From positions 18,834 through 82,833 of the forward strand of contig MCFE01000390.1 in the NCBI GenBank assembly GCA_002104905.1: DNA of 64,000 nt, written 5' to 3'. Below, piece by piece: positions 1-64,000 of the stretch (the stretch's first letter is position 1; each line of letters starts with the position of its first letter). Both the position numbers and the translations under genes were made by a program. Source of the DNA: Basidiobolus meristosporus CBS 931.73. Its lineage: Eukaryota > Basidiobolomycota > Basidiobolomycetes > Basidiobolales > Basidiobolaceae. The notes below the pieces were generated by a model. It was not told the DNA's origin, did no database searches, and saw only the letters and a program-made list of their open reading frames with translations.

Positions 1-1183
1 GTATGGAGAACTTGATGAAGATAACCTGCACTTGGTCTGAAAGCTTAAAAGTCTCTACATGGTCTCAAGCATTCATCAAGAGCCCGGAATTGCAAGATAG
101 ATTCTAATTAGAATTGTTAAGCTTCCAAAGGAGTCATGCTGACTATAGCATAAACTGTAAGCCAGATGGAGTAAATCCAGTTCTATTAGCTCTATATGTG
201 GATGAACTTATTATAGCTGCCAATAACCTTACAACACTGGAAGAGACTAAATCCAGCCTATCTAAGATGTTCAGGATGTCTGATCAAGGAGAACTCAGCT
301 ACTACTTAGGGATTAAGTTCTCCATAGACAGAAGTACCCAGACTATCCCCCTAAGCCAATCCAAGTATATTCAAGTCATACTAAAGAAGTACAAAATAGA
401 AGATTGTAAACTGGCAGCTACCCCAATGGAAACAAATTTTAACTTGGTCAAAACTCAACCAAATCAAGAGAGTGTAGTGCCATCTGAAAGCCCTGTCATT
501 CCTTATCAATTGATGGCTGGCAGTCTGATTTATTTTAGGCTTGGAACACATCCAGATATCACATATTCAGTGGGAGCTGACAGCCAATATGATCAGAGCT
601 GTGGATCTATTCATATTGCAGTTGTTGAGGGATTTGGAGATACCTAAAAGGAACTGCTGATATCTGCTCAAGATACATCTATAGGAATTTGGAACAGGAT
701 ATTATGGGTTACCCTGATACCAATTGGGAACAAAAGTTGGAAGACAGCAGATCCACAACAGGATACACTTTTTTTACTGTCAAGGAGTGATTTCATGGAA
801 TTCAAGAAAGCAACCAGCTGTAGCACTTTCTACCACAGAGGCAGAGTATATGGCAGCCTGTGAAGCTACAAAAGAAGCAATGTGGCTAAGAATACTTCTT
901 AAAGATTTAGACCTATGTCAAAAAACACTTTCACTCTGTTTCAACATAATTAACAATGAATACAACTTTGTAGAAATCCAGCTCTTCATGCTAGAACCAA
1001 GCACATAGATACTAGATATCATTTCATTTGTGATGCTGTAGAAAATAACTTAGTTTGCTTAGTTCACTTTCCTTCAAGTGATATGATTGCAGACCTATTT
1101 ACCTAACCATTAGCTAGAGACAAGTTTGAATATCTATAGTCAAAATCAGAACTAGTCAGAATGAGCATTTAGCTGCATGGGAG
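1..1183 (+). pseudogene. Copia pol fragment (RT and RNase H), broken
   Basis: This is the 3' part of a Ty1/Copia polyprotein that enters from the left edge of the window. Reverse transcriptase sequence is readable at 114-647; the catalytic YVDD motif appears as YVDE. RNase H sequence follows at 724-1008, with the block [17 protein letters not shown]. It matches the intact Copia polyprotein at 32658-36629 closely, but it lacks an internal piece near position 20 and carries several stops and frame changes. The coding trace runs on to an LTR at 1184. It is a dead copy of the same family. Confidence 0.88.
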
Positions 1184-1320
1184 TGTTGCAAAAGATCATA
1201 ATTGCACCTCAATACTCACCTAACTTAGTCACTTAGATCATTACCTTCAAATTCTAGAGAATACTGACCCAACTCCTTGTATGGACTTACTTAGAATATT
1301 TTCACCATATTATCAAGTAC
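1184..1320 (+). repeat. Truncated Copia LTR
   Basis: The sequence starts with TGTTGCAAAAG just after the end of the Copia coding trace and a G-rich tract. It matches the first 137 bases of the Copia LTR in plus orientation. It then stops abruptly where a second Copia 3' fragment begins at 1321. Confidence 0.75.
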
Positions 1321-1505
1321 CCAGCACACAGATATTAGACATCATTTCATATGTGAAGCTATAGAGAATAACTTGGCTAGCTTAACTTACTGTCTTTCAC
1401 ATGAAATTATAGCAAAATATTTACCAAACCTTTAGCTGGAAACAAGCTTGATTATCTTAGGTCTAAATTAGGACTAGTCAATATGAACATTTAACTAAGT
1501 GAGAG
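1321..1505 (+). pseudogene. Second Copia RNase H tail fragment
   Basis: A second copy of the last part of Copia RNase H. It translates to traces such as DIRHHF and AIENNLASL and runs into its own LTR. It follows the truncated LTR of the preceding copy, so two 3' ends lie in tandem. It contains stops. Confidence 0.7.
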
Positions 1506-1854
1506 TGTTACTAAAGCTTACAATCCAATCTAAATATTCACCTAGCATTGTCACTTAGAACATTACCTTCAAATTCTAGAGAATACTGATCAAATTCCTT
1601 GTTGGGATTTGCTTGGAATATTTTTACTAAAATACTAGGTACCTAAAACATGAAAATTCCTGAAGTTGACCAAATAGCCCCAAGCTTGGCACACAAGTTT
1701 TTGGGACCTTCCTTAACCTATTTTACAAGTTTGTTATGCCAAGACCATGTAAAAGTATTAAACTACATTTACATTCAATATATTATTAAGTGAAAACCAC
1801 ATAATATACTTGTCCTCCCAAATCACTTTCAATATCTCCAAGACTCTTACAGCA
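1506..1854 (+). repeat. Copia LTR, 349 bp
   Basis: A full-length LTR of the window's Copia family in plus orientation. It starts TGTTACTAAAG and ends CTCTTACAGCA. Its length equals the 32298-32646 LTR. It is preceded by a purine-rich GTGAGAG tract in the polypurine-tract position. Confidence 0.8.
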
Positions 1855-1897
1855 GTATTGACTCTGGAAGCTTTTGTACATGGTCATCTCAGCGGAC
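1855..1897 (+). repeat. 3' end fragment of LTR family C
   Basis: About 43 bases match the last bases of the family C LTR (compare 10757-10797 and 11597-11637), including the CTGGAAGCTTTTGTACATGG-like block and the terminal GGACA. Confidence 0.55.
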
Positions 1898-1906
1898 ACT
1901 AAACCT

Positions 1907-2646
1907 GTTACAAGTTATGATATAAGTGTTGTAGCTGAATAGAGAGTTTAGCTACTATTGTATTTGTTGGAATATTGGACTATTTGGTATCATTCAGCAG
2001 CTAAAAACTTACTAAACAATTCTAGACTAGTCTTAGTTACTGTAGGACTCATTTACTGCCTTAACTTTGCCACTTTCTCCAGATATATGATCTCATGATT
2101 ATTCCCCTATAGTCAGGATCAAATTAGCACTATTACCAAACATTATGTACTAACCCTGAAACTGTTACAGAATGCTCCTGAATATTGAGAAGCCCTCCCT
2201 ACTTAGTGTTAAAGCTGTATTACTTCTACAAAGGTATAAATACTGAACTTCTTTATGAATAAACAACAGTTCAACTATTATCACTACTTCTTGATAAGTT
2301 CCTTATATCCAAATCACTTCTTAAATTGCAACCGTATTCACTAAAAATTGAGCTGATCTTTATTGAGGTTTGAGCAGCTCCTTATATACATGCTGCCAGA
2401 TCAATTGCTGACTAATTGTATTTCCTAACGTAGGTTGTTGCTGATAACTCATTTGATTGGATGATCATTGCCCAATTAAATTATGCTGACTATATCTATT
2501 TCTGTATAACAAGGATCAGCTAGTCCATCTGCAGACTAATAATACTGATCTGGCAGATAGCACTGATATACTGATAGGCCAAACATAAAACTAATTGATT
2601 TAATTAAACTGTTCCAACTTAAACATTCAAGCTGTAGATCATTACA
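1907..2646 (-). repeat. Gypsy-A LTR split by a solo LTR
   Basis: The two parts, 1907-1964 and 2339-2646, together make about 366 bp and match the intact Gypsy-A LTR at 25805-26172. The order and strand fit the 3' LTR of the minus-strand Gypsy-A remnant that follows. A 369-bp insertion with a 5-bp target duplication separates the halves. Confidence 0.8.
1965..2333 (+). mobile_element. Solo LTR with 5-bp target-site duplication
   Basis: A 369-bp insertion starting TGTTGGAATATTGG and flanked on both sides by GTATT (1960-1964 and 2334-2338). The uninterrupted site is visible in other Gypsy-A LTR copies, for example 14066 onwards. It contains a TATA-like GTATAAATAC near 2236 and an AATAAA signal near 2257, as expected for an LTR in plus orientation. 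The right end reads CAACC rather than the usual CA. No other copy of this family was found in the window. Confidence 0.75.
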
Positions 2647-4280
2647 TTTGCCTCTACCAAAGTTGAGACGGTACTCCTGAATCTTTTTTCTTGTTATTTC
2701 AATATCTTGATGTTTCAGTATTGCCAGTAAGTCTTGCAAGCTTGAGTCTGTCTCTACAAACTAAGTCTTGCCGGATATTACCATTTTTGTCCACTAGTTG
2801 GCAAGTTGTAAATAGACATTCTTTCATAATCTTGAAAGGTACCATTCATTATGGCTCAAACTTCTTGCATTTGTAGCTTCTAATAAAATAAAGCTCCCAG
2901 CTGTTAATGTCACTGGTGATATAGTCTTATTATATCTCTGCTGCATCTTTTCTGCACTCTGCATTACTTTTGGCCTGTGCTTCTTGACATCTTTGTTCCA
3001 GCTGCTGGCGTCTACTTGGCTGACTGAGTTCATCTTCTAAGGTGTCTGTAAGCTTTGGTTGTGTGAGATCCCCTGGAATCCTTGGTGCACATCCATATAC
3101 AAGGTAAAATGGTAATTCTTGGGTGTTGTTGTGTGCTCTAACTTTGCAGGCAAAAAGCGCTTGGTCTATATACTCATTGTATCTGTTGACAGCTCTATTT
3201 GCCAACTTGGTCAGCATTTTTCCAAATAAGCAATTAAAGCACCCAGTGACTACATTAATTCTAGGGTGATATGATGAAGTTTTCAATTGTATGACTTGCT
3301 GCATTACCAGGTAAGCTTCCAATGCTATTGCCATTAAGTTTGCTCCTCTACTGGATAATATCTAACAGGGTATCCAAACTTCATGAGGATCTCATGGTTG
3401 ATGAAACTTACTACTTCTTGTTTACTGGCTTTAGCCGCTGTCATTTGGTGGCATGATCAGTTGCTACTAGGATCTATTGGTTGAATTTTCTGGTGGTTGG
3501 TATCTTCCAAGAAGGTCAATTCCCCATCACTCAAATGATCTTGCAAGCTCTAAGAGAAAGAGTTCAGCAAATCTCTGTGGTTGGCCTTGGATGATTTAGC
3601 AATTTGGACATGCTTTCACTAGCTTCTCAATGTCTTCTTTCATTCTGGGCCACCATGCTCTTGCTTTCACAGGGCTGAAGGTTCCTTCAATTCCAAGATG
3701 TCCATATCCATAGTGTAGCTTATGTATCAGATCCAGGCAAGCAGCATAAGGGCAATAGGCAATAGGGCTTCCATCAGCAATTTGACAGAGTGTTTCAACC
3801 TGTACTACAGATTTTGTGGCTTCATCCTGGATTATCTTCTTGATCTCATCATCCACCTCATCAACAACAGCTTGGTCCTCCAAGTACTTTGGTGATAGGC
3901 TAGGCCAATCTGATTCATGCACCAAGTTGAGTTGTGCAACTTGTTCTAATCTTGATAGGGCATCAGCAACTGTTTTTTTTTCAGGGCAGTAGACAACCTC
4001 CAAATCAAATTCCTGCATGTATTCAATCCATCTTGTAATTCTTCTAGAAGGTACCCTCTGAATCAATACGTATGCTTGAGTGAGGCATGATCAGTCTTCA
4101 CAGTACACTTGACTCCTTCAATGTAGCATCTCCAGGTCTTCAAGCAATGTATTATGGCAAAAATCTCTATCTCATATGCTGAATAATTTGTTCTGCTGAG
4201 TTCAGCTTGTTGGACTCATAAGCATCTGGCTAGTCCTTTCCCTCATGTTCTTGGTTCAGTACTCCACCAATTGCATACTC
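2647..4280 (-). pseudogene. Gypsy-A pol remnant (RNase H and integrase)
   Basis: A minus-strand Ty3/Gypsy remnant. Reading right to left it gives the end of RNase H and its tether (VVYCPEKKTVADALSRLE, near 3960-4066), the integrase zinc-binding region (HKLHYGYGHLGIEGTF, with the KACPNC cysteines, 3596-3740), an interrupted core domain, and the integrase carboxyl part (SSYHP block, 2930-3334). Stops and shifts separate the blocks, so it is dead. Its 3' LTR is at 1907-2646. Its 5' side is cut by an oppositely oriented Gypsy-A LTR at 4281. Confidence 0.85.
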
Positions 4281-4649
4281 TGGTTATGATCTACCGCTTG
4301 AATGTTCAAGTCAGATTAATTTTTAGTTAAATAAGTTAGTTATATGTTTACCTATCAGTATAGCAGTGCTATCTATCACATCAGTAGCATTAGTGGGTAA
4401 ATGAATAAGCAGATCCTTATCAGACAGAAGTAGGTATATTAAGTAGAACTTATTGGGTGATAATGATGCAATCAAATGAGTCATCCGCCCCAACCTACAT
4501 AAGGAAATACAATTGGTCAGCAATTGATCTGGCAAAATGTATATAAGGAGCTGCTGGAACCTTAATGAAAAATCAGCTCAAGTTTTGGTTAATATATTAC
4601 TAGCTAAACTCCCTATTCTTCTACAACTCTAATACCAAGACTTGTAACA
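4281..4649 (+). repeat. Gypsy-A 5' LTR, plus orientation
   Basis: A 369-bp LTR from TGGTTATGAT to CTTGTAACA. It is the reverse complement of the copy at 25805-26172. A TATA-like TGTATATAAGG lies near 4540. After one spacer base the primer-binding site TGGTAGCAGC begins at 4651. It starts with TGG, complementary to a tRNA CCA end. Confidence 0.85.
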
Positions 4650-4650
4650 T

Positions 4651-4666
4651 TGGTAGCAGCAATAAC
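4651..4666 (+). other. Gypsy-A primer-binding site
   Basis: The TGGTAGCAGCAATAAC stretch follows the LTR end by one base. It would pair with the 3' end of a tRNA finishing in GCTGCTACCA. I cannot name the tRNA from the sequence alone. Confidence 0.55.
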
Positions 4667-4705
4667 AGAAACCTTCCTCCTAAAGAAAGAAGAAGCCTGC
4701 TCCAA

Positions 4706-6150
4706 CATGTCAGAAATTCCAGAATGGAAGAATGCTATGCAGCAAATCCTGGCCCAACAGCAACAATTACTCCAGATCCTGAGCCAGCAGCATCAAGAAA
4801 TGACTACCATGATGCCAAACCAGCAAAACCCTGTCAAGAGCAACTTTAGTGTCAAGGTCTACTGGTAGCATGGTTGAATCAATGAAAACCAGGGAACTTG
4901 GCTCTCTCAGATTGAAGAAGCTTTCAGGGCTAAGGGAATCTCTCCAGAAAGAGAGCTACATTATGCTGCCTCCTACCTGGCAAATGCAGCTTCATAGTGG
5001 TACCACAGCAAGATCAGGTCAGCAACAATGATGGGACGCTCTACAATCTCCAACTGGGATGAATTTGTGTTGGAAACTTGGGATGCTCTTAGGCCCCCAC
5101 ACCTGCAGGCACTACTCTGAAGAAAGTTAAAGACACTCACACAGAAAAGATCAGTTTTAGAGTACATCTATGAGTATAGATGTTAACTTGGACAAGTTGA
5201 AAGTATGGACCCCCTGGATCAACTGAAATACTTTATTGATGGGTTGAAAGAAAAAACTTGCAAGGAAGTGATATATTGAAGACCACAGACTATTGAGGAA
5301 GCCATTAAGACTGCCATTGACTATGACTCAGCTATGTTTGGAGTTGGGTGGCCCACAATGACTAATCAGAGAGGGTACAATCACTATGAAAGAAGACAAC
5401 AAGAAGCAGTGTCAATGGAAACAGATGCTATACAGAAGAATCCTACCTTGGAAGAATGTAAGAAGCAAGGACTATGCTTTATTTGCCACCAGCAGGAACA
5501 TATTGCAAAGTACTGCCCTCAAAGAAGAAATGGACACCAACCATCACAAACCTTTAGCCATATTGAAGCCCTTGAGCACATTAACATGGAGGATGAACCT
5601 GGAGAAGACTTAGGACTCACCTTCTGTTTGATGGAAGAACATCTATCCCAATTGACCTCAAACTCAGAAAGCTGTTATACTTGAATGAATTAATCAATGG
5701 AGTACCTGTCAAAATTATGATTGACTCAGGAGCATCACATGAGCACATGTCAGAGTAATATGCTTTGAAGGCTGGAATCAACTGAGAACCCACCCAATCA
5801 ACTTCAGTCTCAACAGCTGCAGGGAACTCTCACAAAGTCAACTGTATGTTGCAGCCAGTAAGGATGAAAATCAATGACTACCACAAAGACCTACCATGCT
5901 ATATATTTATGAACTGCAAATGTGACCTTGTACTTGGAAAAACCTGGCAATTTGTTGTAATACATCAATCAACTGGAGAGCCCATGCTACTCAGATGCAG
6001 AAGGACAACAAGACCTATGTGCTATTACCTGTCAGACTGGACTGGGTCAGTTCCAATGTGTATGAAACAAGTGAACTTAGCACAACACAGTACTGTAGAG
6101 CTCTTAGAAAAGGCACCCAGAAGTTCCTAATGGTCATATAACAGGAGGAT
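4706..6150 (+). pseudogene. Gypsy-A gag and protease, broken
   Basis: Gag and protease of the Gypsy-A family. The first Met of the gag trace is the MSEIPEW start near 4706, followed by a Gln-rich, probably coiled-coil segment. A CX2CX4HX4C zinc knuckle (CFICHQQEHIAKYC) lies near 5479-5520. The aspartic protease motif DSGAS lies near 5723. Several in-frame stops (for example near 4867) and frame changes show that it is not functional. Beyond 6150 the frame decays into sequence matching the region just upstream of reverse transcriptase in the copy at 24166-24699. No RT follows on this strand, so the copy is truncated as well as mutated. Confidence 0.82.
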
Positions 6151-6389
6151 TCCTCTACTTCACCACCTAAGACAGCCTTGATGTGCTCTCTGCATATTTG
6201 AGCAGACCTAGCCAACCAATAGAGCCAAATGCCTTAGATTGCTAGAAACTTGACAGTATTCTGACAGCCTCCTGGCTTATCATTGCTGGCATTATTACAG
6301 GAGTTTGTTTGCCTAAAGAAGGTTGTGTATATTGCTACCATTTTGAATTACTAAGTGATATTTTCTTTTCCTACCTCCTCTTGTGCCAT

Positions 6390-7030
6390 TGAAATATTCC
6401 ACTTTAAAATCACCCCTGATTATTTGCTTTCCCACTACTACCTTAGGTATTCTACATATAGCTCAAATCAAAAAAAACTATGGCTTCCTGCTTACTAGCC
6501 TCTGCATATATGCACACCCACTGCAATTGACATACCTCTATTTCCCCAAACTCATGGCTTTTTAGTGCAGTACTTACAAAGTGGCAATTTGCCTTGTATT
6601 GCTTGTAAAAAAATATCTTGCAAATGTATGCTTGATTGCCACCAGTTTTGTCATAAATACCTCCTATATGTCTGCAAGTAACTGGTTAATTGCTAACCAG
6701 TATATTCCTTTTCCTTATACATCTTGTAAATGTATGCTTGGTTGCTGCCAGTTCTATCATGAATACCTCTGGAATATCCACAAAGAGCCTTTTAGTATTT
6801 AGCCAAAATATTCCTTCTCCCTGCTGGATCTTAGTCCCCCTGCAGGTGAGCTCTGGCTCTTGTTTGTGTGAATTCTGTATTGAATGGTTTAGAAATCTGT
6901 ATTTGACCAGGAGTAACCCTGCATATTTTGGTGGAGTTGTCCTGTTAAAATTAAGTTCATGTTGCACCCAACCCAACTTTGTATTACCTAACTGTTTGCC
7001 CTTCCATTATGACTACTTAGCTTCTTGATG
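6390..7030 (-). repeat. Unclassified repeat shared with 24700-25020 and 26860-27430
   Basis: This stretch aligns along much of its length with two other regions of the window (blocks such as the Ala-[Ile]-[Cys/Tyr]-Gly-[Thr/Ser]-Pro peptide on the minus strand). By comparison with the longest copy, at 26640-27780, I infer a decayed DNA-transposon gene. No intact frame is left. Confidence 0.45.
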
Positions 7031-7064
7031 GCAATGCAATAAGTGTCTTCACTAACATCTGAAT

Positions 7065-8092
7065 ATTGTATTTCATTCTAGGCCATCATGCTCTGGCATT
7101 TACAAGGCTATAGCTTCCCTCAATCCCAAATCAGTCTTCTGGATGGCACCTTTTGAGTAAACATTTATTTGAGTAAGGCACAATCAGTCTTCACAGTGCA
7201 CTTGACTCCATCAATACATCATCTGCAGGTCTTCAAGCAGTGTATTATTGCAAGCATCTCCTTCTCATACACAGGATAGTTTTGTTCTGCTGAATTCAGT
7301 TTCTTGGATTCAAAGGCAACAAGGCAGTCCTTTCCCTTGTGTTCTTGGCTCAACACTCCACCAATTGCATAATCTGAAGCATCTGTGAACAGAGTAGATT
7401 CTTTTCTGAAGTAAGGTATTCTTAAGCTTGGTAGCTTAATAAGTTCATTCTTGAGCATCTGGAAGGCAGTCTCACAAGCTTTGTCCCACTTGTAGGTATT
7501 GTCTTTCTTGAGGATATCAGTTAAAAGGGCTGCAATACTTGCAAAGGACTTGACAAATCTCCAACAATATGAAACCACTCCAAGGAATGATCTGAGCTCT
7601 GCTATGCTATGGGGCTGCATCAGATTCTTGAAAACTTCAACCTTCTTAGGGTCTAAGGTAACTCCTATGCTATTCAATATGTGTCCAAGATATTCAATTT
7701 GTTCCTTGAAGAATACACTTGAGTGGCTTGCCATAAAGCTTGTTCTCAGTTAGCTTCTTCAAGACCTTTTTAATGTGCACCAAGTGATCCTCTTCTGTCT
7801 TGCTGTATATCAATATATCATCTAGGCAGATTATCACAAACCTGTCTAAGTACTCCTGGAAGGCAGTCTGCATCAGGGTCATGAATGTTGCAGGGGCATT
7901 GGTGAGGCCAAAACACATGACTAAGTACTTGTAATGTCCATATATGGTCCTGAATGCTGTCTTAGGAATGTCTTCTGGCTTCACCCTAATCTGGTTATAT
8001 CCTGGCATGAGGTCAATCTTGCTGAAAATAGTAGCTCCATTGAGTTGGTCCAAAAGCTCATCAATCCAAGATATGGGGTACTTATTCCTCAT
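7065..8092 (-). pseudogene. Gypsy-A reverse transcriptase and RNase H, broken
   Basis: The reverse transcriptase reads minus-strand from 8092: MRNKYPISWIDELLDQLNGA, then FSKIDLMPGYNQIRV and the catalytic LDDILIYS (YXDD-type). It continues, after a frame change near 7700, into the RNase H block LFTDASDYAIGGVLSQE. The frame is lost near 7219 before the integrase, of which only a trace remains at 7065-7130. It is a defective copy of the family also seen at 2647-4280 and 17930-24700. Confidence 0.88.
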
Positions 8093-8364
8093 GGTTCTGG
8101 AGCAATTCCCTTGGCCTTGAAAGCTCCTTCAATCTGGAAGAGCAAAGTTCCCAGGTTTTCATTGACTCTACCATGTTACTGGTTGACCTTCACACTAAAG
8201 TTGCTCTTGACAGGGTTTTGCTGGCTTTGGGTAATGGTAGTCATTCCTTGTTGCTTCTGGGCCAGGATTTGTGGCATAGCATTCTTCCATTCTTGATTTT
8301 CAAAAATCTTGAAGGAGGCTTCTTCTTTGTAAGGAGAGATATTTCAGGTTACTGCTACTGACAA
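8093..8364 (-). pseudogene. Gypsy-A leader and gag start fused to RT
   Basis: On the minus strand this is the 5' leader and the beginning of gag (trace QEWKNAMPQILAQKQQ, matching 4715 onwards). It joins directly to reverse transcriptase at about 8092. The rest of gag, the zinc knuckle and the protease are missing, so this copy has an internal deletion of at least the gag carboxyl half and protease. Confidence 0.75.
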
Positions 8365-8721
8365 TGCAACAAGTCTTGGTACAAGAGTTGTAGAGGAATA
8401 GGGAGCTTAGCTAGTATTGTATTCACTAGAACTTGAACTGATTTTTATTAAGGTTCCAGCAGCTCCTTATATACATTTTGCCAGATCATTTGCTGACTAA
8501 TTGTATTTCCTAATGTAGGCTGTGGCTGATGACTAATTTGATTGCATCATCATCACCCAATAAGATCCTACTTAATATATCTATCTCTGTCTGACAAGGA
8601 TCTGCCAATTCATTTGCTGACTAATGCCACTGATTTGATAGAAAATACTGATATACTGATAAGCTAAACATATAACTAATTGATTTCACCAAAAACTGAT
8701 CTAACTTAAACATTCAAGCAG
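8365..8721 (-). repeat. Gypsy-A 5' LTR, truncated
   Basis: An LTR matching 25805-26172 from its TGCAACAAGTCTTGG end to AAGCAG. The last 10 or so bases are missing where family C LTR sequence begins at 8722. It is the 5' LTR of the minus-strand remnant 7065-8364. Confidence 0.8.
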
Positions 8722-9350
8722 TGTAGTGGGGTGACAGTGACACCCACTGATGGATGTGCTCATTCCCTTATTTTCTATTTCCCTATATCTCTACTACACT
8801 TATTTTAGCTTTATCCCATTTGTCTTACCCAATCAGTGCTATCCCATAAGCCAGTTGACTATCACACCTGCTTACCTTATTGCATAAGTTACCCCTTGCT
8901 TTATGTAAGATTACTAGACTTCTTCCATCATTCCCGCTGATCATAGTGCCCAATAGTGCCATAGCATGCCAGATGGTGACCAATCATGCCACAGAGTGCC
9001 AGATGGTGCCAACACAGTGCCAATTTGGGATCAAAATTGTCATGCATATGACCCTGATATATCAAATCAGTAACAAAATATACAGCACTTTCTGGTACTA
9101 TGATCAATGGCACAATGGAACAAGTCTACTAGCTATAAGTGCTTCTATATTAGGCAAGTACCTGTGCCAGTACCCATGACACATGATCAACCCATGTCAC
9201 TATCCTACCATATCCATACCATATATGGTATCCCCATGTTACACAGGTTTCAGAATACTGATTCCTGATTTGTTGGATGTGCTGTGCCTCTTAGAACCTT
9301 CTGGCACCTACTTAGAACATTGTTAGGTTATTCTGATGTCATTAAGATGA
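8722..9350 (+). repeat. LTR family C, 5' part, with nested MITE
   Basis: It begins TGTAGTGGGGTGACAG and matches the copy at 10799-11210, apart from a MITE at 8916-9127. At 9351 it switches to the reverse complement of the same LTR start. It therefore looks like a TIR element but is better read as an inverted junction between two LTRs. Confidence 0.65.
8916..9127 (-). mobile_element. PIF/Harbinger-type MITE, 212 bp
   Basis: The termini are AGACTTCTTCC and GGAACAAGTCT, flanked by the 3-bp duplication ACT. The empty target is seen near 10985-10995, where the same LTR lacks the insert. The interior is rich in AGTGCCA-type subterminal repeats. It matches the MITE at 23633-23843 in reverse and shares its ends with the complete transposon at 14278-17710. 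Confidence 0.85.
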
Positions 9351-9726
9351 GCACCTCTGTCAGTGGGTGTCACTGTCACCCCACTACAGTGTCCTTTGAG
9401 AAGACAATGTACTAAAGCTTCCAAAGTCAAAACAACTGTAAACTCCACCAGCAGGGACTTGATAAGAATGTAGCTGTGGTCAATAGTTACAAAGACCGAA
9501 AAGTATCTTTGCCTCTACAAGAACAAACTTGGGAAAGAATCACATATAATAAAAGATACCTACTCTGAGTATTCCTCACAAGTAGTGCCTCCAAGGTCAG
9601 TTGGCTGTCAGCGCGGTTTCCTGGCAGTGTCCTGTGGTCTGGGGTTGGAAGTTGAGGTAGCAGCAGGTAGCAGTGATCACACTAATCAACAAGTTGGTAT
9701 ATTGATAAAAGGGATGATGACTTATT

Positions 9727-10460
9727 AGACTTGTTCCATTGGATAGTGCCACATTGAGCCATGAGTGCCAAATGATGCCATAGTGTGCCAGGGAGGCCAA
9801 GTGAGCCTATACTTGGCCACAGAGTGTGAAACACAGCTCTGCATCTTCATGCAAAGCAGCCCTTGTGTTTCACCCATTGAGCTGGAGAAAATCCATTTTT
9901 TGACCTTTTTTTCTGGATCAACATTATTCAGGATGTGCAAGAGCACAGAAGGACTGAAGACATGCATCTGATACTCAATACCCATGACACTCTGTATCTA
10001 GCTCTTGTAGCTTGTATCATGTCACAAAAATGAATGGCACTATCTTGGTCCACTGGTACCATCAGGCACTATAAGTGTTTGATATAGGTTTTACTTTAGG
10101 GCTAATAATTAAATATAGTTCCAGATTGTACCAGTGGACCAAGATAGTGCCATTCATTTTTGTGACATGATACAAGCTACAAGAGCTAGATATAGAGTGC
10201 CATGGGTATTAAGTACCCAATGCATATCTTAAATCTTTTTGTGCTCTTACACATCCTGCACAACATTGATCCAAAAAAAAAGGTCAAAAAATGGATTTTC
10301 TCCAGCTCAATGGGTGAGCCACAGGGGCTGCTTTGCATGAAGATACAGAGCTGTGTTTCACACTCTGTGGCCAAGTATAGGCTCACTTGGCCTCCCTGGC
10401 ACACTACGGCATCATTTGGCACTCATGGCTCAAAGTGGCACTATCCAATGGAACAAGTCT
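9727..10460. mobile_element. Foldback MITE at the palindrome centre
   Basis: It starts AGACTTGTTCCATTGG and ends CCAATGGAACAAGTCT, the Harbinger-type ends seen elsewhere in the window. Its two halves are inverted copies of about 335 bp around a 63-bp centre. The flanks (ATT and AAT) are also inverted, so no direct target duplication can be shown. Confidence 0.7.
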
Positions 10461-10797
10461 AATAAATCATCATCCCTTTTATCAATATGCCAACTTGTTG
10501 ATTAGTGTGATCACTGCTACCTGCTGCTACCTCAACTTCCAACCCCAGACCACAGGACACTGCCAGGAAACCACGCTGACAGCCAACTGACCTTGGAAGC
10601 ACTACTTGTGAGGAATACTCAGAATAGGTATCTTTTATTATATTTGATTCTTTCCCAAGTTTGTTCTTGTAGAGGCAAAGATACTTTTCTGTCTTTGTAA
10701 CTATTGACCACAGCTGAATTCTTATCAAGTCCCTGCTGGTGGAGTTCACAGTTGTTTTGACTTTGGAAGCTTTAGTACATTGTCATCTCAAAGGACA
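10461..10797 (+). repeat. LTR family C, 3' part
   Basis: This matches 11302-11637 and, reversed, 9391-9726. It ends CTCAAAGGACA, directly before the next family C LTR start at 10799. Confidence 0.65.
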
Positions 10798-10798
10798 C

Positions 10799-11637
10799 TG
10801 TAGTGGGGTGACAGTGACACCCACTGACAGATGTGCTCATTCCCTTATTTTCTATTTCCCTATATCTCTACTACACTTATTTTAGTTTTATCCCATTTGT
10901 CTTACCCAATCAGTACTATCCCATAAGCCAGTTGACTATCACACCTGCTTACCTTATTGCATAGGTTACCCCTCACTTTATGTTAGATTACTAGCTATAA
11001 GTACTTCTATATTAGGCAAGTACCCGCGCCAGTACCCATGACACATGATCAACCCGTGTCACCATCCCTACCATTTCCATACCATATATGGTATCCCCAT
11101 GTTACACAGGTTTCAGAATACTGATTTCTGATTGGTTGGATGTGCTGTGTCTCTGAGAACCTTCCGGCACCTACTTAGAACATTCTTAGGTCATTCTGAT
11201 GTCATTAAGATTTCTATTGATATCCAGAACCTTCTGGAACACCATGATTAGTAATCACTTAGCCAGTAAGAAAAGTATATCAGGGAGGCTATCCCTCAAC
11301 AATAAATCATCATCCCTTTTATCTACATACCAACTTGTTGATTAGTGTGATCACTGCTACCTGCTGCTACCTGAACTTCCAACCCCAGACCGCAGGACAC
11401 TGCCAGGAAACCGCGCTGACAGCCAACTGACCTTGGAGGCACTACTTGTGAGGAATACTCAGAGTAGGTATCTTTTATTATATTTGATTCTTTCCCAAGT
11501 TTGTTCTTGTAGAGGCAAAGATACTATTCTGTCTTTGTAACTATTGACCACAGCTGCATTCTTATCAAGTCCCTGCTGGTGGAGTTTACAGTTGTTTTGA
11601 CTTTGGAAGCTTTAGTACATTGTCATCTCAAGGGATG
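10799..11637 (+). repeat. LTR family C, near full length (about 839 bp)
   Basis: It runs from TGTAGTGGGGTGAC to CTCAAGGGATG, where other copies end GGACA. It has a TATA-like AAAGTATATCAG near 11272. It is the only copy that joins the 5' and 3' parts. No coding sequence lies in it. The 233-bp tandem array follows at once, suggesting that the array arose from the leader behind this LTR. Confidence 0.55.
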
Positions 11638-13266
11638 CTGAACCCAGCACATACTTTTGTTAAGACGCCCACTAAGTTGGGGATTGAAGCTCAATAGTTT
11701 TCCCTTGACAAGCTTGTGACTTTATTCCCCTTCACATTAGATTAGAGACAGAACCCAAGTATTCCTAGCAAGCTTTTGTCAGAGGTTATTGCACTCAGTG
11801 AACACTCCGCACAAAAAACACTTAAGAAGTGTTGGACAAATCTCCCTTGGACTTATACACCACCACAACGCTGAACCCAGCACATACTTTTGTTAAGATG
11901 CCAACTAAGTTCGGGATTGTAGCTCAATAGTTTTCCCTTGACAAGCTTGTGGCTTTATTCCCCTTCACATTAGATTAGAGACAGAACCCAAGTATTCCTA
12001 GCAAGCTTTTGTCAGAGGTTATTGCACTCAGTGAACACTCCAAACAAAAAACACTTAAGAAGTGTTGGACAAATCTCCCTTGGACTTATACACCACCACA
12101 ACGCTGAACCCAGCACATACTTTTGTTAAGATGCCAACTAAGTTGGGGATTGTAGCTCAATAGTTTTCCCTTGACAAGCTTGTGGCTTTATTCCCCTTCA
12201 CATTAGATTAGAGACAGAACCCAAGTATTCCTAGCAAGCTTTTGTCAGAGGTTATTGCACTCAGTGAACACTCCACACAAAAAACACTTAAGAAGTGTTG
12301 GACAAATCTCCCTTGGACTTATACACCACCACAACACTGAACCCAGCACATACTTTTGTTAAGATGCCAACTAAGTTGGGGATTGTAGCTCAATAGTTTT
12401 CCCTTGACAAGCTTGTGGCTTTATTCCCCTTCACATTAGATTAGAGACAGAACCCAAGTATTCCTAGCAAGCTTTTGTCAGAGGTTATTGCACTCAGTGA
12501 ACACTCCACACAAAAAACACTTAAGAAGTGTTGGACAAATCTCCCTTGGACTTATACACCACCACAACGCTGAACCCAGCACATACTTTTGTTAAGATGC
12601 CAACTAAGTTGGGGATTGTAGCTCAATAGTTTTCCCTTGACAAGCTTGTGGCTTTATTCCCCTTCACATTAGATTAGAGACAGAACCCAAGTATTCCTAG
12701 CAAGCTTTTGTCAGAGGTTATCGCACTCAGTGAACACCCCACACAAAAAACACTTAAGAAGTGTTGGACAAATCTCCCTTGGACTTATACACCACCACAA
12801 CGCTGAACCCAGCACATACTTTTGTTAAGATGCCAACTAAGTTGGGGATTGTAGCTCAATAGTTTTCCCTTGACAAGCTTGTGGCTTTATTCCCCTTCAC
12901 ATTAGATTAGAGACAGAACCCAAGTATTCCTAGCAAGCTTTTGTCAGAGGTTATCGCACTCAGTGAACACCCCACACAAAAAACACTTAAGAAGTGTTGG
13001 ACAAATCTCCCTTGGACTTATACACCACCACAACGCTGAACCCAGCACATACTTTTGTTAAGATGCCAACTAAGTTGGGGATTGTAGCTCAATAGTTTTC
13101 CCTTGACAAGCTTGTGGCTTTATTCCCCTTCACATTAGATTAGACAAAAGACCCAGTATTCCTAGCAAGCTTTTTCCAGAGGTTATTGCACCCAGTGAGC
13201 ACCCCACACACTACACACTTGAGAAAGTTGGACATATCTCCCCCTTGGACCTTTACACCACCACAG
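11637..13266. repeat. Tandem array, 233-bp unit, about 7 copies
   Basis: Units begin (GCTGAACCCAGCACATAC) at 11637, 11870, 12103, 12336, 12569, 12802 and 13035, each exactly 233 bases apart. Six units are nearly identical. The seventh is diverged after about 13140. Each unit holds a short hairpin (AACACTT-AAG-AAGTGTT). No open frame spans units. Confidence 0.95.
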
Positions 13267-13382
13267 CAGCAGATCATAACAGAAGCTTATCTAGCCTTAT
13301 GTGCCAAATCTCAGAATCTGGAACAAACTATGGATTCCACCCTCAGTTTGATATCCATATTCCAACAAACAATTACCAGCAA

Positions 13383-13708
13383 GTATGAAAATCCATGATA
13401 CTTTCCATGTGTCCCTTCTGGAGCCATATTGTAGGAACACCTTGCCAAACCAGCAAGAACCAAAGCCCCAAGCCATCCAGGTTGACCAGCATCAAGAATT
13501 TGAAGTTAAACAAATTCTAGACTCCAAGTATATTTAGTCAAAGCTGTACTACTTAGTAGACTGGATTGGTTATGGTCCAAGTGACCAAACATGGGAACCA
13601 GCTACCCATCTCACTAATTATCAAGAACTAATTACCCAGTTCCACCAGCAATATCCTGCAAAACCTGCCCCAAAGGGCAACAGAGCTTTGCCTGGAAGAG
13701 GAGAATAG
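13383..13708 (+). pseudogene. Gypsy integrase tail with chromodomain, remnant
   Basis: The plus-strand translation gives MKIHDTFHVSLLEPY, the usual end of the integrase carboxyl domain of chromodomain Gypsy elements. It is followed by YYLVDWIGYGPSDQTWEPA, a chromodomain core. One in-frame stop precedes the chromodomain. The sequence just upstream (13186-13382) is not continuous with an integrase, so the remnant is truncated at its 5' side next to the tandem array. It belongs to a different Gypsy family from Gypsy-A and Gypsy-B. Confidence 0.75.
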
Positions 13709-14065
13709 TGTCATGATCACATGACAACCATGAACACCCATGCCAAGTTTCAGCTTACTAGCTCAATTTCTAAGAGATTCCTTCTGAAACCTTCTACCAC
13801 CTTCCAGAAAGTTTCTGACCATTCCAAACCATTGTTACACAATGGAGCACTACATGGAAGCTTCCCATTGTATTTTTCATAGTCCAGTACCATATATGGA
13901 AATACCAGGTCACATGATCAGGTGACCCAATCCATTTCCCCATCCTGATTTGGTGCCTTGCCTTCTGTATTATTATCCCCAGCACTGCTGCTATGCCTCA
14001 CCCCACAACCCCATTAGTATTAGCTAATATCTCTTGGCATCAGTATATCGAAAAAGTATATATAG
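13709..14065 (+). repeat. LTR fragment of the chromodomain Gypsy remnant
   Basis: It begins TGTCATGATCACATGACA directly after the chromodomain trace. It has a TATA-like GTATATATAG at the right end and is cut there by a Gypsy-A LTR at 14066. Confidence 0.55.
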
Positions 14066-14277
14066 TGTTACAAGTCTTGGCATAAGAGTTGTAGAGGAAT
14101 AGGGAGTTTAGCTAGTATTGTATTCACTAAAACTTGAACTGATCTTTATTGAGGTTCCAGCAGATCCTTATATACATTTTGTCAGATCAATTGCTGACTA
14201 ATTGTATTGCCTAATGCAGGCTGTGGCTGAGAACTCATTAGATGGCATCATCATCACCCAATTAGTTCCTACTTAAT
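14066..14277 (-). repeat. Gypsy-A LTR, first half (interrupted by Harbinger)
   Basis: With 17711-17869 this restores a 368-bp LTR after removing one copy of the AAT duplication. This identifies the precise insertion site of the transposon between them. Confidence 0.85.
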
Positions 14278-15020
14278 AGACTTGTTCCATTGTACTGTGC
14301 CAGGGTGCGTGGCACGATCCGCGGTTGCAAAGAACGATCGGGCGCAATATTATAGCTACCAGAAGGCAGGATCGTTCTTGGACAATTTTGCACTATGCGG
14401 GACAATCTCGCACACTATGGCACAATCTGACACAATGAGGTTGGCGCGGATGATTGCACCAACTTGTAATGTTTGCATCACGTGCGCAATCGGATACCAC
14501 TATAATGGCAGGTAAAATCTGGTATTTGGATATGTTTCTTTAATGTAAATGGAAATAAATGTGTATCACACTAAAAACTACACTGATACTTACCATTTTG
14601 GTTACCCTCACTCCAATTGGACGGTATCTCAGTGGTTAGTTGGTCCAAAAGTATCCTGAAACTGGCAGCCCCCAATTGGCTCATTGACTACTGAAAAAGC
14701 TACCTGATTTGCCATTAAATATCCCATTTTGCACATTGAGCAAGTAAATCCCTGATCCTAGTGATTGGACAAGGTGTCATAGCTAGCACGCAAGCAATCG
14801 TGTAGGTGCAAAACAGATCCAATAGCTGCACTGGTAGTACAGATGGCATATATATATGCAGGGTGTTTATTTATAGGGGTTCTGTCTCAAATGTGAGACA
14901 ACCTTGATATTACTTATATCAAAAATTTGATGATCACTGATTTGCGATGGCTCGATTCGGATCGCAAAAAGAAAGGGTTGTTGGGATCATTACAAATGTG
15001 CGCAATTCAAAGCAATCGCA

Positions 15021-16283
15021 TCATCTTCTCCTGGGTTTTTTTCTCACAGGGATTACTACTGAAGCATTTGGTAGTGACTCACTTTGCACACCTATACTAC
15101 TTCCTGGCTGACTATCATCTTGGCTACTTGTGTATTTGTAGTCAGTATTTTGCCTCCTAGTTGATGAGTGCGATGCTGCAGCTTGGCCGCGCTGAATCGC
15201 TCCAACTGAACCAACTGAACCGGCCTGTAGTGCCACGCGCTGACGTGTTCTTTTACTTGCCAAGGGCTCTAGTGCTTGAGGCACTTCATGTTGGTCATCA
15301 TCAGTCAGTTCACCAGAAGTAACTCGCTGATGGTCAGGCAAGATGGCACGCGCAGGCGCGCCTTGACGCGTTGAGATGGCCCTTGGCTGAGTTTGATGTG
15401 ATGCCGCATGTTGACGCGACTTGGTCCACTCCAATGGACTTGTGTCTAAATGAGCAGTTTGGCAAGTTCTCGTAGTTTTGCTCTGAAGCGCGCGCGTTGA
15501 CCCAACGCAGGTTGACTCAATGCGCATTGACTTGACGTGGGGCGTTCTGGTAAAGGGTGTTGGCGTACTCTGGACTGACGTGCGCCGGCGCGCTGTGGTT
15601 GCAAGAGATGGTAGGGAATCCAGCAAGGCGTGCTGGCGCAATCTGGACGATGTTGCTTGCGGTCTGTATTCTTCCTCCTGAAGCTCACCATCTGATTCCT
15701 CAAGGTATTCACTTACCCTCTGTCTGATACTTTGGAGCTGTTGCCTGGATGAGTCCTGTGTATATTGCTCTCGGAAGCCCCTTAGCTCTACTAATATATC
15801 ACGTAGTACATTAGTCATTTGAGGCAAAAACTCATTCAAAATCTCTTTGGTTCCCAAAGTTGAGGCACAAACGGACGCGTCCGGCCCATACTGTACAAAT
15901 TGCGCGCAAAATTGTTCCCGCGCGGCTTCTTTGTCAAATCCCCTCACTCTCAGCACATTCTTGATTTCAATACTTGTCTTGTTATATATCTTTTTACATA
16001 CATCAGCTGGCATCTTGATGTAGAACTCATGCCACAGCTTTCTACTCAAATTCTTCCATCTTTGTCGACTCTCTGAGGTATCTAGTTCTGCTAGATTAAT
16101 CAGTAGTGCCCAAATATCTGTATGAAGGCTCATCATAGACACTTGGGCCATACTAAAATCATTTGGCGAGAACTCAAACGGATCCAACATCAACTTTTCC
16201 GGTCCGGACCGCGCTTGTGAGCTGGGGGATGGGTTTTGTCTGGGTTGTACTAAAGATGAGTTGAGGCTTGGTATGGGGACCAT
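15021..16283 (-). CDS. Unknown 420-aa accessory protein of the Harbinger transposon
   Basis: An unbroken 420-codon frame on the minus strand, divergent from the transposase and inside the same terminal repeats. I do not recognise a domain. The first 200 residues look folded and helical (a Trp-rich block around residues 57-110, then LPQMTNVLRDILVELRGF). The rest is rich in Arg, Ser, Thr and Gln and looks disordered. It ends in KKPRRR, a likely nuclear localisation signal. PIF/Harbinger elements usually carry a second, Myb/SANT-like DNA-binding gene, so by position this is probably the accessory DNA-binding partner. No SANT signature is visible, so that is inference. The coding part is richer in CpG than its surroundings. 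An intron cannot be excluded. Confidence 0.75.
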   Translation of the reverse strand: MVPIPSLNSSLVQPRQNPSPSSQARSGPEKLMLDPFEFSPNDFSMAQVSMMSLHTDIWALLINLAELDTSESRQRWKNLSRKLWHEFYIKMPADVCKKIYNKTSIEIKNVLRVRGFDKEAAREQFCAQFVQYGPDASVCASTLGTKEILNEFLPQMTNVLRDILVELRGFREQYTQDSSRQQLQSIRQRVSEYLEESDGELQEEEYRPQATSSRLRQHALLDSLPSLATTARRRTSVQSTPTPFTRTPHVKSMRIESTCVGSTRALQSKTTRTCQTAHLDTSPLEWTKSRQHAASHQTQPRAISTRQGAPARAILPDHQRVTSGELTDDDQHEVPQALEPLASKRTRQRVALQAGSVGSVGAIQRGQAAASHSSTRRQNTDYKYTSSQDDSQPGSSIGVQSESLPNASVVIPVRKKPRRR

Positions 16284-16624
16284 AGCAACGGATTTGGATA
16301 CTTATACAGCAGTATATTGGTATCAACCTGGTCTTATATGAAATATATATGAAAACTAAAGTGATTGTTGAATTTTCCATATATTATGCATGATGCATCT
16401 CGGATTGCGTTGACACGGATCAGATCACATCAATCGCAGATTTCCTATTTGATTATAGACCTATGATTAAACCATCAATAAAAGTACCAAGGCATTGTTT
16501 GCGGATGATTTTTGCGACATAATGATGGGATACATGGCAATTGATGGAGATTTAACCAAAATGTGTTAAAAATCAGATAAATAACGCAGATTGCACCAAA
16601 TCAATTCAAACCGCCTCCATATAA

Positions 16625-17527
16625 TCATCCATCAATTTTAATACGACTTACTCATCTGAATGGTCTTTTCTCATCAATCCCATCACTACCGCTGGATTTC
16701 CTTTTGACACACTGGAGGAGATCTATACCAAGTACTGTGGACCATCAACCCCAATCTACTCAAGGAGATCCCTTGTTAAGCTTCTCTGCTATTACAAGAA
16801 CTATTGCCCCACAAGGTTTCATCCCACCATCCATGGCAACAAAAGTCCCAGAAGCTTTCATTCCCAGCTGACAGCAATGGAGAACCACCTTGCAGAGGGT
16901 ATGAATGACTTAGAGCAAGCTTGGAATACTAGGTTCAGAAGCTCCAATAGACTTCCATATCCCAGAGTGTTCAGCAACAGGTTCCATATCAGGAGTATTT
17001 TGGATACCTTCCCAGTGAGGATTAACAGACCTTCTAGAGGGCAGAGGCACTTTTATTCTGGCAAGTACAAGGCACACTGTGTGAAGTTTCAATCACTGTC
17101 TGACATTGAGGGTAATATCATCTGGTTTAGTGGGCCATTTGCTGGAAGTAGGCATGACAAAGCACTCTGGGTAGAGAATCATCCTGAATTCAGTAGAGGG
17201 GAGAAATGTATGGCAGACTTAGCCTATATAGGAGAGGATTGTCAGAGATTAGGATGTATTACAGCTTATAGAAAGCCAAGGAATGGTGTGCTTAGCAGGA
17301 AGCAGAAGCTCTACAATGAGATATTTAATCATTTCAGAGTAAGGGTAGAGCACATATTTGGATATCTGAAGAGATTCAGCATATTGGCAGGTAAATACAG
17401 AGGAAAGTCATATATAGGAGAAAACAGCAGAATAGGTAAAATAGTTAAGATACTTATTAATGCACAGTATGTTCATAGAAGAAGACATCCACTGAGAGAA
17501 ATGTGTCTGGAGCATTATGAAGAGTAA
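16625..17527 (+). CDS. PIF/Harbinger DDE transposase (5' end uncertain)
   Basis: The first ATG is at 16877 and gives 216 residues. The same frame is open without an ATG back to a stop at 16622-16624, and the extra part translates plausibly (FPFDTLEEIYTKYCGP). An upstream exon or a missing start is therefore likely. Counting from the 16877 Met, candidate catalytic residues of the DDE_Tnp_4/HARBI1 family are Asp43 (ILDTFPVRINRP), Asp94 (GSRHDKALW), Asp114 (MADLAYIG) and Glu158 (RVEHIFGYLKRF). All are present, so the core may be active. The enzyme would cut and paste the element and mobilise MITEs with the same ends. Total open length is about 300 codons; family members are usually 350-450 residues, again suggesting a missing amino end. 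Confidence 0.85.
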   Translation, partial: SSINFNTTYSSEWSFLINPITTAGFPFDTLEEIYTKYCGPSTPIYSRRSLVKLLCYYKNYCPTRFHPTIHGNKSPRSFHSQLTAMENHLAEGMNDLEQAWNTRFRSSNRLPYPRVFSNRFHIRSILDTFPVRINRPSRGQRHFYSGKYKAHCVKFQSLSDIEGNIIWFSGPFAGSRHDKALWVENHPEFSRGEKCMADLAYIGEDCQRLGCITAYRKPRNGVLSRKQKLYNEIFNHFRVRVEHIFGYLKRFSILAGKYRGKSYIGENSRIGKIVKILINAQYVHRRRHPLREMCLEHYEE

Positions 17528-17710
17528 ATAAAGCAAGGAAAGCACTATTCTGAGCAACATAAGTAAGATTGAGTAAAATTACCAGTAACTGTATCATACC
17601 ACTGGCATCATGGTAGAAATTATAGTGCCAGATAGTGCCGTAGGGTGCCAGATCAATCCAGCACTATAAACAGGCTGGCACTATGTGGCACTATCCAACG
17701 GAACAAGTCT

Positions 17711-17869
17711 AATATATCTGTTTCTGTCTGATAAGGATCTGCTGAATTATCTGCTGACTAGTACTACTGATTTCATAGATAACACTGATATACTGACCAG
17801 CTAAACATAAACTAATTGATTTAACTAATAACTAATCTAACTTAAACAATTAAGCAGTAAATCATAACA
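17711..17869 (-). repeat. Gypsy-A LTR, second half
   Basis: Continuation of the LTR broken at 14277. It ends ATCATAACA, followed by a piece of RNase H coding sequence on the plus strand. Confidence 0.85.
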
Positions 17870-17870
17870 A

Positions 17871-17905
17871 GAGTATGCAATTGGTGGAGTACTGAACCAA
17901 TTTGT
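17871..17905 (+). other. RNase H scrap fused to LTR end
   Basis: The 35 bases encode EYAIGGVLN on the plus strand, the Gypsy-A RNase H block, directly against the LTR. The same LTR/RNase H junction exists reversed at 4255-4290. The scrap is opposite in strand to the Gypsy-A remnant that follows. Confidence 0.75.
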
Positions 17906-17929
17906 GTATTCTCTCAAATGGTTGTTCAG

Positions 17930-19181
17930 GCTTCAGGAGAAAGAGTTCAACAATCCTCTGTGGTTGGCCCTGGTTGATCTGACAAATTGGGCATGTTTTC
18001 ACTAACTTATGAATTTTTTGTTTTATTCTAGGACATCATGCTCAGGCTTTTACAGGGATATAAGTTCCTGAAATTCTAAGATGTCCATATCCATTATGTA
18101 GCTTATGTATTGAATCTAGGCAAGCAGCATAAGGGCAATAGCCAATAGGGCTTCCATCAGCAATTTGGCAGAGTATTTTATCCTGTACTGCAAACTTGCT
18201 GGCTTCATCCTGGATAATCTTCTTGATCTCTTCATCCACGTCATTAGTAATAGCTTTGTCCTCCAAGTACTTTGGTAATAAGCTAGGCCTATCTAATTCA
18301 TGCACCAATTTGAGTTATACAACTTGCTCTAGTCATAATAAGGTATTATTAACTGTGTTGTTTTTCCCAGGGCAGTAAGCAATCTCCAAGTCAAATTGCT
18401 GCGCATATTCACTCCATCTTGTCATTATTCTGGATAGTACCTTCTGAGTAAGCACATACTTGAGTGAGGCATGATCAGTCCTCACAGTTCACTTTACTTC
18501 TTCAATGCAGCATCACCAGGTCATGAAGCAGTTTATTAATGCCAGCATCTCCTTCTCATGCATTGGATAGTTTTGTTCTGCAGAGTGCAGCTTCTTGGAC
18601 TCAAAGCAGCTGGGTAGTTCTTTCCCTCATATTCTTGTCTCACTACTCCGCCAATTGCATTGTCTGAGCATCTGTAAGCAGAGTAAGCTCTATTCTGAAG
18701 TCTGTTATTCTTAAGCTTGGCAGCTGAGCAAGTTTACTCTTGAGCATCTGAAAGGCAGTCCCACCAACTATGTCCCACTTCAAGGTGGTGTCTTTCTTGA
18801 AAATACCAGTTAAAGGAGCTGCAATACTTGCAAAGGACTTGACAAATTTCCAACAACAGGAAGCCATTCCAACAAATGATCTGAGTTCTGATATGCTATG
18901 GGTCTGCTTCAGATTCTTGATTGCTTCAACCTCCTTAGGGTCTAAGGTCACTCCTGTGCTAGTCACTATGTATCCTAGGTATCTGACATGTTCCTTCAAG
19001 AATTCACACTTTGCCAGCATGACACATAGCTTGTTCTCTCTTTGCTTCTTTAAGACCATTCTAATATGCTCCAAGTGGTCCTCTTCTCTGTTGCTGTATA
19101 TCATTATGTCACTTGGATAATTTACCACAAACCTATCTAGGTACTCCTGAAAGACTGTTAGCATCAAGGTTATGAATGTTG
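17930..19181 (-). pseudogene. Gypsy-A integrase, RNase H and RT, broken
   Basis: Reading right to left: reverse transcriptase and RNase H (MLTVFQEYLDRFV onwards, 18643-19167, with the catalytic DD region altered), the RNase H tether (near 18340-18600), and the integrase zinc region (HKLHNGYGHLRISGT, 18042-18308). Frame breaks and stops are frequent. The upstream part of the same element continues at 24065-24700 beyond a Copia insertion at 19182-24064. Confidence 0.85.
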
Positions 19182-19528
19182 TGTTGTAAAAGTCTTGGAG
19201 CCATTGGAAGCAATTGGAAGGACAAGTTGATTATGTGGTTGTCACTTAATGATTCATTGAATGTAAAAGTGGCATTTATACTTTTACAGGGTCTTGGCAT
19301 AACAAAAGCATAGAACAGGTCAACAAAAGTCCCAGGAATATGTGTGGAAAATTTGGGGCAACGTGGATAACTTTGGGAATTTTCATGTTCTGGGTATCTG
19401 ATATTTTGGTAAAAATATTCCAAGTAAATCCCAACTAGGAATTTGGTCAGTATTTTCTAGGGTCTGAAGGTAATGATCTAAGTGAAAATTAGGTCAATAT
19501 TTAGGTGGAATTACAAATTATTACAATA
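19182..19528 (-). repeat. Copia LTR (3' LTR of the minus-strand copy)
   Basis: A 347-bp copy of the family LTR, from TGTTGTAAAAG to ATTACAATA. It is followed by CTCCCACTCAGC, the reverse of a polypurine tract. Confidence 0.85.
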
Positions 19529-22500
19529 CTCCCACTCAGCTAAATGCTCATATTGACTAGTCCTAATTTTGACCTAAAATATTCAGACTTGTTTCCAGCT
19601 AATGGTTTGGTAAATATGTTTGCTCTCATTTCATCTGAGAGAGAGTAAACTAAGTTAATCAAGGTATTCTCTATAGCTTCACATATGAAATGATGTCTAA
19701 TATCCATGTGCTTAGTTCTTGCATGAAAAGCTGAATTTCTACCTTATTGTATACATCCTTGAATACCTTGAAATAAAGTGATAGATGTTTCTTGCCATAG
19801 GCCTAAATCTGCCAGAAGCTTCCTTAGTCACACTGCTTTTTCTGTAGCTTCACAGGCTGCCATATACTCTGCCTCTGTGGTAGAGAGTGCTGCAGTTGGT
19901 TGCATTCTTGAATTCCATGAAAATGCCCCTTGACAGAAAAGAAATGTGCAACCTGTGGTGGATCTTCTTTCTTCTAGAACTTGTCCCTAAACAACATCAG
20001 AATACCTTGCAATATCCTGCTCTGAGTCCTTATAGGCATATCTTAAGCAGATATCAGCAGCTCCTTTGATGTCTCAAAAAATCCACTTAACTGCTGCTAT
20101 ATTATCAGATCCATAGTTCTGATTATATTGGCTGACAACTCCCACCAAATATGAGATATCTGGATGTGTGCCAAGTATGATATATATCTGACCACCAGCC
20201 ATAGATTGATAAGGAAAGTCAGGGCTTTCAGGCAGCACCAAGCTCTCTTGATTTGGCTAAGTTATAACTAAGTCAAGGCTTGTCTCCATTGAGGTATCTG
20301 CTGGTTTGCAGTCTTCCATTTAGTACTTCTTTAGTATATCTTGAGTATGCTTGGATTGGCTTAAGTTGATTGTCTGGGTATTTCTGTCTACAGAGAACTT
20401 AATCCCTAAGCAGTAACTGAGTTTTCCTAGATTGGACATCTTGAACTCTTTAGATAAGCTGGATTTAGTCTCTTCCAATGTTGCTAGGTTATTTGCGGCT
20501 ATAATATGATCATCCTCATATAGAGCTAATAGAGCTAGATATGTTCTATCAGCATATTGTATATGCTATTATCAGCATTACTCCTTCTGAAACTCAAAGA
20601 TTCCAAAGAAGCTATCTTGCAATTTCAAGCTTTTGGTGATTATTTGAGACCATATAGAGATTTTTTAAGCTTGCAGACCAAATGAGGGATATCTCAGTCA
20701 AAAAAATCCATCAGGCTGGTTCATATACATGTCTTTAGTAAGTTCTTCATTCAAAAGTGCAGCTTTTACATCCATTTGATGAATAAAAACTTATGTTTAG
20801 CTGCAATAGCCTACATCAATCAGATGGAACTATATTTGACTACTGGTACAAAGGTCCTAGTATAGTCAAGCCCTTTTGTTTGAGAGTATCCTTTGGCCAC
20901 AAGTCTTGCTTGGTATCTTTCAATTGAACCATCAGCCTTGTATTTTTTCAAAAAAACTCATTTGCATCCAGTTGATTTTTGGTTGACTGGAACTTGACCA
21001 AGTCCCAAGTTTGATCTTCCATCAAGGCCTTATATTCCTCAGTCATTGCAGATCTCCAAGACTTTATTTGAGGGCTATTTAGGGCCTCTTTTACAGTCTG
21101 GAGCTCATCAATATGAACTGAATAGGCAAAGGCTAAGTTTGTACCCTCATTGATGTAGTAATTTGGGATATTTCTTCTCTGGTTGGACCTCAGGACATTT
21201 GATACTGGAATGATCACTTCTAGGGTACTCCTGAGTCCCAGTTCAGGCTGAGCCACATCTCTAGAGTCCTCTGAGGTGAAAAAGTCTTCATTGTGTTGCT
21301 CTGATTCAATCCTGACTATTGGTGGACTTGAGATCAGATTTTTTGCATCATCTGATGTCATTTTTTGTGAAATTTTGAGTTTTATCAAACAACACATCCC
21401 TGGACTTGATTGGCCTCTTTACTTTGGCATTGTAGAGTCTGTTTGTCTTACTGTTGTTGTGTTAACCCAAAAATATGCATTCTACACTTTGTGGCTTAAA
21501 TTTTTACTGATTTCTAGGCAGTTTCTTCGCATATGCTGTACACCCAAATATTCTTAGATGTTCTGCACTTAGTTGTTATCCATACTATGCTTCAAATGGT
21601 GTAGAATCTTGAAGTATTGTTTTAGGACTCCTCTTCTTAAGCTATACAGCTGTGGCAACTGATTCTGTCCAAAATCATAGGATAATGTTTGATCATGGAT
21701 CATAGGTCCAGCCATAGCATTTATTGATCTGTTTGCATGTTCTGCTACTTCTTTTTGCTGTGGGGAGTATAATACAGTAGTCTCTTGCTTTATCTTATGA
21801 GTTTTGCAGAAGTTGATCAAGAGTTTTGAGGTGTATTCTCCCCCAGCAACTGATCATATTTTCTTGTATTTTCACCAGTTTCTCTCTCCACCATTGCTTT
21901 AAACTCTCTGAGCTTTGACAGAGCATCTTCCTTTCTCTCCATGATGTAGTCCTATGGGTATCTTGTATAATTATCAATAAAAGTAATTAAATACTTCATC
22001 CCTTCTAAGGATATATTTTGCATAGATCAACACAGATCTGAGTGAATTAGATCTACTTTTTCTTAGTTTTGATTAAGCCAGAGCTCTTGAACAGCTGTCA
22101 GGCTTGTTTCCCATATAAGCAAGCTTCACAGTGTTTCAAACTAGATGGGGGAGCAATATTTACTCTGGAAACTAGCTGTTCTTTAATCATTTTGGCCAAA
22201 TAATCAAAATTAATGTGTCCAAATCTGATGTACCAGAGCATTGGTGTTTCTTCATTCAAGTTACATATACTGACTTCCTGATACAATGGAATATAAGCTA
22301 CCTTATACAGATTCCAATCTCCAATACCCAAAGTAATATAAGCACCACTTGGATCAGTGATCCAGCATCCTCAATTGTTAAAGCTGAAACCAAGTTTTTC
22401 TGCTGTGGGCTTGCTTACAGATAATGGGTTCTTGGCCATTTCTGGTATGTAGAGTACTTCTTTAAAGGTTGATATATGCCTTCTTTTACTGCTGCTGAGG

Positions 22501-23502
22501 TTTATTTGGATAGTCCCTTCTCCCACTACATCAAGTGTTCAATTGTCACCCATGAAACCATCTTAATTGGAATTTCTTGGTATTGGGTAAAACGTTCATT
22601 TTGGTGTGTAAAGAGTTGAGATGCTCCAGAGTCAATATACCATGTCAGAGAATCCTTGTTTGTGGTCATATTTAGTGCAGATGTGAGTAGTCTATCTTCA
22701 GTTGTTGCTGCACTTCCATATTCAGGCTTCTTTTGCTGATCATCTCTCATTTTGAGACACTGGTCTGATGTGTGTCCTTTCCTTTTGCAGTAGTTGCAAT
22801 ACAGGTTGCTGTTGCTTCCATAGGGTCTTGGGTACCTTGTTTGTTGATGATCATTGCTTTTTAAAGAAATTTCTTCTTTCTTCTTATTGGTGCTTGATTA
22901 TCTTAATTCTTTGTCCAGAAGCCTTTGGTATACATAATTTATGGACAAATGTTCAGTTCTGGACTTTAAGGCTGATGTAAGACTCTGAAACCTGTCTGTT
23001 AGGCTGTTCAGGATGGTAAATGTCACATCTGCATCAGTAGTTGGTATGCCCACATATTCCATTTCATCCAGCAGCAGAGTAACTCTGTTAATTGAATTTT
23101 TCATTTCTTCTCCTGGCTGCATCTTTGTAGTAAAGAAATTCTGTCTAGATACACTTCTTAGCAGCTAAACATGACTGGTAGGTGTCTTCTAATGTCTTAC
23201 AGGCATTCTTTGCTGTTTATGCTCTTGAGCATTGAATTAGCAATTTGTCTTTGACATTAAGGCATATGCAGTTAAAGGCACTTTGTTTTTTCTTCTGGTA
23301 CCTTAAAGATTCCTTTTCCAGGTTATTAGGAGTGTACCCTTCTCCCATCTCACTATCCCAAAGGCCTCTTTCATGTAGCAGCATATTCATCTTCACCTTC
23401 CACACTTGGAACTTAGATCCATACAACTTTTCAGCAGAGGGAAATATGCCAGTAATAGCAGTAGTAGACATTGCAGAGAGTGACAGCTTGGGGCTCATAG
23501 CC
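19529..23502 (-). pseudogene. Copia gag-pol, decayed
   Basis: A full-length but degenerate copy of the Copia polyprotein on the minus strand. Recognisable pieces, reading right to left: gag (SAEKLYGSKFQVWKVKMN, 23217-23546), protease ([13 protein letters not shown], near 22620), GAG-pre-integrase ([17 protein letters not shown], 22098-22331), integrase core fragments (21569-21977), the linker (20948-21397), then RT and RNase H traces down to 19529. Stops and shifts are scattered throughout. It lies between two LTRs and sits in Gypsy-A reverse transcriptase. Confidence 0.88.
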
Positions 23503-24064
23503 TGTTGTAAAAGTTTTGGGAATATTGCAAGTGAATGGGAGAACAAGTAGATTATGTGGTTTTCACTTAATAAAATATTGAATGTGAAGGTAGTATTTAT
23601 ACTTTACATGGTCTTGGCATAACATACACATAAGACTTGTTCCATTGTGCCATTGATCATAGTGCCAGAAAGTGCTGTATATTTTGCTATTGATTTGATA
23701 TTTTAGGGTCATATGCATGTCAATTTTGATCCCAAATTGGCACTGTATGGCACTATCTGGCACTCTGTGGCATGATCAGGCAACATCTGGCATGCTATGG
23801 CACTATTGGGCACTATGATCAGCTGGAATGATGGAACAAGTCTATAGAATAGGTTAATAAAGGTCCCAAGAACATGTATGGAAAGTTTGGGACTGCTTGG
23901 ACAACTTTGAGAATTTTCATGTTCTGGGTATCTGGTATTTTGGTAAAAATATTCCAAGTAAATCCCAACATGGAATTTGGTCAATATTCCCTAGGATTTA
24001 AAGGTCATGATCTAAGTGACCAAGTTAGGTGAATATTAAGGTGGAACTACAAATTTCTACAACA
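23503..24064 (-). repeat. Copia 5' LTR carrying a MITE
   Basis: The LTR runs from TGTTGTAAAAG to TTCTACAACA, with a 211-bp MITE plus a 3-bp duplication inserted. The PBS-like GGCTATGAGCCCC follows on the minus strand at the inner edge. Confidence 0.85.
23633..23843 (+). mobile_element. PIF/Harbinger-type MITE, 211 bp
   Basis: The ends are AGACTTGTTCC and GGAACAAGTCT, with ATA duplicated on each side (23630-23632 and 23844-23846). The empty site is seen in the Copia LTRs near 32410 and 36752. It is an inverted near-copy of the MITE at 8916-9127. Confidence 0.88.
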
Positions 24065-24720
24065 TGCTTCAGGGGCAATGATAGGGCCAAAACCCATGAC
24101 TAAGTACTTGTTGTATCCATATCTGATCCTGAATGCTTTATTAGGGATATCTTCTGGCTTCACCCTTATTTGGCTGGCTCCTCACATGAGGTCAATCTTG
24201 CTGAATATAGTGACTTCATTGAGTTAGTCCAAAGCTCATTAATTGAAGGTATGGGGTACTTATTCCTCATCATCACTGAGTTGAGGGTTCTGTAGTCAGT
24301 GCACATCCTAAGTGCTCCATCCTTCCTTTTGACAAAATTTTCTGGTGCTCCCCAAGGTGCCTTGCTGGGTCTGATGTATCCTTGCTCTAATAACTGATCT
24401 ATTTGTCTCTTCATTGCTTCCAACTCCAATGGACTCATTCTGTAAGGTGTCTTACTCACTGGAGGGCTATCTCCTGTGTCATTTGCATAACACATATCTT
24501 TGACTGGTGGCAGGCTTACAAGTTCATCTGGTAACATGTATGAATATTGGATCAAAAGAGTGTGAGCCTTCTTGGGTGCTGCAGTAGAGAAATCCTCCTT
24601 TAATACTGCCCTAAAGAACTTTTGGGTACCTTTTCTAAGTGCTCTACAGAATTGTGTTTTGCTACACTGATTTGTTTTACACATACTGGAATTGACCAAG
24701 CTGAAATCCAGGCTTACCCA
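24065..24720 (-). pseudogene. Gypsy-A protease-RT linker and RT start
   Basis: Minus-strand coding trace of 177 residues: the linker with TPYRMSPLELEAMKRQIDQL, then the RT amino end SKAPWGAPENFVKRKDGALR and MCTDYRTLNSVMMRNKYPIP. It is continuous with the RT block at 18643-19181 once the Copia insertion is ignored. The junction shows TGTTG on the far side and a mutated TGCTT here, a likely old 5-bp duplication. Confidence 0.85.
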
Positions 24721-25025
24721 CTACTACCTTGGGTGTTCCACATATAGCTCAAATCAAAAAAAAACTATGGCCTCCTGCTTACTAACCTCTACAAATATGC
24801 ACACCTGCTGCAATTGATATACTTCTATCACCTCAACTTAACAGCTTTTTAGTGTGATACTTGCAAAGTTGCCATATACCTTGTACTGCTGGTAACATAT
24901 ACATCTTCCAAATATATGCTTGGTTGTTGCCACTTCTGCCATGAATACCTCCTAATATCAGCAAAGAACCTTTTTGTATTTAACCAATATATTCCTTTTC
25001 CCTGCTGGTTTCCAGTCCCCTGCAA
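24720..25025 (-). repeat. Unclassified repeat shared with 6390-7030 and 26860-27200
   Basis: This segment resembles 6450-6850 (same AAATCAAAAAAAACTATGGC block) and the middle of 26860-27200. On the minus strand it gives the trace AICGTPKVVVGK. No intact frame is left. Confidence 0.45.
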
Positions 25026-25269
25026 TGCATCAGCACTGAGTATATCAAGGAGAAAGCTTAGTTCATTACAAGAAGCAATCAGACAATGTAGCAGTGAAAG
25101 ACCTGCCAGTGATAAGGGAAAAGGTAAAGGGAGAAATTTCTACCCAACCCTGAGTCAGGGAGGCATGCCAAAAAAACCCTAGTTCTTGACAATTAACACT
25201 GCAAGCCCAGAACAGACTAAATCCCATCATAGCCAAGAAGAGTTACCCACAAGAAAACAGCTGCTTTCA

Positions 25270-25610
25270 TAAGAGTTGGAAGCGCAACCAGTTGAGCTTC
25301 ACTACAGTAAGGTAGATGAGTGTGCAGAAAAAGGCAATTTGTCTACCACAGCCTCCACATCCTCCATTGTTGACAGAGTGGGGATCCCGATGGTGAGCAA
25401 AGCATCAGTGTTTAGGGGTAAGAGGATGGTTATGATAGCCTCAATGAAATATTGGAGCAATACACTATGAAAAATAATTTGGTCCCATGGGTGGATATGA
25501 TCTGAATCAGCCATCAAGATTCCACAATGAGGCTATCATAAATACAGTAGCCTAGAACTATTGACCCTGTTTACAATTTTACAATAGAATTGTGATAGCG
25601 TTTTGCTGAT
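25270..25610. repeat. Diverged duplicate, copy 1
   Basis: It aligns with 26200-26600 over most of its length (blocks AATTTGGTCCCATGGGTGG and GATCTGAATCAGCCATCAAG are shared). On the minus strand it encodes a hydrophobic peptide with a likely membrane segment (ADSDHIHPWDQIIF, then an Ile/Leu-rich stretch). Origin is unknown. Confidence 0.55.
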
Positions 25611-25804
25611 TTGACTTATTTCAATAGAGGTACTTGTTGAGTGTGGGGTTGGGCTCAATGTTAGTGTATGATATAGGGACTTGTGTAGGTCAATACCATG
25701 AGCAATTGAGGTACAACTAAAGTTTTGACAGAAATAAATCAATCTGTATGCATGAAAAGTAAGAGAAATGGTTGTATCAGGCTGCTGTTTATTGCTGGTA
25801 CCAA

Positions 25805-26172
25805 TGTTACAAGTCTTGATATAATAGTTATAGTGGAATAGGGAGCTTAGATAGAATTGTATTCACTAAAACTTGAACTGATTTTTATCAAGGTACCAGC
25901 AGCTCCTTGTATATATTTTGCCAGATCAACTGCAGACTAATTGCATTTCCCAATGTTGGTGGTGGTGGATGACTCATTTGATTGCATCATCATCACCCAA
26001 TTAAGTCCTGCTTAATATATCTGCTTCTGTCTGATAAGGATCTACTGATTTATCTGCTGGCTTATACTACTGATTTGATAGATAACACTGATATGCTGAT
26101 AGGCTAAACATAAAGCTAATTGATTGGACTAAAGCTGATGTAAGTTAAACTTTCAAGCAGTTGACCATAACA
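25805..26172 (-). repeat. Gypsy-A LTR, intact, 368 bp
   Basis: It runs from TGTTACAAGTC to CCATAACA. The plus strand to its left begins with the reverse of the TTGGTACCAGC primer site, so this was a 5' LTR of a minus-strand element whose body is no longer recognisable. It serves as the empty-site reference for the Harbinger insertion. Confidence 0.82.
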
Positions 26173-26199
26173 AGCTCACTGCTGAATCCTGATGGCTGA

Positions 26200-26600
26200 T
26201 CCAGATTGGGTCCATTGGTGGATTCCAATAATGTTTCAGAGGGCAGAGCTTATAGCACAGCTAGCTGAAAAATATTCCAGTAAGCAAAATGGGCTTACCA
26301 AAAAAAGCACTTCCTCTACTGCAGCCTACATGTTCTCAATCTCAGACAGAGTGGAGATCCCAATGGTGAGAAAAGCAATAATGTTGAGGAGTATGAGGAT
26401 GGTGATGATAGCCTCAACAAAATGTTGGAGCAATACACTACAAAAAATAATTTGGTCCCATGGGTGGATATGATCTGAATCAGCCATCAAGATCCCACAA
26501 TGAGGCTATCATTAATATAACAGCTTAGTACTATTGACTCTGTTTGCAATTTTACAATAGAATTGTGATAGTGTTTTGCTGATATGGCTGCTGAATTGGT
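26200..26600. repeat. Diverged duplicate, copy 2
   Basis: The partner of 25270-25610, lying on the other side of the Gypsy-A LTR. It has the same minus-strand hydrophobic peptide trace and the same conserved tail. Confidence 0.55.
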
Positions 26601-26639
26601 CAGCATACTTGATGGTGTTTTGGTGGTCCTTTGGTGGGA

Positions 26640-27780
26640 TTTGAGTGGTATTTAACAGTCTTGTTGCAGTCTACACTTATTTGAGCAGACTCAACTAGCT
26701 AGTACATGCAAATGCCATATATGAAAGAAAAACTTGCCAGTATGGCCTTGATGCAGACTTATGCTGGCATTGTTGTGGCAGTATTGCAGCCTACAGCTAG
26801 TCCTGTATAGTGTTATTGTACCAATCTCCCATATGGTATTTACTTTTTGCACCTTGCCTTGCACCATTGATATATTCAATTGTAGATTCACCTCAAAATA
26901 TTTGTTTACCTGCCACTGGTGTGGGAGATCCATAAATAGCTTGCACAACAATCTGCTATGGCCTCCTCCTAAGTAGTCTCTGCACCTGTGTACACATGCT
27001 GCAATATACACACTTTGTCACATCAGCTTTATGGCTTTTCAGTGTGATACCTGCCAGGTAGCTATATTCTGTGTATTGCTGGTAACATATAAATAGGCCA
27101 AATACATGCCTGGTTGATACCACTTATGCCTTAAATACCAGTTGAATAAGTGCAAAATACCTTTTAATACGCAGCCAATATAATACTCCTCCCTGCTGGA
27201 ATCTCTTGCCCCTTGTAGATACACTCAGGTTCTTATTGCATGAACTCCTAAGGAGTGATATGAGAGTTGGCTTGCACCCAGGAGAAACTTGGCATACTTT
27301 GGTGAAGTTGTCCTAATACATTAGTTATTTGTCACACCTAACCTGGAATTTGCATTACTTAATTGATTACCCATGCATAGGGGTTGCTTAGCTACTTAAT
27401 GCCAAAGGGATAGGTATCTTCCTGTGCACATCTGTCCTCAGCATTTTTGTACTCTGCCTGGCTATCCTGTATAAGCCCACTCATCACATCTGTGATGGAG
27501 TTGAAGGCAATATTTTTGATGAAATTTGGATATGGAAGTACCTACAGCTTGACTTGTATTCCTATCTCCCCACACATCAACCCCATAGGAAGCTTCCAAC
27601 AGGTGAGGCATGGCCCAAAATTCTCCATACACCAGTTCAGATGGAGTAGAGAATTGATGCAGTAGCAGCAGAGAGCTACAAATTCAGCTTTATGCCTGTA
27701 GTATAAAGACTCAACTCCCATGATAAATTCCAAGTGTAAAAGCTGTAGTTGCACCAAATTGGCATTGGTGATTTTTGTCT
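26640..27780 (-). pseudogene. Decayed transposase-like gene, possibly CACTA (DUF4218 region)
   Basis: The minus-strand translation gives LLHLEFIMGVESLYYRHKAE and then NSLLHLNWCMENFGPCLTCW followed by KLPMGLMCGEIGIQVKL (27542-27757). This resembles the conserved block of fungal CACTA-type proteins in which a leucine-rich helix precedes a Trp, Met-Glu-Arg and Cys-Gly motif (DUF4218). Downstream traces (26691-27011) include the AIYGSPTPVAGKQ peptide shared with the repeats at 6390 and 24720. Stops are frequent. The family assignment comes from memory of the motif and could be wrong; a KDZ-type transposase is an alternative. Confidence 0.4.
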
Positions 27781-27789
27781 AAATAGATT

Positions 27790-28157
27790 TGCCTACAATA
27801 TGTAAATATGACTCCCAATGCTTCCAATGCATTCTGTGTAAAAGTTGCTTTAGAAGGCCACTAGAGTAAAGACATACCCAGTTCATCTGGTCCTTGCCTT
27901 TGTATTATTATATGTGAGTATTAGTAGTGATAGGAGCTCTTGAGAAATACCCTGCAATATCTAGCCAGCCCTTTCAAACTTTCTGGTATATCAAAGGGCT
28001 CATTTAGCATGAAGTACAGCATATACAACTTCATCAATAGTATGGGGACATTTCTGAGTTCCCTCAATCATACATATATCTAGTTTTCAATTATTTCCAT
28101 ATTGTGGATGATGGCTCATTTGTTACTAGCTTTAATGCAACTGCATGCTGACCTCTG
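27790..28157. other. Intergenic, no feature seen
   Basis: AT-rich sequence between the transposase-like remnant and a Copia LTR. No frame, repeat or known element was recognised. Confidence 0.5.
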
Positions 28158-28509
28158 TGCTGTAAGTGTCTTGGAGATATTAGCGGTAATTTGGAGAACA
28201 AGTAGACTATGTGGTTTTCACTCAATGATATATGTTGAATGTAAAAGTGGTATTGATACCTTTACATGGTCCTAGCAAATCAAGTATAAAGAATAGAATC
28301 AGGATGGTCCTATGAACATATGCACAAGATGTGGGACTACTTGGACAGCTTTGAGAATTTTCATGTCATGGGTAAAAGATATTTTGGTAAGAATATTGCA
28401 AGTAAATCCCAAGAAGGAATTTGGTGAGTATACTCATAAATATGAAGGTAATGATCTAAGTGACTAAGTTGGGGGAATATTTAGGTGAAGTTACAAATTT
28501 TTTACAACA
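28158..28509 (-). repeat. Copia LTR (3' LTR of a minus-strand copy)
   Basis: It runs from TGCTGTAAGTGTC to TTTTACAACA, about 352 bp, diverged from the intact element's LTR. Confidence 0.8.
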
Positions 28510-30899
28510 CTCCTGGTCAACTGAGTGCTCATACTGACTAGTCCTGATCTTGGCCTGAGATATTCAAACTGGTCTCTAGCCAACAATTTGATAAACATGT
28601 ATACAATTGTTTCATCTGTAGAATAGTAAGCTAAGTTAGCCAGGTTGTGCTCTATAGCTTCATTTATGAAATCATGTCTAATATCTATGTGCTTAGTTCT
28701 AGCATGAAAAGTTGGATTTCTACCTAATTGTTTACATCCTTGATTTTCTTGAAATAAAGCAATAGGTGGCTTTTTGACATAAGCCTAAATCTTCAAAAGC
28801 ATCCTTAACCTCATGGCTTTCTTTGTAGTTTCACAGGCTGCTATATACTCTGCCTATGTAGCAGAAAGTGCTACAGAGGGTTGCTTTCTTGAATTCCATG
28901 AAATCACTCCTTTAAAGCAGAGAAAGGTGTATCCTGTGGTGGTTCTGCTGTGTTCTAAATTTTGTCCCCAACCAGCAGCAGAGTATCCAGCAAGATCTTG
29001 CTTTGAGTTATTATAAATGTACCTTAAGCAGATATCAGTGGCTTCTTTTAGGTATCTAGATATTTGCCTAACTGCCGCAATATGATCAGATCCATAGATC
29101 TGATTTTGCTGGCTGACAACTCCCTCCAAAAACAAGATATCTGGATGTGTTCTAAGCATAATACACATCAGATTGCCAACCATATATTGATGAGGAAAGT
29201 TGGGTTTTTCAGAGGGCACCAAGTTGTCTTGACTTGGTTGAGTTTTGGCCAATATAAGGTTTGTCTCCATTGGGGTACTAGTGGTTTACAGTCTTCCATT
29301 TGATAACTCTTTTGTACATCTTGCATATACCTGGATTGGCTTAGAGTAATAGTCTGTGTACTTCTGTCTATGGAGAACTTTATCCCTAAGTAGTAACAGA
29401 ACTCCCCAGCTCAGACATGTTGAACTCTCTAGATAGGCTGAATTTGGTCACTTCCAATGTTTCTAGGTTATTGATGGCTACAATAACATCTTCCATATAT
29501 AGTGTTAATAGAACTGGACTTGCTCTATCAGGCTTATAGTATATACTTTAGGTAGCATTAATTGTTTTGAAACTCAAAGATTCTAAATAAGAGTGTATTT
29601 TGAAATCCCAGGCTTTTAGTGATTGATTTAGTCCTTATAGAGAATTTTATGCTTGCATACAAAATGGGGGTATCTTGGTCAGAAAACACATTAGGCTGGA
29701 CCATATACATGTTCTCATCAAGTTTCTCATTCAAAACTGCAGTACTTGCATTAATTTGATGTTTAATAAACTTATATTTGATTGCAATTGCCAAAATTAA
29801 TTCAATGGAATTAAGCTTGGCTACCAGTGCAAAGTTCTGAGGGTAGTCAGGTCCTTTTGTCTGATAGCATCCATTGGCCACAAGTCTTGCTTTGTATCTT
29901 TTGGATGTGCCATAAGCCTTGTATTTTGTTTCAAAGTCACATCTGTATCCAATTGATTTTAGTTGATTGGTAATTTGACTTAGTCTTAAGTTCAATTTTC
30001 CATTGGGGCCTGATATTCCTCAGTCATTAAGACCTCTAAAACTTTGTGCAAGGGCCATTTAGGGCCTGTTTTACAGTCTAGGGCTCAGCATTACATACTG
30101 AATAGGCATAGGCTAAGCTTGTACTCTCATTGATATAATTGCTTGGGCTATTTCTTGGCTGGTAGGATCTGCTGGCATTTGATTCTGGAGTTATCACTTC
30201 TGAGATATTCCTGGGCACTGATTCAGGCTGACCCATAGTTTTAGGGACCTCTTCAGTGAGAATACTGTCACTATTATGCTCTGATTTAATCATGACAACT
30301 GGTAGACTTGATATCAGATAATTGTAACCATCTGGTGTCATTTTTGGTAAAAATTTGAACTTTCATCTTACAACAGATTGCTAGACTTGATCAGCTTCTT
30401 TGCCTTGGTATTGCAGAGTCTGTATGCCTCACTCTGATTGCACTAGCCAAAATATTCATTTCACTCTTCCTAGCTCAAATTTTGACTGATTTCTGAGCAG
30501 TTTCTTGGCATATGCTCTACACCAATGTATTCTTAGCATTTCTGCACTTGGTCTGTATCTATACAGTGCTTCAAATGGAGTAGGATCACAAAGTTTTCTT
30601 TGAGACTCTTACTTTTGAGGTAAACAGCTGCACCAACTGTTTCTGCCCAACAGTTACAAGATAATCTTCGATAATGGATCATAGATCATGCCATATCATT
30701 TATTGATATGTTTGCATGGTCTGCTACTCCATTTTGCAGTAGGGAGCCTATCTTCAGTTGGTGCAGCATATCAATATTCAGGCTTTTGCTGCTTATTATC
30801 TCACTTTTTGAGGCACTGCTCTGATGTGTGTCCCTTCCTTTTGCAGTAGTTGCGAAACAGGTTGCTGTTGCCTTTGTAAGGTCTTGGGTACCTCCTTTG
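28510..30899 (-). pseudogene. Copia gag-pol, decayed and internally deleted
   Basis: A minus-strand remnant with RNase H (SNLRK-type region, 28510-29000), RT (29000-29995, including DLMC and a broken YVDD area), the linker (30078-30341), integrase scraps (30341-30740) and a zinc-knuckle trace (about 30780-30900). Most of gag, protease and the integrase amino end are missing. It ends against an oppositely oriented LTR fragment at 30900. Confidence 0.8.
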
Positions 30900-31062
30900 T
30901 GTTGTAAAATTCATAATTCCACCTGAATACTCACATAACTTAGTCACTTAGATCATTACCTTCAAATCCTAGAGAATACTGACCAAATTCCTTGTTGAGA
31001 TTTACTTAGAATATTCTCACCAAAATACCAGGTACCCAGAACATAAAAATTCTCAAAGTTGT
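30900..31062 (+). repeat. Copia LTR fragment, plus orientation
   Basis: It starts TGTTGTAAAATTC and matches the first 160 bases or so of the LTR. At 31063 it jumps directly into the Copia linker/RT region, so LTR and coding sequence are joined by a deletion. Confidence 0.75.
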
Positions 31063-32297
31063 AACCCAAGTTATTGTATCATTGAGGGTACCAACTTAGC
31101 CTATGCCTATTCAGTCCACATTGATGAGCCCCACACTGCAAAAGAGGCCCTAAATAGCCTTCAGACAAGGTTTTGGAGATCTGCAATGACTGAGGAATTC
31201 AGGCCTTGATGGAAAATCAAACTTGGGACTTGGTCAATTACCAATCAACCAAAAATCTATTGGATGCAGATGGCTCTTTAAGACAAAATTCAAGGCTGAT
31301 GGTACAATTGAAAGATACAGAGCAAGACTTGTGGCCAAAGGACACTCTCAAACACAAGGACTTGACTATACTGGGATCTTTGCACCAGTAGCTAGGTTTA
31401 ATTCCATCAGATTAATATTGGCTATTACAGTCAAATACAAGCTTTTTATACATCAAATGGATGTAAAAACTGCATTTTTGATTGGAGAACTTGATGAGGA
31501 TGTGTATATGAACCAGCCTGATGGGTTTGTTGACCAAGAAAACCCCATTTGGCTTGCAAGCTTAAAAAATCTCTATATGGTCTTAAACAATCACCAAGAG
31601 CCTGAATTGCAGGATACATTCTTATTTATAATCTTTGAGTTTCAAAAGGAGTAATGCTGACTATAGTATATACTATAAGCCAGATAGATCAAACCCAGTT
31701 CTATTAGCTCTATATGTGGATGATCTTATTACAGCTGCCAATAACCAAGAAACATTGGAAGAGACCAAATCCAACCTGTCTAAGGAGTTCAAGATGTCCA
31801 ATCTAGGAGAACTCAGTTACTACTTAGAGATTAAGTTCTCCATAGACAAAAGTACCCAGACTATCACCCTATGCCAGTCAAAGTATATTGAAGATATACT
31901 AAAGAAGTACCAAATAGAAGACTGTATACTGGCAGCTACCCCAATGGAGACAGACCTTAACTTGGTCAAAACTGAACCAAATCAAGAGAGCTTGGTTCCA
32001 TCTGAAAGCCCTGACTTTTCCTATCAATCTATGGTCAGCAGGCTGATGTATAGCATGCTTGAAACATGCTGAGATATCTCATTCAGTGGGAGTTGTTAGC
32101 TGACATTATCAGAACTATGGATCCAATCATATTGCAGCAGTTAAGCGGATTTTTAGCTACCTAAAAGGAACTGCTGATCTCTACTTAAGATACACTTATA
32201 CAGATTCAGAACAGGATTTTGTGGGATACTCTGATGCTGATTGGGGACAGAATTTGGAAGACAGAAGATCCACAACAGGATACACTGTTCTTGTTGT
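31063..32297 (+). pseudogene. Copia RT and RNase H fragment
   Basis: Plus-strand Copia coding trace: the linker ([17 protein letters not shown]), RT (YRARLVAKGHSQTQGLDY and [17 protein letters not shown], 31223-31654), the YVDDLITAANN catalytic block (31635-32072) and the start of RNase H (about 32150-32290). Single frame changes occur near 31640 and 32070. It stops where the LTR of the intact Copia starts, in the middle of RNase H. Confidence 0.88.
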
Positions 32298-32646
32298 TGT
32301 TGTAAGAGTCTTGGAGATATTGGAAGTGATTTGGAGAACAAGTAGATTATGTGGTTTTCACTTAATGATTTATTGAATGTAAAAGCAGTATTTATACTTT
32401 TACATGGTCTTGGCATTACAAACACGTAGAATAGGTTAAGGAAGGTCCCAAGAACATGTGGGCAAAGTTTGGGGCTGTTTGGACAACTTTGAGAATTTTC
32501 ATGTTCTGGGTACCTGGTATTTTGATGAAAATATTCTAAGTAAATCCCGACAGGAATTTGGTCAGTATTCTCTAGGATTTGAAGGTGGTGATCTAAGTGA
32601 CTAAGTTAGGTGAATATTTAGGTGGAAAATACGAATTTTTACAACA
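32298..32646 (-). repeat. 3' LTR of the intact Copia
   Basis: A 349-bp LTR from TGTTGTAAGAG to TTTTACAACA. By eye it differs from the 5' LTR at roughly twenty positions, including small indels. The reverse polypurine tract CTCCCACTC follows at 32647. Confidence 0.9.
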
Positions 32647-32657
32647 CTCCCACTCAG

Positions 32658-35600
32658 CTAAATGTTCATACTGACTAGTCCTAATTTTGACCTAAGATAT
32701 TCAAACTTGTCTCTAGCTAATGGTTTGGTAAATATGTCTGCAATCATTTCATCTGTAGGACAGTAAACTAAGCTAACTAAGTTATTCTCTATAGCTTCAC
32801 GTATGAAATGATGTCTAATATCTATGTGCTTGGTTCTAGCATGAAAAGTTGGATTTCTACCTAATTGTATACATCCTTGATTATCTTGAAATAAAGTAAT
32901 AGGCGTTTTTTGACATAGGCCTAAATCTGTAAAGAGCTTTCTTAACCACATTGCTTCTTTTGTAGCTTCACAGGCTGCCATATACTCTGCCTCTGTAGTA
33001 GAAAGTGCTACGGTTGGTTGCTTTCTTGAATTCCATGATATGGCTCCTTTACAGTAAAGAAAGGTGTATCCTGTGGTGGATCTTCTGTCTTCTAAATTTC
33101 GTCCCCAATCAGCATCAGAGTATCCCACAAGATCCTGTTCTGAATCCTTATAAGTGTATCTTAAGCAGATATCAGCAGTTCCTTTTAGGTATCTAAAAAT
33201 CCGCTTAACTGCTGCAATATGATCAGATCCATAATTCTGATTGTGTTGGCTGACAACTCCCACTGAATATGAGATATCTGGACGTGTTCCAAGCATGATA
33301 TACATCAGACTGCCAACCATAGATTGATAAGGAAAGTCAGGGCTTTCAGATGGCACCAAGCTCTCTTGATTTGGTTGAGTTTTGACCAAGTTAAGGTTTG
33401 TCTCCATTGGGGTAGCTGCCGGTTTACAGTCTTCCATTTGGTACTTCTTTAGTATATCTTGAATATACTTGGATTGACTTAGGGTAATAGTCTGGGTACT
33501 TCTGTCTATGGAGAACTTAATCCCTAAGTAGTAACTAAGTTCTCCTAGATCGGACATCTTGAACTCCTTAGATAGGCTGGATTTAGTCTCTTCCAATGTT
33601 TCTAGGTTATTGGCGGCTATAATAAGATCATCCACATATAGAGCTAATAGAACTGGATTTGCTCTATCTGGCTTATAGTATATACTATAGTCAGCATTAC
33701 TCCTTTTGAAACTCAAAGATTCCAAGTAAGAATCTATCTTGCAATTCCAGGCTCTCGGTGATTGTTTGAGACCATATAGTGACTTTTTAAGCTTGCAGAC
33801 CAAATGGGGGTTATCTTGGTCAACAAACCCATCAGGCTGGTCTATATACACGTCCTCATCAAGTTCTCCATTCAAAAATGCAGTTTTTACATCCATTTGA
33901 TGAATAAAAAACTTATATTTGGCTGCAATAGCCAATATTAATCTGATGGAATTAAACTTGGCTACCGGTGCAAAGGTCTCAGTAAAGTCAAGTCCTTTTG
34001 TTTGAGAGTATCCTTTGGCTACAAGTCTTGCTTTGTATCTTTCAATTGTACCATCAGCCTTGTATTTTGTCTTGAAGACCCATCTGCATCCAATTGATTT
34101 TTGGTTGATTGGTAATTTGACTAAGTCCAAAGTTTGATTTTCCATCAGTGCCTGATATTCCTCAGTCATTGCAGATCTCCAAAACTTTGTCTGAGGGCTA
34201 TTTAGGGCCTCTTTTACAGTCTGGGGTTCATCAACATGGACTGAATAGGCATAGGCTAAGTTTGTACCCTCATTGATATAGTAATTTGGGCTATTTCTTG
34301 TCCAATTGGATCTCCGGGCATTTGATACTGGAATGATCACTTCTGGGATATTCCTGGGCACTGATTCTGGCTGAACCACGGTTGTAGAGTCCTCTGGAGT
34401 GAAAAAATTATCATTGTTTTGCTCTGATTCAATCCTGACAATTGGTGGACTTGAGATCAAATTTTTGTCATCATCTGATGTCATTTTTTGTGAAAATTTT
34501 GAATTTTCATCAAACAACACATCCCTGGACTTGATCAGCTTCTTTGCTTCGGTATTGTAGAGTCTGTATGCCTTACTCTCATTGCGGTAGCCCAAAAATA
34601 TGCATTTTACACTTTTTGGCTCAAATTTTGACTGATTTCCGGCCAGTTTTTTGGCATATGCTGTACACCCAAATATTCTTAGATGTTCTGCACTTGGTCT
34701 GTATCCATACCATGCTTCAAATGGAGTAGAATCACGAAGTATTCTGTTATAACTCCTATTTTTAAGATATACAGCAGTGGCAACTGATTCCGCCCAAAAA
34801 TCATAGGATAATTTTTGATCATGGATCATAGATCTTGCCATATCAATTATTGATCTGTTAGCTTGTTCTGCTACTCCACTTTGCTGTGGGGAGTATGGTA
34901 CAGTAGTCTCTTGCTTTATCCCATGAATTTTGCAGAAGTGGATGAAGAGTTTTGAGGTATATTCTCCACCATTGTCAGAGCGTATTTTCTTGATTTTTTC
35001 ACCAGTTTCTCTCTCCACCATGGCTTTAAACTCCCTGAGCTTAGACAGAGCTTCTTCCTTTCTCTCCATGAAGTAGACCCATGTGTATCTTGTATAATCA
35101 TCAATAAAAGTGATTAAATACTTCATCCCGCCTGAGGATAAATTTTGCATAGGTCCACACAGATCTGAGTGAATTAGATCTAATTTTTTCTTAGTTTTGA
35201 TTAACCCAGAGCTCTTGAACGGTTGTCTGGCTTGTTTCCCATATATGCAGGCTTCACAGTGCTCCAAAATAGCTGGGGGATCAATTTTCACTCCAGAAAT
35301 TAGCTGATCTTTGATCATTTTACGCAAATAATCAAAATTGATGTGTCCAAATCTCCTGTGCCAAAGCATTGGTGTTTCTTCATTTAAGTTACTTATATTG
35401 GCTTCCAGATATGATGGAATATAAGTCAACTTGTATAGATTCTGATCTCTGATGCCCAAAGCAATATGAGCACCATTTTGATCAGTGATCCTGCATCCAG
35501 AATTGTTAAAACTGAAACTGAGTCCTTCTGCTGTGGCCTTGCTTACAGAGAGTAGGTTCTTGGCTATTTCTGGTACATAGAGTACTTCTTTAAAGGTCAG

Positions 35601-36629
35601 TGTATGGCTTCCTTCACTGCTTCTAAGGTTTACTTGGATAGTTCCTTCTCCCACTGCATCAAATGTTCTATCGTCACCCATGAAAACCTTCTTAATTGGA
35701 ATTTCTTGATATTGGGTAAAAAGTTCTTTTTGGTGTGTAAAGTGTTGAGAAGCTCCAGAGTCAATATACCACGTTGGAGAATCCTTGTTTGTGGTCATAT
35801 TTAGTGCAGATATGAATAGTCTATCTTCAGTTGTTGCAGCATTTCCATATTCAGGCTTCTTTTGCTGATAATCTCTCTTTTTGAGACACCGGTCTGATGT
35901 GTGTCCTTTCCTTTTGCAGTAGTTGCAAAATAGGTTGCTGTTGCCTTTGTAGGGTCTTGGGTACCTTCTTTGTTGGTTATCATTGCTTATTAAAGCATTT
36001 TCTTCTTCCTTCTTATTGGCGCTTGATTTTCTTAATTCTTCATCCAGGAGCCTTCCATATACGTAATTTAAGGTCAAATCTTCAGTTCTGGACTCTAGGG
36101 CTGATACAAGGCCCTGAAAATCGTCTGTCAGGCTATTCAGGATGGTAACTATCACATCCTCATCAGTAGTTGGTACGCCCACAGATTCTATCTCATCTAC
36201 CAGCAGGGTAATTCTGTTAATTAGATTTTTCATTTCTTCTCCTGGCAGCATCTTTGTAGTAAAGAATTTTCTTCTCAGATACATTTTCTTGGCAGCTGAA
36301 CATGACTGGTAGGTGTCTTCCAATGCTTTCCAGGCATTCTTTGCCATTTTTGCTCTTGAGCATTGAATTAGCAATTTGTCCTTGACATTAAGGCAAATGC
36401 AGTTAAAGGCACTTTGTTCTTTCTTCTGGTACTTTAAGGCTTCCTCTCCCACGTTTTTAGGAGGGCATTCTTCTCCCATGACAATATCCCAAAGGCCTCT
36501 TTCTTGTAGCAGCATCTTCATCTTCACCTTCCACACTTGGTAGTTAGATCCATCCAACTTTTCAGCAGAGGGAAAAATTCCAGTAATAGCAGTAGTAGAC
36601 ATTGCAGAGAGTGACAGCTCGGGGCTCAT
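32658..36629 (-). CDS. Ty1/Copia gag-pol polyprotein, unbroken (1323 aa)
   Basis: A single frame encodes all Copia functions in the usual order. Gag has [20 protein letters not shown] near residue 25. The zinc knuckle [14 protein letters not shown] lies at about 235-248 and the protease DSGAS at about 290-294. The integrase zinc site is His424, His429, Cys458 and Cys461; the core catalytic residues are Asp489, Asp552 and Glu588. RT has [11 protein letters not shown]. RNase H includes [13 protein letters not shown] and ends near TKPLARDKF. The frame is open a further 44 codons upstream into the LTR, but the LTR TATA box lies inside that part, so I start at the ATG at 36627-36629. A second Met, nine codons on, is an alternative. 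It would copy and integrate the element. Confidence 0.92.
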
Positions 36630-36633
36630 AACC
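36617..36633 (-). other. Copia primer-binding site (half-tRNA type)
   Basis: Directly inside the 5' LTR the minus strand reads GGTTATGAGCCCCGAGC. Its first 12 bases are complementary to GGGCTCATAACC, the anticodon arm of fungal initiator tRNA-Met. This is the internal half-tRNA priming known from Drosophila copia and yeast Ty5, rather than priming from a CCA end. Confidence 0.8.
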
Positions 36634-36981
36634 TGTTGTAAGAGTCTTGGAGATATTGGAAGTGATTGGGAGAACAAGTAGATTATGTGGTTTTCACTTA
36701 ATGATTTATTGAATGTAAAAGTAGTATTTATACTTTTACATGGTCTTGGCATTACAAACACGTAGAATAGGTTAAGGAAGGTCCCAAGAGCATGTGTGCA
36801 AAGTTTGGGGCTGTTTGGACAACTTTGAGAATTTTCATGTTCTGGGTACCTGGTATTTTGGTGAAAATATTCTAAGTAAATCCCAACAAGGAATTTGGTC
36901 AGTATTCTCTAGGATTTGTAGGTAATCATCCAAGTGACTAAGTTGGGTAAATATCTTGGTGGAATTACAAATTTTGCAACA
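36634..36981 (-). repeat. 5' LTR of the intact Copia
   Basis: A 348-bp LTR from TGTTGTAAGAG to TTTTGCAACA. It holds the promoter. A TATA box (TATAAATAC on the minus strand) sits between two perfect 10-bp inverted arms at 36714-36740. Confidence 0.9.
36714..36740 (-). promoter_or_regulatory. Copia LTR TATA box within an inverted repeat
   Basis: The arms TGTAAAAGTA and TACTTTTACA flank a 7-base centre. Read on the minus strand, the centre and arm make TATAAATAC. Similar, less perfect versions are found in the LTRs near 19262, 23580, 28240 and 32374. Confidence 0.6.
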
Positions 36982-37930
36982 AATCTGATGTGCAATGATT
37001 TTCCAATGGCTTTACATGGTATCATGATGGCACCAATATCTCTTGGTCATGAGATGTCAATTTTGCAACAGCATTTGACCAGATCACTGCAGTTACTTTA
37101 ACAGGGACACTATTCATCTGGCCACTTGATATTCCTATTTTAGCACAAACTTGCCCTTATCAGCTTGCACAAACCAAGTTGGGTAGATCTATGACACCTT
37201 CTGGCTCCACTTGGTCCTCTAAATGTGGCCAGTATGGTGATAGCTGATAAGAAGAAGGCTTAGCCATTAATGGCTGGCCAGTCTTGCCTCACAATAGGTT
37301 GCTGCTTGGGTCAAGCAAAATCTCAGTAGGTGGTAAGGCAACAGCTGTGGAAAAATGCTGGGAATATCTGGTGGAGCTAAGTAAGCCCAATAATATATTT
37401 GCTGGTCAATAATGTGATATATTGTTTAGAGCAGTGGTGTAAAGCCACCAATATCAGTGATGGGAGCTTTGAGGATCTACTATTACTGCTTACCAAAAGC
37501 ATTCCAGTGAGATGGGGTCATAGTGCCATCCACCAACAGATATGTTTGTTCCTACATTTTCTACTCTCCCGCTTTAGGTTACCTATAGATTAGTACTATT
37601 CTTGTTATCTTAGTTGATTTGTTTTATCCCAAAAGCCAGCCAACTATCTTACCTGTACCTGCAGATTTCGTTACCAGTACCCACAGGATAGTGTCAGGTT
37701 CTGTCTCTATTGAAGGAAATCTGATGCCACATGGCCAAGACTAAAGAAAATGGAGGTGTATGCCTCACATTATTACCAGATTTCAATAAGGATGTTTGTT
37801 GGCAGGTCCCACTTAGGTGATGAAGGCCATTGTGGAAGAAAGATACACCACCAATGAAGATGGAACAATAGCTTGTCCATCCTTGGTGAGCAATTTATGG
37901 ATTGTTTTTGCCAGAGTGAATGGCAATTCG
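36982..37930. other. Repeat debris at the edge of the gene island
   Basis: No gene was recognised. About 37510-37700 resembles a badly decayed start of LTR family C (GTGCCATCCACCAACAGATATG compared with the LTR start, then a block ending in CAGCCAACTATC). Base composition changes from AT-rich to GC-richer near 37930. Confidence 0.45.
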
Positions 37931-40560
37931 GAGTTCTCATTGCACACCGACCCTCACCAACCCGCCGAGTCTTCTTACCATGGAGATTTTGTAGGGTGTG
38001 ATCTGGAAGAACAGTTGTCCAACTCTACATCATCCACTTGCTAAACGGTTCGAAGCGCTGCCTCGTGTCAGCTGATGAAAGGATGGATTGTACCGCGGTT
38101 ATACCACCAGCTCTGCCTGGTCTACCCATCCGCATCCTTACCAAATCCTTCCAGGCCTCACCATGAGGGCCATCATTAATTAAATGCATTTACCAACATG
38201 TGTCAGGTCAGACAGAAAACCCGGATCCCTGCCTAATGCTTCCGTGACGAATGCCGAATCGCAGGTCGTCCAGGGAGCCCAGATGAGTGTTGAACGGATC
38301 GTACACCCATTAGCAGCTAGGCTGCATGATGGGCATCATCACCCAGGGGGAGGAATGCATCATGAGCTATATTGGTGAACCATTACAGCATGCCGCTGAT
38401 GAGCAGCGTGGAGACGATTTCGAGATGACTGGCGCTGTAGATGATGGTTGGACACCATATAGGGTGGGAACATGTGTGGGCCCATGACTGATACGATCCG
38501 GCACACTGGCCACTGACCACTGACCATTGAACCGCCAGACTGATATCATCTAGTGATATTCCATGATGTAACCTCGGATCAGGATTCGAGTCCAGCCAGT
38601 CCGAATGAATTGGTTTTCCAGGGGAATCTTGTTTGTTATATCGTAATACAGAATAGGGCCAGACGCTCCAACCCCTCTGAACGGGCCAAGGCAGACCCTC
38701 GCGTGGACGCGCGGTGGTTCTTGGGCCGCGAGTACCGTCCGAACCCACGAGGCCAGTACGATGCCCGACGACCCCGATGGTCACCAGGCTTGGTCGCTCC
38801 GACGGATCACGATTCAGCATCGGGATCCTTTTGGGCTGCTCTCGGACAGGCACTTGGAGAGACAGCAGGCCCATCCGCATGGATGCTTGATAAAGCCGTT
38901 TCCCCTTCACCCTCGTCATATGTGGTAAACTTACGAGGGCGGCCAGGGATGGATGCGATCCCAGCTCGGGTTCTGTATATGGCTGAATGGTTCTGAAACG
39001 GCGAGCCAGCTTCGCCTCATCCTTTGTAATTCCTCCCCAACACGGCCATTCTGCAACAAGGTCAGCCTAGCTCGCAATGCTGTGCCGCACTGGTTACCAT
39101 TTGCTGATCCAACTCATCGAAGCTTTATTTAGCCCGTTCACCGCATTTGGGAGATGACGTGACCTGGCCAAATCCGGCCGAGTCAGTTCATCTGCAATCA
39201 CCGGCCATCGGCCAATGGCCAAACTATCTGATCCAAACAATGGGCGAACCTCAGTGGGATCTAGATGGAATGCACTAAAACCACCTGCATACATTAGGAT
39301 CGCCAACCATCACAAGTCCACCACTCCTCTTCAGATCGGGTGCCATCACGGATTCACCATATGCTCGCTGGTGGGTCAAGCTGGGTGTTGGTTGTCTGTC
39401 GATGGGCTCGCCTAACACGATGGCTAGTGGTTGATTTGGATCGTTCCAATGGCTGGTCCCGATGTGTGTCGCCAGGGCGGACCATGTGATTAATAGTGCG
39501 CTACTTGACCGCACAAGACGCGCACACTGGGATCGCAACGACGTAGCGTTGAGCAGAAATGGCCCAAGTATCTTACATGATATACAAGCTCAGAAGGCGA
39601 TTTCCAAGGTCCAGGATTGGTCCACCACATGGCTTAACAAACCAAGCTTCAGGTGGATTCTGGCGTTGGCCTTGGCTCGAAGAGGTTACGCTTGGTGGCG
39701 AGAGGGGCAGGGGGAAGCTGAAACCAGTCCAACAACCTTTTGAGAGGCCTGGGGCATGCGATCAAATCGTCGCGGGGCCATTGGATAGCTTGGTGTTTCA
39801 TGGACATGAGGTGAGACCTTCAGAATCCCACTGCACAATGATGCGGATTGATGAAAGCAGAGATTTTTTAGTTAGTTTCATGATTGCATCATGCTCACCT
39901 AGCCTAATCCCATCCATGATGAGGTATTCGTCACATAATCGCTCCGTCGGCCTATGGCCTTGCATCACACTCGTTACACGACTGGAGCTACCATTGCCAT
40001 TTCCAAGATCCTTTCCATTTTCATTTCCATTCACATTACCAATGTAAATCTCAATCTCATCTACCGCAAGTGAGACCAGTTAGTAAGCTCCCCCCCCCCT
40101 CGGCTAAATGTGGACCCACATACCAACCTGCCTCGGGATCGGCCAGTACCTTTCCATTGCCCGCAGAGCTTGACTAGTGAGGCTAATGCAGGCAGCTCGA
40201 TGAAGAGTCTTGGTTGGTGTGCCAGCGAACCACTGGGCGAGGCATCCCAAGCTAGTATTCACTTGGCTCCGAGCTCATATAGCTGACTTCACAGGCAGTC
40301 CTAATATGCTGGGACCCCAGCCAATGGGCAGCCAGATCGGGGTTCTTGATATGGATGTCCGTTTAATGTTGACAACTCATGCATAACGCGCTTCCTCAGT
40401 CCCCACCATCAGCTTGAGGTCACTCTAATCGGTGGGTGGCAGCTTGATGGCATTGTGATGTCATTAGGCAACCAGTTGATCACCAAGTTGGCTCTAACTT
40501 TTTCGGGCCATGATGACAGTGCTGATCCCTGCTATGACTGGTGGGTCGCGGAGAGAAAAA
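37930..40560. other. GC-richer region without a recognisable gene
   Basis: Overlapping frames of 60-180 codons exist on both strands, but none resembles a known protein or has consistent coding character. No repeat of the families seen elsewhere was found. An intron-containing gene could be hidden here. Confidence 0.4.
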
Positions 40561-40568
40561 TTTATAAA
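40561..40568 (+). promoter_or_regulatory. TATA box of the arrestin gene
   Basis: TTTATAAA lies 132 bases before the ATG at 40700, a normal fungal spacing for a TATA-driven promoter with a short leader. Confidence 0.5.
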
Positions 40569-40699
40569 GCCCTGGTGGGCCCAACATGTACGGTAGTTTA
40601 AATTTTGCTCTCCACATTCCTATTCCTTAGGGTCGCCGCCAGGCCAGTTGAATCGATTTTTGTAAATTCGTCCTTTTCCACCTCTTCATCACCCACCAG

Positions 40700-41764
40700 A
40701 TGTCAAAAACCCTATTCGAGATTCAAACCCCACACGACACTTTCTGTCACAATCTACACAACTGGCGGGATGGGCTCAACATCAAGGGAAACCTTCTGCT
40801 CTCCCCATCCGCCACCATCTCCTTGAGCCAGATCACCCTTCGGTTCATCGGTCGATTGACCATTAAGCAGGATTTTCAAAAATTCGAGAAGGTGCTGGTG
40901 GAGAAATCCTGGAGTTTCATCCCCGAAGGGGAGACCTCGCACACATTCGGCCCCCAGCCACACTCGTTTGGCTTCCAATTCGAGCTTCCCGGGGATCTTC
41001 CCGAGTCTCTACACACCCCCAATTGTAAGATCGAGTACACATTCTATGCCACGGCCAAAACCTCCCTGTTTCGGTCCAACCTAAAGGCCAGAAAGGTCGT
41101 GACCGTTCGAAAAACCATCGGGCCGATTCTTGGGACTGACTGTAGCACACGACGCGAAGGGGTTCACAAAGACCTGATCGCCTACGACATCGCCATCCCC
41201 GCCTTGGACTTTAGCCACGGGGACTGTTTCCATGTCAACTTCAAATTCCACATGCTGAAAGAGGGGATTCTACCCAAGTTCATCGCGTGCGGGCTGCGAG
41301 AACGAGTGGTGTATAGGATCCCGATGGAGGAATCCTACACGCACAAGATCTCCGAGGAGTCCTGGGTGATGGCCACCATCGAGTCCTACCAGAGCAACGA
41401 GAACGAGAAAACCCTTCTCATGCAGGTTCCTAAGTCCGCGGACAAGGTCCAGTACAGCCATCTATCGGATTACGTAGAGATCTCACACTACCTTTATGGC
41501 CAAATCCAATTCGCCGACGTCAATGTCGAAGTCAGCTTCCCCGTGTTGATCGCGAGACACGAAGCCATCACCCCTGAGTTGCCCCCCGCCTACGAAGACA
41601 CCCATCTCCTCCCACCCCCCTACCAGCCAATCCACGCTAGTCACACCTCCCGGTTCGACCAGTACCAGATCATTCCCAAACCCATCGTAACTGTCGTAAG
41701 CAAATCAGTGAAGCAAGCCAGACGGATGTCTATGAACAATCCGATCTCCATCCTAACCCATTAA
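40700..41764 (+). CDS. Alpha-arrestin (ART-family) with PY motifs
   Basis: A 354-residue, intronless protein. Residues about 5-140 fit the arrestin amino domain (DGLNIKGNLLLSPSATISLS, then SFIPEGETSHTFGPQPHSFG with FQFELPGDLPESL). Residues about 160-290 fit the arrestin carboxyl domain (DCFHVNFKFHMLKEGILP). Two PY motifs follow, PPAY at 295-298 and PPPY at 305-308, which recruit WW domains of Rsp5/NEDD4 ubiquitin ligases. Alpha-arrestins of this kind act as adaptors for ubiquitylation and endocytosis of plasma-membrane transporters. The target here cannot be inferred. A TATA box lies 132 bases upstream. Codon use is GC-rich, unlike the surrounding transposons. It looks functional. Confidence 0.9.
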   Translation: MSKTLFEIQTPHDTFCHNLHNWRDGLNIKGNLLLSPSATISLSQITLRFIGRLTIKQDFQKFEKVLVEKSWSFIPEGETSHTFGPQPHSFGFQFELPGDLPESLHTPNCKIEYTFYATAKTSLFRSNLKARKVVTVRKTIGPILGTDCSTRREGVHKDLIAYDIAIPALDFSHGDCFHVNFKFHMLKEGILPKFIACGLRERVVYRIPMEESYTHKISEESWVMATIESYQSNENEKTLLMQVPKSADKVQYSHLSDYVEISHYLYGQIQFADVNVEVSFPVLIARHEAITPELPPAYEDTHLLPPPYQPIHASHTSRFDQYQIIPKPIVTVVSKSVKQARRMSMNNPISILTH

Positions 41765-44700
41765 CCCGCCGACCCACTCGTATGGCATTAGCCTGGATCA
41801 TTCATCTCACCCCTCCCCGTATTAACCACACCTACATACCATCCTAACTTTAACTTAGCCATTCTATAACCCACCATTCCCCCCGAACTGACCCTAGTTG
41901 GATTATATGTGTATATACTATCGGAGGGCATGATCTATCCATCGATCCCGTATGTATTCCTTGCCCACCTCTCCCGACCACGTTTTCTGTCTTCCATAGC
42001 ATTCAGCATTTTGACTTCCATTGGAACCTGTACCATAGATCTAGTTATCTAAATAACATTAAAAGTAATCGTCCAAACATCACCACGTCAAACGAACGGA
42101 CCGGGTAACCAACTTCTACTTTGGCTCATTTCCAAGCACCCACGCCACTGCAGATGAGCATCATTCGATGCGACCTGGGGCGCGCCAAACCCAACATCGA
42201 TTTCATTGCTCCCCCCCCCCTCCCTCCAATGCTTGGTATGCGGGATGACGAGATGGCGACATAGGTTAGACACCCAGTAGGCCCGATTAGTCAATAGATG
42301 GATCCGATGGGGATCACATGAGGTTGGGTCTCTTCCACCAATCATGCAGGGTTTTGGTGGAATCTGCCGTCTTACGGGAAGGTGGATGTCATCCAACCCA
42401 TGGGCCAATAGGGTCGCCAGATTGGGGATAATTTTGGTGGCACACACACCTGTGTACCTCATGTGTCAGTTGTACGTACGTCAACGGTGTCAGATGGATC
42501 TCCTTCTTGGCATCAATCAATCCCCCAAACAGGTGGTGGCGAATCCTGGAAGGGAGACTGGGAAAGCCCCCATCGGATCCTCTGCCAGTGACTTGGTGGT
42601 AAGTGCGGTTTCCACTTTCGCATTCGTCTTCGTGGCAAGGGGGAGGGTGCGTATCGAGTTCGAACGATCGTGGACCTGGCCAAGAAGTAGCGTGAAATCC
42701 CCGCACCACACCTCACCCATCTCTCCGCTGCAGCACCATTGCCAGAGTCATCGTTGCGTTCAGCGCCCTCCAAAGCGATCCGGGGGTTTCTTAGATGGGT
42801 AGTGGCAGTGGGTTTATCGAGGGAAAGGATCTTCCACTCGGCTAGGAACAAGGATGTGTCGGACACGGTGTGAGTGTCTAGCGTCTAGAACGGGTCATGA
42901 TCAATACCCAGTGCGTCAGTAGGGGGGGGGGGTTCTTGGCAGAGACAACCCTTGTAGGCCAGGACCTGTGATCAGTGGAAAGGATTTTCACCCTACCATA
43001 GGGTGTGTACTCAGCCTCTGCCGGGTCTGTGCCACATCGATGAGCGATCATTTGTTTTGGAGATGGTGTGCTTGGGTGTTGGAATGGCAACCAACTGCCA
43101 TGTGGGTGGATCCGCTGTCAATGACACATGTCCGCAATGGCTCTACTGATGGACCAGGGAGACATCACGAGTAACCGAGGTTTCCAGGCGGTTGGGATGG
43201 ATCAACCAGTGCCATCCCAATCGAGTCGCGGTGAAAATCCCTCAAAGGGTAATCAGCCACCTGAAACTGTCGCTGAGGACCAATCCACCATGAAACCACC
43301 ACTATGGGCACATGCCAATTCCGAGGCTCGCCAAGCGCAGGTTTGGAACTTGGTGGGGTCGTAGGTTGTTTCATCTATGCTTCGTGATCCCCCAACCAGT
43401 TTCTCCGGTTCATCCATTCCGGTCGAATTTCTCCTACAGGCGGATGGAGCGAGTGGCAAGAATCCACAACGGGCAGATACGTTTCTTCGGCCGACACCGC
43501 TCCACAGCTGGCCTGGCAAGACTGGGCCGGTCTTTATGCAGTCTACGGTGAATGCGATTCGCAGTACCGGTGGTAGAAGTAGTGCCATCAGATAAGCCAC
43601 TAGCTTCTATATGGACACATACGGGCCTCGTTTTCATACCATTTGCATAACATCTAGATTGGTAAAAGCATGCTTCGAGAGGACAGCCGATTTTAAAGTT
43701 GGCTCGATAAAAGCATTCAAGTTGATATCATCAGGATAAGTGGGTAGCGGGAACGGTCGAGTTGAGCCTTGGATTGGCAGTAATTTGCAGGGGTGGGAGT
43801 ATTGATGTTTTTGCAAAAAATCGGGATAATCATTGGTAGTGTGCATCATGAATGATCAAGCAGATATCTTTACTCTATAGATTCCAATCGTCCTTTCAAT
43901 TGTCCAAGAAATGGGGAGATATGGAAAGTTGAGGAATCCTCTAAATTGGTTAGAAGACACAATCTTTTCCCTCCCATTCCATCGACTTTTGTAGTATAGC
44001 GCTGCAGCATGTTTGACAAGCTCTACCTAGATTATAAACTTTGATTCCACTTGATTGTGAATTAGAGCAGCTGCTGACTTCCACTAGCTTTAGATAGGGG
44101 ATCATTTGAAATACACCAAATCCCCTAAATTTGGGGCAGGTCAAATGAGATTCATCTACTTATTACTGATATCAATACTTTCAATAGCAAAACCGGGATG
44201 CAAATGAATAGGATGGATCTGCTGCATGTTAAAGGGATACCTCCCAAGGCGTGGTTCAGTGAGCATCTTGAAGCAACACATTTAGAAGCCAAGCAATCTC
44301 CCAGTCCCACCACTCCAATTGATGTTGTGTAAGTAGGTGGATTGGGTGTATTTCCAGAAGCATCAATTTGTTTAGGATTAACACTACGACTCTCTAAGTG
44401 ATGAGCCAGCATGGGGCCATCATTGATCCAGGTAACCGGAAAATATCACGTGAGTAAACTTGTCAAGTTGGGTAGAAACATTCCCTAAGAAAAAATTCAA
44501 CCAAAGACTAGCAGAATACTAAGTTTCTCTGAGTATAGAACCAACAATATCTTAGGTTCTAGCTGTTTCCCAGGCAACGAGGCATATTTTCTAGAAGTAG
44601 ACTGGGATAAAAAGCATTCATACCAAATTTGGTAATAAGCTACTCACTACTTCCACAAAGATTTACAACTAAAAATTTGAAGGAAAAACACCTGCGGAAT

Positions 44701-45627
44701 GCCAGCAAAATACCATCAGAATTACAGCAGAATACCGGCAGATTATCAGAGGGATTTAGTAATTGGGTGTCATTTTACCACTTTGATGCAAGAGATTGAG
44801 TAGCCCACTGGGATGTTGTAGATTTGCCACCCTTCGATAATGTCCACCACAGTAGTAATCCTTAGTTGTATTGAATGATTGATTCCTACTTGAGTTGGTA
44901 GCCCATCATTGAGTCTGGTAACTAATCTGTCCCTGTAAAGGCATGTATCATGATCATCTAGCTGCTGCTATTCAGACTTCGAAACCTAATCCGCTCAGAC
45001 CAGTAGAATCAACCTTGGATACTCACCAACGCTTTGATTTGAGAGCAAAAGAGAAGCTTGAACATGAGCATGATTATTTCAGGTCACGTCGTAAGCATGT
45101 GCGATATAGACGAACCCGAGTCTGTTTCTGCTCTTTGGGAACCGGATCCACCCCCCTCAGCAGACTAAGACAGTATCTGAGGTCGGGTTTATTGACATCC
45201 CTAGATACGGTTGTCTGGCAACTACTCTGCAAACAGGCTAGAATTCTGGTGGCCTCGGCTGGCATGATGGTGATGTTGTCGCACTCCAAGAAGCCATTCT
45301 ATACGGGCTGGCCAATTGATGCTCAGGATTGGTAATCAATTGCGTGCGAGCATAGATCAGGAGCGACCTCCAGCCCCCTGGGTGGGATTGGTCTGCTATG
45401 TATAGAATATTACCCACTGATGAAGTACCCTGAAAATCCACATCGTGACGGTTGCGGTTCGGATTTAGTAATTTCCTCCACATGAGTATGTCATTGTGGG
45501 GAAATCTGCAATGCCGGGCTGACACCTTCAATACCATACACAACATCCAAATAGTATTTGCAAGCAATGGGAGTGTACAAATCGGGTCGATCGTGAGACC
45601 AAGCCTCAGTCTCAAGAAATCCCAAGA
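41765..45627. other. Long intergenic region without a recognisable gene
   Basis: Only short, overlapping frames with no recognisable similarity. It includes homopolymer runs of C near 42210 and of G near 42917. No tRNA, repeat array or transposon of the window's families was found. Confidence 0.4.
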
Positions 45628-46470
45628 ATGGGCAAGATTGTTTTGACGGGAACCACCGGGAAATTGGGCTAAGTTTTGAGGCATCTTCTATGTCAGGTGA
45701 CTCCATCAGAGATCATAGTGTCAGTCTACAATGTCGAAGGGCATCAAGACCTGCACGGCCAAGGCATCGAAGCTCGTTCCGGGGACTTTGAAACCCCGAG
45801 GAGTCTGATATCTGCTTTTAACGGCGGTGACGAGCTTTTGCTGGTTTCGCTACTCATCATGGACGACGAATATCGATCGGTGGTACAGATCGGCGCCATC
45901 GACGCAGCTAAGCAGGCTGGCAAAAAGCATATCTACCATACCTCTCTTGCCTATGGCGACGCTAGCGAAGCTAATGTGATGAAGGCTCACTTTGCCACGG
46001 AGCGATATCTAAGAGTATCAGGTCTGAGCTACACCGTCATCCTCGAGTGTTGCTATACGGACAGTGACCCTGTTTACCTTGGTTTCTTTGAGCCTTCCTC
46101 CAATGAGGTAGCGGTGCCTAGAGATGTTCCTGTTTCATATGCTGACCGCGAAGAGCTCGGTGGGACAACAGCGAAGACAATTGCTGGTGGTAAGTATAAA
46201 AATCAGATAGTCACGCTGACCGGCTCGAAAGCGTACACGTTGCAGGAAACCACCGACCTTGTATCTTCATGTCTGAAAAAGCCTATCGCCTTCAGGAAAG
46301 TGAATGATTCCGAGTGGGTGCAACGCCATGCTGACAAGGCCTACGCTGAATGGCGGCTTAGCTCATTCAGATCTATGGAGGGCGGGGACTGCACCCAAGT
46401 CCATCCAGACCTTGAAGAGTTATTGGGCCGACCACGCCAAATAGATGTCCTGCAGGGGATTCTATTCTAG
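45628..46470 (+). pseudogene. NmrA-like NAD(P)-binding protein with premature stop
   Basis: The frame from the ATG at 45628 begins MGKIVLTGTTGKLG, the glycine-rich dinucleotide-binding motif of the atypical short-chain dehydrogenases (NmrA/QorB-type quinone reductases). Codon 15 is TAA (45670-45672). The same frame then continues unbroken for 266 codons through VLRHLLCQ, SLLIMDDEYRSVVQIGAIDA, the VYLGFF region and LEELLGRP near the end. Apart from that stop the length (about 279 residues) and motif order fit the family. No start downstream would keep the nucleotide-binding motif. It is either a recently inactivated gene, a readthrough case, or a sequence error. Its GC-rich codon use matches the arrestin and SNG1-like genes. 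Confidence 0.8.
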
Positions 46471-49400
46471 GTGCACTTTCAATCCATGTATGTGAGCGGA
46501 TTACGAATTATTCAATATGGTATCGGGGAATGATGGTAGCATTGATCCCAATTGGCGAGCTTGATATACAGTATTGCTGTATTCAAACTGAGGCGAGGCT
46601 TGTTCAAAGTTGCTTGTAACAATGGAAGGTCTATGATTATTCATACTTTCGGTACTACCGCCTGTGATTACTACACAAGCAATGCAAATGATGTTTCGCT
46701 GACACACATCTTATAGAGAAGATGCATAAATTGAATTTCTACTGATGCTCATGAATCAGAGCTTGGCCAACTTTTCCTTTTATCGACCATGCCTAGTACG
46801 ATGCAGAGAAATACCGGGCGCTACGTTGTTTACTGGCTGCTCTCATATCCTGCACACGGATCATATTTATAGATACTTCCCATTCAAAGCTATTTATATG
46901 TGGGTGTAGGCAGATTCGGAGGTTTGAGCTCGATCTAAACCAGTCGAACTTGGGCTGCTCTAATGATAAGAATGGCACCAGTCTCTCAAGGCGGGCACCC
47001 AATCATCATATTGGAGATGGGTATGGCATTATAGACTGCTTCATTGGGATACTACAACATCATGTCAGATAGTGCCACCCTCAAATACGTATCGAGGCGA
47101 CTTGGGAGTTAGAATGCCGCAGATATGCCTACATCTTTGAGCGTTTGTAGGTACTTCATCGCCGTACAACCACTTTCTAAGAAGTATGCCAAACTCTTCC
47201 CAAAGCTACATGGATCTGTAGCACCCTTTCGGGATTTACCCCCGTTTGTTGCGATATTTGCCTGAAATTCCAGTTCGTATATTTTTTCGAATCACTTCGA
47301 TTTGGGCATTGGGTTTAAAAACTGATTTGCGACATTTGGGGAATTCTGGAATCCAGCCAAGTGATAAGATTGGCTGAAAACCATCTAATAAACTTCAGTA
47401 ACCATACTGCTAAGCCTGATGTGAAAATCCAAGGTGGTGTCTACGATATGATTAGTAAATGCACTCATGAGGTTGTGATATTAAAAATGGGCTATAGTTG
47501 GTGAGTTAGAACGGGCCTCTTGGGGGTGAGAGCGTCTTACATAGGTGAAATAGACACTGGGCATTATCTCCAGCCTTGAATCGGAAGCAAATGGATTTGA
47601 GGAGTATGCCACGGAAAATACGCTCAAAGTTCGGGCTCTTTTGGGAAACTCTGGAAGCTTGCATTCTTTTCAATAACTCGCTGGATCTGAGGAGATTTCA
47701 AGAATACCTTACAGATAAATGCTAACACAAAAGGCCTATTTAGTGCAAGCATCTTCCGTACTATGCTTTGCATATTGATTTGTGTATTAATGTATGATAG
47801 CTAGTCAACAACAAACTACACCAGGAACTCATGTCGTCATATCATGCGTGTCTTTCCAGTCTTATGCGGATTTGGACCTATTGAGTCAAAAAGGGAGCAG
47901 CCGCACATATGTGATGGTGGATAGGAGAGGGAAGATGGTGTCCGTAGAGAGTGCCCACTGAGGTTGATGCTTTGGCGCCATATGCCACTGTTGCTGGTGC
48001 TACTGTAATTGTGGACCAGGCTGCCCTTGTTACCACTGATGCTGCTTATACCATATTCATTGAATTGATTACAGCCCAAACCTGAGGTTTAGCTAGTTGC
48101 GATTGTAGCCACTGTAAATACCAAACATGCCTGTCTGATAGCCCATGAAGCCTGCACTTGACAGCGCTGCAGCTAGAGAGGTGCTTTGGAGATCTACTGC
48201 TAATATCGAACCAAACATTACCGGGATCGCTACTCTTTACAATGACCAAGGCTATTGCTGAAACATCAAGAATCAACGACCATTGGACAACTTGCTTGCT
48301 TGTGATTGGATTTTGCGAAATGATGCATGGTAGGCTCATCAGGCAGTCATTATTCCGCCTCACTAATCATGAAATTGAACAACCTTACTCTACATTTGCT
48401 GATGGGATTCGGCCTAAAATCGGAGATCGCGGATTCTTTAGGCCCCTGGTCCGAGTGCAGTGTTGGGGATTTTTCCAATACTGGTGTGTAGAGCAAAAGC
48501 CAAAATTTCCAATTACCATAAGAGCCTTACATACCACCTAAGGATGCGCCACCATGCACCGTTGCCAGGATTTAGGCTATCTCTGCTGCAAACGATTGGC
48601 TTGCACATAATGGCCCTATCCCAATTAGTCGGTAAATCGTAAATCGTAAATCGATTGAAGATTTTTTCTACAATTCAGGATGATGAAAACAACAGATAGG
48701 GTCCTTCCACACACCAGTCCATATTTGGTTTTTGGGAAATTCCACTCCGCTCTTAAAAAAACCACCAAGTTTCTTCTAAATACCCCGAATCACTTCCAAA
48801 TCCCCCACGCCCACCTAATCTCTTTCCAACTTTCTGTCCGATCTGCGCATAAGTGTTCTAGGGGTTTTCCTTACATGGTGAGCTGCTCATTACTTGGAAG
48901 CAGTTTAGACAGAGGCTCAAAGTAAGCCGAGGTTCCCTTGGTAAGGAATGATACGGTCTAGAACCGAAAGTCTCCTTGAGCTCGGGCTGGTTGCTTCATA
49001 TTACATATTGCTATATGCACCAACAAGCTTAAGACACCCACAGCATTGAATCCCGGGCTATCAAGAATCAGATACAGGGTGGCACCACCAATTTTAGAAA
49101 TGAAAAATTGCTGGAATCATTACATTACAAGCAGTGGGATCTACGGTTTCTCGGGAGTGGTAGATAGTCTAGATTTGCTGAACCTTGTCATCAAACTGGT
49201 TTTCATGGCAACCTATATCGGTGGAATGGTGGGCGCTGTACCATTAAGAAATGATGAGCAGAGATTTCGAAATACACCTCAGGTATTCTTGAAGGCCATG
49301 CACTTTTGACCCGACTCTGTGTGCGCATCGCCCTTGCAACGGCTCTCTTTCCGGAACTTTGGGTCACCTAGGATTGTAAACTAGGCAGGCTTTCCGTTGA

Positions 49401-49540
49401 TGCCGGGCAACGCTCATGATTGGCTATCCATTTAGGACCAATTCATTCCAGGGGGAGGCTCTAACCATATATGTACTAGAGCTATCCGTCTCCGGGCCGA
49501 GCAGCATCCAGATACTTGGAAGTCACGGCTTCGTGTAGAG
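46471..49540. other. Long intergenic region without a recognisable gene
   Basis: No frame with recognisable similarity and no repeat of the families seen elsewhere. A short direct repeat (about TAAATCG three times) lies near 48633-48655. Confidence 0.4.
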
Positions 49541-49550
49541 CATATAAATG
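49541..49550 (+). promoter_or_regulatory. TATA-like box just before the SNG1-like gene
   Basis: GCATATAAAT ends only five bases before the first in-frame ATG at 49556. If it is the working TATA box, transcription would start beyond that ATG and the in-frame ATGs at 49583 or 49643 would be used. Confidence 0.4.
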
Positions 49551-49555
49551 GGCAG

Positions 49556-50986
49556 ATGCAGGTTTCAAAGCAAACCACACCGATGACAAACACCACTGCC
49601 GTCCAAGACCACGGGTATTATACACAGAGGCAAGAGCCGGCCATGGAGTTTTACGCTGATCAGGATAAAACGGAAAAGAGCATACGCGCGAATTCCTGGC
49701 TAGACCTTCTGCCTTCCTTACCAAAAAAACCTTTGGCCATTGTTTGCATGATGCTAGTTGTTGTTGCAATAGGCTATGAGTGGATGTATGTGGGTCTCCT
49801 CTGGGATCCTCTTGGGCGCATTCCTCATCTTACAGTAGCACTAGTCAATCAAGACAAGGGGTTCAACCTGCCGGATACATCGCCGCTGAAGCAGCTGACC
49901 ACCGACCTCTTCAATGGAGAGAGTGCAGGGGCGTTTATTGCCAGCACCATAATGGATCCGGAGCTTCCTATCTATCACACCTTCAAATGGAGTCAGCTAC
50001 CGGACACCACATCTAGAGATCAGGCAATCGAACATGTGAGCCGAGGAGATTCCTGGGCTTTGCTGTACATCCCTTCGAATTTCTCGCAGAATTTCTTGTC
50101 CGCTACTGACCGTGCTACCCGCCAACCTTGGGAAGCTGAATGGATCTCTGATGAAGGCCGAAATCCAAATACCCAGATGTTCTTGTTGGACGCCAAGATG
50201 CAGGTGTTTTCGGCGTTCTCTACTTCGTTGGCTAGTCAATTTCTATCCAGCAAGGCAGGCCCTATACTAGTTCAAGCATTTGATCCCACTTTCTGGACAA
50301 ACTCGCTTCAGGTACACGAGACGACTCTTCATCCTCTGCAGGATTACGGATCGAATTTTGCAAGCTACCTGTCATTTGTTGTCTCGTACATTGTATGCCT
50401 GCTGACGGTAGTCATGGTGTACAGGCTATCGAGAATTGGCGACATACTCAAGTCAAGGAGGTATCCCGCGTTTCGCGTCGTAGTAACCTGGAGACTAGTC
50501 GCGGCATTCATAGCCTTGCTTCAGAGTATGGTTATCATCATACCGTTTGTTAGCTTGAAGCATCACCAGTTTGAATGGAAAAACGCTGGATATGCCATCG
50601 CCTTCATTTGGTATACCAGCTTGGCTTTCCAAAGCACCCTGTTTCTGGCGGCCAACATCTTCACCCCGGAGCTCTTCCAAATCCCAAGTGCTCTCTTCAT
50701 GATCTTGCAGCTGACTACATCCGGTGGTATCTATGCTTTAGAGCTGCAGCCAGGCTTCGCCAGAATAGGGGAGGCATTCCCGATGTACTACGGTATCCGT
50801 GGGCTGCGAAGCATCTTTTACGGATCATTGACACACAAGATGTGGATCAACTGGTTGGTCATCACCGCTTGGATCGTTATTCCAGGAGGTATATCTACAC
50901 TTTGGACCAGACGCAAGATCAAGACTCTTAGATTAGACGATTGGACTAAGGACCAGAGTGGCTCTCTAGGGGAGCGGTCTTGTTAA
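49556..50986 (+). CDS. SNG1-like membrane protein (DUF3533)
   Basis: A 476-residue membrane protein without introns. One hydrophobic segment lies at about 60-82 (AIVCMMLVVVAIGY). A long loop, probably outside the cytoplasm, follows (about 83-268, with HLTVALVNQDKG near 91-102 as in the DUF3533/YhgE-Pip family). Further membrane segments lie at about 269-290, 309-332, 343-366, 374-396 and 429-449. This arrangement, one segment plus loop plus five, fits fungal SNG1 proteins, which are linked to resistance to nitrosoguanidine and affect membrane lipid asymmetry in yeast. The exact substrate is unknown. The start is uncertain: a TATA-like box lies just before this ATG, so Met10 (49583) or Met30 (49643) may be the real start. 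Confidence 0.85.
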   Translation: MQVSKQTTPMTNTTAVQDHGYYTQRQEPAMEFYADQDKTEKSIRANSWLDLLPSLPKKPLAIVCMMLVVVAIGYEWMYVGLLWDPLGRIPHLTVALVNQDKGFNLPDTSPLKQLTTDLFNGESAGAFIASTIMDPELPIYHTFKWSQLPDTTSRDQAIEHVSRGDSWALLYIPSNFSQNFLSATDRATRQPWEAEWISDEGRNPNTQMFLLDAKMQVFSAFSTSLASQFLSSKAGPILVQAFDPTFWTNSLQVHETTLHPLQDYGSNFASYLSFVVSYIVCLLTVVMVYRLSRIGDILKSRRYPAFRVVVTWRLVAAFIALLQSMVIIIPFVSLKHHQFEWKNAGYAIAFIWYTSLAFQSTLFLAANIFTPELFQIPSALFMILQLTTSGGIYALELQPGFARIGEAFPMYYGIRGLRSIFYGSLTHKMWINWLVITAWIVIPGGISTLWTRRKIKTLRLDDWTKDQSGSLGERSC

Positions 50987-51810
50987 TCAGAGTATCTAGA
51001 TCTATTTTAGCATTATTCCTTTAATAATAGAGTCGAGAAATGGCAAATAAACATTTTCAAAACCTATTCCGAGGGGTCGGAGTAGCGAATCCACTTCGTT
51101 GTTTCATCGATTCATTCGTGAGGGCCAAGAATATTCGATGGCTGATGAAGACTTGTGCCCACCATGAGTAACGACCAGGGATTCTTACACCGTTCTACAA
51201 GAAGTGAGCTAGCACTTAGGCCCTGTTGATGACTATGTAGACCGGGTTGTTGTGCTGCCAGTAAGATGGATTAGATAACCCCATTCCAAAATCTTTGGAA
51301 TATCCCTGCCAATGGAATCTGATAAGATGAAGTGAAATGCGCTTAAATGCCCAACAATTAATCCGGCGATTTGGTTGTCTTCCATATGTGGTGCAACCTG
51401 GGACGCAGTTTGGGAAACCGAGAGACGCTACTAGTGTGGGTTACATTGCATTATAAGACATACGTTTACCCACGTATTTAACAGTGAATGCGCAATCTTT
51501 TCAATTTGTTGGCCATACTTCTAGCTCTTTTGTTACGCACATCAAACCAAGTCCAAAGGGATCACATAGTGAGCTAAATGTCCACGCAAGCGAGATTGGT
51601 CAAACTGGTTATGCCACTCTAGTAGATTCTCAACAGTGGGAATTCAGCACAATCACCATATATCCCAACTATATACTTGAAGCCCATCCTAACCTGGTTA
51701 CAGGTGGAAAACAGAAATCTGCGCCTTCCTTGGAATCTTGGGGAGCAGGAAGTATATGTGGATATTTAACTGCTGGCACGCTGGTTGTGCCAAAACCAAC
51801 ACTCTCGATT
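50987..51810. other. Intergenic, no convincing gene
   Basis: It lies between the SNG1-like gene and the first LINE 3' end. One 121-codon plus-strand frame (51484-51849) has no similarity that I recognise and runs into LINE sequence. Confidence 0.4.
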
Positions 51811-51816
51811 TGCTTA

Positions 51817-52740
51817 AGGGGGGGGGGTGAGACAGTCACCAACAGGTGAAATCCTTATTTCAGCTGAAACAAAGAAGCCAGCGCTACTGTTGTAGCTTTG
51901 ATACAAGAGTGTGTAGCTGAGAAGAATTTGTAGGTAAGTTGACAAGGAGAGATGATAGTTCTTCAGTGCTCATGACACTGTTCAATGGGAAGGGGGGTAG
52001 CAAGAGGGGTAAGAATGATATGTAAACAACATTAATAAGGGGAATATGATATGGATTGATATTCATTATAAAGGGAGTGTGCTGCTTTGGATATTGCTGC
52101 TAAAGGTCTGTCAAGTACTTCAGGTAGGCCAGCTTGGGGTTTTCTGACTGCAGAATACATAGCTCAAACTTCTAAAGGCATGGTCAGTAGGTTCCCAGAA
52201 AAACTGGTCAGAGACATTTTGAGAGGATTGCTTAGCAATACTTTTGTCAAGCACTACCTCCAGAGTGTGATGGTTGATAAATCCCATGTTAACAATCTTA
52301 GATAAGTTGTAACCTGGTTGCTTGAGATACATCCTATACTCAGATATAGGAATAAACTCCACATTGGCAAAGTAGCAGACAGCCCAGTCAGTAGCAGGAG
52401 GTAAATCAGAAGTGGCAGGAAACTTTCTTTTTGTCTTAGGCGGAGCAGCAGGATGTCTTAAGGAAGCAGGAACAAACTTTTTGACAGCTTCAGAGCAGGA
52501 AGAGTGAGCAGGAGCAGATGAATCTTGGGGAGTCTTGTTGACAGGAAGAGTAGGCACTGGGACAATAGATTCTTGCAGATCAGAGAAGGCAGAAAACAGC
52601 TTTTGTACTTGTTTCTTGAGTAGTGCATTTTCAGCTTCAACAAGTGCAAGCCTTTCCTCAAGGAAGAAAATCCGAAGGGAATGGAGTGAAGGCATAAGAA
52701 ATAAGAAGAAGAGGGAAGGAAAGGGTGGGTGGGTTTTGTT
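51817..52740 (-). mobile_element. Telomere-type LINE, internally deleted (ORF1 fused to RT end)
   Basis: A minus-strand element. Its 3' end has the shared tail (hairpin 51836-51849) followed by a long C-run. The 3' part, 51850-52140, matches the RT carboxyl end at 61195-61460. The 5' part, 52150-52695, is ORF1: MPSLHSLRIFFLEERLALVE then FPATSDLPPATDWAVCYFAN. ORF1 breaks off within the DHAF block and passes straight into the RT end, so most of the RT gene is deleted. Confidence 0.8.
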
Positions 52741-53105
52741 TGGGCAGACCAGACCTCCAGCATCTTATAAAAAATTGCAGAGTTTTGAATTTTAAACAAA
52801 AATGCTTTTGAATAAAGCTTGGGAAAAGTTTTATTTTCTTATGCAAAGAAGATTAGACAATTGTCAAGACTTATTGTAAAAACAACTTCAGGACAAATAA
52901 CTCCCAAGGTTATTTTGACAAAGAGCGGTTTCATCAGTGTCCAATTCTTTATAGCATGTAGGTGCCCCTTATACCTGAAGAAAATGTAGGTTAGTCTAAG
53001 GGGTTTTGTGAACTTAAGTGACGTAGTTGCTTTTGGCATGCTTATTGGTTCCAAAAGTGGAAGTTGTTCTAAGCTTGGTTTCAGTGAAGTGAGGTGATAT
53101 TTTTC
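52740..53105. other. Unassigned sequence between two LINE fragments
   Basis: AT-rich, with no frame or repeat recognised. The left part may be the 5' leader of the preceding LINE, but it does not match the 5' ends at 60644-60711 or 63594-63784. Confidence 0.4.
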
Positions 53106-53481
53106 TTAGGGGGAGGGAAAGTCACCAAGGTAGGTGAAATCTTTATTTGATTTCAGACAAGCCTAACTATAAATAAAGAAGCCAGCTGGGAATCAAAGAT
53201 TCCCAAAGTAAACACTAAGTTGAATATGAATAAATCTAAGCTAAAGTTAAGGCAGTATCCCAGAGTACACTGGAGTTCAGGTTCATGGGGGAGTGAAGTA
53301 GATAAGCTTGAGAGATATAATAATCTTTGCGGAAGCGGGTAACAGCAGGTGAAGGGGAGTTGTTGATAAGTGAAGTGAATCTTGAGAGCAGAGATTCCTC
53401 TAATGGGAAGGTCTTGTAGACTGGAGAATTAGGAAACTCTTTAAAGGCATGGTCAGTAGGTTCCCAGAAAAACTGGTCAGT
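53106..53481 (-). mobile_element. LINE ORF1-element 3' fragment
   Basis: It begins TTAGGGGGAGGG and carries the hairpin tail (53122-53137). It closely matches 62665-63030, covering the 3' UTR and the ORF1 carboxyl end. It is cut at 53481 by inverted Gypsy-B LTR sequence. Confidence 0.85.
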
Positions 53482-53840
53482 GTTGTATCCAAGAGAAAAG
53501 TGTAATAAAACTCTTGGATGAGCTAACTGAACCTAAGTGATAACTAAGTGCAGAATCTTAGAATTGTCAAGGGTGACAGAAATATTAGCAGAGAAGTTCT
53601 GGTCTAATATTGGTTTTATATGTAGTTGAGTTGGGCTATAAAGGCAACAGAGTTGGTTTGCTATACAGGCTAGGCTTGGTGTTCTTGGGAATACTAGATG
53701 TGCTAGGCTTGGGTGGAAACTAGAATGGAACTGTTGAATTCTTAATTTTGCTGAAGCACAATTTTAATTTTGTTGGGACACACACTAAACCAAACAGTTC
53801 AGTAAACTTTATTTATACTTTTCTGATTGAGTTGCATTAG
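53482..53840 (-). repeat. Inverted partial Gypsy-B LTR
   Basis: The reverse complement of the 3' half of the LTR at 54179-54537. It shares the ACTTTTCTCTTGGATACAAC end but is clearly diverged from it. It abuts the full LTR head to head at 53841. Confidence 0.8.
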
Positions 53841-54537
53841 TGTTGTGCATCAACATTTAAAACTTAGCCAATTTTACTCCGTTTGAAAATCTAGTACCCT
53901 AACTGATTTTCCCTAACCCAAACATAACAAATCCCAGTTACAGTTTATTTTATCCCACCTCAGAATCTATTTTTAGCAATCACACCTGATCTATTTTCAA
54001 ATGGTCATTACATTATCAACCTATCTGCCAAGCCTTCCCAGGTGATTAGTCATCTGAGATCTATCCAAACATGGTGCAGTTGCCAAGACATCAGTTGATT
54101 GATGATGTAATTTTCATTTATATTATGCACCTATGAACACCCAAATTGATTTCAATCAATCCAGTCCCTTGGTGCTTACTAATTCAACTTGATCAGAAAA
54201 GTATAAATAAAGTTTACTGAACCTTTTGGTTTAGTGTGTGTCTCAACGAAATTAAGATTCTGTCTCAGCAAAAATAAGAATCCAACAATTCTGTTCCAGT
54301 TTCTATCCAAGCCTAGTATATCTAGCACTCCAAAGAACACCAAGCCTAGCCTGCCTAGCAAACAAATATCATTGCCTTTATAGCCAACCCAGCTATATCC
54401 AAGACCAATATTAGATCAGAATCTTTCTGCTAATATTTCCGCCACTCTCTGACAATTCTAAGATTCTGCACTTAATTGTCCCTTTGGTTCAGTTAAACCA
54501 TTCAAGAGCTTTATTACACTTTCTCTTGGATACAACA
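53841..54537 (+). repeat. Gypsy-B 5' LTR, 697 bp
   Basis: It runs from TGTTGTGCATCAAC to GGATACAACA. A TATA box (AAGTATAAATAAAG) lies near 54200. It is followed by a T-run and the gag start at 54579. No tRNA primer site could be recognised. Confidence 0.88.
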
Positions 54538-54578
54538 TTTTTTTTTGTTGAATTCCGTTACATTCAGCCAATTAGAAG

Positions 54579-56432
54579 ATGTCCTCAGCAGCAAGCAATC
54601 CAAACCTTTCCATGTTGGAAGAAGCCAGAAGAAATCAGGAAGAACTTACTGAACAGCTTGAAAACATCATGCTTGAAAGAAATACCATGATGCTTGAGCA
54701 CTCAAAGCTTGCCAAAACAAGATCTGATAATCACCGTAGAGATGAACTCCTTGAAGTTATATCTGGTTACCAAGATGAAATTGGAATAATTAAGGAAGCA
54801 CTGGAGAATATTGCCATAGTAATTGACAGCATTGAAAATCCACCAAGCCTTGCTCTGCATCAGCCACCAAGAAGTCATGCCTTTGAATCCTCCAGATCTA
54901 CATCTCCTTCTAGACCTGCCCCGGTGGTTGTCCCAAGATCCTTGCCTGTTTATGCTGAAGGCACCAATGCCATCAAGAATCCAACTGAGTTTCTTTACAA
55001 GTTTAGTCACATCTTAGCTGCACACCAGCTAGACCCTGACACCAACTGGGCTAGACTTCTGCCTCTCTGTCTCACAATGCAAGATGCTGACTGGGTTGAA
55101 GTGAACATTCCTTCCAATAGTACGTGGAAAATTGCCCAAAACCTCTTTTGCAGCCATTTTGAAGATCCTCTCAAGAAAGCACATCTGAACTGCGACTTAT
55201 GGAAAACTAAAATGCAAAAAGGTGAATCTGTGCAACACTTCTGTGATAGATTCCAAAGACAAATGAGATTAGCTGGAGTTAGTGATGATAATCCATCGCT
55301 TACTGCTCATTTTCTTTCAAACTTTTCACACCAGCTACAGAGCAATATTGCTATTGTCAAAGCATGCAACCTTGCATGTACCTATGACCAGATCTCAGAG
55401 ATATGTACACTGGAAATCACCTTGACTGCAGCTGTTAGCCAGACTTCAGGCAGCTCAACCCAATATCCCACAACAGCCGGAAAAGAGACCAGTCATGTGA
55501 CCAAGAAGCAGTCAACCGCTACTAAGCACTGTGAGCTTCATGGAAAATGCTATCATTCTACCAGTGAATGCAAAGGCATCACCAAGCAGTCAAACAAGTC
55601 AGGAAACACCGCAGAAAAGCAGCAAAACACCAAAACTGATAATCCATATGCTGATGACAAGTGCTTTAAATGTGGCAATAGGGGACATAGATCACCTGCC
55701 TGTCCTGAGAAGAACTCCACACCATCAGCCAAAACTACCCAGATCCTTGATGATCATTCAGCCAATGATACAATGGGGTATGAAGAAGCATATGAAGAAC
55801 TTACAGTTCAAGATTATCACAACCTCTTTGAGTTTCCGGCTAAAATTGCAACTGTTCAAGAAAAGAAGCAACCAATCACACAGCTCAAAGCCATAGAAGT
55901 GCCACTCACCCTCAATGGCCAATCATACGTAGCACTACTGGATACTGGATCATCCAACTCTATTGTATCACCCAATGTAGTCAGAGAACTCAATTTGGAG
56001 ATAGAAAAACGACCAGGAAAAATCATTCTTGCAGCTAAGGATCTCTCAGCCCCAAGAATTGGCATTACCAACCCAATCAACATACATTGTGGCTCAGTAA
56101 CCATAATCCATCAGATGGAAGTGATTGACATACCAGATGGACCTCAGGTAGTCATTGGTCTGGACACCTTCACCAAACTTGGCTTTCACATAGGCGGACT
56201 ACCGGTTTCCTATCCAGGAATCACTAAAGTCTCAGCCGCTCATAATGGATCAAATCCCAGTGATTATCTCATCCCAACCGGAAGAAGAAGAGTTAACCCC
56301 AACTTTTCAAGAATATTCTCAATCAGTCAAATTGGATATTCAGCCGGCCATAGAGAGAAATCAGGCCATTCCAAGGAACAGCTTCTGCACCATCCCAGAA
56401 TCCATTGTTGCACTAGAGACCCCACCTGGTGA
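54579..56432 (+). CDS. Gypsy-B gag and protease
   Basis: A 617-codon frame. The amino end (about residues 10-85) is a likely coiled coil. A capsid-like region follows at about 130-285. A Cys/His-rich stretch lies at about 318-332. A CX2CX4HX4C zinc knuckle is at 362-375 (CFKCGNRGHRSPAC), and the retropepsin motif LLDTGSS lies near 453-459. The frame overlaps the RT frame at 56245-56432; the last part (after about residue 560) has no family resemblance and is probably read-on after a +1 frame change. Gag packages the element RNA; the protease processes the polyprotein. Whether the change of frame is programmed or a mutation cannot be decided here. Confidence 0.85.
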   Translation: MSSAASNPNLSMLEEARRNQEELTEQLENIMLERNTMMLEHSKLAKTRSDNHRRDELLEVISGYQDEIGIIKEALENIAIVIDSIENPPSLALHQPPRSHAFESSRSTSPSRPAPVVVPRSLPVYAEGTNAIKNPTEFLYKFSHILAAHQLDPDTNWARLLPLCLTMQDADWVEVNIPSNSTWKIAQNLFCSHFEDPLKKAHLNCDLWKTKMQKGESVQHFCDRFQRQMRLAGVSDDNPSLTAHFLSNFSHQLQSNIAIVKACNLACTYDQISEICTLEITLTAAVSQTSGSSTQYPTTAGKETSHVTKKQSTATKHCELHGKCYHSTSECKGITKQSNKSGNTAEKQQNTKTDNPYADDKCFKCGNRGHRSPACPEKNSTPSAKTTQILDDHSANDTMGYEEAYEELTVQDYHNLFEFPAKIATVQEKKQPITQLKAIEVPLTLNGQSYVALLDTGSSNSIVSPNVVRELNLEIEKRPGKIILAAKDLSAPRIGITNPINIHCGSVTIIHQMEVIDIPDGPQVVIGLDTFTKLGFHIGGLPVSYPGITKVSAAHNGSNPSDYLIPTGRRRVNPNFSRIFSISQIGYSAGHREKSGHSKEQLLHHPRIHCCTRDPTW

Positions 56433-57231
56433 GTCAACATGGAGGAGGCAATACCCAATTCCGCATTCATGTCAACACTTAGTTGATGAGATAGTCCAAA
56501 AATGGGCTGACAATGGAATTATCACTCAAGCCCCTGTCAACACAACATTCAACAGCCCTTTGACGCTTGCACCAAAGAAAGATGCTGATGGAAACCTAAC
56601 CCTGAAGAGACCCTGTTTGGACCCCAGACCTCTGAACAAGCTTCTCCAAGATGACAAGTTTCCAATTCCAAGAATCCAAGATATCTTTTCCGCACTATCA
56701 GGAGCAAAAGTATTCTCCAAGTTGGACTTGAAGGATGCATATCACCAATTCCAGATCCATCCTGATCATCAGCATAAGACTGCCTTTACTTGGAATAATA
56801 TGCAATGGATGTTTCAGGGAGCTCCCTTTGGCCTAAAGACACTTACCAGCAAGTTCCAGAGAGTCATGACTATAATACTCAAGAATGCACCATACGCATT
56901 GGTATTTGTTGATGATGTCATCATATTTTCCACTAACCGTGATGATCATGCAACCCATGTCACTGATGTAATCAACAGACTGACAACTGCTGGACTGATT
57001 CTCAATGCTGAAAAGTGCAGTTTTGCCCGCCTCAAAATCAATCTACTTGGATTTATAGTCACACCAGCTGGCCACCAATTAGATCCTTTCAAACTGGTCA
57101 ATATCCCAGAATGGCCAAAACCCACTAGCGCCAAGCAACTTCAACATTATCTTGGAGTGATTCAACTATTTCAGGGAACACATACCACTCATGTCCTCAT
57201 TGAGTGCCCCTTTAGATGCATTACGCCATAG
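56245..57231 (+). CDS. Gypsy-B reverse transcriptase frame
   Basis: A 328-codon frame lying +1 relative to gag-protease. It contains the linker before RT (FCTIPESIVALETPPGEST), then RT blocks CLDPRPLNKLLQDDKFPIPR and FSKLDLKDAYHQFQI, the QWMFQGAPFGL block and the catalytic FVDDVIIFS (YXDD-type with Phe). The RT thumb continues to LGVIQL, where a one-base excess in a T-run (about 57168-57170) shifts the frame. The proper continuation is in the next frame from 57191. The first ATG need not be a start; this part is normally made as a fusion. Confidence 0.85.
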   Translation: MDQIPVIISSQPEEEELTPTFQEYSQSVKLDIQPAIERNQAIPRNSFCTIPESIVALETPPGESTWRRQYPIPHSCQHLVDEIVQKWADNGIITQAPVNTTFNSPLTLAPKKDADGNLTLKRPCLDPRPLNKLLQDDKFPIPRIQDIFSALSGAKVFSKLDLKDAYHQFQIHPDHQHKTAFTWNNMQWMFQGAPFGLKTLTSKFQRVMTIILKNAPYALVFVDDVIIFSTNRDDHATHVTDVINRLTTAGLILNAEKCSFARLKINLLGFIVTPAGHQLDPFKLVNIPEWPKPTSAKQLQHYLGVIQLFQGTHTTHVLIECPFRCITP

Positions 57232-59065
57232 CCCTGATCTCACCTCAGCCTGGAACAAGACTCATGACCAAGCCTTTGAGTCACTCTGCCAACTGCTTCC
57301 ACAAGCACCCACCTTATCCTACCCAGACTTTACTAAGCCCTTTGTTGTTGCTACAGATGCATCTAATGTTGGGTTAGGGGCAGTCCTCTATCAAGATGAA
57401 GACCAAAATCCGCCTCACTGGATCTCTTTCCAAGCCAGGTCCCTACAACCTGCTGAGAGAAACTACTCTGCTACCAAGAAGGAGCTACTTGCCATAGTCT
57501 TTGCCTTGAAGAAGTTTCATCAGTATCTATGGGGTAATCCTTTTACCTTGTACACTGACCACCAAGCCCTTGTCTATATCCACACTCAGAAGACTCTGAC
57601 TCCAATGCTTACCAACTGGCTTGATACTCTACTTGATTATGAATATACAGTTATTCATCGCCCAGGAATTCTCAACATCCTTCCTGACCACCTGTCAAGA
57701 CTTTTTCCAACTTCACCTTGGGAGGGACATGTGATTACTGATGTAATCAGTAAACTCTCTACAACTTCCAAAATAATTCCTCAACTGGATTCAGCAACTT
57801 GGAAAATCCCACCTGAAGAACAAAGGAAAACATTGATACAGAGGAGTCATTTACTTGGCCACTTTGGAGCTGACACACTTATGAAGAAGCTACACTCTGA
57901 TGGATATCACTGGCCAAATATCAAAGTTGACTGCTTAGAATTTGTCAAGTCCTGCAGAGAATGTCAACTTTACAATATCAGCCGCCATGGATTTCACCCT
58001 TTGAGCCCCATCCATGCAAGCCTTCCTATGGATCATATTGCAATTGATCTAGCTGGACCTTTCACCACTAGTGATGATGGTAATCACTACCTCTTTGTAA
58101 TTGTGGATGTCTGCACACGTTTTGTCTTCCTCAAAGCTATCCCAGACAAGTATGCTGCCACTATTGCACAAGAACTATTCAAGCTCTTCTGCCTTTTTGG
58201 ATTCCCTAAGGTCATTCAATCGGATAATGGAACAGAATTTGTGAATCACGTGATCAAAGCCCTTTGCCAGAATAGCGCCATTGATCACCGTCTGATCACT
58301 CCATATCATCCCAAAGCTAATGGACTGGCTGAAAGACATGTTCAGACCTCAATGAACATCGTCAGGAAATCTATCAAAGGTATCAAGAAGAATTGGGACA
58401 AGTACATTCCAACTGTACAATATGCTATCAACACCAAAATTGCCGCTCTACATGGATCAACACCATTTTCCTTGATGTTTGGAAGAAGATACAACCACTT
58501 TGGAGACTACCAGAATACAGAGTTAGCAAGTTTGAATACAGATAAGCTAAAGAACCGGCTTGAGTACCTTACCAACATTGTCTACCCTGCTATCAGTGCC
58601 AGAAGTAAGGCCTCTCAGCAAAAGATGACTTCAACGTACGCCTCAAGACACAGGAACAGCAGCTTCCCAGATGGGTCATATGTCATGACACTAGATCCAA
58701 TCCGGCAATCTAAGCTTGACCCCAAGTATGAAGGACCATTCAAGGTTATCAGACGCACTACTGGAGGATCTTATGTACTTCAGGATAACACTGGAGCACT
58801 GCTACCCGAAAACTTTCCACCTTCTTCACTCAAACTTATTTCCCAAGACCCAGTAACTTCAGAATCCTATGAAGTTGAAGCTATTGTGGACCATGATGGA
58901 GAAGAACCAAATTGCCTTTATTTAGTCAAGTGGAAAGGCTATGATGCCAAACACAACACCTGGGAACCTTACACCAACTTTGATGATGTTGCCATTATTG
59001 ATCAGTATTGGAGCCGTAGAGGAACCCAGAAGGGATCAAAAAACTCCTCTTCCGGAAGGAAGTGA
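57191..59065 (+). CDS. Gypsy-B RNase H, integrase and chromodomain frame
   Basis: A 624-codon frame continuing the RT after a one-base shift. RNase H begins at ATDASNVGLGAVLYQDE (Asp56). The integrase zinc site is the HLLGHFGADTL region with CRECQ. The catalytic core contains DLAGPF, QSDNGTEFVN and AERHVQ, so Asp, Asp and Glu are present. A GPF-type carboxyl module (KYEGPFKVI) precedes a chromodomain at about 560-608 (CLYLVKWKGYDAKHNTWEP). Chromodomains in such chromoviruses guide integration to marked chromatin. The stop codon directly abuts the 3' LTR at 59066. This part is intact, but the element as a whole is blocked by the upstream frame change. Confidence 0.88.
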   Translation: MSSLSAPLDALRHSPDLTSAWNKTHDQAFESLCQLLPQAPTLSYPDFTKPFVVATDASNVGLGAVLYQDEDQNPPHWISFQARSLQPAERNYSATKKELLAIVFALKKFHQYLWGNPFTLYTDHQALVYIHTQKTLTPMLTNWLDTLLDYEYTVIHRPGILNILPDHLSRLFPTSPWEGHVITDVISKLSTTSKIIPQLDSATWKIPPEEQRKTLIQRSHLLGHFGADTLMKKLHSDGYHWPNIKVDCLEFVKSCRECQLYNISRHGFHPLSPIHASLPMDHIAIDLAGPFTTSDDGNHYLFVIVDVCTRFVFLKAIPDKYAATIAQELFKLFCLFGFPKVIQSDNGTEFVNHVIKALCQNSAIDHRLITPYHPKANGLAERHVQTSMNIVRKSIKGIKKNWDKYIPTVQYAINTKIAALHGSTPFSLMFGRRYNHFGDYQNTELASLNTDKLKNRLEYLTNIVYPAISARSKASQQKMTSTYASRHRNSSFPDGSYVMTLDPIRQSKLDPKYEGPFKVIRRTTGGSYVLQDNTGALLPENFPPSSLKLISQDPVTSESYEVEAIVDHDGEEPNCLYLVKWKGYDAKHNTWEPYTNFDDVAIIDQYWSRRGTQKGSKNSSSGRK

Positions 59066-59246
59066 TGTTGTGCATCAACATTTAAAACTTAGCCAATTTT
59101 ACTCCGTTTGAAAATCTAGTACCCTAACTGATTTTCCCTAACCCAAACATAACAAATCCCAGTTACAGTTTATTTTATCCCACCTCAGAATCTATTTTTA
59201 GCGATCACACCTGATCTATTTTCAAATGGTCATTACGTTATCAACC
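59066..59246 (+). repeat. Gypsy-B 3' LTR, first 181 bp only
   Basis: It matches 53841-54020 almost perfectly and stops at TATCAACC, where TTAGGGTTAGGGGG and a LINE-type tail begin. The rest of the LTR is missing. The chromosome may have been broken here and healed with telomere repeats. Confidence 0.88.
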
Positions 59247-59739
59247 TTAGGGTTAGGGGGAGGAAAGTCACCAAGTGGTGAAATCTTTATTTACTTATGA
59301 CAAGTATCTAAAGAAGCCAAGTTAATCTGAAGTAATTCCTAGAAAGCTAGGTCTGAGAGATATCTTCCTGGTAAGCCAGGTCTGAGAGTTGAGAAGCTGA
59401 GTGGTACTATATTTCTTAGTTAGCTAGGTCTGAGAGAGGTTTCCTGGAAAGCCAGGCCTGAGAAGTGAGAATCTGAATATATCTGAGCTAAGTTATACTG
59501 GTTTGCGGTAGCTGAATTGTGGCCGGAATGGCCAGTAGACTGGGGGAACTGAGATGGTTTTCTGGGCAATCACTGGCCAAATTTACTAGGCAAATCTGGC
59601 CAATTAGCATTTCAGGGATTTCAGCCAATCAGAGCCCCTACTTTGCCTGATGGTTGATCAAGCCATCTCCCAATGAGCACACATCAATTTATTAATCAAA
59701 TTTTGTTGGATCCAGGATTTGAACCCACAACCATGGGTA
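59247..59739 (-). mobile_element. Non-coding SINE-like element, copy 1
   Basis: It is preceded by TTAGGGTTAGGGGG. The 3' tail with hairpin (59268-59281) and AATAAAG block is shared with the LINEs, but there is no coding frame. The body contains repeated GAGAG/AGCTAGGTCTGAGAG-type words. Near the 5' end, the minus strand at 59715-59725 reads GGTTCAAATCC, a perfect RNA polymerase III B-box. No A-box was seen, so the 5' end may be truncated. Confidence 0.6.
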
Positions 59740-60711
59740 TTAGGGTTAGGGGGGGGATGATCATCACCAAAGGGTGAAATCTTTATTTAAATAATAAATA
59801 AAGAAGCCAAGTTTGAATATGAATATCTGAGATGCAGGAAGCCTACAAGATAAACTTGGACTTTGCTGTATCCCAAATATCCTCAATATCAAAGTCTAGA
59901 GGAGAGTGTAGCAAGACTGCTTGTTCACTGTAGTATTTCTTGAGGAAGTTTGTGACTTGAAGGGAAGGAGAGTTTTTCAACAAGCTGGTAAATCTTTTGA
60001 GGAGTTCTTTTTCCAGAGAGAATGGCACAAAGAGTGGAATGTCCAAATGATGTCTGAATATATGCTCTGAGAGCTCCCAATCCAGCATATTTTTGACTTC
60101 TTCTGTAAAATCTTCAACAATATCTTTGTCAAGAATAACTTCCAAGAGATCCCTGGCAATGTACTGAATGTTAATAATCTTGGGCATATGAATACCTAGG
60201 TCCTTGAGGTAGTTTCTTTGTTCTGATATTGGGAGATATCCTGCATTTCTGAAATAGCAAACAGCCCAGTTGGCAGTAGGAGGAGTATCAGGGCTGACAG
60301 GGAATCTTCTTCTAGCTTTAGAGTGCAGTGGCTTAGGAGACTGTCTTGATGCAAGGGCAGCTGGTTTTGGATGAGCTTGAAGTGCTTGGGAGTAGGTCTG
60401 AGTACAAGTAGTAGAAGTTCCTGGTTGCTCAGAATTTTCAGATTGACTGGATGAAGAGCTAATTGAGGGGTTGCAAGGTAAGGAAGAAGCTGAAAGAGAA
60501 GTGGAGAGGGCTGGGTGAAGTTCAGAAAGAGTTTTGAAAAGAATTTGGATCTGAGATTTCAACATTGAGTTTTCAGCTTCAAGAAGAGAAACTCTTTGTT
60601 CAAGGTAAGAAGTCTGTAAAGAGTGAAAGTTGGGCAAAGACATGGAAGTAGTAAATAAGAAGAAAGGAGTAGTTGGGGTGGGCGGGTGGGAAAATAGGTA
60701 AGAAGAAACAA
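59740..60711 (-). mobile_element. ORF1-only telomere-type element, subfamily D
   Basis: A compact element of about 1 kb. The telomere-like ATTAGGGTTAGGGGGGGG marks its 3' side and GGGTTAGGGG its 5' side (60714). It has the shared hairpin tail (59764-59777), a short 3' UTR, one intact ORF1 and a 5' leader. No RT sequence is present, and nothing suggests a deletion scar inside. Confidence 0.75.
59843..60643 (-). CDS. LINE ORF1-type protein (coiled coil plus RRM-like), subfamily D
   Basis: An intact 266-residue protein. Residues about 5-45 form a leucine-zipper-like coiled coil (YLEQRVSLLEAENSMLKSQI). A Ser/Pro-rich linker follows (about 48-105). A compact region, about 115-205, starts FPVSPDTPPTANWAVCYFRN and includes LLEVILDKDIV, resembling the RRM-like fold found in ORF1 proteins and amino regions of fungal LINEs. 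It is clearly homologous to, but well diverged from, the ORF1 at 62790-63593. Expected role: an RNA-binding chaperone of the retroelement RNP. The start Met matches the position of MPSLHSL in the other copy. Confidence 0.8.
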   Translation of the reverse strand: MSLPNFHSLQTSYLEQRVSLLEAENSMLKSQIQILFKTLSELHPALSTSLSASSLPCNPSISSSSSQSENSEQPGTSTTCTQTYSQALQAHPKPAALASRQSPKPLHSKARRRFPVSPDTPPTANWAVCYFRNAGYLPISEQRNYLKDLGIHMPKIINIQYIARDLLEVILDKDIVEDFTEEVKNMLDWELSEHIFRHHLDIPLFVPFSLEKELLKRFTSLLKNSPSLQVTNFLKKYYSEQAVLLHSPLDFDIEDIWDTAKSKFIL

Positions 60712-61130
60712 GAGGGTTAGGGGGGGGAGGAAAGTCACCAAGTGGTGAAATCTTTATTTACTTATGACAAGTATCTAAAGAAGCCAAGTTAATCTGAAGT
60801 TATTCCTAGAAAGCTAGGTCTGAGAGATATCTTCCTGGTAAGCCAGGTCTGAGAGTTGAGAAGCTGAGTGGTACTATATTTCCTAGTTAGCTAGGTCTGA
60901 GAGTGGTTTCCTGGAAAGCCAGGCCTGAGAAGTGAGAATCTGAATATATCTGAGCTAAGTTATACTGGTTTGCGGTAGCTGAATTGTGGCCGGAATGGCC
61001 AGTAGACTGGGGGAACTGAGATGTATTTCTGGGCGATCACTGGCCAAATTTACTAGGCAAATCTGGCCAAGTAGCATTTCGAGGATTCCAGCCAATCAGA
61101 GCCTTTACTTTGCCCAATGGTTGATCAAGC
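60712..61130 (-). mobile_element. Non-coding SINE-like element, copy 2
   Basis: It is preceded by GGGTTAGGGGGGGG, with hairpin 60735-60748. It matches 59261-59665 with few differences and ends, 5'-truncated, at GATCAAGC. TTAGGGGGGG of the next element follows at 61131. No coding frame. Confidence 0.75.
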
Positions 61131-62660
61131 TTAGGGGGGGAGACAGTCACCAACAGGTGAAATCTTTATTTCAGTTGAAACAAAGAAGCCAGCGCTACTG
61201 TTGTAGCTTTGATACAAGAGTGTGTAGCTGAGGGGAATTTGTAGGTAAGTTAATAAGAAGTGATGATAGTTCTTCAGTGCTCAAGACACTGTTCAGTGGG
61301 AAGGGGGGTAGTAAGAGAGGTAAGAATGACTTGTGAACAACATTAATGAGGGGAATGTGATAAGGATTGATATTCATCATAAAGGGAGTGTGCTGCTGCA
61401 GATATTGCTGCCAAAGGTCTGTCAAGTACTTCAGGTAGGCCAGCTTGGGTTTTTCTGACTGCAGAATATAGTGAGCAAACTTCTTGACTTCAGGATCTCC
61501 AAGTATAGTTCTCCAGCAGGAGCCAGGTGTTGTGTGGTGTGTTCTCTTCCAGGCCTTAATCAGTGGGTTGTTGCAGTTGTGAAGTCTGAGGTATAATCTG
61601 GCTCTAAGGTAGAGAAGTCTGATCTTATAGGGCATAAACCCAAAAGCACCAAGAATAGCATGTCTGTAGGGGCATTCAGGCAAATGAGGCACCAAGGAGG
61701 TAATGCACCATACTGCAAACTTGTCAAGCTTAGTGCAGTCTCTAGAAGTAAGAGAGAGAAGTGGTAAGCCAAATTCCAGGACAAGGAAGACAAACTGCTT
61801 GAGTAGAAGGAGGCAGCTGGGAGCTGAAGTTGTAGGAGGAGTAACAGCCAGTAGCTTGTGGAGTGCCTGTCTTGCCAGGATAATTCTCTTCTTCAGGTGT
61901 GCTCCAGAGTCTAGTCCAGTAGGAAGGAAAGGAAAGCCAAGATATGTAGCAGAAACCTGAGCAGGTAGAGTGGAGTTCTCCAAGTTGATGGGAGAGCCCA
62001 AAGGTACTGTCTTTGCAATGGAAAGCTGGAGATTATTCTTCTGCAGATACTGGTGGATGGTCTGGGAGTCTTGTTGCACATTGGAGGAGGATATTCTGAT
62101 GTCATCAGCAAAGAGAGTAACCAGGCAGTCAGCTGAGAGTCTTGGGAAATCATTCAGGAAGATGGCAAACAGTATAGGACCAAGCACAGAGCCTTGAACC
62201 ACTCCATTAGGAACTGAGAACACAGCTGATTGCTCACTTGGGTGCAGAATTCTTGCTTGTGGATCCAGAAACAGAGACCTGACAAGGAGGGTGAGAGAGG
62301 TACTGGAGAAGCATTGCAACTTGGACCAAAGCAGATTTCTGTCAACTGAATCAAAGGCCTTAGTAATATCAAACAGAACAGAGGGATACTTGCACTGGAG
62401 AGAGTGATCTTGGCTAAGTATGACTGCATATTCCAAGGAGAGGCCAGGAACAAAGCCAAACTGTGCAGGATGAAACTTGAGAGAGTCAGAGTAGAGCTCC
62501 TGAGCAAGCAGAAGCTCAAACACCTTTCTGCAGGTGGGCAGCAGAGATATTGGCCTGTAGGAGCTAGGATCCAGGTGCTTTCCTTTACCCTTGTACAGTG
62601 GCAGAACATTTGCAAAGGACCATTCCTCAGGAGTAGAAAGCTGGGCTGAGCATTGCTGAA
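61131..62660 (-). mobile_element. LINE, 5'-truncated, with RT
   Basis: It begins (3' end) with TTAGGGGGGG and the hairpin tail 61147-61160. Most of the element is the RT frame. The 5' end is cut at about 62660, where the 3' end of the next element abuts. Endonuclease and ORF1 are missing. Confidence 0.88.
61195..62660 (-). CDS. Non-LTR reverse transcriptase, 5'-truncated
   Basis: The frame (about 488 codons inside this element) starts within the RT palm and has no native start. Blocks in order: SSYRPISLLPTCRKVFELLL, then QFGFVPGLSLEYAV, DITKAFDSVDRNLLW, GVVQGSVLGPILFAIFLNDF and the catalytic TLFADDIRISS. Thumb and carboxyl extension follow to LHTLVSKLQQ. The block order fits the jockey/CR1/Tad-like group of APE-type LINEs; the upstream endonuclease, which would prove it, is absent. 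RT would prime DNA synthesis at the nicked target. It is uninterrupted to its stop, so truncation seems to be its only defect. The frame extends a few codons to 62682 into the neighbouring element. Confidence 0.88.
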
Positions 62661-62789
62661 ATAGGGGAGGGAAAGTCACCAAGGTAGGTGAAATCTTTAT
62701 TTGATTTCAGACAAGTCTAACTACAAATAAAGAAGCCAGCAGGGAATAGAAGATTCCCAAAGTAAACACTAAGTTGAATATGAATAAAT

Positions 62790-63518
62790 CTAAGCTAAAG
62801 TTAAGGCAGTATCCCAGAGTACACTGGAGTTCAGGTTCATGGGGGAGTGAAGTAGATAAGCTTGAGAGATATAATAATCTTTGAGGAAGTGGGTAACAGC
62901 AGGTGAAGGGGAGTTTTTGATAAGTGAAGTGAATCTTGAGAGCAGAGATTCCTCCAATGAGAAGGTCTTGTAAACTGGAGAATCAGGAAACTCTTTAAAG
63001 GCATGGTCAGTAGGTTCCCAGTAAAACTGGTCAGAGACATTTTGAGAGAACTCTTTAGCAATACTTTTGTCAAGTACTACCTCCAGAGTGTGATTGTTGA
63101 TAAATCTCATATTAACAATCTTGGATAAATTGTAACCTTGTTGCTTGAGATACATCCTATGCTCAGATATAGGAATGAACTCCACATTGGCAAAGTAGCA
63201 GACAGTCCAGTCAGTAGCAGGAGGTAAATCAGAAGTGGCAGGAAACTTTCTTTTAGTCTTGGGAGGAGCAGCAGGATGTCTTGAGGAAGCAGGAACAGGC
63301 TTTTTGACAGCTTCAGAGTAGGAAAAGTGAGCAGGAGCAGATGATTCTTGGGGAGTCTTGTTGACAGGAACAGCTGGCAGAGAGACAATAGATTCTTGCA
63401 GATCAGAAAAGGCAGAAAACAGCTTTTGAACTTGTTTCTTGAGTAAAGCATTTTCAGCTTCAACAAGTGCAAGCCTTTCCTCAAGGAAGGAAATCTGAAG
63501 GGAATGGAGTGAAGGCAT
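62790..63518 (-). CDS. LINE ORF1-type protein (coiled coil plus RRM-like), subfamily A
   Basis: An intact 242-residue protein from the Met at 63518 (MPSLHSLQISFLEER). The frame is open to 63593, but the shorter start aligns with the subfamily D protein. A coiled coil lies at about 8-45 (LALVEAENALLKKQVQKL). A Ser/Pro/Lys-rich linker follows. The RRM-like region begins at FPATSDLPPATDWTVCYFAN and includes HTLEVVLDKSIA. The carboxyl part has SLIKNSPSPAVTHFLKDYY. It is likely an RNA-binding partner of the LINE RT. The fragment at 53106 and the fusion at 51817 belong to the same subfamily. No RT frame follows before the 3' tail. Confidence 0.82.
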   Translation of the reverse strand: MPSLHSLQISFLEERLALVEAENALLKKQVQKLFSAFSDLQESIVSLPAVPVNKTPQESSAPAHFSYSEAVKKPVPASSRHPAAPPKTKRKFPATSDLPPATDWTVCYFANVEFIPISEHRMYLKQQGYNLSKIVNMRFINNHTLEVVLDKSIAKEFSQNVSDQFYWEPTDHAFKEFPDSPVYKTFSLEESLLSRFTSLIKNSPSPAVTHFLKDYYISQAYLLHSPMNLNSSVLWDTALTLA

Positions 63519-63560
63519 AAGAAATAAGAAGAAGAGGGTAAGGTGGGGTGGGTGGGTGGG

Positions 63561-63784
63561 AAAATTAGCAGGGAGAACAGAAGGAAGGAGCAAAAATTCC
63601 AGAAGTCAGAATTTATAGATGGATGGACAAGGGTAGATGGATGGATTATTCCTGGGTTAGGAAAATTAGCAGGGAGAAGAGAAGGAAGGAGCAAAAATTC
63701 CAGAAGTCAGAATTTATAGATGGATGGACAAGGGTAGATGGATGGATTATTCCTGGGTTAGGAAAATTAGCAGGGAGAAGAGAA
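63561..63784 (-). repeat. 101-bp tandem repeats in the LINE 5' leader
   Basis: AAAATTAGCAGGGAGAA begins at 63561, 63662 and 63763. Two full 101-bp units and a 22-base third piece lie between ORF1 and the telomere. Such 5' monomers act as promoters in some LINEs. Confidence 0.88.
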
Positions 63785-64000
63785 GGGTTAGGGTTAGGGT
63801 TAGGGTTAGGGTTAGGGTTAGGGTTAGGGTTAGGGTTAGGGTTAGGGTTAGGGTTAGGGTTAGGGTTAGGGTTAGGGTTAGGGTTAGGGTTAGGGTTAGG
63901 GTTAGGGTTAGGGTTAGGGTTAGGGTTAGGGTTAGGGTTAGGGTTAGGGTTAGGGTTAGGGTTAGGGTTAGGGTTAGGGTTAGGGTTAGGGTTAGGGTTA
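63785..64000 (+). repeat. Telomere, (TTAGGG)36
   Basis: 216 bases of perfect TTAGGG repeat run to the window end, with the G-rich strand running 5'->3' to the right, as expected at a right-hand chromosome end. Confidence 0.98.

Follow-up and report, generated by a model that had tools for sequence, protein, structure and literature searches.

How organisms pass from telomerase to telomeres made of retroelements, a step that flies have taken, is still to be answered, and the right end of the 64-kb window analysed here (the whole stretch of DNA under study) brings it to a fungal chromosome end: what are the elements lined up there before the terminal repeats, and how did they arrive? We read them as members of a consortium of telomere-specific non-LTR retroelements that would add themselves to short chromosome ends, a reading to which we assign a probability of roughly two in three. 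The elements are a new form of telomere-specific non-LTR retrotransposons, probably unlike the REL-type MoTeR and FoTeR of fungi, and telomerase-type repeats and the retroelement consortium occur together on many chromosome ends of this early-branching fungus.

The window covers positions 18834-82833 of an 82,833-base contig, whose end is its right end, and the 216 bases of terminal telomere named in the original prediction were found as (TTAGGG)n on the plus strand at 63785-64000, reaching the contig end. A covariance-model search of the window returned seven full 3' tails, all on the minus strand (E 1.5e-16 to 1.4e-13), with 3' ends at 51829, 53115, 59261, 59757, 60728, 61140 and 62669; the model was built from 19 sequences that include the tails of the window, which therefore scores high by construction. 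The seven predicted element ends thus each carry one structured tail and all point as expected, with the 5' end towards the chromosome tip; no eighth full tail was found, the next match in the window being partial, on the plus strand and at E 0.036. The most proximal element is a 3' fragment of the B-family LINE (51830..52173, minus strand, 91.9% to the reference copy, tail 51829-51880), fused as a chimera to a C-family piece (52166..52734, minus strand, ORF 52120-52695), the two alignments overlapping by 8 nt. A C-family 3' fragment follows after TTAGGGGG (53114..53480, minus strand, tail 53115-53184), and distal to it a Ty3/gypsy-like LTR element with a chromodomain integrase is lodged in the array (53481..59247, plus strand, bounds approximate), whose distal repeat at 59066-59247 matches 53841-54022 at 99% and ends at TTAGGGTTAGGG. 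Beyond it lie a 5'-truncated copy of the SINE-like family A (59261..59739, minus strand, 3' end on TTAGGGTTAGGGGG, tail 59261-59319) and the RT-less D-family element of 956 nt that serves as D reference (59757..60712, minus strand, 3' end on TTAGGGTTAGGGGGGG, tail 59757-59809), with an ORF of 266 aa (59843..60643, minus strand) that is ORF1-like by sequence match. Another 5'-truncated A copy (60728..61130, minus strand, 3' end on GGGTTAGGGGGGGG, tail 60728-60786) precedes a 5'-truncated B-family LINE (61141..62660, minus strand, tail 61140-61191). This LINE matches the reference copy at 99.6%, has its 3' end on CTTAGGGGGGG and carries the C-terminal RT half in the ORF 61195-62682. Next to the telomere stands the C reference element of 1,117 nt (62668..63784, minus strand, tail 62669-62738). 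Its 3' end lies on AAATAGGGG, its 5' leader holds a 101-nt tandem repeat (63559-63786), and its ORF (62790..63518, minus strand), 242 aa from its ATG and without RT, also matches ORF1 in sequence. As had been described, five of the ends are joined to TTAGGG plus extra Gs and two are weaker: the junction at 51.82 kb is a long G-run after CTTAA and not clearly telomeric, and that at 62.66 kb, AAATAGGGG, is a weaker telomere match.

One two-hairpin 3' tail is common to five families, A to E. Across 19 distinct tail sequences 98.4% of the pair cells are standard and helix 2 is invariant; changes on both sides were seen in 8 cells, where shuffles gave 2.2, and two of the five covariation measures were not above shuffles (both-side-change pairs, 1 vs 0.9; further pair types, 4 vs 4.3). 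A search of the 89-Mb genome with the tail pattern, the check that had been proposed, gave 1,432 forward and 125 reverse matches, hence at least 1,557 exact tails, and the backward control pattern had no match genome-wide. For the first 97 of these tails (contigs C1-C91), comparison of the tail and TTAGGG match lists by hand found TTAGGG no more than 20 nt upstream of the stem in 86 and none nearby in 11; a (TTAGGG)10 pattern had 7 matches in its reverse control. In the fetched sequence TTAGGG stands exactly at the junction of 131 of 159 tails, and TAGGG at 14 of the remaining 28. Among 60 loci picked by sequence match, 58 are no more than 20 kb away from the contig end towards which the 5' end points, and on contigs longer than 40 kb this holds for 46 of 48 loci, against 8.2 expected; the two others (C558 and C726) are far from the end they face, and the arrays there are inverted or internal. 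The copies covered here lie at many chromosome ends, as predicted, and not mostly at internal sites lacking TTAGGG.

The original prediction had seen in the array a telomere-specific LINE lineage of APE type, and this reading is supported; the array is not one LINE family, however: five families share the tail. B and E are RT-bearing LINEs, an RT piece of E lying next to its tail in C713; C and D are RT-less and code for an ORF1-like protein only; and A is a family of 519 nt in which no coding role was seen. An RVT_1-type RT, no LTRs and many 5' truncation points place the elements among non-LTR (LINE-type) retroelements. The ORF1 of B is matched by the C protein at E 2e-21 and by the D protein at E 6e-17, D has an orthologue in B. 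ranarum, where ORF1 has relatives too, and the comparison of C with D gives pN 0.34 and pS 0.76, with no dN/dS ratio given because synonymous sites are saturated. At least 86 RT copies have 99% or more amino acid identity, and the 922-codon frame is exactly kept in 30 of 85 copies, the window's own left out. A structure model of ORF1 from an 8-sequence alignment (mean pLDDT 61.6) has, at residues 352-413, the strand-helix-strand-strand-helix order of an RRM (pLDDT about 82-89), and against the PDB it had no match at E 0.001 (best 0.076, best RRM 0.13). Family A contains a B-box-like GGTTCAAATCC, read as its complement against the box consensus; no tRNA-derived head was detected by ARAGORN (no genes in 5 loci) or Rfam (no match in 3 loci), and A is therefore called SINE-like only.

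The RT of ORF2 matches PF00078 (E 2.6e-25, Pfam), and the ORF2 model (pLDDT 83.4) matches L1 ORF2p at E 1.5e-28 with a poor whole-length superposition (TM 0.45, rmsd 28.9); L1 and R2 rank above telomerase among the structural matches. In the same model residues 1-213 match an APE-type endonuclease fold, the TRAS1 endonuclease being tied with R1Bm and APE1. N8, Y93, D126, N128, D171, D201 and H202 are kept, and in place of the catalytic Glu both B and the two close relatives that cover the site have Asp (Asp33 in B), against Glu in 35 of 37 covering sequences overall; PF14529 on this domain reached 21.1 bits, below its cut-off of 27.4. With this modelled N-terminal fold and most catalytic motifs, the Glu being replaced by Asp33, B qualifies as an APE-type LINE. 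Pfam matches of the B ORF2 at E 10 or less were RVT_1 and two endo/exonuclease-phosphatase families only, with no GIY-YIG family among them; on this endonuclease evidence, with the N-terminal fold, a Penelope-like origin was rejected.

How the elements reach the ends may be approached through spacer and terminal lengths, which are direct observations like the shared tail, the polarity, the junctions, the coding and the end location. The telomeric run before the tails, measured on all 159, has a median of 6 nt and is 60 nt or longer in one; terminal runs, from selected stretches (the 18 in which at least six units in a row follow the last tail), have a median of 198.5 nt and at least 138 nt in 17 of the 18. 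At the 88 close element-element junctions (gaps below 80 nt only) there are 0, 1, 2, 3, 4 and 6 TTA units in 13, 54, 10, 8, 2 and 1 cases, respectively. Truncated 5' ends overlap the telomere by a mean of 1.84 nt (44 clean junctions of 57), or 1.65 nt without one outlier of 10, against a null of 0.75 and a highest of 2,000 null means of 1.30; some junctions are not independent, because 10 of the 92 truncation points recur in another stretch. In B (rho 0.33, p 0.012, n=56) and A (rho 0.30, p 0.022, n=60) the age gradient is weak; C (n=23), D (n=10) and E (n=8) show no significant one. The primer, trans-mobilisation, telomerase healing and readthrough are inferred. In the end-attachment model the LINE RT would recognise the RNAs of all families through the common tail, and the 3' end of the G-rich strand, at a chromosome end with few or no TTAGGG, would prime the cDNA by pairing with the C-rich 3' end of the element RNA. 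The element would be appended outward, its 5' end becoming the new tip; RT would frequently stop early, and telomerase would then use a short microhomology to extend the cDNA end. As long as the cap is short a further element could be appended, and at about 20-40 repeats the end would become refractory. Two stretches of C880 match a telomerase RNA-binding domain above its cut-off, with a best E of 1.6e-8, and an in-frame TAG interrupts one of them.

The best of the alternatives, which we consider rather unlikely, is insertion as in TRAS: the APE-type endonuclease would nick the G-rich strand within telomere tracts, target-primed reverse transcription would follow, and tracts of more than about three repeats would later break, leaving short spacers. 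The match to the TRAS1 endonuclease and the seven kept residues favour it, and, judging from most motifs being kept, the B endonuclease may nick telomeric DNA, a step needless under end attachment. For M. oryzae, a newly acquired MoTeR1 is described with a single TTAGGG unit between it and the telomere boundary, and fragility is described for tracts of more than three repeats, so that short interstitial tracts would be expected under insertion too (PMC7367193). The two loci far from the end they face and the 11 tails with no TTAGGG nearby count against our reading. By eye, all but 3 of the 88 close junctions have some TTAGGG- or TAGGG-like seed, which counts against end attachment; yet the three without one exist, Asp33 replaces the catalytic Glu in B and its two covering close relatives, and long internal tracts do occur, if rarely (15 repeats in C565), all of which speaks against insertion into tracts. 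Very improbable is that recombination (break-induced replication from one end to another), and not ongoing retrotransposition, was the main way in which the arrays spread from a few old insertions: the arrays of MoTeR in M. oryzae do change in this way (PMC7367193), and the ten shared truncation points and the arrays at C558 and C726 agree with it, but 82 of the 92 truncation points are private to one fetched stretch, G-runs vary in length (4-10 in 59 of 60 A copies) and the RT copies, at least 86, are 99% alike in protein. Low-complexity G-runs or TTAGGG lying by chance beside unrelated repeats would fit only the two weak junctions (51.82 and 62.66 kb) and are refuted by the genome-wide counts (1,557 tails vs 0 in the control, TTAGGG at 131 of 159 junctions), polarity and end location.

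A consortium attaching to short ends would have partial parallels elsewhere. In LINE/SINE pairs such as UnaL2/UnaSINE the SINE ends in the hairpin tail of the LINE; the pair described here is telomere-specific. HeT-A of Drosophila is not known to have an RT, and the HeT-A, TART and TAHRE system combines Gag-only elements with RT partners in end arrays, as C and D, ORF1-like only, stand beside the RT-bearing B and E. Drosophila does without telomerase, whereas here a telomerase RNA-binding domain is encoded and (TTAGGG)n caps the tips; moreover, all families here share one structured 3' tail and a SINE-like member is present. As far as the cited account goes, the Drosophila arrays are likewise head-to-tail in one orientation at chromosome ends, their gag genes are under selection, and the Pol of TART and TAHRE combines an APE-class endonuclease with an RT, the two elements needing HeT-A Gag for telomere targeting (PMC5537684). 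Tentatively, the fungal families might form a similar second end-maintenance system, with a LINE RT obtained through UGA readthrough, an RT-less telomere-targeting ORF1 and SINE-like RNAs that ride along; if so, obligate telomere specialists would divide the work in a telomerase-bearing fungus, healing uncapped ends that telomerase has yet to lengthen.

TRAS and SART of the silkworm (R1 clade) are alike in having two ORFs, endonuclease and RT in ORF2 and a telomeric repeat target, and TRAS is described in the C-rich strand of the repeats (PMC7265360), which would turn its 5' end to the tip, as here. SART1 uses poly(A), whereas the tail here is hairpins and a C-run; many copies here are 5'-truncated, whereas the source cited for silkworm telomeric elements reports full-length copies only (PMC4700185); and here the endonuclease Glu is Asp and RT-less partners are numerous. 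MoTeR (Magnaporthe) and FoTeR (Fusarium) are described as fungal, telomere-embedded elements with the 5' end to the tip and short TTAGGG between them, MoTeR2 being a non-autonomous partner that shares a 77 bp 3' end with MoTeR1 (PMC7367193, PMC12857005). Their REL endonuclease is C-terminal to the RT, whereas B has a modelled N-terminal APE-type fold, by which it would differ from MoTeR; and the private 786 bp of MoTeR2 have no obvious function, whereas C and D each have an ORF for a conserved ORF1-like protein. In the sources cited, fungal telomeric LINEs are otherwise of REL type, and our elements would bring in an APE-type example. Athena-type Penelope-like elements resemble them in being 5'-truncated and in joining short telomeric repeats by the 3' end, a pattern interpreted as transposition onto uncapped ends (PMC5537684), but Athena has no endonuclease and an RT closest to telomerases, whereas here the RT matches L1 ORF2p and R2 and an APE-type domain is present. 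Among the matches listed from the openly licensed PMC literature, none concerned telomeric retroelements of Basidiobolus or Zoopagomycota. With one tail marking RT-bearing, ORF1-only and non-coding members, division of labour, end choice and the transition between LINE RT and telomerase become directly testable.

In both LINEs, B and E, ORF1 and ORF2 are in frame with one UGA between them, in the context UGA-CUA, and ORF2 would be made by readthrough of this single codon. The stem-loop after the UGA is strong in B (7 of 998 windows are as stable or more) but was not seen by eye after the UGA-CUA in E, and it was dropped as part of a recoding signal. TGACTA itself is intact in all 13 B copies and both E copies compared and, being common to two LINE families, offers a testable recoding signal.

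The seven 3' ends named in the original prediction proved genuine, and a search with a tail model trained partly on the window's own tails found no other full tail copies in the window, whose last 216 bases are TTAGGG repeats and whose right edge is also that of the 82,833-base contig. When the whole assembly (89 Mb, 1,311 contigs) was searched, the tail pattern gave 1,432 forward and 125 reverse matches and the control gave none, exact tails numbering 384 for the SINE-like family A and 585 for family B, the LINE present in the window. The predicted joining of tails to telomeric sequence also held: TTAGGG lay within 20 nt of the stem in 86 of 97 tails (the first 97 of 100 places listed, compared by hand), and in 56 fetched stretches it stood directly before 131 of 159 tails, with TAGGG before 14 more. 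Chromosome ends were likewise the rule, since 58 of 60 loci, picked by sequence match with position playing no part, were at most 20 kb from the contig end faced by their 5' ends. Two arrays depart from this, that of contig C558 being internal and that of C726 inverted; they are possible traces of chromosome-end fusion, and the C558 array includes the most diverged copy (17.6%) of the RT-less family D. Matches to (TTAGGG)10 numbered 5,144 forward and 56 reverse; most of the strand bias of the tails arises because nearly the whole assembly runs with its telomeres at the right, and the evidence for polarity is the agreement of element strand with the nearer contig end.

Besides B, a second LINE (family E) is seen as pieces, a part of its RT adjoining the E tail in C713 and its ORF1-ORF2 border being found in C957 and C467. 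The RT-less families C and D measure about 1.1 and 0.96 kb, and family A, 519 nt long, has close to its 5' end GGTTCAAATCC, which we take to be B-box-like; tRNA models gave no recognition of this family. The tail runs TGGCTTCTTT...AAATAAAGATTTCACC-loop-GGTGA and then into a C-rich stretch, and two hairpins are predicted for it in every family. Standard pairs filled 98.4% of pair cells across 19 distinct tails, where shuffles gave 95.5% and slid versions no more than 51.6%. Both-side changes occupied 8 cells against 2.2 in shuffles, all at one helix 1 pair, with two of five covariation measures no higher than in shuffles and helix 2 free of any variation. A B/C chimera at 51830-52734, where the two alignments share 8 nt, looks as if derived from a template switch in reverse transcription. 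The C-family 5' leader at 63559-63786 holds 2.3 copies of a 101-nt tandem repeat, comparable with the FoTeR VNTRs described in PMC12857005.

Among the best 120 of 1,007 protein matches, seven relatives are set apart at 48-98% identity, the next standing at 30%; two are named B. meristosporus and five come from contigs of the sources 'ena' and 'lgn'. The best match bearing a species name, from B. meristosporus CBS 931.73, reaches 98% and covers 26% of the query. For three relatives, ORF1 lies on contigs equal in size to those with ORF2 (4,892, 4,636 and 5,665 bases), and the named species of the ORF1 and D relatives is B. ranarum, where the D relative is full-length (61% over 99%). An in-frame TGA-CTA separates ORF1 from ORF2 in all 13 distinct B copies and in both E copies readable there, and an exact 922-codon frame occurs in 30 of 85 further RT copies. 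Viruses are known to use UGA-CUA as a context for readthrough; its conservation between two LINE families appears to be new. ORF2 might alternatively be produced by termination-reinitiation, as in SART1 (PMC5972666), but it has no start codon, which argues for UGA readthrough as the probable source of ORF2. The C protein is 36% identical to the C-terminal domain of B ORF1 (E 2e-21) and the D protein 29% (E 6e-17); between the C and D genes, differences affect 0.34 of nonsynonymous and 0.76 of synonymous sites. The 242-aa C frame is unbroken in 7 of 9 copies, the exceptions being the chimera and a copy running off its stretch, and the 266-aa D frame in all four copies showing the start; to judge from these frames, C and D look like kept proteins rather than decaying deletion products, and presumably have a use.

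Taken together, we put at about two in three the probability of a telomere-specific consortium with outward end addition, telomerase healing and UGA readthrough, whose elements would be added onto short chromosome ends. Telomeric runs ahead of tails had a median of 6 nt, with only 1 of 159 reaching at least 60 nt, and terminal runs a median of 198.5 nt in a selected set, the 18 of 57 oriented stretches with at least six units past the last tail. Close junctions held at most one TTA unit in 67 of 88 cases. Truncation at the 5' end occurred at many positions, and at 44 clean truncations the element-telomere overlap averaged 1.84 nt against 0.75 expected (1.65 minus one outlier), as in telomerase healing or another microhomology process. 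Junction G-runs spanned 4-10 nt in family A (59 of 60 copies), 5-11 nt in B (51 of 54) and 4-6 nt in C (20 of 20), a spread to be expected from slippage at a C-rich RNA end. Within the array, a Ty3/gypsy-like LTR element with a chromodomain integrase (53481-59247) has its final repeat cut off at TTAGGGTTAGGG, after which comes an A, much like a healed break. Two stretches of C880 code for a telomerase RNA-binding domain (best E 1.6e-8). The spacer and terminal lengths, truncations, overlaps, G-runs and cut repeat favour outward addition to short ends over insertion into telomeres with later loss of the long tracts, which are fragile, a rather unlikely course that has a precedent in MoTeR, where such loss is documented (PMC7367193). 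That arrays spread mainly by recombination between chromosome ends is improbable, since 82 of 92 truncation points are private to one stretch. Chance or a simple-repeat artefact behind the G-runs and TTAGGG deserves almost no credence given the empty control search.

A telomere-specific LINE with an APE-type endonuclease is an already known kind of element. SART1 needs three repeats, inserts into repeats and is said in PMC7265360 to be inactive at the end. MoTeR and FoTeR, as described in PMC12857005 and PMC7367193, have the same polarity as the Basidiobolus elements but carry REL endonucleases, whereas that of family B is APE-type. A 2023 list of telomere-associated elements (PMC10088271) gives SART/TRAS, GilM/GilT, Zepp1, MoTeR1, Tx1-1_ACar and Athena, plus the Drosophila set, with MoTeR1 as its fungal entry; among the openly licensed PMC papers that our searches listed, none dealt with Basidiobolus telomeric retroelements. 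What appears to be new is the host lineage of such a LINE, and the coding RT-less partners and SINE-like member with one common tail.

Other features accompany the arrays. The proximal repeat of the LTR element (53841-54177) is bordered on both sides by inverted repeats that are 80-88% complementary, span about 345 nt and fall into three pieces, an odd arrangement. The last long ORF ahead of the array (49556-50986) encodes, in one open frame, a DUF3533/ABC-2-type membrane protein of 476 aa. Between telomeric tracts at C427:130100-132600 lies a repeat without the shared tail, which terminates in AATAAAGCACTAGA beside CCCTAA and whose leader (CCCACCCACCC) is similar to those of C and D; a similar start occurs in C784. 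A further subtelomeric repeat, starting with TTAGGGTGTAGGTGTTATAGTAAGGGC, follows some A copies in stretches L003 and L015 (C80, C1024), and stretch L022 (C405) has a shorter form of this start.
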